Source of the DNA: a virus
Direction: 5' to 3' (one strand)
Virus record (IMG/VR): IMGVR_UViG_3300017987_000152
Location: 1 to 43,940 of that record
DNA: 43,940 bases
Part shown: one piece after another, positions 1 to 43,940 of the stretch
Position numbering within the stretch: the stretch's first letter is position 1
Layout of the letters: the number at the start of each line of letters is the position of its first letter
Notes under the pieces: model-generated
The model's input: the letters and a program-made list of their open reading frames with translations, nothing else
Database searches by the model: none
Told to the model about the DNA's origin: nothing
Translations under genes and position numbers: made by a program

Positions 1-1
1 A

Positions 2-283
2 GAATGGTCTTACTTCTGGAGTCACGATGCCACGAACAACGACTTCGAGGCCAGGATTCAGGTCAATGACACGACCACGCTCATGACCCACGTGCAGGAG
101 CCCAAGGACTCTGGTGGTTCTGGCCCTGGGGGCACAAATCAGCGGTTTCCTGCTGCCGGTTTCATTTCATTGCTCGGCCTGACTGCTGGGACCTACAACT
201 ATGATCTTGATCTTCGCACGCGGAACAACAACGTGGAGTCGACGATGCTCGACGCCAGGATGAGGGTCTACAGGGAGTCGTAA
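2..283 (+). CDS. Tail fibre C-terminal domain (5' truncated by window edge)
   Basis: The frame is open from the first bases of the window to a TAA at 281-283, so this is the last 93 residues of a longer protein. It closely matches the last ~95 residues of the next gene: both contain W-S-Y, ATNNDF, QEPKDSGGSGPGGTNQ and a final DAR-(M/L)-x-(V/I)-YR. The stretch around 99-140 is almost identical in DNA to 4519-4562, so the duplication is recent or maintained by recombination. The predicted beta-rich, Gly/Asn-rich C-terminal domain suggests a trimeric fibre tip or adhesin; that role is inferred. The TAA shares one base with the next ATG (TAATG), so the two genes are probably translationally coupled. 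Confidence 0.8.
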   Translation, partial: EWSYFWSHDATNNDFEARIQVNDTTTLMTHVQEPKDSGGSGPGGTNQRFPAAGFISLLGLTAGTYNYDLDLRTRNNNVESTMLDARMRVYRES

Positions 284-3200
284 TGGCGTTTGTTGATCGA
301 GATGTGGCGAGCGACTTCACTTCACTCGCACCAGGGGACTATCCGAACCTGACAGGCTTGGCTTTTGATATCGATGGCGAAGGCCTCCTGTCTCCCACCT
401 ACGAATCCATTCAGCTCTTTGAGGTGGGGTCGGTGATCACCGTCCGCTTCTTCTTCTCCGCTGCCTTGAGCCCAGCGCAGGAGTCGGCCCTTGATGCGAT
501 TTGCGCCAGTCACCTTCCGACCGACGACGAACCCCAGCCCGACCAGGTGGAGCTTGAGGACGTCTCAACGATCAACGGTGTAGACTTCGACACGTTCGCC
601 CTGGACACAAACAACCACGTTGCCAGTTCGAGCAACCCCCACAACACCAACCTGCTCAACATTCCGAGCTTCACGCTGGGTGAACTCAACACCAAGCTCA
701 CAGGTGCCAATGTTGACGACTCTTCGGATCCAAGGACTCCAACTGATCACGCTTCGTCTCACTCCAGTGGCGAGTCAGATGAGCTCGTCGTTCAGAATCT
801 AAGCTCAGGCGCGGCTCCTGTTGATCAGGTTTTCCGGTCCGATGGCGCCGGGGGCGTGAGCTTGGTCCCGTTGGCGTCGATCAATTCCGATCACGGAGGC
901 TTGACCGGACTTGGGGATGATGACCATCCCCAGTACATCCTTGTCGATGGGTCGAGGGCCTTCACTGGAGATCTCAATGCCGGAGGGAATGATCTCACGA
1001 ACGTGGGCCTCGTTGATGGGGTGGACGTCGATGCGTTCGAGTCCACCACAAACGCACACATCGCGAACCAGTCGAACCCTCACCTGACGAGTGTGGCCAA
1101 CATCGTCCCCGGCACGTTGGCCCAGCTCAACGGCAAGATCACAGATGCTACGCTGGATGATGTCGGTGACCCTCGTGATCCTACCGCTCACGCGAGCACC
1201 CACGAGCAGGGCGGCGTTGATGAGTTGTTGGCGCAGAATCTTGGGTCTGGAGCCGCCGCCGCTGGCCAAGTCCTTGAGACGGACGGCGCCGGGGGGTACG
1301 CGCTCACGCCCTTGTCAAGCATCACCGACCACGGGAGTTTGGGCGGACTTGGAGACGATGACCACCTCCAGTACGTCCCCGCAGATGGTTCGAGGCCGTT
1401 TACCGCAGATGCAGACCTCGGGTCGAACAACATCACCAACGTTGGCCTTGTGGACGGCGTGGATGTGGATGTCTTCGCGACAAACACGAACGCGCACATC
1501 GCAGATACGAACAACCCTCATGGGACTGATCTGGGCAACATCGGAGCGGGTACGCTCGCGGAGCTTAACGCGGCACTCACGGATGCCAATGTCGATGACG
1601 CAGGCGATCCAAGGACACCTACCACTCACGCCTCGACCCATGTGGCAGGCGGTTCAGATCCTCTGTCTCACAATAGCCTCCCCGACCTCACCGTTGGTGA
1701 CCCCCACACCCAGTACACGACTGAACCTCGAGCCCGTGCTGCTGCACCCGTGCAGCCAACATCAGGTCTTCCTGCGAGCGCGCTCGGCCAAGACGGCGAT
1801 CTTGCAATTGATCCTATCGATACTTCGCTTTACGAGAAGTCGGGAGGTACATGGTCAAACGTCGGAGCCCTCAAGGGGGACAAGGGCGATACCGGATTCG
1901 GCATTGGCGCCTTTGCTAGAACGACCTCCACTGGGGCGATTGTGGACGGTCTTGGTCTGACCGTCTTCAGGGTCTCCCTGGGTCGGTACAGATACGACTT
2001 CACCACCCCGCTGCCGAATGCGAACTACGCCGTGTTCGGTCAGGTCTACAACACATCGACTGACACCAACGTCGAGTTCCAAACCTCCGACCTGTCCAAT
2101 ACCGGATTTTTCATGTCGGTTGGTCAGGGCGACAACGGTACTGCGAACGACACCAACGTCGACCGTGATCACTCCGTCTTCGTTGTGGGTCCTGACATTC
2201 AAGGTCCCTCCGGCATCACCTCGGCCTACCAGTCATGGCTCGCGGTTGGCAACGTGGGCACCGAGGCTGATTTCATCGCATCGCTCGTTGGGCCTGCCGG
2301 TCCTGGTGTGCCTACGGGTGGCACGTCGGGCCAAGTCCTCGTCAAGCAGTCTGCCACGGACTTCGACACGGCGTTTCAGACCTTGGCGGCTGGTGATGTG
2401 GGTGCGGATCCTGCGGGCACGGCTTCGTCTGAGATTGCCGATCACGTAAACCAGACAATCAACCCGGACCCTCACCCCCAGTACACCACCGCTGCCGAGG
2501 CGGCCTCCGCCGCTCCGATCCAGTCGGTCAACGGCGATACCGGTCCTGCCGTCTCGCTCACCACCAGCAATGTCCCCGAGGGGTCGAGCCTCTACTACAC
2601 CGAGGCTAGAGTCTCCGCGAACGTTGATGTGGCTGCGAACACGGCACACAGGGGCACCACGGGCAACCCCCACAGCACCACGCCAGCCGATATCGGAGCC
2701 ATCGCCTCCACCGAAAAAGCGGCGGCCAACGGCGTGGCTACCCTGGACGCCAGTGGCAAGGTGCCTACGGCCCAGATACCATCGTCGGCCCTGCCATCGT
2801 TCGACGTCGTGGCGGACATACCAGCTCGTGACGCCCTTACTGCCCAGGAGGGAGATGAGGCGTTTGTGACGTCCGAGGGCAAGTTCTACATTTACGATGG
2901 TTCGGCGTGGATCGAGAGGACTCCAACCCCAGGCACGATGATTGGTCCGTCATCCTCCACGGATGGTGCAGTCGTAATCTTCGACGGCACGTCAGGTCAG
3001 GTGACCCGCAACTCCACGCTCATCCTTGATGGGTCGAACAACCTGAACGTGCCTGGAGATATCATCCTCCCCGGCACCGTGGATGGCGTGGATGTCTCGG
3101 CCCAGGCCACGACAACGAACGCCCACATCGCGGACACGGGCAACCCGCACAGCACGAGCATCGCCAACATTGCATCAGGCACACTGGCTCAACTCAACGC

Positions 3201-4701
3201 TGCCGTCACTGATGCCACCCTCGATGATGCTGGCGACCCCAGGGACCCAAACGCCCACGGCTCAACCCACCACCAAGGTGGGTCTGACGAGATAGAGGTT
3301 CAGGACCTTGGTTCTGGCACGGCGACACCTGGTCAGATCTTCGTGGCAGATGGATCGGGCGGAGTGGATGCTGTTGATCCTCCGACAGTCATCACCGATC
3401 ACGGGAGCCTGGGCGGGCTGGGTGACGACGATCACATTCAGTACCTGCCCTTGACCGGCGCGAGGTCTATGTCGGGCGATCTGGGTATGGACGAGAACGA
3501 CATCGTCAACGTCAGGTTCGTCGATGGGGTCGACATCGCAGCCCAGGCGCTCACCACAAACTCCCACATTGCAGACACGAACAACCCACATGGCACGAGC
3601 ATCGCCAACCTCGTGGGTGGAACCCTGGCGCAGCTCAACTCCAAGCTCGCAGGAGCTACCCTCGACGACGAGAACTCCCCGAGGACACCCACAGCCCACG
3701 CTGCATCACACAACCAGGGTGGGTCAGACGAGCTCGTGGTTCAAAACCTCGGATCCGGCGCGGCGGCGGCAGGCTTGCTCTTCCAGACGGATGGATCGGG
3801 AGGGGTTACGACGATCCCCACGCCGTCTGTAATCACGGACCACGGAGGTCTTACGGGCCTTGGGGACGACGATCACCCCCAGTACACGCTCGCTGACGGC
3901 TCTCGGGCCTTCACGGGTGATATCAACGCCGGAGGGAACGACCTCACGAACGTTGGTCTTGTCGATGGTGTCGACGTGAGCGTGTTTGAGACGAACACGA
4001 ACAGCCACATCGGCGACACCAGCAACCCGCATGGGACCGACATCGGGAATCTCGGTGGAGGTACGCTGGCTGAGCTTAACTCGAAGATCACCGATGCGAA
4101 CGTCGATGACGCAGGGGATCCTCGCGATCCGAACGCTCATGCGTCGACGCACATCAACGGAGGCTCCGACCCGATCGACGCTGATCGGCTGAGGGTCGAC
4201 TACGTGCCGACCACCTACGATCGGGACACGTCGATCGCTGAGGCGACGAACCAGGAGGACCTTTCCGCGCACCTTGCGGGTATCAACTCTCGGCTCGTCT
4301 TCGGGCAGAACATGGTCGAGGCGGAGAGCTTGGCACCCTCTACGGACACTGGCGGGGCGTTCCAGACCAAGCTCACATTGAGCGTGACGACGAACGCGAG
4401 CAATGCCGGTAGGTACAGGCTGGACTGGTCGTATGCCTGGAACCATAATGCCACGAACAACGATTTCTTGGCTCGGATCCGACAGGATGGCTCAACAGAT
4501 ATCATGACTCACAGGCAGGAACCCAAGGACTCTGGTGGGTCTGGCCCTGGGGGCACAAATCAGGTCCACCGTGCGTCGGGGTTCATCAACCTGACTCTGA
4601 CGACAGGGACATTCCAGTTCGATCTGGATTACGCCACTCAGACTCCAGGGATCGAAAGCACCATCGCTGATGCGCGGCTCATGATTTACAGGATTTCGTG
4701 A
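283..4701 (+). CDS. Large modular tail fibre / adhesin protein
   Basis: This 1472-residue protein is a likely receptor-binding fibre. Residues 1-95 form a domain shared with the next two genes (hydrophobic strand, then a SPAQ-x-x-ALDAI helix). From about residue 98 it carries repeating modules of roughly 145 residues: a (D/N)GVD start, N-(A/S)-HI-x-(D/N)-x-x-NPH, a DAGDPR-x-P segment, H-x-x-GG-x-(D/S), and DHGGLTGLGDDDH-x-QY, the last near residues 203, 347, 1037 and 1184. Such (L/G)GLGDDDH-x-QY and NPH motifs are common in phage fibres. The middle holds a short collagen-like GDKGDTG, a GTEADFIASLVGPAG segment and a TLDASGKVPTAQIP linker typical of tail fibres. The C-terminal ~95 residues duplicate the upstream partial gene. 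The start ATG overlaps the previous stop. Confidence 0.88.
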   Translation: MAFVDRDVASDFTSLAPGDYPNLTGLAFDIDGEGLLSPTYESIQLFEVGSVITVRFFFSAALSPAQESALDAICASHLPTDDEPQPDQVELEDVSTINGVDFDTFALDTNNHVASSSNPHNTNLLNIPSFTLGELNTKLTGANVDDSSDPRTPTDHASSHSSGESDELVVQNLSSGAAPVDQVFRSDGAGGVSLVPLASINSDHGGLTGLGDDDHPQYILVDGSRAFTGDLNAGGNDLTNVGLVDGVDVDAFESTTNAHIANQSNPHLTSVANIVPGTLAQLNGKITDATLDDVGDPRDPTAHASTHEQGGVDELLAQNLGSGAAAAGQVLETDGAGGYALTPLSSITDHGSLGGLGDDDHLQYVPADGSRPFTADADLGSNNITNVGLVDGVDVDVFATNTNAHIADTNNPHGTDLGNIGAGTLAELNAALTDANVDDAGDPRTPTTHASTHVAGGSDPLSHNSLPDLTVGDPHTQYTTEPRARAAAPVQPTSGLPASALGQDGDLAIDPIDTSLYEKSGGTWSNVGALKGDKGDTGFGIGAFARTTSTGAIVDGLGLTVFRVSLGRYRYDFTTPLPNANYAVFGQVYNTSTDTNVEFQTSDLSNTGFFMSVGQGDNGTANDTNVDRDHSVFVVGPDIQGPSGITSAYQSWLAVGNVGTEADFIASLVGPAGPGVPTGGTSGQVLVKQSATDFDTAFQTLAAGDVGADPAGTASSEIADHVNQTINPDPHPQYTTAAEAASAAPIQSVNGDTGPAVSLTTSNVPEGSSLYYTEARVSANVDVAANTAHRGTTGNPHSTTPADIGAIASTEKAAANGVATLDASGKVPTAQIPSSALPSFDVVADIPARDALTAQEGDEAFVTSEGKFYIYDGSAWIERTPTPGTMIGPSSSTDGAVVIFDGTSGQVTRNSTLILDGSNNLNVPGDIILPGTVDGVDVSAQATTTNAHIADTGNPHSTSIANIASGTLAQLNAAVTDATLDDAGDPRDPNAHGSTHHQGGSDEIEVQDLGSGTATPGQIFVADGSGGVDAVDPPTVITDHGSLGGLGDDDHIQYLPLTGARSMSGDLGMDENDIVNVRFVDGVDIAAQALTTNSHIADTNNPHGTSIANLVGGTLAQLNSKLAGATLDDENSPRTPTAHAASHNQGGSDELVVQNLGSGAAAAGLLFQTDGSGGVTTIPTPSVITDHGGLTGLGDDDHPQYTLADGSRAFTGDINAGGNDLTNVGLVDGVDVSVFETNTNSHIGDTSNPHGTDIGNLGGGTLAELNSKITDANVDDAGDPRDPNAHASTHINGGSDPIDADRLRVDYVPTTYDRDTSIAEATNQEDLSAHLAGINSRLVFGQNMVEAESLAPSTDTGGAFQTKLTLSVTTNASNAGRYRLDWSYAWNHNATNNDFLARIRQDGSTDIMTHRQEPKDSGGSGPGGTNQVHRASGFINLTLTTGTFQFDLDYATQTPGIESTIADARLMIYRIS
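574..4170 (+). repeat. Tandem protein-coding repeat modules of the tail fibre
   Basis: In-frame repeats recur inside the large fibre gene. NPH-type units begin near nucleotides 574, 1015, 1450, 3075, 3520 and 3960, and DHG(G/S)LxGLGDDDH units near 889, 1321, 3391 and 3832. The spacing of adjacent copies is about 435-445 bp. A non-repetitive block (about 1690-2950) containing collagen-like and other fibre segments separates two copies before it from later ones. The pattern suggests growth of the fibre shaft by unequal recombination; repeat limits are approximate. Confidence 0.75.
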
Positions 4702-4702
4702 T

Positions 4703-6271
4703 ATGGACGTCGTCTACTCATTGGGCCAGTTTACCGGTCTAACCCAAGGGGCCAGTCCACAGGCTGGTCAGCTCTATCAAGACCTATCCAGCGACCCTCT
4801 TGTTGCGGCCATATTTTCGCACATCAAGATCGAGGGTGACGACGTCACCGTAGTGCTCACCGCGAGCCCTGATGTTGCACAGTCCGCTTTAATCGACATC
4901 ATCGTGGCCTCCCATGACGGTCTCGGCACCCAGGAAGACAGGTCACCGAGCGATCAGATCAGCGACGTCGTCATCCAGACGGCCAACGGTCGAGATTTCA
5001 GCGCGTTCCTGTCAGACACGGAGGCCCACGTAGCAGCGAGATCCAACCCCCACCAGACTTCGATGTCTGATCTTCCCGAGTTTGATCTGGCGGCAATCAA
5101 CGACAGGCTCCAAGGTGGCGATCTCGATCTGTCAACTGCCCCAAGAGATCCCAATTCTCATGCCTCAAGCCACGAGCTGGGCGGGACGGACGAGATTGCC
5201 CTCCAGACTTTGTCGAGCGGAGGTCAGCCCGAGGGTCTGATACCCAGGACCAACCAGTCTGGAGGCTTTGATCTGGTGCCTATCGTGGGTGCTCAGCAGG
5301 TGCCTATCATCTCGGCATACAACCAGTCTGCCGGATCAGATTTCTCAACAAACGGGTTCGATGGAATCGTCCTAGACTCTACCAGTCACATCAACCTGAA
5401 CTATTTCAGTCTCAACACCAACAGCGGCCAAATCACGATCCTCATATCGGGCCTCTACTCGATAGATGCCTATGCCTCATTCGAGCAGGTGTCCACGAGC
5501 ACCAGAACGGTTGGCCTGTTCAGGGTCGTCAAGAACGGCGTTCCGATCGAGGGGATGCTTGGGTACACCTACAGCCACAGGGCATCGATCGGTGAGGGCA
5601 ATGCTGCCACCAAACAGGGGATGCTCTTAGCCCAAGGGGATGTGATTCAGCTTCAGGGCACCGTCGAGGATTCTGCTGGAGACAATGCGGCGCTCAGGCC
5701 GATTGCATCAGCATGTGGTCTTTTCATACGCCTTGAGGAGGGCCTACAGGGGCCTCAAGGGCCTCAAGGCATACCTGGAACGGGCTCGTCCGTACTGCTT
5801 TACGCCGACGGCAACTTCGAGGGGTCGTACACCGACATCAACCTGCTCAACGCAACTGTAGAGGATGCTGGAGGCGGGCAGGCGGACGTTCAGATCAACA
5901 CGCCGCCCATGGTGAGGTTTTTCGGTCGAAACGAGTCGCCACTGAGCTTCACCGGCTATGGTGCCCGAGACCGGGTTACGCTGACCCAGACGTTGCAGCC
6001 CGGTATCTATGAGGTCAAGGCATACTGCGAGACGTTTTCTTCGAGTGGTTCGGCTGAGTGGATCGTGAGTCTGCTTCTCAACGGGGATACAATCGCCCAG
6101 CAACAGGTGGAGCCAGAGGACACTGATGACAGGATCCAGTTCTGCACTTTCGATGAGTTTGAGGTAACCAGTCCGGCTGAGCACACCCTGATCCTGCGAA
6201 TTCAGCAGCGGGATGGAGGCGGTGTCTTGAGCATCCGTCGAGCCAGGGTTTCCATTCAGATGATCGCATGA
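4703..6271 (+). CDS. Tail fibre protein with C1q/TNF-like domain
   Basis: This is a 522-residue probable fibre or accessory adhesin. Residues 1-110 align with the start of the preceding fibre (VTVVLTASPDVAQSALIDIIVASH versus its ITVRFFF...ASH region), then comes one module with AHVAARSNPH and HELGGTDEI. Residues about 190-345 look like a jelly-roll of the C1q/TNF type (GLYSIDAYASF, later LAQGDVIQLQG), then a very short collagen-like GPQGPQGIPGTG. A second beta-sandwich runs to the C-terminus (LQPGIYEVKAYCETF). The gene starts one base after the previous TGA, so it is in the same transcription unit. Fold assignments are by pattern only. Confidence 0.78.
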   Translation: MDVVYSLGQFTGLTQGASPQAGQLYQDLSSDPLVAAIFSHIKIEGDDVTVVLTASPDVAQSALIDIIVASHDGLGTQEDRSPSDQISDVVIQTANGRDFSAFLSDTEAHVAARSNPHQTSMSDLPEFDLAAINDRLQGGDLDLSTAPRDPNSHASSHELGGTDEIALQTLSSGGQPEGLIPRTNQSGGFDLVPIVGAQQVPIISAYNQSAGSDFSTNGFDGIVLDSTSHINLNYFSLNTNSGQITILISGLYSIDAYASFEQVSTSTRTVGLFRVVKNGVPIEGMLGYTYSHRASIGEGNAATKQGMLLAQGDVIQLQGTVEDSAGDNAALRPIASACGLFIRLEEGLQGPQGPQGIPGTGSSVLLYADGNFEGSYTDINLLNATVEDAGGGQADVQINTPPMVRFFGRNESPLSFTGYGARDRVTLTQTLQPGIYEVKAYCETFSSSGSAEWIVSLLLNGDTIAQQQVEPEDTDDRIQFCTFDEFEVTSPAEHTLILRIQQRDGGGVLSIRRARVSIQMIA

Positions 6272-6279
6272 GGTAGCCA

Positions 6280-7521
6280 ATGCCTGTGGATACGCAGATC
6301 AGACCCGTAGGGGCCAGCACGGCGAATGGTGTTGTCGACATCATGTCGCTGAACAATGAGATCAACGCAAACGAGTCGATCGTGACCGCCATGGTTGGGG
6401 GAGCATCTGTTGAGGTCGATGGGCCTGACGTGGTCGTGGCATTCAAGGCGGTGCTCTCGCCTGCCGAAGTGGCGGCCTTTGATGCTGTGCTTCTCGCACA
6501 CCAAGGGATTGGCACTGTCGAGCCCACCACTGTGCAGGAGGTCTCGATCAAAGGCGTGAATACCATCAACGGGCGCTTGGATACGGCGATTTTCCCACCC
6601 GCTGTCAGTCGTAAGAACCTGTTCACGCACGACTTTACCGACCCGACGACTTGGTACACTTCGGCCGAGAAGATCGTGGATGAGCCCATGTTCCTGAACA
6701 CCGAAGGTCTGGGGACTCGCGTCTACGACATCGACGTCACCCAGTGGGATCGTGAGGTGTGCGTGATTCAGGCGCAGAATGCGAAGATCTTCGGCGAGGA
6801 CACCTTGCTCGCACCGGACGGTGAGACTTACGCCCCTGTGCTGACGGTCGATGGGAACGTGATGACCCCCAAGACGATCGAGAACCTCACCGACTTCGAC
6901 TACGAGATCGACTTCTCGAGCGAGAGGTTCACAGGTGACACCCGGCCCCGTAGAGGGGGTCGCGTCGAGTTCAGGGACGAACCTCCAGACGGATCTGAGA
7001 TCCGGCTGACATTCTATCGAGCCACCGACAGCAGGTTTTTCATCCGACCTGCTCCTGGGAAGGTCTTGGAACTCGATTCTGTCGAGATCCAGTTCTCCAC
7101 GAACGTGTCGGTCCGTGACACCATGATATTCCAGCCCTACGGCCGATTCGATGGGCTCTCGCCCGAGCAACAGGCGTACCTGACCGCCAACGTGTTTGGA
7201 GGCGTGACGCCCCCTGGTGACACTCGAGTGCCCTACGGCAACCCTACGGTCTACAAGTCCATGCGAGATTTCATCCGAGAGGCCAACGGCAACCACCCCA
7301 TCATCCCGCCGTCAGGTGCGCCTCAAGACATCATCAATTCCAGGGATCTCAGGTATGGCACGCTGACGTATCCGTGGAACTATCAGTCAGTGATCACACT
7401 TGAGTCTTCGAAGGGTATGGAGATTGAGATCAGACTCAAAAACGACCTGCCGTACTACGGCGAGTTTGGGGATGCCACGTTCTATTGCTACTCCGAGGAT
7501 GAGGGCTCAGTCGCAGAGTGA
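6280..7521 (+). CDS. Tail-associated protein sharing the fibre N-terminal domain
   Basis: This 413-residue protein starts at an ATG eight bases after the previous stop, with a GAGG-like site in the junction. Residues about 45-95 (VVVAFKAVLSPAEVAAFDAVLLAH) match the N-terminal domain of the two preceding fibres, so the three proteins probably dock at the same place on the tail. The remaining ~310 residues are beta-rich and unlike the repeat modules (YDIDVTQWDREV, RIRLTFYRA-like strands, NDLPYYGEF near the end). I do not recognise this part; an adaptor, adhesin or glycan-binding region is possible. No signal peptide or membrane segment is seen. Confidence 0.7.
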   Translation: MPVDTQIRPVGASTANGVVDIMSLNNEINANESIVTAMVGGASVEVDGPDVVVAFKAVLSPAEVAAFDAVLLAHQGIGTVEPTTVQEVSIKGVNTINGRLDTAIFPPAVSRKNLFTHDFTDPTTWYTSAEKIVDEPMFLNTEGLGTRVYDIDVTQWDREVCVIQAQNAKIFGEDTLLAPDGETYAPVLTVDGNVMTPKTIENLTDFDYEIDFSSERFTGDTRPRRGGRVEFRDEPPDGSEIRLTFYRATDSRFFIRPAPGKVLELDSVEIQFSTNVSVRDTMIFQPYGRFDGLSPEQQAYLTANVFGGVTPPGDTRVPYGNPTVYKSMRDFIREANGNHPIIPPSGAPQDIINSRDLRYGTLTYPWNYQSVITLESSKGMEIEIRLKNDLPYYGEFGDATFYCYSEDEGSVAE

Positions 7522-7523
7522 TT

Positions 7524-7584
7524 GGCGCCTAGGCGTGGGGCTGTGTTCACATGATGGTTGAGGATTTTGTGGCCCCTAGCCGCC
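7524..7584 (+). other. Imperfect inverted repeat between fibre genes
   Basis: The 111-bp gap 7522-7632 has no convincing gene. It holds GGCGCCTAGG at 7524-7533 and CCTAGCCGCC at 7575-7584, which pair at 9 of 10 positions across a 41-base loop. No T-tract follows. An AT-rich GATATTAAA at 7609-7617 lies just upstream of the next gene's GGAG site and could be a promoter -10 region. The hairpin may be an RNA processing or attenuation site; the evidence is weak. Confidence 0.3.
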
Positions 7585-7632
7585 CAGTCTCGGCGCGGGC
7601 GTCAGAAGATATTAAAGCTGCGGAGATACAGC

Positions 7633-9162
7633 ATGGCGACGACATTCACTCTCTTGGTCAACCCGCTGATCGGCACCGACTTCGAGCTCGAAAGTCAAGG
7701 TGTGGTCATCCCGGCCGCCGGCGGGCTTCAGTTCACTGATCGCGACGAAATCCTTGAGATTCTTGAGGATATCGACCTTATTGGTGATGCGGATCGCCCG
7801 GGGTTGCTCAATGACAACTCTCAGGGCGTCAACTCGTCCACGCTCGTCCTTCAGATCGACGGCGCGAATGTGCCACAGGCCGATGTGGTTGCTGCACTCG
7901 AGTGGGTGCAGCTGTCGCGGTCTGGGAACTTTTCTTTCGTCGCGCGCGAGTCGGGTGGCGACGTAGAGGAGAACATCAGCTTTGGTGGCGGCGCTACGGT
8001 GTCCAGCCTCGCGTTGGGCACGGACGCGGATGCGGGCGGATTCACCATCACGAACATCGCCAGCCCCGTTGGCGGCACCGACGCAGCGACCAAGGACTAC
8101 GTCGACTCGTTGGCGCAAGGACTCGTGCCCAAGGAGATGGCGCGCGTGGTCTCGACGACCAACGTGGCGCTCACGGGCACCCCCACGATCGACGGCGTCT
8201 CGACGATAGCGGGCGACCGGGTCTTGCTGTCAGGTCAAACCAATGCCGTTCAGAATGGTATTTGGGTTACTGCGGCTGGTGCGTGGTCTCGCCCCTCGGA
8301 TTTCGCGACGGGCGACTCCGCCGGTGGATCATTCATCTGCGTCCAAGAGGGCACGGATTTTGCCGACACCAAGTGGTTTGTCGCGACGGCCGCCCCGGAC
8401 GATGTGATCGATTCGAATCCGCTTGAGATCAAAATCCTTAACGGCGCGACAGAGCTAGATGCTGGCGCAGGCCTTACGCGCACAGGTCTGTCCATCGATG
8501 TGGGCGCGGGCGATGGCATCGTTGTCAACGCGGACGATGTCGCCGTCGACTACGGCCTCACGGCGCAGCCGCTCGGCCCCAACAGTCTCCCAGGCGCGTC
8601 CACACAGGTCGCGCGCGCCGATCACGTCCACGCGCACGGCGACCGCTCGTCGGATGGCGGCACGCAGCACACCGCATCCCAAGTCGGCCTCGCCGGCGCC
8701 TACCCGACGTTGAGCAACCCCACTGAGGTCGAGGCCGCGATCGCGGCGATCGAGTCTCTGCTCAGCGGTGGCCTCTCCACGGTTCGTGAGCTCTCGTACG
8801 CTCGCCGCGGTCGCGTCCCGAACAACACCCAGCTGTTCTACCTTGAGGCCCAGGATGGCGTCTCGTTGGCCGACGCCCCCATCCGCCGTCAGGCTGCTGG
8901 CGAAATTGCGGAGCTGGGCATCACCCTTGGTGACATCGTGGGGGTGGGCAAGGCGTATGAGCTTGTCGTCGTGAAGAACGGCGTGGCTCAGTCGCCTACG
9001 CTCGCCATCACGGCGGGTCAGGACAGCGCGGGGACGGTCTCGATCTCCCCCGCGATCACCTATGTTGCTGGCGACAAGATCGGCCTCGCTCTTCGTCGCA
9101 CCGCGGGCACGGGGCGTTCGACGTTCCGCTCTGCCCACGTGACAGTTGGCTTCACGGCGTGA
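7633..9162 (+). CDS. Tail fibre / virion protein with AATKDYVD motif
   Basis: This protein has 509 residues. The start at 7633 is chosen because GGAG lies 7 bases upstream and the protein then begins MATTFTLLVNPLIGTDFELE; the frame extends further upstream but without a ribosome site. Residues about 140-320 contain GGTDAATKDYVDSLAQGL, then GDRVLLSGQTNAVQNGIW and ADTKWFV, a block frequent in phage tail fibre and tail-associated proteins. The C-terminal ~130 residues (ELSYARRGRVPNNTQLFYLE, ITLGDIVGVGKAYELVVVK) form a separate beta-rich domain. Codon use looks more GC-rich than in the genes at 283-7521, consistent with a different origin. The role in adsorption is inferred. Confidence 0.72.
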   Translation: MATTFTLLVNPLIGTDFELESQGVVIPAAGGLQFTDRDEILEILEDIDLIGDADRPGLLNDNSQGVNSSTLVLQIDGANVPQADVVAALEWVQLSRSGNFSFVARESGGDVEENISFGGGATVSSLALGTDADAGGFTITNIASPVGGTDAATKDYVDSLAQGLVPKEMARVVSTTNVALTGTPTIDGVSTIAGDRVLLSGQTNAVQNGIWVTAAGAWSRPSDFATGDSAGGSFICVQEGTDFADTKWFVATAAPDDVIDSNPLEIKILNGATELDAGAGLTRTGLSIDVGAGDGIVVNADDVAVDYGLTAQPLGPNSLPGASTQVARADHVHAHGDRSSDGGTQHTASQVGLAGAYPTLSNPTEVEAAIAAIESLLSGGLSTVRELSYARRGRVPNNTQLFYLEAQDGVSLADAPIRRQAAGEIAELGITLGDIVGVGKAYELVVVKNGVAQSPTLAITAGQDSAGTVSISPAITYVAGDKIGLALRRTAGTGRSTFRSAHVTVGFTA

Positions 9163-9165
9163 TGT

Positions 9166-9543
9166 ATGGCCAAGTTGACCAAGAAGCGCATTAGCGAGGT
9201 CATGATTGTGGTCACCGTTATGGTGATCAGCACATGGACCGCGATCATGGCCTCGAACGACTCTCCGGGCGACACGATCTCGGAGGCGATGCGTTCTTGG
9301 GCAGGTCGCTGGTGGGTCATTCCTTTTGCGTGGGCGGCTCTTTTTGGTCATTGGTTTGGTCCGTGTGTCCCGGCATGGATGCCTATCTGGTCGGGTTGGG
9401 TTCTGGCAGGGATGGGCGTGCTCATGTTTGGCTTGTGCGCAGCCGATACCTATCGTGTTACGTCGTGGTGGGTGTGGTGGCTCATGGGCATTTGGGGAGC
9501 GGCGTTGGGCGCCTTGTGCTGGCCGTTGTGTCGAGGAGGTTGA
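9166..9543 (+). CDS. Four-helix membrane protein, possible holin
   Basis: This 125-residue, very hydrophobic, Trp-rich protein has four likely transmembrane segments at about residues 11-29, 48-64, 70-93 and 99-119. It begins four bases after the fibre stop and ends one base before the endolysin start. Placement immediately upstream of a peptidoglycan-degrading enzyme makes a holin or other lysis membrane protein the best guess. Four segments are unusual for classical class I (three) or class II (two) holins, so the function is unproven. Confidence 0.6.
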   Translation: MAKLTKKRISEVMIVVTVMVISTWTAIMASNDSPGDTISEAMRSWAGRWWVIPFAWAALFGHWFGPCVPAWMPIWSGWVLAGMGVLMFGLCAADTYRVTSWWVWWLMGIWGAALGALCWPLCRGG

Positions 9544-9544
9544 G

Positions 9545-10267
9545 ATGGGTGTGAGCAAAAGGGTAATTCGTTGGGCCGATGCCATTGAGGAGGCCATCGA
9601 AGATGTGGGGGCCGTCAAGCTTGGCTTGGGCACGATGCTCGCCCTGGTGGCGACCGAGTCGAGCGGCGACCCGGACGTTGTCAACAGGTTTGGGTTCGTT
9701 GGGCTGTTCCAAATTGGAACACCCTACCTGAAGGATGCCCGTTCTTGGCTCAAGAAGAACCGCCCCGAGTTGCTCAAGGTCGTGCCGCGCACCAAGCGTG
9801 GCCTGATCGGTAAGCCCTACGCTTCTGCAGTGGTCACGGCGGCCTACTTGCGCAAGTACGCAAGCCGTCATCGCTGGGAGCCTAGTCGCATCGCCGCGAT
9901 CCACAAGGGTGGGGCCGGCGCGGCCCGCAAGATCATAGAGCTCGAGGAGGAGCGCGACCTATCTATGCGGGATGCTGTCCGCTGGGTGGCCGACAACTGG
10001 CGATACAGCCGCGGTTCGCGCAAGGGTCGCTTGATCCTGGGCGATAGCTTCTACCGCTACGTCTACGACAAGAGGCACTTCGGGGGTCATCTGCCCGACT
10101 ACGAGGAGTGGGTCCGTAGGCGTACGGTTGAGGAGCCCGATCTGCCTGAGATCGTGAACGATGAGCCTGATCCCGAGCCTCACAAGCAGCCCGCGGCCGG
10201 CGTGGTGTGGGGGCGTTGGGTCCAGAGCATACTGCGTGAGATGTTCCGATCAGCTGGAGGTGAGTGA
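9545..10267 (+). CDS. Endolysin, lytic transglycosylase (SLT/lysozyme-like)
   Basis: This 240-residue enzyme is expected to cleave glycan strands of peptidoglycan. Residues about 28-55 contain the transglycosylase signature: ALVATESSGDPD with Glu38 as the predicted catalytic acid, then N-R-F-G-F-V-G-LFQIG. AVVTAAYLRKYA (around 100) and AAIHKGGAGA (around 118) fit the later helices of the lysozyme-like fold. The ATG at 9545 follows GAGGAGG with good spacing. No signal peptide is visible, so export would depend on a holin. The C-terminal part is acidic and Pro-rich and ends in a short helical segment. The gene sits between two membrane-protein genes. Confidence 0.8.
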   Translation: MGVSKRVIRWADAIEEAIEDVGAVKLGLGTMLALVATESSGDPDVVNRFGFVGLFQIGTPYLKDARSWLKKNRPELLKVVPRTKRGLIGKPYASAVVTAAYLRKYASRHRWEPSRIAAIHKGGAGAARKIIELEEERDLSMRDAVRWVADNWRYSRGSRKGRLILGDSFYRYVYDKRHFGGHLPDYEEWVRRRTVEEPDLPEIVNDEPDPEPHKQPAAGVVWGRWVQSILREMFRSAGGE

Positions 10268-10518
10268 TGATCAAAGAGAAGTGGAGAGACGAGCCTGGTG
10301 AGCTCGTGGCGTGGGTTTGCCTTGGCATCTCGTTCTTGGCGCTGTCTGCGATCACCGCCGTTGACCTTTGGCGGGGTGAGTCCGTCAGCGAGTGGCCGTG
10401 GATCATCATCTTCTCGATCGGGGTCGCGCTGATTGCGCGCAAGCGGCTCGTCGGTGTGCGCGTCGGTCGCGACGGCATCAGCTTCGGCGAGAGCAGCGAA
10501 GACGATGACGAGGTGTGA
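10267..10518 (+). CDS. Small two-helix membrane protein, holin candidate
   Basis: This 83-residue protein has two predicted transmembrane segments (ELVAWVCLGISFLALSAI and WPWIIIFSIGVALIA) joined by a short charged loop, and a charged, acidic C-terminus (ESSEDDDEV). Size, topology and position directly after the endolysin fit a class II holin. The ATG overlaps the endolysin stop (TGATG) and is preceded by GGAGG six bases upstream; a GTG one codon earlier is an alternative start. It could instead be an antiholin paired with the four-helix protein upstream. Confidence 0.6.
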   Translation: MIKEKWRDEPGELVAWVCLGISFLALSAITAVDLWRGESVSEWPWIIIFSIGVALIARKRLVGVRVGRDGISFGESSEDDDEV

Positions 10519-10520
10519 GG

Positions 10521-10817
10521 ATGTCGCGCGATGAGGTCACCAAGACCGTGAGCCCGCTCACCGAGGAGTTGCCTCGCAGGCTCGAGCGGCTCGCACGCCT
10601 TCTTCGGCTTGGGTCCGCCCCGCCGTTCTCGCTCGTTGTGCTTGCGCCAGATGGAGATCTGCTCGTCGACGTCCACGCCGACTCTGCGCCTGATGCCCAG
10701 ACGATGCTGCTGGGGTTGACCGTTCGGGTGAACAGCATCCAAGAGGACGCCGACCGTTGGTCAATGATTACGGAGCTCAGCGAGGCAAGCTCTGTGGGCG
10801 AGGAAAACGACGAATGA
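10521..10817 (+). CDS. Hypothetical protein in lysis cassette
   Basis: This 98-residue soluble protein of unknown function begins at an ATG three bases after the previous stop; a GTG two codons upstream is a weaker alternative. The N-terminal half is basic and Leu-rich (LPRRLERLARLLRLG), followed by a strand (FSLVVLAPDGDLLVDVHA) and a short helix. No membrane segment or known motif is seen. It ends in an ATGA overlap with the next gene, so it is co-translated with lysis genes. No function is assigned. Confidence 0.55.
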   Translation: MSRDEVTKTVSPLTEELPRRLERLARLLRLGSAPPFSLVVLAPDGDLLVDVHADSAPDAQTMLLGLTVRVNSIQEDADRWSMITELSEASSVGEENDE

Positions 10818-11110
10818 TAAAGCAAGTCTCGAACATGGCGCTGCCGGCCTGGATAGTCGTGCCGATTGTGATCGTGCTCTGTGGGTCTGTTAGTATGGTC
10901 GCATATCGATCGGGCGCCGAGTCCGTCGAGTGCCCCGCGCCGCCGGTGGTCAAGTGTCCGCCGCCGGTAATCCCCGAGTGTCCGCCTGTCGTGCGGCAGC
11001 CGGATTTTGGAGGAGATGATGCTCAGAAATGCCCGGATTGTGTCTGTCGTGACCTGTCTGACGCTGTGCGTTGGCTCGAGGAACGTGCAGGCTCAGGAGG
11101 CGATGAGTAG
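10814..11110 (+). CDS. Single-pass membrane protein with Pro/Cys-rich tail, spanin-like
   Basis: This 98-residue protein starts at the ATG of an ATGA overlap. Residues about 9-32 form one transmembrane helix (PAWIVVPIVIVLCGSVSMVAY), followed by a proline- and cysteine-rich stretch with repeated C-P-x-P (ECPAPP, KCPPP, ECPPV) and a CPDCVC cluster. The last 95 bp overlap the next gene in another frame, an arrangement reminiscent of Rz/Rz1 spanin pairs. It lacks the long coiled coil of classical inner-membrane spanins, so the assignment rests on position and topology. Confidence 0.55.
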   Translation: MIKQVSNMALPAWIVVPIVIVLCGSVSMVAYRSGAESVECPAPPVVKCPPPVIPECPPVVRQPDFGGDDAQKCPDCVCRDLSDAVRWLEERAGSGGDE

Positions 11111-11429
11111 ACAGGTTTGTGTTGACGAGACGGTGATTCGCCAGTGCGAGAAGGATGCGCGTGAGGCCGAGCGCCTCAAGGGCTCTGATACGCGGGCAAA
11201 AAAATGCCAGCGTCAGCTCGACACGACCGATGGATCCCTTCAACAGTGTCATCTTCAGATTCAACGATCAGACGAACGGTCTGCGTTGCGTCTTGATGTC
11301 GTGACACGCGAAGCTGCTCGGGTTACTGTAGAGCGCGATGATCGCCCCGAATGGGTGCATGTGGCCATGGTTGTGGCCGGCACGCTCGTGGTGGGATTCG
11401 GAACTGGTTACATCCTGGGGGGGTTGTGA
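11016..11429 (+). CDS. Exported protein with C-terminal membrane helix, unimolecular-spanin-like
   Basis: This 137-residue protein starts at ATG 11016 (or 11019) behind GGAGG. It has an N-terminal signal-like segment (VSVVTCLTLCVGS) with a possible cleavage after AQA, then a charged region with four Cys, and a C-terminal transmembrane helix (HVAMVVAGTLVVGFGTGYILGGL). An N-terminal export signal plus a C-terminal anchor is the topology of unimolecular spanins such as T1 gp11, which are lipoproteins. The Cys here do not form a canonical lipobox, so the lipid anchor is doubtful. It overlaps the preceding membrane protein gene by 95 bp. Confidence 0.5.
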   Translation: MMLRNARIVSVVTCLTLCVGSRNVQAQEAMSRQVCVDETVIRQCEKDAREAERLKGSDTRAKKCQRQLDTTDGSLQQCHLQIQRSDERSALRLDVVTREAARVTVERDDRPEWVHVAMVVAGTLVVGFGTGYILGGL

Positions 11430-11472
11430 TGTTCTCGATGACGCTGGGTGTTGGGCGATGAGGAGGGACGGC

Positions 11473-11733
11473 GTGGCAGCTACCGCTGTGGGAAAACAAG
11501 AAGGGCAGGCGGACAACCTGCTGACGAAGATCGTGGCGGCGGTGGCCGTCGCGGGTGTTCTCGGCGCCATAGGGCTCGTGACCCGCGTGGAGGTATTGGC
11601 GACCAGGGTCCAGGCGATCGAGGCGGCGCAAGCATTGCGTGCCGAGGACGGCGAGCGCCTGGCGAGGATCGAGCAGAAGCTTGAGACCCTGACGAATCTG
11701 GTAGAGCGGCTCGAGCGCGACAAGCGCAACTGA
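11473..11733 (+). CDS. Small membrane protein with coiled coil
   Basis: The frame can start at ATG 11458, but the GTG at 11473 is preferred because AGGAGGG lies five bases upstream. The 86-residue product has one transmembrane segment (IVAAVAVAGVLGAIGLV) followed by a heptad-rich charged helix (RVEVLATRVQAIEAAQ to LETLTNLVERLERD). Single-span proteins with a cytoplasmic or periplasmic coiled coil occur among accessory holins and XhlA-like haemolysin proteins. It is the last gene of the rightward left-hand unit and is followed by terminator hairpins. Confidence 0.55.
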   Translation: MAATAVGKQEGQADNLLTKIVAAVAVAGVLGAIGLVTRVEVLATRVQAIEAAQALRAEDGERLARIEQKLETLTNLVERLERDKRN

Positions 11734-11786
11734 ATCTTGACTCGCTCGCGCCTCTTGTGGCAACGTTGGTTTAACCACGAGCCGTA

Positions 11787-11805
11787 GGCATGGGCTCACC
11801 ATGCC
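11787..11805 (+). other. Short hairpin after the lysis cassette
   Basis: GGCATGG at 11787-11793 pairs perfectly with CCATGCC at 11799-11805 around a five-base loop. It lies in the untranslated tail of the rightward unit before the stronger terminator stems. There is no T-tract; it may protect the 3' end of the mRNA. Confidence 0.35.
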
Positions 11806-11820
11806 GCGCGTGAACGATCG

Positions 11821-11865
11821 CAGAAAGAGCCCCCTAATCGCTGTCCAGGCTCGGGGCTCTTTCTG
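11821..11865. terminator. Long perfect stem, probable bidirectional terminator part
   Basis: Thirteen bases at 11821-11833 (CAGAAAGAGCCCC) pair perfectly with 11853-11865 around a 19-base loop. It separates the rightward lysis cassette from the leftward genes at 12222-13989, a convergent position where terminators are expected. The arms carry AAAG/CTTT edges, but the T-run is short, so termination probably depends on the next hairpin too. Confidence 0.6.
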
Positions 11866-11879
11866 TGTCTGGCGATGGC

Positions 11880-11904
11880 AAAAAAGAAGCGAGGCTTCTT
11901 TTTT
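11880..11904. terminator. Intrinsic terminator, symmetrical
   Basis: AAAAAAGAAGC at 11880-11890 pairs with GCTTCTTTTTT at 11894-11904 around a three-base GAG loop. The + strand transcript ends in a run of six U, and the symmetrical A-run serves the - strand. This is a convincing bidirectional intrinsic terminator between the convergent units, although the GC core of the stem is short. Confidence 0.65.
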
Positions 11905-12221
11905 GACCTGTCTCGTTGTTTCGAGTGCCTGTCCTCACAGGTCGGGAGCGTCGCACCTTGCATGCCCAGGCGGAGCTTCGTGTGTCTTCCCTACATAGTT
12001 TGGCGCCACCGAGTCGGCGCCTGTCGTTGGAGCTTGTCAGGCTCGAGGCTGGTTGGTTGTGATTGCGTCGTCCCCTCGGGAATGGGGGCTTCGGACGGGT
12101 GAAGCTCACATGTCTGTGTGCTTTGCGTGAGAGGCGCGGACGTGGGCCACGTCGTCTTACCTTCCGCCCATCGGCGGACTATTCACCGGATGCCATACCG
12201 GTGAGCTCGAGTGGGGGCTGC
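11905..12221. other. Non-coding stretch with several hairpins
   Basis: No frame here has a ribosome site together with a plausible protein. Inverted repeats are frequent: GGCGCC at both ends of a 20-base segment near 12003-12022, CCGCC/GGCGG near 12168-12181, and TCACCGG (12183-12189) with CCGGTGA (12198-12204). The last two lie just past the end of the leftward gene at 12222 and could close its transcript. The whole could also be a structured RNA. I found no tRNA-like cloverleaf. Confidence 0.35.
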
Positions 12222-12602
12222 TCACGGCGTGAGCCAGATCCCATCGGGGGTCCACTGGTCCACGTAGAGGCCGGGGGCCGGCGGATCCCAGCCCTTGTTT
12301 GTGAGGTCGACCATGCGGTTGTGTTTTCTGTTTGTGCCCAGAGGCACGAACGTCAACCATTCTGGGCCATCGCCCAGGATGACCTCGAACAGGCTTCGGC
12401 CCCGGAGGGCCTCGACCTCCTCGATCGACATGACGTCGCTCGGGAGAGGGCACCGGTCGACTCCAGCACTTCTGCACGCACCGCCCTTTCGAGCGGCGAG
12501 GACGCTCCTCGACTGTCGCCGAGGGAGGAGCGGCAGGCCCTCCCTAACTTCGCATCCGAGATCGTACGTTCCGTGAATAACCACGCAGTTGTTCGTCTTC
12601 AT
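12222..12602 (-). CDS. Hypothetical protein in leftward operon
   Basis: This 126-residue protein of unknown function starts at ATG 12602 behind AAAGGA, which directly follows a GC hairpin and a 32-bp promoter-like repeat. The N-terminus (NNCVVIHGTYDLGCEV) is followed by an Arg-rich segment, and the C-terminal half has an acidic helix and beta strands (LFEVILGDGPEWLTFVPLG, LYVDQWTPDGIWLTP). Three Cys are spread in residues 6-50, but no clear zinc site is formed. As the last gene of a small leftward unit with its own promoter-like element it may be an early host-interaction gene; that is inference. Confidence 0.6.
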   Translation of the reverse strand: MKTNNCVVIHGTYDLGCEVREGLPLLPRRQSRSVLAARKGGACRSAGVDRCPLPSDVMSIEEVEALRGRSLFEVILGDGPEWLTFVPLGTNRKHNRMVDLTNKGWDPPAPGLYVDQWTPDGIWLTP

Positions 12603-12615
12603 GTCTCGTTCCTTT

Positions 12616-12635
12616 CCCCCTCTATATCGAGGGGG
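12616..12635 (-). promoter_or_regulatory. 5' leader hairpin upstream of the gene at 12602
   Basis: On the - strand, CCCCCTC and GAGGGGG form a seven-pair stem around a six-base loop, immediately before AAAGGAACGA and the start codon. A hairpin of different sequence but the same position and shape precedes the gene at 13314, so structure is conserved while sequence is not. A transcript-stabilising or translation-enhancing leader is likely. Confidence 0.5.
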
Positions 12636-12638
12636 GTG

Positions 12639-12687
12639 TATGGTTTCGTGTATATATATTATCCCGAAACGAGACCGCCATTTTTAG
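12639..12687 (-). promoter_or_regulatory. Repeated promoter-like element, copy 1
   Basis: Bases 12639-12670 are identical (32 of 32) to 13348-13379. Read on the - strand the element has CTAAAAA, ten unconserved bases, then GTTTCG-GGATAATATATATACA-CGAAAC and CATA. TAAAAA (12686-12681) and GATAAT (12663-12658) are 17 bases apart, the spacing of a sigma70-type promoter. GTTTCG/CGAAAC is an inverted repeat flanking the AT-only core and may bind a regulator. The AT core stands out in GC-rich surroundings. It would drive the gene at 12602. Confidence 0.65.
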
Positions 12688-12688
12688 A

Positions 12689-12940
12689 TCAGGCGTGTTT
12701 GCGTAGCGTGGCCCATAGTTCCTGCTCTTCGGGCGTGGCTTCCCCGTGACGCTCGCCCCTGACGCAGTCGTACTTCTGCCGCATCAGCCTCTTTGGATTG
12801 GACTGCTCGACGAAATAGCCCTCACTCTCCCAGGGGCTGAACGTCTCAAGGCACAGGGCGTACATGCGCCTCCAGTGAACGCCGGAGGGCGTGGCCTCGG
12901 CGAGTCGGGTGATGGCGTCGATCCTCTGCTGCTCAATCAT
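12689..12940 (-). CDS. Hypothetical protein in leftward operon
   Basis: This 83-residue, helix-rich protein of unknown function has its start set at ATG 12940 by AAAGGAG seven bases upstream. It contains WRRMYALCLETFSPWE and a basic middle (NPKRLMRQKYDCVRGERHG), then an acidic helix with EEQELWATLRKHA at the end. It is separated from the upstream gene by an intrinsic terminator, so it probably has its own promoter; TATAAA lies 32 bases before the start but no clear -35 box is seen. The downstream promoter repeat begins two bases after its stop. Confidence 0.6.
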   Translation of the reverse strand: MIEQQRIDAITRLAEATPSGVHWRRMYALCLETFSPWESEGYFVEQSNPKRLMRQKYDCVRGERHGEATPEEQELWATLRKHA

Positions 12941-12986
12941 GATCACTCCTTTGGTTGTGGGGCGTTGTTTATAGCGTACTGTCCAG

Positions 12987-13021
12987 AAAAAAAGAAGCGC
13001 CAACCTGGATAGGGTGGCGCT
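12987..13021 (-). terminator. Intrinsic terminator of the gene at 13033-13314
   Basis: On the - strand AGCGCCA (13021-13015) pairs with TGGCGCT (13002-12996) and is followed by TC and seven T (A-run at 12987-12993 on +). It lies about 12 bases past the stop of the upstream leftward gene. This is a textbook intrinsic terminator. Confidence 0.75.
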
Positions 13022-13032
13022 CCTCTTCTTGG

Positions 13033-13314
13033 TCAGTGGCTGAGCTTGTCGGCAAGCTCAGCCATGAACGTGTGCGCTTCAAGGAGAGGACCCTCGTGGC
13101 CCTCCCCCTCCTCGCCGTAGAAGGCCGCGATGGCCTCCCACCTCTCCTTCCCACGCTCCTCTGCGAGGAGCGCGTTGACGACGACGGTGGGGCCCTCGCC
13201 CCACGTTGTCTGGAAGGTCCTCATTCTCTTGATGGCGTCCCGGCTTACGTACTGCCTTTCGGAAGTCGAATAAGCCAGGGAGTGGGGCAGCGAGATGATG
13301 TCAATGGCAATCAT
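13033..13314 (-). CDS. Hypothetical protein in leftward operon
   Basis: This 93-residue protein of unknown function starts at ATG 13314, preceded by AAAGGAACGA, a GC hairpin and the second promoter repeat. It opens with a hydrophobic strand (IAIDIISLPHSLAYS), then basic and acidic helical segments (SRDAIKRMRTFQTTWGEG, VVNALLAEERGKERWEAIAAF) ending in FMAELADKLSH. No motif is recognised. It forms a single-gene transcription unit, bounded by its own promoter-like element and a strong terminator, typical of small phage genes acting early on the host. Confidence 0.6.
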   Translation of the reverse strand: MIAIDIISLPHSLAYSTSERQYVSRDAIKRMRTFQTTWGEGPTVVVNALLAEERGKERWEAIAAFYGEEGEGHEGPLLEAHTFMAELADKLSH

Positions 13315-13326
13315 GTTCGTTCCTTT

Positions 13327-13343
13327 CCCCTCCAGCGGAGGGG
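13327..13343 (-). promoter_or_regulatory. 5' leader hairpin upstream of the gene at 13314
   Basis: CCCCTCC and GGAGGGG pair perfectly around a three-base loop, directly before AAAGGAACGA and the start codon. It is the positional equivalent of the hairpin at 12616-12635, with compensating sequence differences. Confidence 0.5.
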
Positions 13344-13347
13344 CGTT

Positions 13348-13396
13348 TATGGTTTCGTGTATATATATTATCCCGAAACCAGAGGGCTGTTTTTAG
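13348..13396 (-). promoter_or_regulatory. Repeated promoter-like element, copy 2
   Basis: Bases 13348-13379 repeat 12639-12670 exactly. TTTTTAG (13390-13396 on +) again lies exactly ten bases from the inverted repeat although those ten bases differ between copies, so the two boxes are separately conserved. Read on -, TAAAAA is 17 bases from GATAAT (13372-13367). The TAA of the upstream gene's stop codon lies inside the TAAAAA box. It should drive the 13314 gene. Confidence 0.65.
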
Positions 13397-13989
13397 CTCC
13401 TCAGTCGCTTCTCTACTGCCGTCCGTATGACGTTCAGGTCGCACTTGCGAGCGTCGGGTCTGGCCATGAATGTGCGGACGACGTCGTCGATCTGACTCCC
13501 GAGCTCACGCTCTACGATTTGGATCGCGGCCTCCCGTGCCTTGGCCAATCGCTTCGCCTCGACCTCTCGCCAGTGCTCTTCCCAGGCCGCGAGCTCGAGC
13601 GCGCCCCAGACGATCTGAATCAGTCTGCCCTCGAGCGCCTCGGGTAGCAGTGGCATGCCGTCAGGGTCATGCGAGGGGTCGGGCGTCTCGAACAGGTCGT
13701 CGGGCATCCATGAGCCCTCGCGATCTACCCTGACCATGCTCCAAGACAGGTTGATGTGGCCCTCACTTGTGCCTGGATAGGCGTCTGCCGTCGTGTGGCC
13801 CACCGCTAAATCGAAGCCTTTCGTCCATGTGTCGAAGGCGTCCTTTATCTCTGCGATGGGTAGGCCGAAGGTTTCGAAGTGGATCGTGGCCTCGACCCGT
13901 ACCATTTCGACTCGCTTGCCGTCACTCTCCCATGAGGTCACCCTGAAGCCTGTCGGGTCGATATTGATGTCGGGGTTGATGACTTTCAT
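13393..13989 (-). CDS. Hypothetical protein, first gene of leftward cluster
   Basis: This 198-residue protein of unknown function has its start placed at ATG 13989 because AGGAG lies seven bases upstream and the product begins MKVINPDINIDPTGFRV. The first ~110 residues look like an alpha/beta domain (VEMVRVEATIHFETFGLP, GHINLSWSMVRVD). The C-terminal 80 residues are a long charged helix (ELAAWEEHWREVEAKRLAKA) and a short Cys-containing end. It is transcribed divergently from the winged-helix regulator at 14103 and shares a 113-bp intergenic region with it, so the two may be co-regulated. Confidence 0.6.
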   Translation of the reverse strand: MKVINPDINIDPTGFRVTSWESDGKRVEMVRVEATIHFETFGLPIAEIKDAFDTWTKGFDLAVGHTTADAYPGTSEGHINLSWSMVRVDREGSWMPDDLFETPDPSHDPDGMPLLPEALEGRLIQIVWGALELAAWEEHWREVEAKRLAKAREAAIQIVERELGSQIDDVVRTFMARPDARKCDLNVIRTAVEKRLRS

Positions 13990-14022
13990 TGGTACTCCTG
14001 TTTGTAAGTGTTGGTTGTTCGT

Positions 14023-14051
14023 ATTATCACCAGATGACACCTTGTTTTAAT
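14023..14051 (-). promoter_or_regulatory. Leftward promoter of the divergent region
   Basis: Read on -, GATAAT (14028-14023) is preceded 17 bases upstream by ATTAAA (14051-14046), and ACGAAC follows it. This resembles the two repeated elements (TAAAAA, 17 bases, GATAATA, ACGAAAC) in weakened form. It lies 34 bases before the ATG at 13989. Its upstream box overlaps the -35 region of the opposite promoter, so the two probably compete. Confidence 0.5.
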
Positions 14052-14069
14052 GCGTACCTTCCGTATGAT
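14042..14069 (+). promoter_or_regulatory. Rightward promoter before the winged-helix gene
   Basis: TTGTTT (14042-14047) and TATGAT (14064-14069) are separated by 16 bases, a good fit to a sigma70-type promoter. AAAGGAG and the ATG at 14103 follow at the expected distance. It would open the long rightward unit that includes the replication genes. Confidence 0.55.
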
Positions 14070-14102
14070 AAAAGACTCCAACGCCAGACAAAGGAGTGTG
14101 TC

Positions 14103-14561
14103 ATGAAGGCGAAAAAGTCCATCAAGGAGCGTGCTCTCCTGATGATCGAGGAGTCCGGCGACATGGGCTTCACCACATCTGAGATCACGGCGCGCGTGGG
14201 CGGCCTGCATCAGACGGTCTCTGCCCGTGTGCATGAGCTCATCAAGGCCGGCAAGATCAAGGACTCGCAGCGTACGCGCAAGACTGAGCGGGGAATCGAC
14301 GCTACCGTGTGGGTTGCCACGACGCTCGAGGAGCGTCGCGCTGCCCGAGAGGCCGGCGCGACGACGAGAGAGCGCATCTCGGCGCACGGCAAGCGCGTGT
14401 CGGAGATCGCCGGGCGTATCGAGAACCTGAGCTACGATGAGCTGCACAACGTGCTCGAGTTCATCGATCGTGGCGCGGTCTCGATGAAGAAGCTGGGCGA
14501 CCAGGCGGTCAGGGATCACATCGCATCTCAGGTTGAGTCGGCCAGCCTCTTTGGCGCCTGA
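14103..14561 (+). CDS. Winged helix-turn-helix DNA-binding regulator
   Basis: The 152-residue product starts at ATG 14103 behind AAAGGAG. Residues about 5-65 form a winged-helix domain: helix IKERALLMIEESG, then MGFTTSEITARVGGLHQTVSARVHELIKAG as the recognition unit, and a wing with ERGIDATVWVA. The remainder is a charged helical region with LSYDELHNVLEFIDRGAVSM, possibly for dimerisation. As first gene of the rightward unit, opposite a divergent leftward gene, it is a good candidate for the regulator of the early region, and a perfect palindrome lies about 1.1 kb downstream at 15240. Target site and effect are unknown. Confidence 0.7.
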   Translation: MKAKKSIKERALLMIEESGDMGFTTSEITARVGGLHQTVSARVHELIKAGKIKDSQRTRKTERGIDATVWVATTLEERRAAREAGATTRERISAHGKRVSEIAGRIENLSYDELHNVLEFIDRGAVSMKKLGDQAVRDHIASQVESASLFGA

Positions 14562-14839
14562 TGTGGTACTGGGTCACATTCCTGTCTGACCTGCCCGTCG
14601 TGTCTGAGGATACGCAGTGGGTGTGGTCGGTAGAGCCTCGCGACGGCAGGTGGCGATGCCACGCCTTGGTGGTGTCTCCATCGTCGTCTGCCGTTGCTGG
14701 GGTTTTGTCCAAGGCTCATCAGGTGCATGAGATTCTGTCCGTCGCCCCTCATCCAAAGTTGGCGCCCGACTATGGAGGGAAGGTCGGCCGAAGGATTGGG
14801 TGGGTCACGCCTCCGCGATACTGGGTTCGGTTCCTGTGA
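14561..14839 (+). CDS. Hypothetical small protein
   Basis: This 92-residue protein's ATG shares a base with the previous stop (TGATG). It is Trp-rich and beta-like at the start (MWYWVTFLSDL, QWVWSVEPRDGRWRCHALVV), has a helix in the middle (AVAGVLSKAHQVHEIL) and ends RYWVRFL. No motif is recognised. It is probably translated by coupling to the regulator gene. Confidence 0.55.
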   Translation: MWYWVTFLSDLPVVSEDTQWVWSVEPRDGRWRCHALVVSPSSSAVAGVLSKAHQVHEILSVAPHPKLAPDYGGKVGRRIGWVTPPRYWVRFL

Positions 14840-15219
14840 TTACACTCATGGCCCCTCTAGGGGTAGGCCACATCACCATAGCGACGTTTGACGATGACGC
14901 GGACCCCCACGGCCTCGTCTTCGAAAAGACGTGCCTGACGTCGCCCTTCGAGGTTTCGCTCGAAGGGTTGCTTCTTTTCAGGGTTCGCAGTGGCTTTGCG
15001 CACGCCATGGCCGTCCGTTCGCCTGAGCTCGAGGCATTTCGAGTTGGCTTCAAGCGGGCCCGGATGCCCATCCTACATGTGACCCTCGGGCGCTCTGCTC
15101 GATGGGATGACCCTGACCCTAGGTGGCGAGAGCTTATGGGGTCGAGGCATGTCGTGGACCATGTCGTGCTCTCGTACGACAATGGCCGTAGCAGAAAGTT
15201 CAGGCTCTGCCGTTTCTGA
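14836..15219 (+). CDS. Hypothetical protein
   Basis: The frame most likely starts at GTG 14836, which overlaps the preceding stop (GTGA); ATG 14848 is an alternative, and neither has a good ribosome site. The 127-residue product has beta-strand segments (GVGHITIATFDDD, FEVSLEGLLLFRVRSG) and a conserved-looking C-terminal part (ARMPILHVTLGRSARWDDPD). It somewhat resembles small phage proteins of two-strand-helix layout, but I cannot name a family. A promoter-like site and palindrome follow its stop. Confidence 0.5.
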   Translation: MITLMAPLGVGHITIATFDDDADPHGLVFEKTCLTSPFEVSLEGLLLFRVRSGFAHAMAVRSPELEAFRVGFKRARMPILHVTLGRSARWDDPDPRWRELMGSRHVVDHVVLSYDNGRSRKFRLCRF

Positions 15220-15221
15220 GC

Positions 15222-15250
15222 TTGTCAGACATCACAATTGTGCGTACAGT
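15222..15250 (+). promoter_or_regulatory. Sigma70-like promoter
   Basis: TTGTCA at 15222-15227 (five of six to TTGACA) and TACAGT at 15245-15250 (four of six to TATAAT) are separated by exactly 17 bases. It lies in the 56-base gap before the gene at 15276. The -10 box sits inside a perfect palindrome, so binding there should block transcription. Confidence 0.6.
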
Positions 15251-15256
15251 ACGCAC
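15240..15256. promoter_or_regulatory. Perfect 17-bp palindrome, candidate operator
   Basis: GTGCGTAC (15240-15247), a central A, and GTACGCAC (15249-15256) form a perfect inverted repeat covering the -10 region of the promoter at 15222. Symmetry and placement are those of a repressor operator for a dimeric regulator. The winged-helix protein at 14103 is the nearest candidate. I did not notice a second copy in the window. Confidence 0.6.
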
Positions 15257-15275
15257 GATCCGTAGGAGATACACC

Positions 15276-15611
15276 ATGTACAGAGAGCGCAAGGACGTCA
15301 CCATCTACGTGGGAGCGGACCAGACCATCACGTGGCTTTTTTTGGATGCGGACTGCCAGCCCATCGACATGTCGACGGGCACGTACGTCTTCGTCATCAG
15401 GCCCGACCCCCTCGAGCAAGACGAGACGCTCCGGGTGGCGGCCACGGGCGCAGCCGATGGTGTCGTCAGTGCGGATCTTACGCGGGCTCAGACTCTACTT
15501 CTCGGTAAGAGGGCAGACGTCTACGACCTGGTGTCAACCACAGGCGGCGAAGTCGCCTACCCGAGATGGGGCAGCGTGAACTACACGACACCGTTGCCCT
15601 CACCAACCTGA
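15276..15611 (+). CDS. Small beta-sandwich protein, possibly structural
   Basis: The ATG at 15276 follows AGGAG by seven bases; a TTG in frame at 15222 is rejected because it falls inside the promoter. The 111-residue product (VTIYVGADQTITWLFLDADCQPIDMSTGTYVF, then DPLEQDETLRVAATG and ADVYDLV) matches the general pattern of small Ig-like phage proteins such as the N-terminal domain of baseplate upper protein BppU. Its own promoter and operator, and a place next to replication genes, are unusual for a baseplate part, so function stays open. Confidence 0.55.
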   Translation: MYRERKDVTIYVGADQTITWLFLDADCQPIDMSTGTYVFVIRPDPLEQDETLRVAATGAADGVVSADLTRAQTLLLGKRADVYDLVSTTGGEVAYPRWGSVNYTTPLPSPT

Positions 15612-15621
15612 AAGGAGTGAA

Positions 15622-16884
15622 ATGTCAGGCTACAAGATTGAGGACTTCCTTCCGAACCACATCCACATGGCTTTGCTCTCCGAGGCTGCGAGCCTCGAGG
15701 TTCCGCCTGCCTTCCTGATCGTCCAGATCGTGAACGACAGGTACGCCGAGGACGAGTCGGCCGAGCTCGAGCCTGCCAATTCGGCGCTGGCCTACGAGGA
15801 CGAGGTCGTCGAGGCAGACGAGTCGTATGCCCAAGCGATGCCGCCCGAAAAGCTGAGGGAGCCCGCAAGCCGCCTCGTGGGGGCGACTGTAGAGGCCGCA
15901 GCAGAGATCTTGACGGAGTCTATCAAGCAGGAGGAGGATGCCCGGGTCCTGAGGGAGGTCTCGGCCGAAGAGTTGAATCCCGAATTCGTGGAGCGGCTCG
16001 AGCGCATGGTCGAGTCGATTGGGCCCGGTGGCGAGGCGATCGTTCGGTCCGAGTCGCAGCCTGAGGTTGATCCCGTCAGCCAGTCGCACCCCATCGACGA
16101 GCATGGGCTCTCCAACAGGGCGCGTAACGCCCTCGTGCGCAACGGCATCCTGACGCCGGAGGACCTTACGTCCCTGAGCCTCGACGACATCAAGGGGCTC
16201 GACGGCGTCGGCGCCAAGAGCTACGACGAGATCGCTGCGCTCGTGGACAGGCTGGACGTGGGCGTGGCCGATGGTGTCGTCGTCCATGATGAGGGGCCCG
16301 AGTCGGAAGTGGGCGTCATCACCCATGGCGAGGAGCCTGAGCCGGAGGCCGGCTGGGATGACAACCACCCGGACGACGAGCAGGACGCCGAACTGTCCTT
16401 CTACCGCGATGGGCTCGCCGCGGCGCTCGCTGAGGCCAACACCCAGATCAGGATCGCCAAGATGAGTGAGCTTACGATGGCTCGCCTCAACGCATGCTCT
16501 ACGGACGACGAGAAGACGGAGCTGGGCAAGACGATCAAGATGAACGTGTCGCGCGCCAAGATGGGCGAGGATGCGGAGGTTCAGAAGCTGGCCGACATTC
16601 TGATCGGGTCGCTGCCCGTTAGGCCGTCTCAGGTTCAGCAGCTCATCGAGCTGGGCGCCGAGCTGGGCTACGACGCCACGGAGGTCCGCACGTCGTTGGC
16701 GGCGGCGAACTTCGGGGGGCGCTCACTGCGCATGCTCAACTTCACGGAGGGCGAGGAGTTCCTCGTCGTGCTGCAGGACAAGTTGGCCCAGTCTGCTCCT
16801 GAGGATGACGGCTCCTTCTTCGAGGATGACGGCTTCTTCGAGGAGATGGAGGGTGATGACGATCCCGGCGACCTCTTCGGGTGA
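15622..16884 (+). CDS. Protein with RNA polymerase alpha-CTD-like helix-hairpin-helix domain
   Basis: This 420-residue acidic protein starts at ATG 15622 behind AAAGGAG. Residues 161-212 (HGLSNRARNALVRNGILTPE, then DLTSLSLDDI, KGLDGVGAKSYDEI) follow the pattern of the C-terminal domain of the RNAP alpha subunit, which binds UP-element DNA and activators. The N-terminal region is helical and rich in Glu; residues 260-380 form a second helical domain (EKTELGKTIKMNVSRAKMGE); the last 25 residues are strongly acidic and aromatic (FFEDDGFFEEMEGDDDPGDLFG), like protein-interaction tails of SSB type. It lies directly before dnaE and in a phage with its own beta-beta' RNAP, so a transcription or replication accessory role is likely. 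No alpha N-terminal dimerisation domain is visible. Confidence 0.6.
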   Translation: MSGYKIEDFLPNHIHMALLSEAASLEVPPAFLIVQIVNDRYAEDESAELEPANSALAYEDEVVEADESYAQAMPPEKLREPASRLVGATVEAAAEILTESIKQEEDARVLREVSAEELNPEFVERLERMVESIGPGGEAIVRSESQPEVDPVSQSHPIDEHGLSNRARNALVRNGILTPEDLTSLSLDDIKGLDGVGAKSYDEIAALVDRLDVGVADGVVVHDEGPESEVGVITHGEEPEPEAGWDDNHPDDEQDAELSFYRDGLAAALAEANTQIRIAKMSELTMARLNACSTDDEKTELGKTIKMNVSRAKMGEDAEVQKLADILIGSLPVRPSQVQQLIELGAELGYDATEVRTSLAAANFGGRSLRMLNFTEGEEFLVVLQDKLAQSAPEDDGSFFEDDGFFEEMEGDDDPGDLFG

Positions 16885-16889
16885 GCATC

Positions 16890-19800
16890 ATGAACGCACA
16901 TCTCCATAACTACAGCAGGTACTCGGTGGGCCTGGGCCTGAGCGCCCCCTTCGACATGGCGCAGGCCGTTGGCGAGGGGGGCGCGCTCGCTTTGACCGAC
17001 CGGAACAACATCGCAGGCGCGGTGGCCCACAAGAAGGCATGCAGGCGCGTGGGGGTCAAACCGATCTGGGGCGTCGATCTCGACGTGGCCGGCTTGGGTG
17101 CGGTCGTGCTCCTGGCTCAGGATGATCGCGGGTGGTCGACGATGCTCGACTTGCTCGGCACGGGGGCGACGGTCGAGGCCCTCCTCTCGAACCCGGAGGG
17201 CCTGTACTGCTTGACGGGCCACACTGAAGGCCCTCTCTGGAGGGCGTACGCCACCGGGGACAACGCGGTTGCCAAGAAGTTGATCTCGCCGCTCGTCGAC
17301 GCCTTTGGCGACAGGCTCATCTTCGAATCTTCGAATCGGGGGATCCCTGAGCACGAGAAGTTCGAGCGGTTCGCTTCGCGCGCCGCGCGCTTCTTCGGGG
17401 CCCGGCACGCTAAGGTCAAGATCGCGCGATACGCTCGCGAAGATCAGAAGGTCTACCACGCGTCACTGGCCGCCGATCACTTCAAGGCTCGAGTACACGA
17501 TCCGTGGCAGCTCGTCTCTCGCTGGCCCGACGGGCACATCGTCTCTGACTGGGCGGACCCGGTCAGCATGGAGGTGGCGCAGGACTGCCACTTCGACCTC
17601 GACATCAGTGTGTCGCCGATCTTGCCGCAGCCCAACGCGCCGGTCGGCATGGAGCACATGACGCCCGAGGAGATGCTCTGGGAGATCGGCCAGCGGGGCC
17701 TCGCGCGTCACAACGTGCCTCTGGCCAAGATGAGCAAGTACGACGAGAGGTTCCGTCACGAGTACGACATCATCTGCTCCAAGGGCTTCGCCGGCTACTT
17801 CTTGATCGTCGCCGACTACGTGTCGTTCGCTCGAGAGTCGGGCCTGCTCGTCGGCCCTGGCCGTGGATCGGGCGTGGGCTCGCTGGTTGCTTGGTCGCTA
17901 GGCATTACCCAGCTCGATCCGATCGAGCATGGGCTTTTCTTCGAGCGATTCCTCAACCCGGAGCGCATGTCTATGCCCGACTTCGACGTCGACTTCCCGC
18001 GCAGCGGCCGTCGCGCCGTGATCGAGTACGTGCAGGGGACCTACGGTAAAGATTCGGTCATGATGTGCGCGACCTACGGTGAGATGAAGGCGAGGAGTGC
18101 CTTCGCGAGCGCCGCGCGCGTCGTGGGCGTCATGCCGCAAGACGCAATCCAGTTCGCCAAGAGGTTCATCGATGACAACAAGCCGCCCGGGTCAAGAGAG
18201 TTCGCAAACACAGGGGCGGAGGAGCACATCGACGAGCGGGTCGACAGGGCACTCCGATTGGCGGGCGGATTGGCCGGTGCATATCATTCCGTCGGCCAGC
18301 ATGCTGGAGGAGTCTTCATCACTCCAGGCAAGGGTCGACTTCTTGCTCCGGCGACGGAGGATGGGGTCTGTCAGCTTGATCACTATGACGCCGAGTCTCT
18401 CGGTCTCATCAAGTTCGACTTCCTCGGACTGAAAGAGCTCGACGTCCTGATGTACGTGTCCGAGATGACGGGCGTCGACATCGACTTCGAGACCTTGGAC
18501 GTCGAGGACCCCGCGATCTACGAGGTGATCTCGAACGGAGACACGCTTGGGGTCTTCCAGATGGGTGGGTGGGGATTCTCGTCGGTGCTGACGAGGATGA
18601 AGCCGTCTTGCTTCGATGACATCGTCGCAGCCGTGGCCCTCTACAGACCTGGTCCCAAGGACGCAGGCATGATCGACCAGTGGATCTCGCGTCGACACGG
18701 CCGATCTGAGGTGGTCTACCCACACGATGACCTCGAGTCGATACTCGCCGAGACCTACGGTGTGATCGTGTATCAGGAGCAGGTCATGCAGATCGTGCAG
18801 AAGATGGGCGGGTTTACGCTAGGGCGCGCCGACGTCATGCGCCGTGGCATGGGCAAGAAGATCGCGAGCGTGATCGAGGAGCTCAAGGGCGAGTTCATGA
18901 GCGGTGCGTCTGAGCTCGGCTACGCCGAAGACGATGCCGCCGGCGTGTGGGATCAGATGGCAACCTTTGCCAATTATGGCTTCAACAAGTCGCATGCTGC
19001 CGCCTACGCCCTGATCTCGGCGGCCACCGCATGGGCCAAGGCTCACTACAGGGCCGAGTCAATCGCGGCGTCGCTCAGGGCGCGCGTAGACGACTCGGGC
19101 GATCGGGACAACGTCCCGAGGTACGTCGAGGAGGCAAAAGAACACGGCATCGAAGTGGTCAACTTCGACCCAGCCGACCCCGTGCCACACACCACGGTGC
19201 GCGATGGCAAGATCATGCTGGGCTTTACGTTCGTGGCTGGCGTGTCGGCGGAGGACTTGCCTCGGCTCGAGCTTGGCAGGGGTGCAGAGGACATCCTCAC
19301 TTGGGTCGACAAGGTTTCTCCGAACTCGTCGACGATCTCTGCGCTTGCTCGCGCTGGTTGCTTCGATGGCATGTTGCCCGAGAAGTTGCCGGCCGTGATC
19401 GCCCGGACAATGCACGAGATGTCAATCAAGCCATCAGCGTCGAGGGTCTTTGAGACGCTCCTGTGGCGGATGTGTATCGAGCGCAACGCCAACTCGATCG
19501 CCAAGTCCGCGCGCGATGCGAGGGGCCAGCTCAACCTCTTTGGTGTCAATGAGATCGCATGGGAGCCCTCCTCGTGCATCCCGAGCCGCTTCGAGCCTGA
19601 GTCCAAGGAGGACATCTGGCGTCGATGTGCACGGATGGAGTACGCGGCGTTCGGTTACGCCCTGCGTGTGCACGAGGCCACCCTCGAGCGCATGAAGCGT
19701 CGTGGGTTTGTTGACCTTGGTGGGCCATTTCGTGATTTCGAAGAGAGCCCGGTCTGTGGTATTGTGCGTTCCTATCGCAAGATTACGACCTCTAAGGGGT

Positions 19801-19973
19801 CCGAAATGGCGTTCGCACGCATCGAAGACGAGACGGGTGGTCAGGACATTGCGATTTTCGAGGACGATCTCGAGTCGTTTGGTGCCTTTGAGGGCGACTT
19901 GGTCAAGATCAACCTTTGGGTCGACCTTGATATTGATGATCGTCGCAGGTTCCAATACAGGAGCAGAGGGTGA
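16890..19973 (+). CDS. dnaE: DNA polymerase III alpha subunit (C-family polymerase)
   Basis: This 1027-residue replicative polymerase extends DNA from a primer. An N-terminal PHP domain begins AHLHNYS. The palm contains GRGSGVGSLVAWSLGI, FERFLNPERMSMPDFDVDF with Asp364 and Asp366, and KFDFLGLKEL with Asp510, matching the E. coli catalytic triad D401/D403/D555; ALYRPGP and YGVIVYQEQVMQ follow. QLNLF at 880-884 is a canonical sliding-clamp-binding motif, and an OB-like domain ends the protein. It is shorter than E. coli DnaE (1160 residues), lacking the C-terminal tau-binding end. PHP metal ligands look degenerate (TDR instead of TDH). ATG 16890 is preferred to GTG 16881 because GGTGA lies at good distance. 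Confidence 0.92.
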   Translation: MNAHLHNYSRYSVGLGLSAPFDMAQAVGEGGALALTDRNNIAGAVAHKKACRRVGVKPIWGVDLDVAGLGAVVLLAQDDRGWSTMLDLLGTGATVEALLSNPEGLYCLTGHTEGPLWRAYATGDNAVAKKLISPLVDAFGDRLIFESSNRGIPEHEKFERFASRAARFFGARHAKVKIARYAREDQKVYHASLAADHFKARVHDPWQLVSRWPDGHIVSDWADPVSMEVAQDCHFDLDISVSPILPQPNAPVGMEHMTPEEMLWEIGQRGLARHNVPLAKMSKYDERFRHEYDIICSKGFAGYFLIVADYVSFARESGLLVGPGRGSGVGSLVAWSLGITQLDPIEHGLFFERFLNPERMSMPDFDVDFPRSGRRAVIEYVQGTYGKDSVMMCATYGEMKARSAFASAARVVGVMPQDAIQFAKRFIDDNKPPGSREFANTGAEEHIDERVDRALRLAGGLAGAYHSVGQHAGGVFITPGKGRLLAPATEDGVCQLDHYDAESLGLIKFDFLGLKELDVLMYVSEMTGVDIDFETLDVEDPAIYEVISNGDTLGVFQMGGWGFSSVLTRMKPSCFDDIVAAVALYRPGPKDAGMIDQWISRRHGRSEVVYPHDDLESILAETYGVIVYQEQVMQIVQKMGGFTLGRADVMRRGMGKKIASVIEELKGEFMSGASELGYAEDDAAGVWDQMATFANYGFNKSHAAAYALISAATAWAKAHYRAESIAASLRARVDDSGDRDNVPRYVEEAKEHGIEVVNFDPADPVPHTTVRDGKIMLGFTFVAGVSAEDLPRLELGRGAEDILTWVDKVSPNSSTISALARAGCFDGMLPEKLPAVIARTMHEMSIKPSASRVFETLLWRMCIERNANSIAKSARDARGQLNLFGVNEIAWEPSSCIPSRFEPESKEDIWRRCARMEYAAFGYALRVHEATLERMKRRGFVDLGGPFRDFEESPVCGIVRSYRKITTSKGSEMAFARIEDETGGQDIAIFEDDLESFGAFEGDLVKINLWVDLDIDDRRRFQYRSRG

Positions 19974-20239
19974 ACAAGCGCGAGAGGAGAGAAAGGCAGG
20001 AGCTTGACGCCAAGACCAAGCCTATTGGGGAAGTCTTTGAGTCTGGCCTGCTCAAGTTCGATCAGATGTGGCCAATCGGCATGAGCAACTACGATGGTGC
20101 TGTTCACATCGCTCGAGGATACGGCCGAAGCTTCATCGTCATGGGCAGCGATATACATGAGACGAGCGAGGCTATGCCCGTAGACTACAACGTCGCCAAG
20201 TTCATGCGAGACCATGCGATCAAGGACAAAGATGTTTGA
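19970..20239 (+). CDS. Hypothetical small basic protein
   Basis: This 89-residue protein starts with GTG in a GTGA overlap with the dnaE stop, with AGGAG six bases upstream. The N-terminus is strongly charged (NKRERRERQELDAKTKP); the rest has short strands (SFIVMGSDIHETSE) and a basic C-terminus (FMRDHAIKDKDV). No motif is recognised. Translational coupling to dnaE suggests a replication-linked role. Confidence 0.55.
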   Translation: MNKRERRERQELDAKTKPIGEVFESGLLKFDQMWPIGMSNYDGAVHIARGYGRSFIVMGSDIHETSEAMPVDYNVAKFMRDHAIKDKDV

Positions 20240-20705
20240 TGAAACCCACGACCCGGACACCTGTGTGGCGATCTTGGTCCCTGGCTCGAGGCGGCGCACG
20301 TTCAAGGCCGAGTTCAAGCAGGACTTCGTCGCCGGGGGGCAGTCCCTGACCATAGACGGGATCCCGACGAACCAGCAGAAGGCCGAGATGCTCGCGCGGG
20401 TCATGCTCAGCGCCAACATCGAAGCGCTCGAGTGTAAATACGTGATCGCCAACGGCGAGCTTTGGGTTGTCGATGTGCTGGGCGAGGGGCTTGGCGTCGC
20501 CGACTCGTTCCGCCTCATGTCCGTCGTCGGGCAGGCAATGGGGCTCGCCCTGCCCTACACTCTGCCGGTGTGGTCGAAGGGCGATTGGCAGGCTTGGGCA
20601 AAGTGGGCGAAGGCCTGCAAGACCCCCTATGGGGACCACAAGATCGGTGAGATTCGTGTCGTGTGTGTCAGTGAGGAAAAGGAGGAGATGTGGACTATCT
20701 CGTGA
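20232..20705 (+). CDS. Hypothetical protein
   Basis: This 157-residue protein has ATG 20232, preceded by AAGGA, overlapping the previous gene by eight bases. It has an alpha/beta pattern: DTCVAILVPGSRRRTFKAEF, a helix NQQKAEMLARVMLSANIEAL, strands CKYVIANGELWVVDVLGEG and a Trp-rich segment SKGDWQAWAKWAKA, then IGEIRVVCVSEEKEEMW. I do not recognise the family. It lies between dnaE and the first exonuclease and overlaps the latter by 16 bases, so it belongs to the replication operon. Confidence 0.55.
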   Translation: MFDETHDPDTCVAILVPGSRRRTFKAEFKQDFVAGGQSLTIDGIPTNQQKAEMLARVMLSANIEALECKYVIANGELWVVDVLGEGLGVADSFRLMSVVGQAMGLALPYTLPVWSKGDWQAWAKWAKACKTPYGDHKIGEIRVVCVSEEKEEMWTIS

Positions 20706-21379
20706 TGGTCGAGACGAGGCGTGGGTACTACGAGCACCTTTACAACAAGCCGCCGCGTCCCCGTAGGCCGTTCATTCTCAACGTGACGGCGCCTAGCGAG
20801 GCGGCGGCAAGGCTCAAGGCCCACTACATTGCTGATGGCATGGGGCTGGGCCAGGTCGTGGTTCGACACGCCGAGGTGAGGAGCTTTGGCCCGGACGCGG
20901 CGTCCCTGCCGGACATCCCGTGGTACCAGGCCAAGATCGGCGTGTTCGACCTCGAGACCACGGGGCTCGACGTCGAGCGCGATTGTCCGGTTGAGATCGG
21001 TGTTCTCGAGTACGACCTCGCTTCGAAGTCGTTTACGAACGCGAAGACGTGGATGGTCAAGCCCGACTGTCCGATGAGCCCCGGCGCTCAGGCGGTCCAC
21101 AAGATCCCCGAGGAGGCGTGGGCCGACGCGCCAGAGATCTCGGAGGTCGCGCACGAGATCAAGGAGCACCTCGAGTCGTTCGACGTTCTGATCGCACACA
21201 ACGACGGGTACGATCAGCCGATGATCAGGCACACGCTGGCGCGCCATGGGGCTCACGTGAACATGCCGCCAACATGGTGCAGCATGCTGCTCGCGCTGAA
21301 CGAGATCGACGAGGGCAGGCTGCGCCAAGGCAAGGCGAAGCTCGCTTCTCTCCGAGGAGCTGGGGCTACCCCTCCCTGA
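20690..21379 (+). CDS. DnaQ-like 3'-5' exonuclease, N-terminal portion before frameshift
   Basis: The 229-residue frame starts at GTG 20690 behind GGAGGAG. After an ~80-residue N-terminal extension it shows the DEDD exonuclease motifs I (VFDLETTG, Asp87/Glu89) and II (IAHNDGYDQPMI, Asp175). Motif III is missing because the frame runs out: after KAKLASL it reads RGAGATPP and stops. The +1 frame continues with SEELGLPLPEAHRAEYDAA, which supplies motif III (H-x-A-x-x-D). The full enzyme would be about 290 residues and would be expected to proofread or trim DNA 3' ends beside DnaE. As read, the product lacks an essential active-site part. Confidence 0.75.
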   Translation: MDYLVMVETRRGYYEHLYNKPPRPRRPFILNVTAPSEAAARLKAHYIADGMGLGQVVVRHAEVRSFGPDAASLPDIPWYQAKIGVFDLETTGLDVERDCPVEIGVLEYDLASKSFTNAKTWMVKPDCPMSPGAQAVHKIPEEAWADAPEISEVAHEIKEHLESFDVLIAHNDGYDQPMIRHTLARHGAHVNMPPTWCSMLLALNEIDEGRLRQGKAKLASLRGAGATPP

Positions 21380-21569
21380 GGCCCACCGCGCAGAGTACGA
21401 CGCGGCGGCCGCCGGGGATCTGTTCATGACGCTGGCTCGTGGCAATCCCTTCTTTCGGTCGCGCCCCTCGTTCGTCGAGGCCTGTGCATACATGCTCGGG
21501 CTCAAGATGCCTGCGGGGCCGCTCAAGCCTTTGAATCTCAAGACTATGTGGGAGAGGGCTGGCCTGTGA
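21351..21569 (+). pseudogene. C-terminal part of the DnaQ-like exonuclease in a shifted frame
   Basis: Reading from 21351 in the +1 frame gives 72 codons with no stop until TGA 21567-21569: SEELGLPLPEAHRAEYDAAA, then AGDLFMTLARGNPFF and a basic end. It contains the missing exonuclease motif III and a natural C-terminus that overlaps the next gene's GTG (GTGA), as elsewhere in this genome. No ribosome site or start codon is placed to express it alone. The junction is GCTTCTCTCCGAG; loss of one TC from a CT repeat, a sequencing error, or a ribosomal frameshift would each explain the break. Confidence 0.7.
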
Positions 21570-22195
21570 AGATCCTGTGGTTTGACTACGAGACCGGGGG
21601 CTTTGCCCCGTCGCCCAACTGCGAAATCGTCGAGGCCGGCTGGGTCGTCACCGAGGGTGACGACCTGAAGGTGATCGAGCGTGCGAACCACATCGTGAAG
21701 GTGGAGCACCCGATTCACCCTCGCGCTGTCGAGGTTCACGGCATCACCTACGAGCAGTGCCAGCGGGAGGGGATCCCCTGGGTGGAGGTCGCGCAGAAGA
21801 TGCTCGACTCGCTGGAGGGGTGCGTCGCGGTCGCGGGTCACAACTCTGCGTTCGACGTGCGCTTTTCGAAGTTCTGGTTTGGGTGGGCCAACCTCGAGTG
21901 GCCTGAGCTCCACGAGATCTGCACGCAGGACCTTGCGAACAGGTGGGTGCCCAAGAGCGAGTTCAAGTCCCGCAAGCTCGAGCGTCTTTACGAGCACTTC
22001 GTGGGAGAGTCGACGGGAGAAGCGCACCGCGCGCTCTACGACGTTGAGATGACCGTCGACCTGGCCAGGAAACTGCTCGAGAAGGGGCAGTCGAAGATCA
22101 GCGACGTCGTCTCCGGTGGGCCACTGCACGTCAATGGTATGGTGGGGCAGGATGAATACTCCGCCATGCTCGGCGGATACAAGCGCAAGGGCTGA
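21566..22195 (+). CDS. DnaQ-like 3'-5' exonuclease (intact DEDD family)
   Basis: This is a 209-residue intact exonuclease. Motif I is WFDYETGG (Asp7, Glu9), motif II AGHNSAFDVRF, and motif III EAHRALYDVEMT, the H-x-x-x-x-D arrangement of DnaQ/RNase T type enzymes. HPRAVEVHGITYEQC corresponds to the region between motifs I and II of DnaQ homologues. The start is a GTG in a GTGA overlap with the upstream exonuclease frame. It is well placed to serve as the proofreading subunit for the phage DnaE, whose PHP domain looks inactive; it could instead act on RNA or nicked host DNA. The C-terminal 40 residues are Gly-rich and specific to this protein. Confidence 0.82.
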   Translation: MKILWFDYETGGFAPSPNCEIVEAGWVVTEGDDLKVIERANHIVKVEHPIHPRAVEVHGITYEQCQREGIPWVEVAQKMLDSLEGCVAVAGHNSAFDVRFSKFWFGWANLEWPELHEICTQDLANRWVPKSEFKSRKLERLYEHFVGESTGEAHRALYDVEMTVDLARKLLEKGQSKISDVVSGGPLHVNGMVGQDEYSAMLGGYKRKG

Positions 22196-22198
22196 CCC

Positions 22199-22786
22199 AT
22201 GAAGACTCCGCACAGCAAAAGGACCGAAGAGGGAACCAAGGCGGAGGAGCGCGTGCTCAAGAGGCTGCGCCTCAAGGGCATCGACGCCAAGCTGGCGCCG
22301 CCGGGCGCGGCATGGGACATCGAGGCCGAGGGCAAGAAGATCGAGGTCAAGGCCGCGGTGCGCACCAAGCATGAGGGCAGCGACGGCCACCCCATCGACG
22401 GCGTGGTGTTCTCGAACATCAGTCGCGGTGCGGATCTGTACCACTTCATCGAGATGGATCAGGACCGTGATCGTGAGCTCACGTCTTGGACGCTCACCGG
22501 CAAAGAAGTGCCGGGTGTGACGCTGACGGTGACCGAGAAGAAGCGACGTGAGCTCCCAATGCGGTCTCTCAACGAGGTCCTCTCCAAGACGGCGGCGCCC
22601 ACCTTTCTCGATTCGGTCGTGACGAACATGGTCGTAGGCAAGTCGTTCGACTTGTTGTCGCTTGGCGAGCCTAGCCTTGCCGGCAAGATCGTAGCTATAC
22701 AGTCTGTCCAAAGCGCCCGAAAGGCGCGAGAGGACCACGATGACCGAATGAACCAGCGTGCTCGTCGTGTCAAGTTCAGGATGTGA
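22199..22786 (+). CDS. PD-(D/E)XK nuclease-like protein
   Basis: This 195-residue protein starts four bases after the exonuclease stop. After a helix (GTKAEERVLKRLRLKG) it shows the restriction-endonuclease-like core: Asp40 in AAWDIEAEG and Glu49-Val50-Lys51 in KIEVKAAV, the spacing of PD-(D/E)XK enzymes. Strands follow (DGVVFSNIS, DLYHFIEMDQ). The C-terminal region is basic and helical (NQRARRVKFRM). Such proteins include junction resolvases, recombination nucleases and Mrr-like enzymes; which one cannot be said. It is within the replication/recombination gene set. Confidence 0.6.
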   Translation: MKTPHSKRTEEGTKAEERVLKRLRLKGIDAKLAPPGAAWDIEAEGKKIEVKAAVRTKHEGSDGHPIDGVVFSNISRGADLYHFIEMDQDRDRELTSWTLTGKEVPGVTLTVTEKKRRELPMRSLNEVLSKTAAPTFLDSVVTNMVVGKSFDLLSLGEPSLAGKIVAIQSVQSARKAREDHDDRMNQRARRVKFRM

Positions 22787-22794
22787 GGCTAACT

Positions 22795-23136
22795 ATGTCT
22801 GTACCCAAAGAGGTAGAGGACAACATCGACGAGTCTGCGGCTCTTGCTCGCAGGCAGTTGATACACGAGATCTACCATCACATGGGTGGCGAGGTGAAGC
22901 AGGCCCATATCGACATGGTTTTGAGCGCCTTTTGTGACGTGTCGAAAAGGGCTCTTGCGCAAGGTAAGATCATCAGGCTCGTGAACTTCGTGACGATCAG
23001 GCCTGAGATCCTCAAGCCCAGGGTGTCCAACATCCCAAATGGGGTGGGTGAGGTCCTGAACGGCAGGAGGCTCAAGGTCAGGTTCGTGCCGAGTGTTGGT
23101 TTGAGGAAGCTACTCAAGGGAGTCAGGGATGGATAA
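22795..23136 (+). CDS. HU/IHF-like DNA-binding protein
   Basis: This 113-residue protein's ATG at 22795 lies 9 bases after the previous stop, with GAGG upstream. Residues about 22-110 follow the HU/IHF layout: a helical N-terminal half (LIHEIYHHMGG, HIDMVLSAFCDVSKRALAQG), then the beta arm region IIRLVNFVTIRPEILKPR, and a C-terminal LKVRFVPSVGLRKLLKG matching the VxFKPGKxLK ending of HU. The canonical GFG is VNF here and the arm RNP motif is changed, so it is a diverged member. It may bend or compact phage DNA, or assist replication or packaging. Confidence 0.65.
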   Translation: MSVPKEVEDNIDESAALARRQLIHEIYHHMGGEVKQAHIDMVLSAFCDVSKRALAQGKIIRLVNFVTIRPEILKPRVSNIPNGVGEVLNGRRLKVRFVPSVGLRKLLKGVRDG

Positions 23137-23293
23137 GCTGGCCGTGAAGACGATCCACATGGATACGTGCCCCCAGTGCGGGAGGCGTACTACCGTGGAT
23201 GGTGGCGTTACGAGGTGCCCGGTGCACGGGTCGGAACCTTTCGAGAGTGATCAGGATGAAGCACGTCCGTCCGATGACGTATCGGGTCCTTGA
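23129..23293 (+). CDS. Mini zinc-ribbon protein
   Basis: This is a short 54-residue frame from ATG 23129, overlapping the HU-like gene by eight bases. It contains CPQC and, thirteen residues later, CPVH, which would form a single C2CH zinc knuckle, followed by an acidic tail (SEPFESDQDEARPSDD). Overlapping start, sensible zinc motif and short acidic end support a real gene. A ribosome site is not obvious (AAGGGAG lies 8-14 bases upstream). The next gene begins inside its 3' end. Confidence 0.5.
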   Translation: MDKLAVKTIHMDTCPQCGRRTTVDGGVTRCPVHGSEPFESDQDEARPSDDVSGP

Positions 23294-23621
23294 GGCATCG
23301 GCATACGAAGCCACGTCTGGCGCGTGGGTGTTGCTCGGCTACTTCGACCCCGAGTTGCCGCCCGGCGAGGTGGAGAAGGAGCTGGCCCCGTTCGCGACGA
23401 AGGTATGCGGAGAGGACGCGGCAGTTCGCTGCGAGGTACGATACATTCGACGGGGACTGATCTTTGAGTCCGTCTTCGAGGTGAGTTACTACTTTGCAAA
23501 TGGGCTGACCTACGACGACCTTTTGTACCTCTTCACGCACGGAGACCATGACCATGAGCGAGATCCCCTTCTACAAGACGGCGAACCTGCAGAGCTGGGA
23601 CGTCATCGATCATCAGGATGA
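23256..23621 (+). CDS. Hypothetical protein
   Basis: This 121-residue protein starts at ATG 23256 (ATG 23274 is an alternative), with only a weak purine-rich site. It has strands AWVLLGYFDPEL, AAVRCEVRYIRRGLIFESVFEVSYYF and an acidic helix LTYDDLLYLFTHG. The C-terminal 25 residues overlap the next gene and look unstructured (HDHERDPLLQDGEP). No family is recognised. Confidence 0.5.
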   Translation: MKHVRPMTYRVLEASAYEATSGAWVLLGYFDPELPPGEVEKELAPFATKVCGEDAAVRCEVRYIRRGLIFESVFEVSYYFANGLTYDDLLYLFTHGDHDHERDPLLQDGEPAELGRHRSSG

Positions 23622-24498
23622 CCCTGGGTTCTTCTGGCAGGACAAGATCGCGGCGTACTGGCCCGATGCGATCGAGCCCCCGAGCGTTGGCGGCCGCGGC
23701 GAGGCCACGGGCCACGTGGCGCAGTTCCTCCACGAGGGGCAAGTGAAGGTTGCCTACCCCACGGGCACGCCCTCTGATGCCCTCGCTTCGTCGATGTACT
23801 TCTTGGCGCAGGCCTCTCGCGGCGTGTTCGAGAAGCAGGCTCTGCTCGACATCGCCGGGGCGCTCAAGAGTGCACGCGACGCGTGGGGTGTCCGCATGCC
23901 GGACGGTTACGTCACGAGCTTGGCGAGCGACATGGGCAAGGTGGCGAGCGTCGAGCACGACCCAGCTCACCGGGCAGATGCGTTCGTTAAGAGGGCGTCT
24001 GAGTGGTCTCCGGCGAAGCGGCTCGAGAAGAGCCTTGAGATCTCTGCGGAGCTTGAGGCGCACCAGAAGGATGCGTCTCACATGCCGTACATGGATTGCG
24101 GACTCAACCCCGAGTGGGAGCGCCACATCGAAAAGCGTCGTCGCATTCTCGCCCTCGCCCAGAACGCCCCCATGTACCTCTCCCGCCTGGAGAAGATCCG
24201 TGGCGGCATCTTGAACATGGACGACTTCGACGCCGTTGCGAAGACAGCCTCGCTGCTCGAGCAGCTTGACGTTGACTCTGGCATCCGTAATGAGTGGGGT
24301 CGTACGATTCTCGACCCGGTCGACACTCTGCTCGCGCCCTTCGTCAAGGAGGCCAAGTGGGCGAAGGCCGACCTCTCGAAGCTCGACGAATACTTCGATT
24401 CGGATACGCTCGACCAGATCAAGGGCGACCCCGACGCGGTGATCCCGACCCTCCCGATGCGGCAGCGCAAGCTCGTCGAGGAGATCCTGGGTAGCTGA
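23548..24498 (+). CDS. Hypothetical protein at start of the head-side region
   Basis: This is a 316-residue helical protein. ATG 23548 is used; ATG 23554, two codons on, has better spacing to GGAG at 23540. Near the N-terminus is FYKTANLQSW, then WQDKIAAYWPDAIEPP and helical stretches (RLEKSLEISAELEAHQKDAS, WERHIEKRRRILALA, MDDFDAVAKTASLLEQL) ending in RQRKLVEEILGS. No catalytic motif is seen. Its position between replication genes and the portal suggests a virion component or scaffold; that is inference. Confidence 0.55.
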   Translation: MTMSEIPFYKTANLQSWDVIDHQDDPGFFWQDKIAAYWPDAIEPPSVGGRGEATGHVAQFLHEGQVKVAYPTGTPSDALASSMYFLAQASRGVFEKQALLDIAGALKSARDAWGVRMPDGYVTSLASDMGKVASVEHDPAHRADAFVKRASEWSPAKRLEKSLEISAELEAHQKDASHMPYMDCGLNPEWERHIEKRRRILALAQNAPMYLSRLEKIRGGILNMDDFDAVAKTASLLEQLDVDSGIRNEWGRTILDPVDTLLAPFVKEAKWAKADLSKLDEYFDSDTLDQIKGDPDAVIPTLPMRQRKLVEEILGS

Positions 24499-24515
24499 AC
24501 ACACTGAGGCATGAA

Positions 24516-25760
24516 ATGAGCGACAACATCTTCGGGGAGTTTATGCCCCGCCCGCCTGGTATGAGCCAAGGTGTCAGCATCACGCACGGCCCAGCGGCGC
24601 ACGGCTCGTTTCTGCCTGATTCGCCCTATCAGGACGATGATGTGCTCACTTGGGATGATGAGCCCAAACATGCTGAGCTCGAGCGGGCGTTCGACAACGA
24701 CCTGCCCGATGATGGTGTGATCGAGTCGGATGGCTTCGACGATGAGGGTTGGTTCGAGGAGGATAAGCAGAAGGTCGCCGAGGACCTTGGTATCCTCGGT
24801 GGCCAAATGCCGAACATCGGCAAGACCATCGACCTCCGCCCTCCGGGCCCCTACGTTGGTCCATCTACCAACCTAGGGGCGCATGGTGGCCCGGATGAGG
24901 CCGGCGTGGTTCAGGAGGTGTCGCCGAGGCCTGGCCAAAAGGGCCTCAAGCTCAAGCTATCCGTGGGTGGGGTCAAAAGGCGCATCAAGACGATCCCAAC
25001 CGAAGAGGTCGGGTCGATGCAGTCCGCCCTCAAGGACTCGATGGCGGCGCAGAAAGCGACCCACGATCGCAACATTAGCTTGCCTACGAAGTCGACGTTC
25101 ATGGAGGACGCGGGCCTTGAGGAGCTTCAAGACAAGCGCGCGTCTGCGTCGGATGATCCGATGCTAGATGTTGACACGCACCCCGTGAGGCGTGCCCTGG
25201 AGGCCGTCAGGCTCTGGGGGCGGGAGTGGTTCGACTGGGAGCCCGAGGTGATCAGGGCAGAGATCGAGTCGAGGTATGGCGAGGAGCCTGAGCCCGTCGT
25301 GTTGCATCAGCTTTTGTCGGACCGCGTGCTGAAGACGACGCCTCGCTTCTTCGATGATCCGATGGTTTTTGAGAAGGTGTGCGCTGCCTATTCGGGGCGC
25401 GAGCCCAACTGGTCGTTGGTCCAGCAGTCCGCCCCCCACGAGATGGCAGCAGTCGTCGCCATCGTGCGCAAGTACTACGAGCCCGAGATGTCCTTCTCTT
25501 CGGAGGTCGCGGCCTATGTCGCAGCGTCTTGCCTGACGTCGGGGCTTGCCTGTCTGCCCGAGGAGCTTACGTTCTGTAATGGGCCCTTTTCGGCGAGGCT
25601 TCTTCGCATGGACCCGAAGGTTGCTTCGTTTCAAAACGATGTTCGTGAGTGCATGTCGTCAGGTACTCTGGACTGGCCGCAGAGCGTCCTTGCTCAGGTT
25701 GAGCGGCTCATGCTGATCAGGGCGCACGTGTCGGAGATGACCTCCGAGGGAGATGATTGA
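24516..25760 (+). CDS. Hypothetical protein upstream of portal
   Basis: This 414-residue protein has an acidic, disordered-looking N-terminal third (DDDVLTWDDEPKHAELERAF, FEEDKQKVAEDLGILGG), a Pro/Gly-rich linker, a basic stretch (KLKLSVGGVKRRIKTIPTEE), and a helical C-terminal half with several Trp (VRLWGREWFDWEPEVI, HEMAAVVAIVRKYYEPE). I do not recognise it. Its TGA overlaps the portal ATG, so it is probably a partner in head assembly. Confidence 0.55.
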   Translation: MSDNIFGEFMPRPPGMSQGVSITHGPAAHGSFLPDSPYQDDDVLTWDDEPKHAELERAFDNDLPDDGVIESDGFDDEGWFEEDKQKVAEDLGILGGQMPNIGKTIDLRPPGPYVGPSTNLGAHGGPDEAGVVQEVSPRPGQKGLKLKLSVGGVKRRIKTIPTEEVGSMQSALKDSMAAQKATHDRNISLPTKSTFMEDAGLEELQDKRASASDDPMLDVDTHPVRRALEAVRLWGREWFDWEPEVIRAEIESRYGEEPEPVVLHQLLSDRVLKTTPRFFDDPMVFEKVCAAYSGREPNWSLVQQSAPHEMAAVVAIVRKYYEPEMSFSSEVAAYVAASCLTSGLACLPEELTFCNGPFSARLLRMDPKVASFQNDVRECMSSGTLDWPQSVLAQVERLMLIRAHVSEMTSEGDD

Positions 25761-27910
25761 TGCTAGACGGATCGAAGCTCGGGCTCAGGAGGCACTCCTA
25801 CCCCGACCCCTTCCTCGATATTGCCTCCACTAGGCTCCCGAAGGACCGTCGCAAGATGCTCCAGATGTGCTTCGTCTTTGCGACGCAGCACCCCCAGATT
25901 GCACCGATCGTCAAGAAGCTCGCTCGCTACCCGATCACGCACATCAACGTCGACGCGAAGACTCCGGCTGCGGTGGAGCACTGGAAGGATTTGTTCGAGA
26001 ACACCCTCGACATCTACCATCACATCGAGGAGATGGGTCTCGACTACTTCGGCTACGGCAATGCGTTCTACGTGGTGCACAGGCCGTTCATCAGGTTCTA
26101 CAAGTGTCAGAACTGTGGTCATGACAACCGCGCCGGCAAGGTCCACTACACGATCAGGGGCAACCAGTTCCACGGTGTTTGCTCATCGTGCAAGACCCAC
26201 GCTGTGCTCAAGCCTCGTGACGAACTGCTCAGGCGCGCGAAGGGCATGAGGCTCGTCCGCCTGATGCCGCAGAACATGGCGATCAAGACGGCGGCTATGT
26301 CTGGCTGGGTTTGCTACGACTACGAGCCTTCCAAGGACATCAAGCAGGCCGTCGCGCGCGGAGGCAAGCCACACCGCGACATCATCGACGCTACGCCGTG
26401 GACCTATGTGCAAGCCGCCTTGCAAAAAAAGAAGGTCCGGTTCGGCAAGAACAACCTCCTCCACCTCAAGGAGCCGTCACTCAGCCAGCCCATGTCCCTT
26501 GGCTGGGGCGACCCGATCACGCTCGCGGGCTTGAAGGATGCCTACCTGAACCAGATCTTCAAGAAGGCTGACGAGTCCGCCGCCAACGAGAGGTCGTTGC
26601 CGGTGCGATTCGTGTACCCGGCCGCGACGAGCCAAGATCCCATGCGTACGATTTCGCTGCGTAGGTTCAACCTCTTCATGGAGCGTGCGCTGCACGGCTG
26701 GCGTCGCGACAAGAACTCCGTGATCACGAGCCCCTTCCCCGTGGCCGTGAGCGAGGTTGGTGGCGATGCGGCGAGGTTCAACACGGCGCAGCAGCGACAG
26801 CTTGCGATCAAGGAGATCATCGGTTCCACGGGCATGCCCGAAGGCTTCCTCTCCGACTCGATGTCTTGGTCGGGCGGCTCTGTCCAGCTCAGGATGCTCG
26901 AGAACGCGCTCATGCCGTACGCTCGCGCCGTGGCGAAGGTGCTCGATTTCGTGCGTCGTCAGGTCATGTCTTATGCGGACGTGCCAGCCTGTGAGTCTGT
27001 CAAGATGAAGCCGTTCCGCATGTCGGATGACCTTCAGATGATGCAGCTCATGGTCAGCCTCGCCCAGATGAACGTGGTGAGCTGGGCGGAGGTGCTCGAA
27101 CGATTCGACCTCAGCTGGGACGAGGAGCACGACAAGATCAAGCGCGAGGCCAGGTCCATCTCCGAGGTGGAGGGTATCCGCCAAGTTGGTCAGACCATCG
27201 CGATGCTCAAGTCCACGGGCGCTCAGGTCCAAGCCGAGTCCGTGGGGTCTGGATACCAGACGTTGCTTGAGGACCAGAACAACACGGCCGCAGCCGAGGA
27301 GCAGTCGCTTCGCGAGGGCGGCATGTCTGCGAACGAGGCCAAGGTCCAGATCGAGGAGCAGAAAGCCGAAGCGGCGCAAGAGCCCTCCACCGAAGAGGTG
27401 CTGGATAAGGCTAGGGCCCAAAAGTACGAGGCGGAGGCCAACCAGAAGGGCATTCATGCCGAGGTGACGGAAAACCAGTCTGAGGACATCGCGACGCCTA
27501 GCTTTATCGACGACATGGCGCGTCAGCTGCAGGAGCTTCCAAGAGAGGAGGCCGAGGCGATTCTCGTCGATGTCTCGAAGGAGAGCCCGGACATTGCGGC
27601 GCAGATCGAGGCGCGCCTTGAGGAGCTCGATGGGCGCTCCGGCGTGGGCAATGCTCTTGAGGAAGAGGCTAGCGAACTCGACCAGCTCCGCGAAGAGTCG
27701 GCCAGCCCCGAGGACATGGCCAACAAGTTGCTGATGATGCCCGCCGCGAAACGTGAGAGGGTGTTCGGTATGTTGATTCAGGAGGATCAGTTGCTGGCCA
27801 TGAGGGTTAGTAAGTTCCTGTCGCAAATGGGTGGCTCGGGGGGCTCGAAGGTCAAGCCTGTCATTGACATGAGGCCTTCGCCCCAGCAAAAGCCACCCAG
27901 AAGGAGTTGA
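25760..27910 (+). CDS. Portal protein (probable), with inserted zinc ribbon
   Basis: This 716-residue protein likely forms the dodecameric channel for DNA packaging and ejection. Portal-like features are GLDYFGYGNAFYVVHRPFIR, LLHLKEPSLSQPMSLGWGDP with a downstream LKDAYLNQIF helix, and IIGSTGMPEGFLSDSMSWSG, where HK97- and T4-type portals have the conserved region before the long stem helices. A CQNC (116-119) and CSSC (141-144) pair forms a zinc ribbon inserted in the wing region. The C-terminal 200 residues are a charged coiled coil (EEQKAEAAQEPSTEEVL) with repeated LVDVSKESPD-type helices. ATG 25760 overlaps the previous stop. Terminase lies 10 kb downstream. Confidence 0.72.
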   Translation: MLDGSKLGLRRHSYPDPFLDIASTRLPKDRRKMLQMCFVFATQHPQIAPIVKKLARYPITHINVDAKTPAAVEHWKDLFENTLDIYHHIEEMGLDYFGYGNAFYVVHRPFIRFYKCQNCGHDNRAGKVHYTIRGNQFHGVCSSCKTHAVLKPRDELLRRAKGMRLVRLMPQNMAIKTAAMSGWVCYDYEPSKDIKQAVARGGKPHRDIIDATPWTYVQAALQKKKVRFGKNNLLHLKEPSLSQPMSLGWGDPITLAGLKDAYLNQIFKKADESAANERSLPVRFVYPAATSQDPMRTISLRRFNLFMERALHGWRRDKNSVITSPFPVAVSEVGGDAARFNTAQQRQLAIKEIIGSTGMPEGFLSDSMSWSGGSVQLRMLENALMPYARAVAKVLDFVRRQVMSYADVPACESVKMKPFRMSDDLQMMQLMVSLAQMNVVSWAEVLERFDLSWDEEHDKIKREARSISEVEGIRQVGQTIAMLKSTGAQVQAESVGSGYQTLLEDQNNTAAAEEQSLREGGMSANEAKVQIEEQKAEAAQEPSTEEVLDKARAQKYEAEANQKGIHAEVTENQSEDIATPSFIDDMARQLQELPREEAEAILVDVSKESPDIAAQIEARLEELDGRSGVGNALEEEASELDQLREESASPEDMANKLLMMPAAKRERVFGMLIQEDQLLAMRVSKFLSQMGGSGGSKVKPVIDMRPSPQQKPPRRS

Positions 27911-27914
27911 AAGG

Positions 27915-28055
27915 TTGAGAAGGTGGCGATTTGAGCTCAGGGGTGGCTTGGTCTGCCTTGCGATCAGGGTTGGGTCCAGATGGTACAGTTGCGTGTTGTC
28001 GGACGATGACTGCAAGGAGATGCGGAACGAAATCGCGAGGTTGAGTAGGGTATGA
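27915..28055 (+). CDS. Small basic protein with TTG start
   Basis: A 47-codon frame runs from TTG 27915 (GAAAGG two bases upstream) to a TGA that overlaps the next ATG as ATGA. The 46-residue product, RRWRFELRGGLVCLAIRVGS then WYSCVLSDDDCKEMRNEIAR, has a strand-loop-strand-helix pattern. The overlap junction and filled gap support expression. The weak start codon suggests low output. No function can be assigned. Confidence 0.45.
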   Translation: MRRWRFELRGGLVCLAIRVGSRWYSCVLSDDDCKEMRNEIARLSRV

Positions 28056-28396
28056 TCGGGAAGCTACCGCCGCGCGGGTCCGTGCCCAAGAGCATCGAGG
28101 CCCAGATTCAGGCCAAGGTGTTCGCAAAGGCAGATATTCACTACCACTCTCGTCTTTTTCGCATCCCTTTGGGGTCGGCGAGCAACGACGATCGGACCGA
28201 GTACCAAGATCTGATGTTGTTGTTGCTCGATGTCGAGCGTGACGACATTTGCATGCCCGCCAACTTCAGCCCCCTGAGGTCAATCGATTCGCGCGAGGGC
28301 GTCGCCTACGTGTACGTTGAGTGGGTGGTGCGCATTGATGATGAGGACGCGCCCCGTAGGCAAGCGTCCGTCGCGCAGGGCAATTACACGTTCTAA
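28052..28396 (+). CDS. Hypothetical protein before RNA polymerase
   Basis: This 114-residue protein starts in an ATGA overlap. It has a basic N-terminus (KLPPRGSVPKSIEAQIQAKV), a hydrophobic helix (EYQDLMLLLLDVERDDICMP) and strands VAYVYVEWVVRIDDED near the C-terminus. No motif is recognised. Twelve bases separate it from the fused RNAP gene, so it may be co-transcribed with it. Confidence 0.55.
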   Translation: MIGKLPPRGSVPKSIEAQIQAKVFAKADIHYHSRLFRIPLGSASNDDRTEYQDLMLLLLDVERDDICMPANFSPLRSIDSREGVAYVYVEWVVRIDDEDAPRRQASVAQGNYTF

Positions 28397-28408
28397 GAGA
28401 GATGAAGC

Positions 28409-31400
28409 ATGTCAAGGCCCCGTCAAGCGCACGAGGATCTCAAGCGTAGGCTGTTCGACTACTTCAAGCGCAAGCTCGGGGTCACCGTCAAGGGCACCTC
28501 GCTCAAGGTTAACTCGATCGACGTGACCAAAGGCGGTAAGGGCAGCGCGGTGACGCGCCAGAAGCGCGCCAAAAGCCTTGGCATGAGCTACACCAGCCGC
28601 GTGCGAGCGAACATCTCACTCGAGCGGGGGGGCAAGGTCATCGACAGGGCCGACGTCAACCTCGCTGATCTGCCCGAAGTCACGAGCCGCGGAACCTACG
28701 TGGTCAAGGGGTCGGAGTATTCGTTCCCGATCCAGAAGAGGCTGCTCCCGGGCGTCTACGTGCGTGGCCACAACGATGGTGGGTACTCGGCCTGGTTCAA
28801 TACCGGAGAGGGGCGCTCGTTCAAGATCGTGATCAAGCCGTCTTCGGACGTCATTCAGGTTCAGCTCGGCGGCAAGCATATCAGCTTGTATGCGTTGCTG
28901 ACGGGCTTTGGCATGCAGCCAGAGGCCCTCAGGCGCGCACTTGGGGCCGACTCGTTCCAGGCGCAGCTCTCGGGCCGTGGAGCGAATGATTCCAAGGGTG
29001 CGATCGAGGCGCTTTACGAGTTCTTGCGCTACGAGTCCGACCCGCCCGCCGAAAAGGGCGTCGCCGGCAGAGTGGCGTGGATCAAGTCCTACTTCGACGA
29101 CGACTCGTCGTTCGACCCCGGGAACATGGATCGTCTCCTCGGCCAGCCGACAGACAAGATCTCCCCGAAGCTCATGCTGATTGCGTCCAAGAGGCTGCTC
29201 GAGGTCAAGCGCGGAGACGTCGAGGAGCACGACACCGACAACCTGAACCACGCTGGATTCTTCGACATCGCGGACTTCATGATCGAGAGGCTCGAGTCGC
29301 GACAGATGCGGTCGAAGATCACGCGTCACCTGAACCGTCGACTTCCCAAGGCTCAAAAGGTCACAGACGTTGTCGGCAAGCATCTCTTCTCGTCGGGCGT
29401 GGAGTCCACGTTCACGCAGACGGCCCTTGCTCGTGTGCCCAAGCAGAACAACCCCATGGACGTGATGTCGTCTCACACCGAGATTACGACGAGGGGCGAA
29501 GGCGGCATCGCGAACGACCACGCTGTCACGAGGGCCACGAGGGCGCTCAACCCGTCTCACATGGGATTCATCGATCCTGTTCACACGCCCGAAGGCACCA
29601 ACATCGGCACTACGCTGCACCTTGCCGTGGGCGTGACCAAGAAGGGCCGGGACCTCGTCAGGTCTGTGTGGGACGTCAAGAAGAAGAAAATCGTCGAGGT
29701 CGACCACCGCGAGTTCTACGCCTCGGCCGTGGCGTTCTCCGAGTTTTGGGACCCGAAGGCCAAGCGCCTCAAGGGGCGCAAGATCAAAGTCTCGCGGATG
29801 GGCAAGATCGACATGGTCGACCCCTCCCAGGTCAAGTACGCGATCAGGCGTGCGACCGATCTGTTCGGCGTGAACACGCTCGGGGCCCCGTTCCTGTCAC
29901 ACAACAACGGTACGCGTGGCATGACGGCTGCGAAGATGCAGTCCCAAGCCAAGCCCTTGAAGTACCGTGAGGAGCCACTCGTGCAGGCGGCCCTTCACGA
30001 GAACACGGACGAGACGATCGAAGACATCATGGGTCGTGGATCCCTGCCGCGGTCGCCCGTCAGCGGGACGGTCTTTTCCGTGTCTGAGGATGAGGTCGTC
30101 ATCAAAGACAAGGATGGCAAGAAGCACGAGGTTGAGGTCCCGCACAAGTTTTGGCTCAACGAGTCGAACTACGACTCGGTAGAGGTCACGGTCAAGAAGG
30201 GCGACAAGGTCAAGAAGGACCAAGTTCTCGGCGAGTCGAACTACACCAAGGGCGGCAAGCTCGCGCTCGGCGTCAACCTTCGGACCGCCTACATCCCGTA
30301 CAAGGGCTACAACCACGAGGACGGCGTCGTCATCTCCGAGGAGGGCTCGAGGCTCCTCACTTCGATGCATGCGCACCAACGTATCGTCAGCATGCGGGAG
30401 GGGGAGATTCTCGACCGTGGCAAGTACACTGCGCAGTTCCCCATGTCCTACAACCGCGACGTGATCGACAAGCTCGACGAGCGTGGCGTCATCAAGGTGG
30501 GCCAGAAGATCAAGCGCGGTGAGCCTTTGGTCGTCAAGATGCGTCGCATCGAGCAGGACACGGTGTCGAAAAGGCTCGCGTCGGTCTCGAGGTCCCTGAT
30601 GAGCGACTTCAGGGACGCCTCTGTCGAGTGGGACAAGTCGGAGGAGGGCGTCATCGAGGAGGTGACGTACCGAAACGATGAGGTCCTGATCGTCATTGCC
30701 ACCGAGGAGAAGGCAAAGGTGGGTGACAAGCTCGTCGGGCGCTATGGCAACAAGGGTACGATCACCAAGATCGTCCCCAACTCCGAGATGCCTCGCAACC
30801 CAGACGGGGAGGTGATGCACCTGCTCATGAACCCCGACACGGTGCCGGGGCGCATGAACCTCGGGCAGGTCATGGAGACGACGGCGTCCAAGATCGCGCT
30901 CAAGGACAAGAAGCCCTTCGTGGCGAAGCCTTTCGGTACCGATCACCGAGACAAGATCCTCAAGGAGCTCAAGAAGAGAGGCCTGAAGGACTCCGGCTCG
31001 TTGATCGACCCTGAGACTGGCACCGAGATCGAGAACGTCCTGACGGGCCACCACTACACCCTCAAGCTCGAGCACCAGGTTTCGAAGAAGATGAGCTCGC
31101 GTGGTGCTGGCATCGGCGAGAGCTATGGCCTTGACGGCCAGCCCTCCGCGGGTGGGGGGCGTGCCGTGGGTCTGAACGTCATGTACGCGCTGCTTTCGCA
31201 CGGCGCGCACGCGAACCTCAAGGAGATGTACGGCTTCAAGGGAGATCGCAACTTCGAGGCATGGCGCTCCATCGAGAATGGGACGTACATGCCTGCGCCC
31301 AAGGTGCCCGCCTCGAGCCAGAAATTCGTCGATATGCTGCGCGGCATGGGCGTCAACCTGAGCGAGGACGACAAGGGCATCGTCAAGATGACCCCGTTCC

Positions 31401-34400
31401 TCGACAAGGACGTGCGCAAGATCTCGAACGGCGAGGTCAAGGACGCGAAGGCTTTGCGCGCGAAGGACATCAAGGAGGAGAAGGGCGGCATCTTCGATCT
31501 CAACGTCACGGGTGGCCTCGCGGGCGATCGTTGGTCCCACATTGAGCTCGCCGAGCCCATGCCGCACCCCACCTTTGAGGATTCCATCCTCGCGGTGACC
31601 GGCATGAAGCGTTCGGACTTCTCAGCGATCATGAAAGGCACGAAGGGCGTGCTGGGCGGAGAGGTCGTGCCGGGCGGCACGAGCGGAGCAAAGTTTGGCG
31701 GCAAGGCAATCAAGTCGATGCTCGACAAGATCGACGTCGACAAGCGTATCGACGAGATCGCGAAGGAGTCGAAGGGGGCGCGCGGCACGAAGCTGAACAA
31801 GCTTCACAAGGAGGCGCGCATTCTGATCAACTTCCGAGAGCAGGGCGTCAAGCTTGGTGAGATGGTCGTGTCGACGATGCCCATCATCCCTCCTGCGATG
31901 CGACCTGTCTTCGACATGCCCGGTGGTGACCTGCACATCAGCGACATCAACGAGCACTACCGAGAGACGATCCTCGCCAACAACCAGCTCAAGCAGATCT
32001 CGAAGCGTCCGGGCCTCGTGGACGAGGCCCAGAAGATGAGGTCGAAGCTCTACGACGGATTGTCGGGCGTGACGGGCCTTTCGCAAGGGCTCGTCGACAA
32101 GCCGGACGTCAAGGGCATCGCCGCCACAATCGCTGGCAGCACGCCGAAGCGTGGCTACTTCCAGCGCAAACTCCTCCGTCGCCGGCAGGAGAACTCCGGC
32201 ACGGGCGTGATCGAGCCGGACCCCAAGCTCTCCATGGATGAGGTGGGCATCCCCGAGGAGATGGCCTGGGACATCTTTGGCACCTTCGGGCGTAAGGAGC
32301 TCATTCGATCGGGCATGACCCCGTTGACGGCGAAGAAGGAGTGGGAAGACCGCTCGACCATGGCGAGAGAGGCGCTCGAGCGTGCGATGAAGGAGCGGCA
32401 CGTGCTGCTCAACCGCGCGCCGACGCTGCACAAGTTCTCGATCATGGCGTTCAAGCCCAAGCTCGTCCCCGGGTACGCCGTCAGGACGCCCGTTGAGGTA
32501 CTGGGTGGTCTCAACGCCGACTTTGACGGCGATACGGCAGGCATCCACGTTCCTGTGAGTGATGAGGCGAATCGCGAGGCGGAGGCCATGCTGCCTTCGA
32601 ACAACGCGTTCGCCCCGGGCACGAAGCGTAAGAAGCTCATGCCTCAGCTCACGCGTGAGTTTTCGCTGGGCGTCTACAAGCTGACGCGGCTTGGGCGCAC
32701 CACGTCCAAGTCCTACATCGACCCGCGCGCTGCGATCAGGGATGCTGAAGCTCGCAAGATCAAGTGGACCGATATCATCTCGGTCAAGATCGACGGCAGG
32801 CGCGAACGCACGACGGCCGGCAAGGTCATCGTCAACATGGGCTTGCCCCGAGAGGTTCGGGACTTCCAGGCGACGTTCGACAAGAAGGGCATTGAGCGTG
32901 TCTTGAAGAGGCTCGAGAAGAAGAGCCCCAAGGCGTTCAGGGACGCGACGGACCACTTCAAGCACCTCGGTCGCAAGTACGCCTACCTTTCGGGCTCGAG
33001 CTTCATCCTGTCCGACCTCAAGGTCCTCGACTCCAAGCGTCGCCAGCTCTACATGGCGGCGGACAAAAAGGCCGACGCCGTGCGTCGCAACCGCAAGCTC
33101 TCCGCGGAGGAGAAGGACAAGAGGATCATCGAGATCTACGCCGCCGTGGACTCGAAGGTCGTCGGCGCGCTCGGGTCGATGGGGAAGAACTCTGGCGGCG
33201 AGACGAACAACCTATCGGACATGATCGCTTCGGGCTACTCGAAGCCTGGCGTCCACCAGCTCAAGCAGATGGTTGGGTCCGTCGGCCTGATGCTCGATCA
33301 CAACCAAAAGGTCATGCCCGTGCCCGTGCGCGGGAACTACTCGGAGGGCCTGAGCTCGAGCGAGTACTTCCAGCACATGTATGCCCAGCGAAAGGGCATG
33401 ATCGACAAGTCGCAGTCCGTCTCGGGGCCGGGCGCCCTGACGAAGCAGCTCAGCAACCCGGCGACGACGCTCAAGGTGACGATGAGCGATTGCGGCACCC
33501 GCCTTGGCAGGGTCGAGAAGGCCGACGAGCACGTCGTCGACCGCGTGCTCGCCAAGGACGTGGGCAAGTTCAAGCGTGGTGACGTCATCACAGGCGAGAT
33601 GCTCACGAAGCTCAAGGGCCAGATGATCACGGTCCGCTCTCCTCTGTCTTGCGAGGCTACGGGGGGCGTGTGCGCGAAGTGCTTTGGCTACGACGAGACG
33701 GGTAACTACCCGGCGATCGGCAAGCTCATCGGCCTGTCCGAAACGCAAGCCATCACTGAGCGTTCGATCCAGCTCCCGATGAAAGCCTTCCACTCGGGCG
33801 GCGTCGCGACAGCCGACAGTGGCCTTGCGAGCGCGTTCGACCGTGCTGTGGACATCCTGAATATGCCCGACAACGTCAAGGGCAAGGCCACACTCGCCAC
33901 GGTGACGGGCCGCGTCGACTCCATCCGCAAGACAGGCCTTGGCGGCTTCGTCGTGATGATCGCAGGCAAGCAGCATCGCGTGGGCGAGAAGCTCAAGATG
34001 CTGGTCAAGGTTGGCGACCAGGTAAAGAAGGGCGACAAGATCTCGAGCGGCATCGTCAAGCCTCAGGAGCTTCTCAAGCTCAGGGGCATGGCTGCGGTGC
34101 AGCGTCAGGTGCGAGATGACCTCCACGCGACGTACCAGTCGGCCGGCGTTAACCTCGACCGTCGCACGTTCGAGATGCCTGTGAAGATGCTCACCGAGAT
34201 GTGTCGGATCACGGACCCGGGCGACAGCAACTACATCGCTGGGGATCTGGAGACCCGGCCGAAAATCGTCTCTTGGAACCGCTCGAACCCCGGGCGCCAG
34301 CAGATCAAGTTCACCGAAGAGCTTCCGGGCGCCAATCAGCTCCCCTACCAGACGCAGGACTGGGCAAGGAGAATGGGTCTCGGGCATATTAAGAGGACGA

Positions 34401-34516
34401 TCAAGGAGGGCGTCGGCGCGGGCTACGCTTCAGATCGCAACGATTCACCCTTCTCGGGCTTGGGCCTTGGTGCCGGCGCCAAGGTCGAGCCGCCCAGCAA
34501 CTGGAGAAAAAAATGA
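28409..34516 (+). CDS. Fused beta-beta' multisubunit RNA polymerase (single polypeptide)
   Basis: This 2035-residue protein contains both large RNAP subunits in order. Beta features: LNPSHMGFIDPVHTPEGTNIG (TPEG 393-396), GMTAAKMQSQAKPL, YKGYNHEDGVVISE, KVGDKLVGRYGNKG (770-783, catalytic-centre lysines) and the C-terminal GGGRAVGLNVMYALLSHGA. Beta' features: SHIELAEPMPHP, MPIIPPAMRPVF with SDINEHY, NRAPTLHKFSIMAF, NADFDGD (1369-1375, Mg-binding aspartates), bridge-helix region NYSEGLSSSEYF, zinc site Cys1695/1748/1755/1758, and trigger loop QLPMKAFHSGG with Met1791 and His1795. The beta' N-terminal zinc domain seems absent. E. coli beta plus beta' total about 2750 residues, so this is a compact form. 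It should transcribe phage genes; sigma and alpha partners are not seen here apart from the alpha-CTD-like protein at 15622. Confidence 0.95.
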   Translation: MSRPRQAHEDLKRRLFDYFKRKLGVTVKGTSLKVNSIDVTKGGKGSAVTRQKRAKSLGMSYTSRVRANISLERGGKVIDRADVNLADLPEVTSRGTYVVKGSEYSFPIQKRLLPGVYVRGHNDGGYSAWFNTGEGRSFKIVIKPSSDVIQVQLGGKHISLYALLTGFGMQPEALRRALGADSFQAQLSGRGANDSKGAIEALYEFLRYESDPPAEKGVAGRVAWIKSYFDDDSSFDPGNMDRLLGQPTDKISPKLMLIASKRLLEVKRGDVEEHDTDNLNHAGFFDIADFMIERLESRQMRSKITRHLNRRLPKAQKVTDVVGKHLFSSGVESTFTQTALARVPKQNNPMDVMSSHTEITTRGEGGIANDHAVTRATRALNPSHMGFIDPVHTPEGTNIGTTLHLAVGVTKKGRDLVRSVWDVKKKKIVEVDHREFYASAVAFSEFWDPKAKRLKGRKIKVSRMGKIDMVDPSQVKYAIRRATDLFGVNTLGAPFLSHNNGTRGMTAAKMQSQAKPLKYREEPLVQAALHENTDETIEDIMGRGSLPRSPVSGTVFSVSEDEVVIKDKDGKKHEVEVPHKFWLNESNYDSVEVTVKKGDKVKKDQVLGESNYTKGGKLALGVNLRTAYIPYKGYNHEDGVVISEEGSRLLTSMHAHQRIVSMREGEILDRGKYTAQFPMSYNRDVIDKLDERGVIKVGQKIKRGEPLVVKMRRIEQDTVSKRLASVSRSLMSDFRDASVEWDKSEEGVIEEVTYRNDEVLIVIATEEKAKVGDKLVGRYGNKGTITKIVPNSEMPRNPDGEVMHLLMNPDTVPGRMNLGQVMETTASKIALKDKKPFVAKPFGTDHRDKILKELKKRGLKDSGSLIDPETGTEIENVLTGHHYTLKLEHQVSKKMSSRGAGIGESYGLDGQPSAGGGRAVGLNVMYALLSHGAHANLKEMYGFKGDRNFEAWRSIENGTYMPAPKVPASSQKFVDMLRGMGVNLSEDDKGIVKMTPFLDKDVRKISNGEVKDAKALRAKDIKEEKGGIFDLNVTGGLAGDRWSHIELAEPMPHPTFEDSILAVTGMKRSDFSAIMKGTKGVLGGEVVPGGTSGAKFGGKAIKSMLDKIDVDKRIDEIAKESKGARGTKLNKLHKEARILINFREQGVKLGEMVVSTMPIIPPAMRPVFDMPGGDLHISDINEHYRETILANNQLKQISKRPGLVDEAQKMRSKLYDGLSGVTGLSQGLVDKPDVKGIAATIAGSTPKRGYFQRKLLRRRQENSGTGVIEPDPKLSMDEVGIPEEMAWDIFGTFGRKELIRSGMTPLTAKKEWEDRSTMAREALERAMKERHVLLNRAPTLHKFSIMAFKPKLVPGYAVRTPVEVLGGLNADFDGDTAGIHVPVSDEANREAEAMLPSNNAFAPGTKRKKLMPQLTREFSLGVYKLTRLGRTTSKSYIDPRAAIRDAEARKIKWTDIISVKIDGRRERTTAGKVIVNMGLPREVRDFQATFDKKGIERVLKRLEKKSPKAFRDATDHFKHLGRKYAYLSGSSFILSDLKVLDSKRRQLYMAADKKADAVRRNRKLSAEEKDKRIIEIYAAVDSKVVGALGSMGKNSGGETNNLSDMIASGYSKPGVHQLKQMVGSVGLMLDHNQKVMPVPVRGNYSEGLSSSEYFQHMYAQRKGMIDKSQSVSGPGALTKQLSNPATTLKVTMSDCGTRLGRVEKADEHVVDRVLAKDVGKFKRGDVITGEMLTKLKGQMITVRSPLSCEATGGVCAKCFGYDETGNYPAIGKLIGLSETQAITERSIQLPMKAFHSGGVATADSGLASAFDRAVDILNMPDNVKGKATLATVTGRVDSIRKTGLGGFVVMIAGKQHRVGEKLKMLVKVGDQVKKGDKISSGIVKPQELLKLRGMAAVQRQVRDDLHATYQSAGVNLDRRTFEMPVKMLTEMCRITDPGDSNYIAGDLETRPKIVSWNRSNPGRQQIKFTEELPGANQLPYQTQDWARRMGLGHIKRTIKEGVGAGYASDRNDSPFSGLGLGAGAKVEPPSNWRKK

Positions 34517-34704
34517 ACGGCATGATTAAGGTCGCCAAGGCAAAAAAGAGTGACAAGCGGGATGAGCTTCGTAGGCACAACAGGCTTCGTCGCTTGACCT
34601 TTGGCATGCAGGCTGGCATGGGCGGAAAGAATGGCCCAACGCTTGGCGGCATGGCGCTTGGTGCGGGGGCGGCCTCCTCTACGATCAGACCTTTGGCCAG
34701 ATGA
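34513..34704 (+). CDS. Leader-bearing glycine-zipper protein, upstream frame of a frameshifted gene
   Basis: This 63-residue frame starts in an ATGA overlap with the RNAP stop. It begins with the shared leader MNGMIKVA, then a basic helix (KRDELRRHNRLRRLTFGMQ) and a Gly-rich part that corresponds to the first half of the modules in the gene at 34979. At 34665-34669 (GGGGG) homology switches to the -1 frame, which continues into the next frame, so the last ~12 residues (SSTIRPLAR) probably reflect an out-of-frame tail. A programmed shift would yield both a short and a ~156-residue form. Confidence 0.6.
   Translation: MNGMIKVAKAKKSDKRDELRRHNRLRRLTFGMQAGMGGKNGPTLGGMALGAGAASSTIRPLAR
34665..34669 (+). 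other. Candidate -1 frameshift site (G5 run)
   Basis: Around GCG-GGG-GCG-GCC the coding signal moves from the 34513 frame to the frame of 34701. In the -1 frame the codons from 34671 read GLLYDQTFGQMIDNSIDD, which matches GLLYHATLGRMIDDAVREED of the neighbouring gene; the match begins upstream of the ATG at 34701, so it is not a separate gene start. A P-site GGG can re-pair with the preceding GGG. A homopolymer sequencing error would look the same. Confidence 0.55.
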
Positions 34705-34982
34705 TCGACAACAGCATCGACGACAGCAATGTCGACGAGGCGCTCCAGACGGGCCGCAAGGTCTACCGCGGCGGACTTGCTGCGGGCACGGGGCTGGGCA
34801 CTGTCGGAGGGGCCGCCATCGGTGCCGACATTGGCCGCGTTTATGGTATGCCGGCAAGTGGAGCCTTTGGTGGCGCAGTGGGCGGCGCGGCCCAAGGTGC
34901 GCTGCTCGGGGACCGAGCTGGCGGCCTGGGCAACGAACTGGCGATGCTTCACTACGCAGGAAAAAGGAAGAAGAAGAAATGA
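34701..34982 (+). CDS. Glycine-zipper protein, downstream frame of a frameshifted gene
   Basis: This 93-residue frame opens at ATG 34701 in an ATGA overlap but is probably the C-terminal part of the protein begun at 34513. After MIDNSIDDSNVDEALQTGRK it has two Gly/Ala-rich hydrophobic helices (GGLAAGTGLGTVGGAAIGAD and GAFGGAVGGAAQGALLG) with G-x-x-x-G zipper spacing, then GGLGNELAMLHYAG and a Lys-rich end (KRKKKK). The order matches each repeat of the gene at 34979. The zipper helices could insert into membranes, as expected for ejection proteins; this is inference. Confidence 0.6.
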   Translation: MIDNSIDDSNVDEALQTGRKVYRGGLAAGTGLGTVGGAAIGADIGRVYGMPASGAFGGAVGGAAQGALLGDRAGGLGNELAMLHYAGKRKKKK

Positions 34983-35770
34983 ACGGCATGGTTAAGATCG
35001 CAGAGACAACGGCAAAGCAAAGACTGCGCCGTGAGGCGCTGGCCCGACGCGTCGCAGCGGGGGCCTTGGTGGGGCCGGTGAGTAATATCAGGTCGCCGGC
35101 GTCTGGTGCGCTTGCCGGTGCGGGGCTGGGCCTTGCCTACCACGCCACACTTGGTCGCCTTATCGACGACGCCATCGACGAGCAGGATGCGGAGGCTGTG
35201 TTGCGCGAGGCCCGCGCGGTGCAGCTCGCGGGCGCGGCGGGAGGAGGCTTATTGACGGCCGGTGCCGGCCTTGGCGTTGGCGTTCCTGTCCTTGGTGGTG
35301 TCGTGGGGGGCGGGCTTGGTCTGGCTGCCGGATCTGTTGGGGCCGAGCTGAATGCCGCCCGCAGGGCCGCGTTTGGCGGCGCGCGGAAGGTCGCCAACCT
35401 AGACGCTCGAGACAGAATGCGTCGCGAGGCCATGGTCAGGCGCGTAGGCGGCGGGGCCCTCCTGCTCTCAGCGCCAGGCGCCAAGTGGGGAGTACCCTCT
35501 TATGTGCCCGCGGTGGGGGCCGCGTCTGGGCTCTTGTACCACGCGACCCTGGGCCGGATGATTGACGATGCCGTTCGAGAGGAGGACCTTGAGGCGGCGC
35601 TTAGCCAAGACCGAGCAGCCCTGCTCGGCGTGGGCGCGGGCGGCGCGGCGCTTGGCGCCGCGGCGCGCTCACCCGCTGCTGTTGTTGCCGGTGGGGCGCT
35701 TGGCACGATGGCGGGCGGCGTTGGCGCGGAGCTCAATGCTATTCGTAGGGCTGCAACGGGTCGCTTATGA
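34979..35770 (+). CDS. Leader-bearing protein with two glycine-zipper modules
   Basis: The 263-residue product starts at ATG 34979 (ATGA overlap) with the leader MNGMVKIA. Two tandem modules of about 120 residues follow, each with a basic helix (LRREALARRV and MRREAMVRRV), a short hydrophobic strand, YHATLGR-(L/M)-IDDA, an acidic helix, two Gly/Ala zipper helices (GAGLGVGVPVLGGVVGGGLG; GVGAGGAALGAAARSPAAVV) and GAELNA-x-RRA. The preceding frameshifted gene is a third copy. Tandem zipper hairpins are seen in membrane-active proteins; an internal virion protein that helps DNA cross the cell envelope is a reasonable guess. It ends in an ATGA overlap. Confidence 0.65.
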   Translation: MNGMVKIAETTAKQRLRREALARRVAAGALVGPVSNIRSPASGALAGAGLGLAYHATLGRLIDDAIDEQDAEAVLREARAVQLAGAAGGGLLTAGAGLGVGVPVLGGVVGGGLGLAAGSVGAELNAARRAAFGGARKVANLDARDRMRREAMVRRVGGGALLLSAPGAKWGVPSYVPAVGAASGLLYHATLGRMIDDAVREEDLEAALSQDRAALLGVGAGGAALGAAARSPAAVVAGGALGTMAGGVGAELNAIRRAATGRL

Positions 35771-36015
35771 ACGGTATGATCAAGCTCGCCGAGAAGCTCA
35801 ACAGCCCCATTCGCACCCCCGACCACCCAACGAAGAAGTTCAAGGTGCGGGTCAAGAACGACAAAGGCAATGTGGTCACGGTGCGCTTTGGCGACCAGAA
35901 CATGAGGATCCGCAAGAATGAGCCTGGCCGGAAGAAGAACTTCCGGGCCCGGCACAACTGCGACAGCCCGGGCCCGAAGTGGAAGGCTAGGTACTGGTCC
36001 TGCAAGAAGTGGTGA
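35767..36015 (+). CDS. Leader-bearing small basic virion-type protein
   Basis: This 82-residue protein begins with leader MNGMIKLA, then a Lys/Arg-rich domain: KKFKVRVKNDKGNVVTVRFG, GDQNMRIRKNEPGRKKNF, RARHNCDSPGPKWKARYWSC. I recognise this RARHNC...KARYWSC pattern as a short module recurring in phage head-gene regions, free-standing or fused; its function is not known to me. Two Cys and one His could bind metal. It is co-translated with neighbours through ATGA overlaps. A DNA-contacting internal or capsid protein is plausible from its charge. Confidence 0.65.
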   Translation: MNGMIKLAEKLNSPIRTPDHPTKKFKVRVKNDKGNVVTVRFGDQNMRIRKNEPGRKKNFRARHNCDSPGPKWKARYWSCKKW

Positions 36016-36019
36016 AGAT

Positions 36020-36229
36020 ATGACGTTCGAAGACAAGGCCAACGACCTCATCAGCTCGATGGGGTCGAGTAGCATCGACGCTGACAAGATCTACATCTTG
36101 GCGAAGACGGCCGATGGCAAGACGAATGTCGCGTACGTGGCGCGCCTCGACATCACGCCCCGAGACAGGGTCGAGGCCAAGGTCACTGAGGTGTTGAACT
36201 CCCTTGAGGATGGGGGCGTCATCAAATGA
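36020..36229 (+). CDS. Hypothetical small protein
   Basis: This 69-residue protein starts at ATG 36020, five bases after the previous stop, behind GGTGAAG. It consists of an N-terminal helix (TFEDKANDLISSMG), strands KIYILAKTADGKTNVAYVARL and a C-terminal helix (RDRVEAKVTEVLNSLEDGG). It lacks the shared leader that most neighbours carry. No family is recognised. Confidence 0.55.
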   Translation: MTFEDKANDLISSMGSSSIDADKIYILAKTADGKTNVAYVARLDITPRDRVEAKVTEVLNSLEDGGVIK

Positions 36230-36576
36230 TGAGGTGGGATGCTTCGGGGGATATGGAGTGGTACTCGGGCATGTCGCCCTTCGAGCGCGAAACGTTCTCT
36301 CGTAGACATCTTCGATTGTTCAAGATGATGTACGACAACCAGCCGCAGATGTATCTCATTGCCGGCGATCGTGATCCCGTAGCGTATTGGTTTTGTAGCG
36401 AAGGTAGGCGCTATTGCGTTGGCATGCTGTCGCTTATTGTCTTCGACGACGGTATGATCACTATGGCAAGCGCCGTCGTGCCCGATCTCGAAATAACCCT
36501 TTCGTGCATACTTGACGAGGAGCCACAAAATGAACGCCATGATCAAGGTGGCCTCCGACCCGAAGACGCCCGCTGA
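36226..36576 (+). CDS. Hypothetical protein
   Basis: This 116-residue protein starts at ATG 36226 (or 36229), overlapping the previous stop. It has FERETFSRRHLRLFKMMYDN, then strands QMYLIAGDRDPVAYWFC and MLSLIVFDDGMITMASAVV. The last 15 residues overlap the following leader-bearing gene and are probably a by-product of that overlap. No motif is recognised, and there is no leader. Confidence 0.5.
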   Translation: MMRWDASGDMEWYSGMSPFERETFSRRHLRLFKMMYDNQPQMYLIAGDRDPVAYWFCSEGRRYCVGMLSLIVFDDGMITMASAVVPDLEITLSCILDEEPQNERHDQGGLRPEDAR

Positions 36577-36934
36577 GCCTCACGAGCGTATCTCCGGCTC
36601 GGGACGCAACGAGCCTGGTAGCGCCAAGGGCTCAAAGGGCGGGATCAAGCTGGATCTCTCCACGGACAAGTCGCTGCGTGGCAAGGTGGAGGAGCACAAC
36701 AACGCCACGGGGGACAAGGACAAGAAGGTTGACATCGGAGCGCTCAAGGCCGTCTACCGCCGCGGAGCGGGCGCGTTCAGCTCGAGCCACAGGCCCGGCA
36801 TGAACCGCAACCAGTGGTCGATGGGTCGGGTTAATGCATTCCTGCACCTGCTCAGGACCGGCTCCCCCAAGAACCCCAAGTACGTCAACGACAACGACTT
36901 GCTGCCTGCGAGCCACCCGAGGTCGACCAAATGA
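36530..36934 (+). CDS. Leader-bearing virion-type protein with VYRRGAGAF...RPG...RVNAFL module
   Basis: The 134-residue product starts at ATG 36530 behind GAGGAG with leader MNAMIKVA. After a Ser/Gly/Lys-rich linker, residues about 70-125 read LKAVYRRGAGAFSSSHRPGM, NQWSMGRVNAFLHLLRTG and YVNDNDLLPA. This module recurs in phage structural gene regions, sometimes fused to head proteins; its function is unknown to me. It overlaps the preceding gene by 47 bp and ends in an ATGA overlap. Together with the 35767 protein it suggests a set of separate capsid-linked modules sharing one leader. Confidence 0.65.
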   Translation: MNAMIKVASDPKTPAEPHERISGSGRNEPGSAKGSKGGIKLDLSTDKSLRGKVEEHNNATGDKDKKVDIGALKAVYRRGAGAFSSSHRPGMNRNQWSMGRVNAFLHLLRTGSPKNPKYVNDNDLLPASHPRSTK

Positions 36935-37245
36935 ACGCCATGATCAAGGTGGCTAGGCTGTCGACCGCCCGTGAGCGCGAGCGCTCGAGGATGTACCGCC
37001 AGCAGAACAAAGCCAAGGTCCGACTGGCGCGCAAAAAAAGAGAGCGGCTGCAGCGCTCCGGGGCGAAGCTCAAGAAGTCACGCATCGGCTCTGCGGCTGG
37101 CGGGTATAGCTTCGTCATGGCGTCACCTCAGACGTCGGGCTCGAGCTCGGGTGGGGTGTCTCCCCCTCGGATGCAGGCAACCGGTCGTCAGCAATTTCCC
37201 GTCGAAGTGGCATCTCGCCATACTGTGAGGAAGCTTGGGCGTTAG
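36931..37245 (+). CDS. Leader-bearing very basic small protein
   Basis: This 104-residue protein begins MNAMIKVA and continues with an extremely Arg/Lys-rich helix (ARERERSRMYRQQNKAKVRL, RKKRERLQRSGAKLKKSR), then a Ser/Gly/Pro-rich flexible part and QFPVEVASRHTVRKLGR. Charge and leader suggest a DNA-bound internal head protein, like T4 internal proteins in style but not in sequence. A terminase small subunit is the alternative, as the terminase gene follows directly, but no helix-turn-helix is evident. Confidence 0.6.
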   Translation: MNAMIKVARLSTARERERSRMYRQQNKAKVRLARKKRERLQRSGAKLKKSRIGSAAGGYSFVMASPQTSGSSSGGVSPPRMQATGRQQFPVEVASRHTVRKLGR

Positions 37246-38767
37246 GCTGTCAACGTGGATGGCGAATGCCATCTGGATCGATGAGAACACTCGTTTCAAC
37301 TACGAGGGGAGGGGATTTGCTCCCGGGATGCACGACGATAGCGCGACGCGCCGGGTATGGTTGTGTTCACGCCAGGTCGGGAAGAGCCAAGGCGGCGCCG
37401 GCGAGGCGGTCACGATCCCGGTGATCCACCCGGGGCACCGTGTGCTCTACGTCGCGCCGTATGAGGATCAGGTTCGCAAGTACAGCTACGACAAGATCGG
37501 CCCAACCATCAAGTCGTCAGCGATCATCATGAGCCAGATAGAGGGTGCGGACAACGTCTACGAGAAGGAGTTCCGAGGGGGCGGGCGCCTGTACATGAAG
37601 TGGGCGAGGAACTCGGCGGACGGCATTCGCGGCATTTCGTCGATCAACTTCATCCACTACGACGAGATTCAGGACCTGAACCTCGACCTCATCGAGCCCG
37701 TCATCGACAACGTGTGCTTTGCCGTCGAGCACTCGAGGAAGCTGCTGTCAGGCACGCCGAAGTCGTTTGCCAACGACGCCCACCGTGCGTGGGTCAAGAG
37801 CGATCAGCGCGAGTTTTTGGTAGCTTGCAGGCACCACAGCCCCGTCAAGTGGATCAACCTCGGGATCAGAAACATCGGTAAGCACGGCCCGGTGTGCCAC
37901 CACTGCGGCTCGCCGCTCGACGTCTTGGATGGCAGGTGGGTGGCCATGAACCCGAAGTCCAGGGTGGCCGGCTTCCATGTATCTCAGCTGCACGCCAAGA
38001 TCAGCCACATCAACCAGAACAAGTGGGACGAGTTGCTCTACAAGTTCGAAAACTACCCGGAGGATAAGCTCCTGAACGAGGTGTTCGGGCTGTCCGCCGA
38101 CTCCGCAGAGCAGCCCATTACCCAGGCGATGATCGCGCAGGCCTGTGACTCAAGCAGGCCCATGTCGCATGAGTACCTTGCTCAGCACCGCACCGCACCC
38201 TGCTACGCAGGCATCGACTGGGGCCATGGCGAGGCGGCAACCGCGATTGCGGTTTGCCAGCTTTACAAGGGGAAGACGCGTTACCTGTACTTCCAGAAGT
38301 GGGAGGGGGCCCAGTGCAACCCCTCGGTTTGCATTCCTGAGATACTCAACGTGCTCAGGCGCTTTGAGGTGACCAAGGCGCACTGCGACTTCGGCGGAGG
38401 ATTCGGCCTGAACGAGGATATCTCGCTCGCCTTCGGCGTCGACAAGGTGACCACGAACATGTGGGCAAGCCCGAAGTCGAAGGAGGTGTCATGGTCACAG
38501 AAGCACGGTCAGGCTCCGCGACTTACGGCGAACAAGTCGGTGGCTTTTTCGTCGTGGATCCGCGACCTCAGAAGGGGACGTATCGACTTCCCCGCGTACG
38601 GCTCGATTCACCCGACATTTACGCAGGACATCGAAAACGTCAGGACCGAGCTCAGGGGCGACGACACGCTCGTCTACGTCAAGGCTGGCAACGAAGACAC
38701 CCTCGAGGCGGCGATCTACGCCCGGATCATTGCGTACATGAATCAGGAGTACGACCCCTTTAGCTGA
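37235..38767 (+). CDS. Terminase large subunit (TerL)
   Basis: This 510-residue packaging motor protein has an ATPase domain with Walker A CSRQVGKS (Lys50), Walker B NFIHYDEIQD (Asp143/Glu144) and a coupling motif SGTP. CHHC at 221-224 marks a small zinc-binding insert. The nuclease domain has the RNase H-like acidic residues GIDWGHGE (Asp328), HCDFGGG (Asp385) and a late acidic NEDTLEAAIYA. The TTG at 37235 is preferred as start because TGAGGAAG lies just upstream; ATG 37259 lacks a ribosome site. The gene overlaps the 3' end of the basic protein gene and converges on the leftward genes, overlapping the last of them by eight bases. Confidence 0.9.
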   Translation: MGVRLSTWMANAIWIDENTRFNYEGRGFAPGMHDDSATRRVWLCSRQVGKSQGGAGEAVTIPVIHPGHRVLYVAPYEDQVRKYSYDKIGPTIKSSAIIMSQIEGADNVYEKEFRGGGRLYMKWARNSADGIRGISSINFIHYDEIQDLNLDLIEPVIDNVCFAVEHSRKLLSGTPKSFANDAHRAWVKSDQREFLVACRHHSPVKWINLGIRNIGKHGPVCHHCGSPLDVLDGRWVAMNPKSRVAGFHVSQLHAKISHINQNKWDELLYKFENYPEDKLLNEVFGLSADSAEQPITQAMIAQACDSSRPMSHEYLAQHRTAPCYAGIDWGHGEAATAIAVCQLYKGKTRYLYFQKWEGAQCNPSVCIPEILNVLRRFEVTKAHCDFGGGFGLNEDISLAFGVDKVTTNMWASPKSKEVSWSQKHGQAPRLTANKSVAFSSWIRDLRRGRIDFPAYGSIHPTFTQDIENVRTELRGDDTLVYVKAGNEDTLEAAIYARIIAYMNQEYDPFS

Positions 38768-38921
38768 ACGGATCATCTTCGGCTCCAATGTCGATGTAGT
38801 CGTCCTGGGAGAACACGTCGTCACCGGGCAGGCCGTGAGCATCAAGTTGATCCTCGAGCGACTTGCCAGTCTTCTTTGGCTCAGGGCTCGGTATTGCCAA
38901 GTCTTTGCTTAATCGCTTCAT
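38760..38921 (-). CDS. Hypothetical small acidic protein
   Basis: This is a 53-residue product if ATG 38921 is used (GGGGGAG directly before it); longer starts at 38948 or 38966 are possible, so the 5' end is uncertain. It has KRLSKDLAIPSPEPKKTGKS followed by an acidic end (DDVFSQDDYIDIGAEDDPFS). It is the last gene of the leftward unit and overlaps the terminase end tail to tail. Function unknown. Confidence 0.45.
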   Translation of the reverse strand: MKRLSKDLAIPSPEPKKTGKSLEDQLDAHGLPGDDVFSQDDYIDIGAEDDPFS

Positions 38922-39672
38922 ACTCCCCCGGGGCAAGGGCGGAGCCATCGTCTTCTTCCGGGTCATATCCAGCCACCATGTCTTGGGGTATTGCCGTCGA
39001 GTCCATGTACTCGATCTCAACGTCGAATGCCTGCGGGAGCTTTTTGGCCGCGCCGGATGACGTAGCCGTCTTCTGGAGTGAGTTGTAGATGGACGTCGCG
39101 GCCCCTTGCAGCTTCACCGAGAGATCGATGCCCGCTATGCCCAGCTCGCGGATGACCTTCTCCGACTCGAAGAAGTTGCGCGCGAACATGTGACGCATCG
39201 CAGCGTCCATGTCGAGCGACTCCGCATACCCAGCCTCGAAGGCAACATACGCCTCCCTGAAGCGCCCCTGCATGGAGGGCTTCTTCGGCATCAGGTGAAG
39301 CTGCTTGCTTTGCTGGAGGTGCTGGGCGATCTGGACGCCCGTCATGGAGTCCACGTCCCAGTACAGGGCGCGGTACGCGTCGATCTCCTCTTCGCTGTAG
39401 AAGGCCTTGAAGCGGTGGGCGATCGAGTCCTTGATCAGGCTCAGTGGCGCCCTCTCATAGAGGAGCTGCTCTACCGTGGCCCTGCATTCAGGGTTCCCCC
39501 TGATGAAGCGCGTCGCCTCGTTCGGCCTCCACCCCCCCAGCGCGGCCATTGGATCATCATGCTCTTCGCGTAGGTGTGCCGCGTATTCGGCGAAATCCGC
39601 AGGGGCCTCCCCGGGGTTCTCGAGCGCGAACATCGTCTTGTATCGCCAAGCTGGGTCTACAGGAGGGTTCAA
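38881..39672 (-). CDS. Hypothetical protein of the leftward structural operon
   Basis: The real gene most likely starts at TTG 39672, which overlaps the upstream stop as TTGA and gives NPPVDPAWRYKTMFALENPG; ATG 39633 is the alternative. The 263-residue protein is helical, with GWRPNEATRFIRGNPECRAT, a possible helix-turn-helix (APLSLIKDSIAHRF), a Gln/Lys-rich segment and a long helical part (MRHMFARNFFESEKVIRELG). Its C-terminus is acidic. The family is not recognised; a small terminase or a connector-linked protein are possibilities. Confidence 0.55.
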   Translation of the reverse strand: MNPPVDPAWRYKTMFALENPGEAPADFAEYAAHLREEHDDPMAALGGWRPNEATRFIRGNPECRATVEQLLYERAPLSLIKDSIAHRFKAFYSEEEIDAYRALYWDVDSMTGVQIAQHLQQSKQLHLMPKKPSMQGRFREAYVAFEAGYAESLDMDAAMRHMFARNFFESEKVIRELGIAGIDLSVKLQGAATSIYNSLQKTATSSGAAKKLPQAFDVEIEYMDSTAIPQDMVAGYDPEEDDGSALAPGEYEAIKQRLGNTEP

Positions 39673-39923
39673 ACCATGCCTTGGGGTTGCTGGTTCGTTG
39701 GCATCATGGGCGTCGAGGGCGGGTTCTTGTTGAACGGGTTCGCCATCTTCATCTTGAGCTTCACATTGGTCGCCGTGTTGGTCATGTCCGGCGTGTGTGC
39801 ATTCGGATTCAGGGACGGCGCCATCGATCCGACCGGCCGAGGGCGCATGGCTTGCGCCCCGCTGCTTGGCGGCTTGGTGTTGGGCTGGCCCATGATCTGG
39901 GCCAGCTTGATCATCGCGTTCAC
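39669..39923 (-). CDS. Leader-bearing small Pro/Asn-rich protein
   Basis: This 84-residue protein starts with GTG 39923 (GTGA overlap with the upstream stop) and carries the leader MNAMIKLA. The rest is low in structure: Pro-, Asn-, Met- and Thr-rich (GQPNTKPPSSGAQAMRPRP, MKMANPFNKNPPSTPMMPTN). It is the only leader-bearing gene on this strand and is separated from the others by the terminase and the tail-to-tail junction, which argues against recent tandem duplication alone. An internal or scaffold-like virion protein is a guess. Confidence 0.55.
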   Translation of the reverse strand: MNAMIKLAQIMGQPNTKPPSSGAQAMRPRPVGSMAPSLNPNAHTPDMTNTATNVKLKMKMANPFNKNPPSTPMMPTNQQPQGMV

Positions 39924-41890
39924 ATTGCACCCCTGTCGGCGAGGTTGACCTTGAGCTCCTGAATCGAGTCGCCCACCGAGCCCATCCCGCGCAGGGCGCG
40001 GGCAAGCCCTGAGTCGTCGAGCGACTCCTCGCCCATACGCGCCGCCAAGAGCAAACGCGCGATGGAGTCCTCACATTCTGCGAACACATCCGAGCGTTCG
40101 ACGATGTCGGCCAGGTGCTCGTCACCAACGAACTGCATGGACAGGATCGCGTCCATCGAGTGCTCATCGGGCGTGGCGCCCTGCTCGGCGGCGGAGTCCA
40201 TGCCCTCGGCGACCTCGGAGGCCGCGACCTTGAACATGGCGAGTGCAGCACGCATCCGGTCGTTGAGCTCGGGGCGCTGAGAAGCGACCTTGAGCGACAT
40301 CTTGGTCGGGGCCGGTGTCACACCGTAGATCGTGGCCGACTGACCGTAGCTCAGGCCCGACGCGTAGTCGATGGCGTGGTCGTTCGCGCCCATGCTCGCG
40401 AGCTTGATCCGCATTGCGCCAGTGTCGGAGAAGCTCTCGACGCCCCCCTTGGAGCTAAGAGACCACGACAATGGCCCTGATCGGGTCACGACGGCGGACT
40501 CCCTGAGCTTCTGCTTCGCCGTAGGATCCTCGGCGACCATGGGGCCCTCGATGTCGATCCACGTCCAGCTCACCGGGATGTAGTAGACAGGTATCTTGGG
40601 CACGCCCAGGTCATGGAAGGGGTCGAGGGACTCGCGAGGGCGAATGAGCTCGCCCACGGGGATCAGGGCGCAGCGTTCGAGCGTGTCCTTGCGACGCACG
40701 ATGTAGGTCATGTGACCGTCGGGCGATCCCACGATCGACTCAACGACGACGGTCGGAGAGAAGACTGGGAGGTGGTTTTGCGAACCCATGAAGCATCCGT
40801 TGGCCCCCATCGTGGGCTTGCCCATGGTGGGCACGTCGCGGGGGTTGAACTCGCAGCGCACCCCTTTCGCTGAGTGCGAGACGAGCTCACGGTTGTGGTA
40901 CGAAATCGCCTTGACCCTCGAAGCCACATTGCCGTCGAACGACATCACCTGCGTCGACACGACGCAGGGGATCCCTTCGATCTTGTAGTAGCCTGGGTGT
41001 TTGATCGTGATCGGCGCCTTGGTGGGGAGCGGCACCTCGACGGCGGCGTTGGCCGGGAACTGCCTGATCATGACGTAGCCCTTGCGCATCATGTCGGCGA
41101 TCTTCGTGTCGGCCTCGGCGCCGATGAGCTCACGCAGGTCGCGGCCGCTGATCCCGAGGCGCTCGCCGTCGGGCGTGTGCGCGTAGAAGGTGCCGCTTGG
41201 CCCGGGTGTGAGCATCACCACGTCGGGCATCCTCGTGACCTCGGGGGCGTCGAGGCGCGGCCGAAGCGCATAAAGCGCGGGGTCGAGGCCGTACGACTTG
41301 GCGACGCGGACGAGGCTAGGGTAGCCGATCAGGACGCGCTCGAGCTGGTCGTACTCGTGCCCGCAGCCGGCCTCCTTGTTGATGGAGGCGCCCTTGGCGA
41401 AGCCCGCCCCGCCCGCTGCGCCTGGCGTCGGGACGATGTTGAGCGGGGTCACGTCGCCCGTCAGGTGGCCGATGTACTGGTTCGAGGGGGCCTCAGGGCT
41501 GTAGCTGTCGCCCTTGCGCCCATGAGGGAACAGGTCACCCACGCCGTCGCCGGCCATAGCCCGCATGTAGCTCGACTCGCGCAGCGACCTCATCTGCTCG
41601 CCGTCGTACATCACGTCGACCGGGTCGAGCTTGATGTCGTTCGTGCGACCGTCGCGGCGGATCGTGAACGCGAGCGCGATTTTGTTGCCGATGTCGACCC
41701 ACCCCGAGGCGCTACCTTTGGATGGGTCAGACTGCGTGAACTTCACGTTCGCGGACGAAAGCTCGACGTAGGGGTGGCTCGACGCCACGGACTTCAGGAC
41801 CTCGGCGCCCCATCTGGTCGGATCTTCTCCGATGGAGGCCCCTGCGGTCTTGCGGAGCGACATCTTGCTCTTCACGCGAAAGAAGGTCAT
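39920..41890 (-). CDS. Large probable virion structural protein
   Basis: This 656-residue protein has its start set at ATG 41890 by GAGAGGAAC upstream, beginning MTFFRVKSKMSLRKTAGASI. Segments such as GWVDIGNKIALAFTIRRDGR and IKLDPVDVMYDGEQMRSL, later VVMLTPGPSGTFYAHTPDGE and HPGYYKIEGIPCVVSTQVMS, are beta-rich; the last 150 residues are helical (RMRAALAMFKVAASEVAEGM, ECEDSIARLLLAARMGEES). I do not recognise a named family. The position downstream of the spike-like gene and upstream of a leader-bearing protein suggests a baseplate or head-tail component. Confidence 0.6.
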   Translation of the reverse strand: MTFFRVKSKMSLRKTAGASIGEDPTRWGAEVLKSVASSHPYVELSSANVKFTQSDPSKGSASGWVDIGNKIALAFTIRRDGRTNDIKLDPVDVMYDGEQMRSLRESSYMRAMAGDGVGDLFPHGRKGDSYSPEAPSNQYIGHLTGDVTPLNIVPTPGAAGGAGFAKGASINKEAGCGHEYDQLERVLIGYPSLVRVAKSYGLDPALYALRPRLDAPEVTRMPDVVMLTPGPSGTFYAHTPDGERLGISGRDLRELIGAEADTKIADMMRKGYVMIRQFPANAAVEVPLPTKAPITIKHPGYYKIEGIPCVVSTQVMSFDGNVASRVKAISYHNRELVSHSAKGVRCEFNPRDVPTMGKPTMGANGCFMGSQNHLPVFSPTVVVESIVGSPDGHMTYIVRRKDTLERCALIPVGELIRPRESLDPFHDLGVPKIPVYYIPVSWTWIDIEGPMVAEDPTAKQKLRESAVVTRSGPLSWSLSSKGGVESFSDTGAMRIKLASMGANDHAIDYASGLSYGQSATIYGVTPAPTKMSLKVASQRPELNDRMRAALAMFKVAASEVAEGMDSAAEQGATPDEHSMDAILSMQFVGDEHLADIVERSDVFAECEDSIARLLLAARMGEESLDDSGLARALRGMGSVGDSIQELKVNLADRGAM

Positions 41891-41903
41891 CTTGCTGTTC
41901 CTC

Positions 41904-42380
41904 TCAGGTTGACCAGAATGTGCCCGCTGGCCATATCGTGGCTGAATCGTACTGACTCGAAAGTGTGATTGAGGCTGATCCTGCGATTTCCTCAGCGCCG
42001 TCTGGCTCAATGATAACCTGGCCGGCACCCGAATCGCCTTTGACTATATGTAAGGGCCCCACCCTCGCATTAGCCAACGCCGGCAGGCCCACCGTCTTGT
42101 TCGTGGCGCCAGTGTTCACCGTGACCACCATGACCTCGCGCTGTGATGACAGGTCAATGTTGTCGGCGGTCGTCACGCGGTCATTCGTCAAGCCTTCGCA
42201 GAGGACCTCGGCGAGGCTGCCGATCCCGGCGATCTGTTCCTTGTATACAGGAGAGTCCTCAGAATAGTCATCGAAGCTGTTCGCGATCGCGACGAAGGTC
42301 TCGCCGCCCACGTTCATGCCAAAAGCGTTAACCAAGGCGCTCGAAACCTGATCGATGAGGTCTGAAAGGTAGCTCATCAT
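41904..42380 (-). CDS. Structural protein with beta-helix-type C-terminal motif
   Basis: This 158-residue protein starts at ATG 42380, overlapping the upstream stop. The N-terminus is helical (LSDLIDQVSSALVNAFGMNV). The C-terminal part, MVVTVNTGATNKTVGLPALA then GPLHIVKGDSGAGQVIIEPD and ITLSSQYDSATIWPAGTFW, follows a pattern common at the ends of tail spikes and tail-associated beta proteins. It may cap or trim the spike encoded upstream. No enzymatic motif is seen. Confidence 0.6.
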   Translation of the reverse strand: MMSYLSDLIDQVSSALVNAFGMNVGGETFVAIANSFDDYSEDSPVYKEQIAGIGSLAEVLCEGLTNDRVTTADNIDLSSQREVMVVTVNTGATNKTVGLPALANARVGPLHIVKGDSGAGQVIIEPDGAEEIAGSASITLSSQYDSATIWPAGTFWST

Positions 42381-43342
42381 TCACCTCGAACGTTGGTGCA
42401 GCCCGTTCCGAAAAACGGAGGCATCTGTGAGGTCGTTGGGGTCGTAACTGCGGCCGCGCTAGGTATCAAGGGCAGTACGTATGTATGGAAGTGGCTGTTG
42501 TAGGGGGCCAACACGCCGTTTGTGACCGCTTGCTCAACCAAATCCGCCCTTGCCACTGCGTTCGCAGGATTGGCCCCGCCCAGATTCACGAGGCTTGAGT
42601 TCAGCGTGATGCTGTTCGCCGCGACGATGCCCACGACGGTCGAGGTCGTGACCTCGATGTCGCCTGAGGGCTCAATCTTGAGCTCGGCGGTGTCTGTGCC
42701 GCCTGCGTACATGGTCACGCGCGCGTTTTGTTCGTCGTCAAACAGCCTCACCTCGAGCGTGCTGCCATCATTCAGTGCGGCATTGGGCGAATGCTGAAGT
42801 GCTCGGCCAAGGCCAGCTTCGTCGATGATGCTACGCCACTGGTATCGGGCGTAGGCTTTCGTGCCCCTCGAGCCGATCAGCGAAGCCATGCCGGGCATCA
42901 CATGCTCGAGCGCCTCGGCGTAGTTCGTAATCTTGCGCTGCCCGATCTCCCAGATCGATGCGCAGAAGTCGCCCGTGTCGACGAGGACCATCGCTTGATC
43001 AACCAAAACGCGCGCCCGGTCGCCGGCCGCGTTGACGATTTCGATCTTTTTTGCTGTCGTCAGATCGACAAGATCATCTGCGGTGTCACGAAGAACACGC
43101 TTGCCTTGATCGTTAATGACTGGAACCCTGACCTCACCCGCGACGAAGTGGCGCAAGCCATCAGTCGCGACCACGACGCGGTCTCCAGCCGTAAAATCGT
43201 ACTCGACGCCCGAGAAGATAGAACGGATCTTGCTAAGGTTCTCGCCGTCGTCGGTTCGCACCGACACGGCGCCTGAAGCGTAGGTGGCCGTGACCTTCGC
43301 CTCGACGAAGCGCATGCCCGACCTGGAAGATTCTCTGTCCAT
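42377..43342 (-). CDS. Baseplate spike protein, gpV/gp45-like (probable)
   Basis: This protein has 321 residues from ATG 43342, or 312 from ATG 43315, which has AGG at better spacing. The N-terminal ~70 residues look like an OB fold (VEAKVTATYASGAVSVRTDD, DFTAGDRVVVATDG). The middle has a helical insert, then regular short strands (ELKIEPSGDIEVTTSTVVGI, ANSITLNSSLVNLGG) that fit a triple-stranded beta helix. The C-terminus has YNSHFHTYVLPLIPS, an H-x-H like the iron-binding tip of P2 gpV and related membrane-piercing spikes. It is the first gene of the leftward unit. Confidence 0.68.
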   Translation of the reverse strand: MDRESSRSGMRFVEAKVTATYASGAVSVRTDDGENLSKIRSIFSGVEYDFTAGDRVVVATDGLRHFVAGEVRVPVINDQGKRVLRDTADDLVDLTTAKKIEIVNAAGDRARVLVDQAMVLVDTGDFCASIWEIGQRKITNYAEALEHVMPGMASLIGSRGTKAYARYQWRSIIDEAGLGRALQHSPNAALNDGSTLEVRLFDDEQNARVTMYAGGTDTAELKIEPSGDIEVTTSTVVGIVAANSITLNSSLVNLGGANPANAVARADLVEQAVTNGVLAPYNSHFHTYVLPLIPSAAAVTTPTTSQMPPFFGTGCTNVRGE

Positions 43343-43417
43343 TATTGGCACGTTGGCACCCTGGTGCTTGGATGTTTTACCTTTGAGCTCGTGAACACGT
43401 TTGCCACCGAGTCGAAC
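43343..43417. other. Divergent intergenic region
   Basis: The 75 bp between the leftward spike gene and the rightward edge gene should hold promoters for both. TTGGCA at about 43352 with an AT-rich TTTTACC about 17 bases later is the best rightward candidate, but it is weak. The repeated element of the 12-13 kb region is not present. Confidence 0.3.
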
Positions 43418-43940
43418 ATGGATCTGAATACTATCGCAAAAGCGGCCGCCCTGCGCTACCACGCCAAGGGTGGGAATCCCGAGGCGATTGTCGCTGACAT
43501 GGTCAAATCCGCAAGCCTCACTTCGCATCAGCTCGATCGCGTGTGCAACCTGTCAAACCGTTACATCCTGATGGGTGTGCACAAGAAGATCGCGCTCAAG
43601 ATCAACCACCCCCATTCCGTGTACGAGCCCGTCAAGACGGCGAACGTCGTGGCGATTCTCAGGGGTGATGGTAAGCCAGTCGGTCCGGTGGAAACCGAGG
43701 GCCCCGAGTGGGTTCAGCCCGAACGAAACGCCCTGATGGAAGCAATCTCGGTTGATGATGACAGTCCGCCCGGCGTCCCGCCGACGCCTGAGCAGATGAT
43801 CATGAAGATGAAGTTCACCGCCTGGGGGTGTCGCAACGCTATCTCCAAGGCGAAGATGAGGGCCCAGTGCCTCCGGGACGAAGCGGCTCGGCTTGACATC
43901 ATCGCTGAGCGCCTTCGCCAGCGCTTCGAGCGCCTGATCG
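43418..43940 (+). CDS. Hypothetical protein, cut by the right edge
   Basis: The frame runs from ATG 43418 to the window end without a stop (174 codons); an in-frame GTG at 43391 is an alternative start. It begins MDLNTIAKAAALRYHAKGG, has helical parts (VADMVKSASLTSHQLDRVCN) and a segment YEPVKTANVVAILRGDGKPV, then a long charged helix (NAISKAKMRAQCLRDEAARL). The family is not recognised. It is transcribed away from the spike gene and may begin another rightward structural unit. Confidence 0.6.
   Translation, partial: MDLNTIAKAAALRYHAKGGNPEAIVADMVKSASLTSHQLDRVCNLSNRYILMGVHKKIALKINHPHSVYEPVKTANVVAILRGDGKPVGPVETEGPEWVQPERNALMEAISVDDDSPPGVPPTPEQMIMKMKFTAWGCRNAISKAKMRAQCLRDEAARLDIIAERLRQRFERLI

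Follow-up and report, generated by a model that had tools for sequence, protein, structure and literature searches.

How a phage that encodes its own RNA polymerase (RNAP) marks the genes to be read is the question raised by this locus, where two identical 32-bp blocks precede two small leftward genes. The window (the whole stretch of DNA analysed here) is a virus record of 43.9 kb that covers part of a large phage. A sequence-only reading had offered two answers, namely a promoter class of the phage's own RNAP or an early host-type promoter with a built-in operator. The two sites are most probably (about 0.72) early or middle promoters of a holoenzyme formed by the phage RNAP and a phage-encoded sigma factor, here called sigmaB. 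Within the first answer, the promoter class is strongly supported (CTAAA-N19/20-ATAAT, its ATAAG variant and a phage sigma factor), and recognition by that RNAP is inferred.

Repeated blocks in the window

The two blocks match exactly, as had been claimed, and GTTTCGGGATAATATATATACACGAAAC is present in exactly two copies (12643-12670 and 13352-13379, both on the minus strand). With up to three mismatches allowed, there was no third copy in the window and none in 100 shuffles, and a search of IMG/VR for the exact core returned no match. A second box, CTAAAAA, lies exactly 10 bases upstream in both copies, and the intervening bases vary as described, differing at 5 of 10 positions between copies A and B. 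The elements are as follows.

13390..13396, minus strand: -35-like box CTAAAAA, copy A (CTAAA-N20-ATAAT)
13367..13372, minus strand: predicted -10 element GATAAT, copy A, context CGGGATAAT (rank 2 in the six-genome model, rank 1 in the clade model)
13348..13379, minus strand: identical 32-bp block GTTTCGGGATAATATATATACACGAAACCATA, copy A (exact repeat)
12681..12687, minus strand: -35-like box CTAAAAA, copy B (spacing equal to copy A)
12658..12663, minus strand: predicted -10 element GATAAT, copy B (rank 1 in the six-genome model; 18.5, shuffle maximum 12.9)
12639..12670, minus strand: identical 32-bp block, copy B (exact repeat)

Searching the rest of the window for the proposed bipartite pattern, TAAAAA-N17-GATAAT, gave these two exact matches, where 0.14 would be expected even with two mismatches allowed. 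GATAAT itself occurs three times in the whole window, every time at a leftward promoter position. Both copies have a spacing of 20 between CTAAA and ATAAT, a G three bases before ATAA and the -10 context CGGGATAAT. The all-AT core of the earlier description holds over 12 bp, but it is bordered by GG and C.

The phage and its relatives

In addition to a DnaE-like DNA polymerase, tail and head proteins and a terminase, the window encodes the following enzyme.

28409..34516, plus strand: single-chain beta-beta' RNA polymerase, 2035 aa (Pfam Rpb2_6, Rpb2_3, Rpb1_1, Rpb1_2, Rpb1_5)

Residues D1371, D1373 and D1375 of this RNAP are invariant in alignment A1. Searches with the RNAP and terminase led to Arash (W02), Vibrio phages D181 (W01), D148 and D69, and more than 200 IMG/VR contigs (relative genomes and contigs carry G handles below). 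The beta-beta' enzyme of the lineage, one chain in the window, is split in some members. In the closest contigs (G001, G002, G003, G037 and G038) the RNAP is 49-55% identical to that of the window, and G039 was joined to this clade via its portal protein (42% identity). No close DNA relatives were found in the phage collection searched.

Motif discovery and scoring of the window

Literal TAAAAA-N17-GATAAT and the palindrome were counted in 15 relatives, and because the counts were close to a reversed-pattern control, unbiased motif discovery was used instead. Over-represented gapped words were collected from the upstream regions of genomes of ~180-190 kb, without use of the window sites. Words above shuffles were AAAA-N15-GATAA and ATAAGAATAGTGAACCC in G012, and GCAA-N18-GATAA and GGGATAAGAA in G013 (G014, a near copy of G013, was not counted separately); ATAAG-type words, GGTATAAG or GTTATAAG, were enriched in G009, Arash and D181. 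Aligned sites from the lineage have an A-rich box ~18 nt upstream, the -10 element G[GT]NATAAG and, 5 nt further downstream, an element resembling TG/TAC; most lie 20-100 nt before a start codon. Distant relatives with this layout include Arash, Vibrio D181 and several IMG/VR genomes. In genomes fetched later, upstream intergenic matches made up 15 of 19 in G028 and 7 of 13 in G031, and the motif was weak or undetected in G024, G027 and G029. A loose promoter pattern run across IMG/VR gave one match per contig among the matches listed.

A two-block model was then trained on six genomes, with the window excluded. Since the motif was chosen by word enrichment in the training genomes, their own statistics are partly circular; the tests on the window and on G037-G039 are not. 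When both strands of the window were scored, 12662 (minus strand) ranked first (18.5) and 13371 (minus strand) second (16.4), compared with a mean maximum of 9.1 and a largest value of 12.9 over 40 window shuffles. None of 300 column-permuted models reached 18.5, and three placed both window sites in the top four. No match of at least 16.4 was present in 126 kb of unrelated phage loci. In leave-one-out runs, upstream-intergenic sites made up 17-21 of the top 30 matches in five genomes and 7 in the sixth, G004, against a baseline of 7-18% of the genome as intergenic DNA.

The closest clade

Seven contigs of the closest clade (363 kb) were searched for CTAAA-N(d)-ATAAT; further contigs of the clade, located with alignments of the terminase and portal proteins, served as fresh data, and a home-made gene caller was used solely for labelling sites as intergenic. 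There were 12 intergenic and 0 coding matches at d = 19 and 13 intergenic and 0 coding at d = 20, while every other d from 5 to 40 together yielded 4 intergenic and 16 coding (the shuffle mean for CTAAA-N20-ATAAT was 0.45). The base three positions before ATAAT, which was not part of the query, is G in 23 of the 23 sites outside the window. An unbiased dyad count in G038 placed TAAA-20-ATAAT and CTAA-21-ATAAT at the top (5 regions; shuffle maximum 3), and the two best matches of the six-genome model in G003 are another leftward pair with CTAAA-N20-ATAAT. A clade model built from the 23 non-window sites gave the window sites scores of 33.0 and 32.8, with a window-shuffle maximum of 10.3. We accordingly define a lineage promoter class consisting of a CTAAA/NNAA box, about 18-20 nt, and G-N2-ATAA[GT]; its elements, spacing, intergenic position and recurrence can be read directly from the genomes.

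A weaker relative of the two sites had been proposed at 14023-14051.

14023..14050, minus strand: TTAAAA-N16-GATAAT, possible weaker relative, before gene 13393-13989

This site shares GATAAT and a TTAAAA box with the repeated pair, but its spacing is shorter and nothing else is shared. It ranks third in the clade model (8.3; shuffle maximum 10.3) and fifth in the lineage model, is by itself not significant under either, and is also a plain sigma-70-like consensus match, so that its membership of the class is weak and unproven. A candidate divergent rightward promoter, TTGTTT-N16-TATGAT (14040-14103, plus strand), lies before the MarR-like gene at 14103-14561 and shows no match to the phage promoter class.

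The inverted repeat as a possible operator

The GTTTCG/CGAAAC repeat had been taken as a built-in operator. Such an operator, GTTTCG-N16-CGAAAC, would cover the -10 element and start site and make the two genes a co-repressed pair, whichever enzyme reads the promoters, with the MarR-like protein at 14103-14561 perhaps as repressor. The 6-bp arms are perfect in both copies and reach 8 bp in copy A, the wHTH/MarR-like gene adjoins, and G012 has many TATTTCGNCGAAATA palindromes, some of them just upstream of its promoters. However, the repeat is weak evidence because chance should produce 0.12 dyads with 6-bp arms and a 10-20 loop per promoter-sized stretch of the window. The outer pair is also broken in copy B, the arms are missing from the 23 other clade promoters, and a recent duplication may suffice for the identity of both blocks. 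Being near chance and not conserved across the clade, the repeat leaves the operator a doubtful proposal.

Other inverted repeats were seen in relatives. In G012 (L102-L111) the palindrome TATTTC[GA]N[CT]GAAATA is present in 24 copies, 14 of them intergenic, and several promoters carry it 5-8 nt ahead of ATAAG, in the usual -35 position, where it may be an activator site. An inverted repeat GATTTACCCCC/GGGGGTAAATC surrounds the -35 box of a clade promoter in G003 (L097:3914-3975; G003 23914-23975) and lies directly 3' of a stop codon.

Leaders and downstream genes

Downstream of each block, the GC hairpins of differing sequence noted earlier fold better than shuffles, and AAAGGAACGA was confirmed 3' of both.

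13327..13343, minus strand: leader hairpin CCCCTCC-GCT-GGAGGGG in the predicted 5' UTR (-13.6 kcal/mol, z -2.87)
13317..13326, minus strand: AAAGGAACGA with Shine-Dalgarno-like AAGGA, copy A (from sequence)
13033..13314, minus strand: small gene, 93 aa, no known family
12616..12635, minus strand: leader hairpin CCCCCTC-GATATA-GAGGGGG in the predicted 5' UTR (-16.1 kcal/mol, z -4.19)
12606..12615, minus strand: AAAGGAACGA with Shine-Dalgarno-like AAGGA, copy B (from sequence)
12222..12602, minus strand: small gene, 126 aa, no known family, unrelated to 13033-13314

Family and relative searches with the two leftward proteins (93 and 126 aa) gave none. The repeat as a by-product of gene duplication was rejected, as the two downstream genes show no relatedness. 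Neither the hairpins nor the identical 32 bp around the -10 element (including the GTTTCG/CGAAAC arms) recur in the clade sites. The leader hairpins are real but look window-specific, and possible origins of the window-specific features are a recent duplication, an operator, or co-regulation of the two genes via the leader.

Sigma factors and the predicted reader

The sigma-70-family proteins of the lineage fall into two groups, sigmaB (the Arash Gp10 group) and the Arash Gp196 group. The second is missing from G012, G013 and G031, all of which have the motif. SigmaB was found in G038 as well as in each of the eleven large genomes that were searched first, and it co-occurs with the RNAP in every large genome examined. 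The members read are 234-282 aa long, the size of FliA/WhiG. Regions 2, 3 and 4 were matched weakly by Pfam in the G038 protein; among NCBIfam models, FliA/WhiG ranked best for the G038 and Arash proteins and other sigma-70 subfamilies for those of other members, and every score fell far short of the cut-off. No sigma factor was detected in the 43.9-kb window fragment, including by a PF04542 search, and the window's phage is presumed to carry sigmaB because its clade member G038 does. Mass spectrometry of purified virions of Arash, the only lineage member with a reported virion RNAP, detected RNAP beta, beta' and the sigma factor Gp10, in a paper that contains no promoter analysis (PMC10585845). 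A phage holoenzyme is favoured because sigmaB is conserved with the motif and because RNAP and Gp10 are found in Arash virions.

In the proposed mechanism, the CTAAA box would serve as the -35 element and G-N2-ATAAT as the -10 element, with 19-20 nt between them. The reader would most likely be the phage RNAP with sigmaB, the phage-encoded sigma-70-family factor of FliA/WhiG size. Transcription would start ~7 nt downstream of the -10 element and proceed leftward into the two small genes, which are probably early or middle. The transcript would have a 5' end of ~45-50 nt, with the GC hairpin just upstream of the Shine-Dalgarno sequence, and the hairpin plausibly protects this end or tunes translation.

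An unlikely alternative is that host RNAP with its housekeeping sigma factor reads both sites early, and that the phage RNAP acts elsewhere or later. GATAAT agrees with TATAAT at five of six positions, the two boxes are 17 nt apart, and the site at 14023-14050 is a plain sigma-70 match. The clade also has ATAAT in place of the lineage's ATAAG, a shift towards the bacterial TATAAT, so that host RNAP might read it as well. On the other hand, TAAAAA agrees with TTGACA at three of six positions (at least four were taken as TTGACA-like), and a sigma-70 scan does not list the two sites. The layout also recurs across phages of differing GC content and host, including Arash, whose host is Salmonella and whose -10 element is ATAAG, with G where sigma-70 wants T. 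A phage-borne reader accounts better for this recurrence. The host-type early promoter with operator is not favoured, since the -35 box of the sites is not TTGACA, the lineage mostly has G for the terminal T, and the inverted repeat is near chance and missing from the other clade sites.

It would be quite improbable that the host core RNAP is brought to these sites by sigmaB or a different phage factor, with the phage RNAP serving, for example, late CTAAAATA-type sites. Sigma factors are commonly used in this manner by phages without an RNAP of their own (PMC7598289), and Arash and D181 have CTAAAATA as a second, late-strand motif. In contrast, the Arash virion holds both RNAP subunits and the sigma factor (PMC10585845), which fits an injected holoenzyme for early transcription, and sigmaB accompanies the RNAP throughout the large genomes. 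A role of the exact 32-bp repeats in replication, packaging or recombination is very improbable, given that most sites in the lineage are found on the coding strand, 25-100 nt ahead of a start codon, and have two spaced promoter-like elements.

Timing

Most sites of the six training genomes (84 of 99) have the RNAP gene on the opposite strand, as do the window sites, and this majority holds in five genomes out of six. Of the 19 Arash sites, 18 share a strand with tRNA genes, genes of nucleotide metabolism and small unknown genes; in G038 there is no bias against the RNAP strand. A separate motif, CTAAAATA(TAG), was observed on the strand of the RNAP gene in Vibrio D181 (L010) and Arash (L011), mostly ~20-60 nt ahead of virion genes, and is likely a late promoter class. 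The strand bias and the separate motif before virion genes together suggest early or middle timing for the window class. CTAAAAA was also considered as a late-type -10 element and rejected, as it lies ~80 nt from the start codons compared with mostly 20-60 nt for CTAAAATA.

Comparison with known systems

The sigma-28 (FliA) promoter is TAAAGTTT-N11-GCCGATAA, i.e. TAAA-N19-ATAA. Its geometry is nearly equal to that of the window sites and sigmaB is FliA-sized, although the -10 context here is GGNATAAT/GGNATAAG and not GCCGATAA. Relative to sigma-70 promoters, GATAAT is one base off TATAAT and TTGACA is lacking. In phages of the phiKZ/AR9 type a conserved AT-rich element lies near the -10 position of presumed early operons, the virion phage RNAP is thought to be its reader, and RNAP-encoding jumbo phages of the phiKZ kind are without sigma-70-family homologues (PMC7598289). 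The window class resembles these in its AT-rich -10 element and in the phage RNAP as presumed reader. Where they have a single element, the window class has two, the -35-like box lying at a constant distance from the -10 element, and a recognisable sigma-70-family factor is encoded in the lineage genomes.

The lineage is likely the same as, or overlaps, mReC, the multi-subunit-RNAP-encoding Caudovirales of Weinheimer and Aylward 2020 (PMC7481178), which are large IMG/VR tailed phages whose beta/beta' resemble cellular RNAP sufficiently to be caught by Pfam or COG models; sigma factors and promoters are not mentioned in that paper. Salmonella phage Arash is a member of the lineage (RNAP 30% and TerL 26% identical to the window) with a TATAAG motif class. 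It differs in that its RNAP is split into two genes, its -10 element ends in G and its -35 element is TCAATAA-like. We give about even odds to a broader picture in which the lineage has a self-contained bacterial-style holoenzyme, with the sigma factor packaged in the virion and sigma-28-like bipartite promoters whose -10 element, in one clade, moved from ATAAG to ATAAT in step with the sigma factor, and in which the window sites are members.

Phages that encode a cellular-type RNA polymerase turn up widely in metagenomes, and the literature searched gave no account of promoter recognition by the RNAP of this lineage. The window sites probably show how the phage enzyme finds its genes. The result supplies a specific promoter sequence together with a sigma factor candidate, and Arash is a cultured member that allows a direct test of the two. 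It also offers a handle on early versus late gene classes in hundreds of uncultured genomes and possibly an orthogonal set of RNAP, sigma factor and promoter.

Additional observations

Genes at 34513, 34979, 35767, 36530 and 36931 (plus strand) and 39923 (minus strand) have a common N-terminus, MN[GA]M[IV]K[VIL]A (e.g., MNGMIKVAK and MNAMIKVAR), which looks like a targeting or processing tag. Five of them follow the RNAP gene consecutively, the remainders of the proteins differ, and comparable N-termini (e.g., MSTLIKVAK) occur in clade relatives. Two adjacent plus-strand genes (20690-21379 and 21566-22195) both match the DnaQ-like exonuclease family phrog_192, and this gene pair is also present in G003 and G038.
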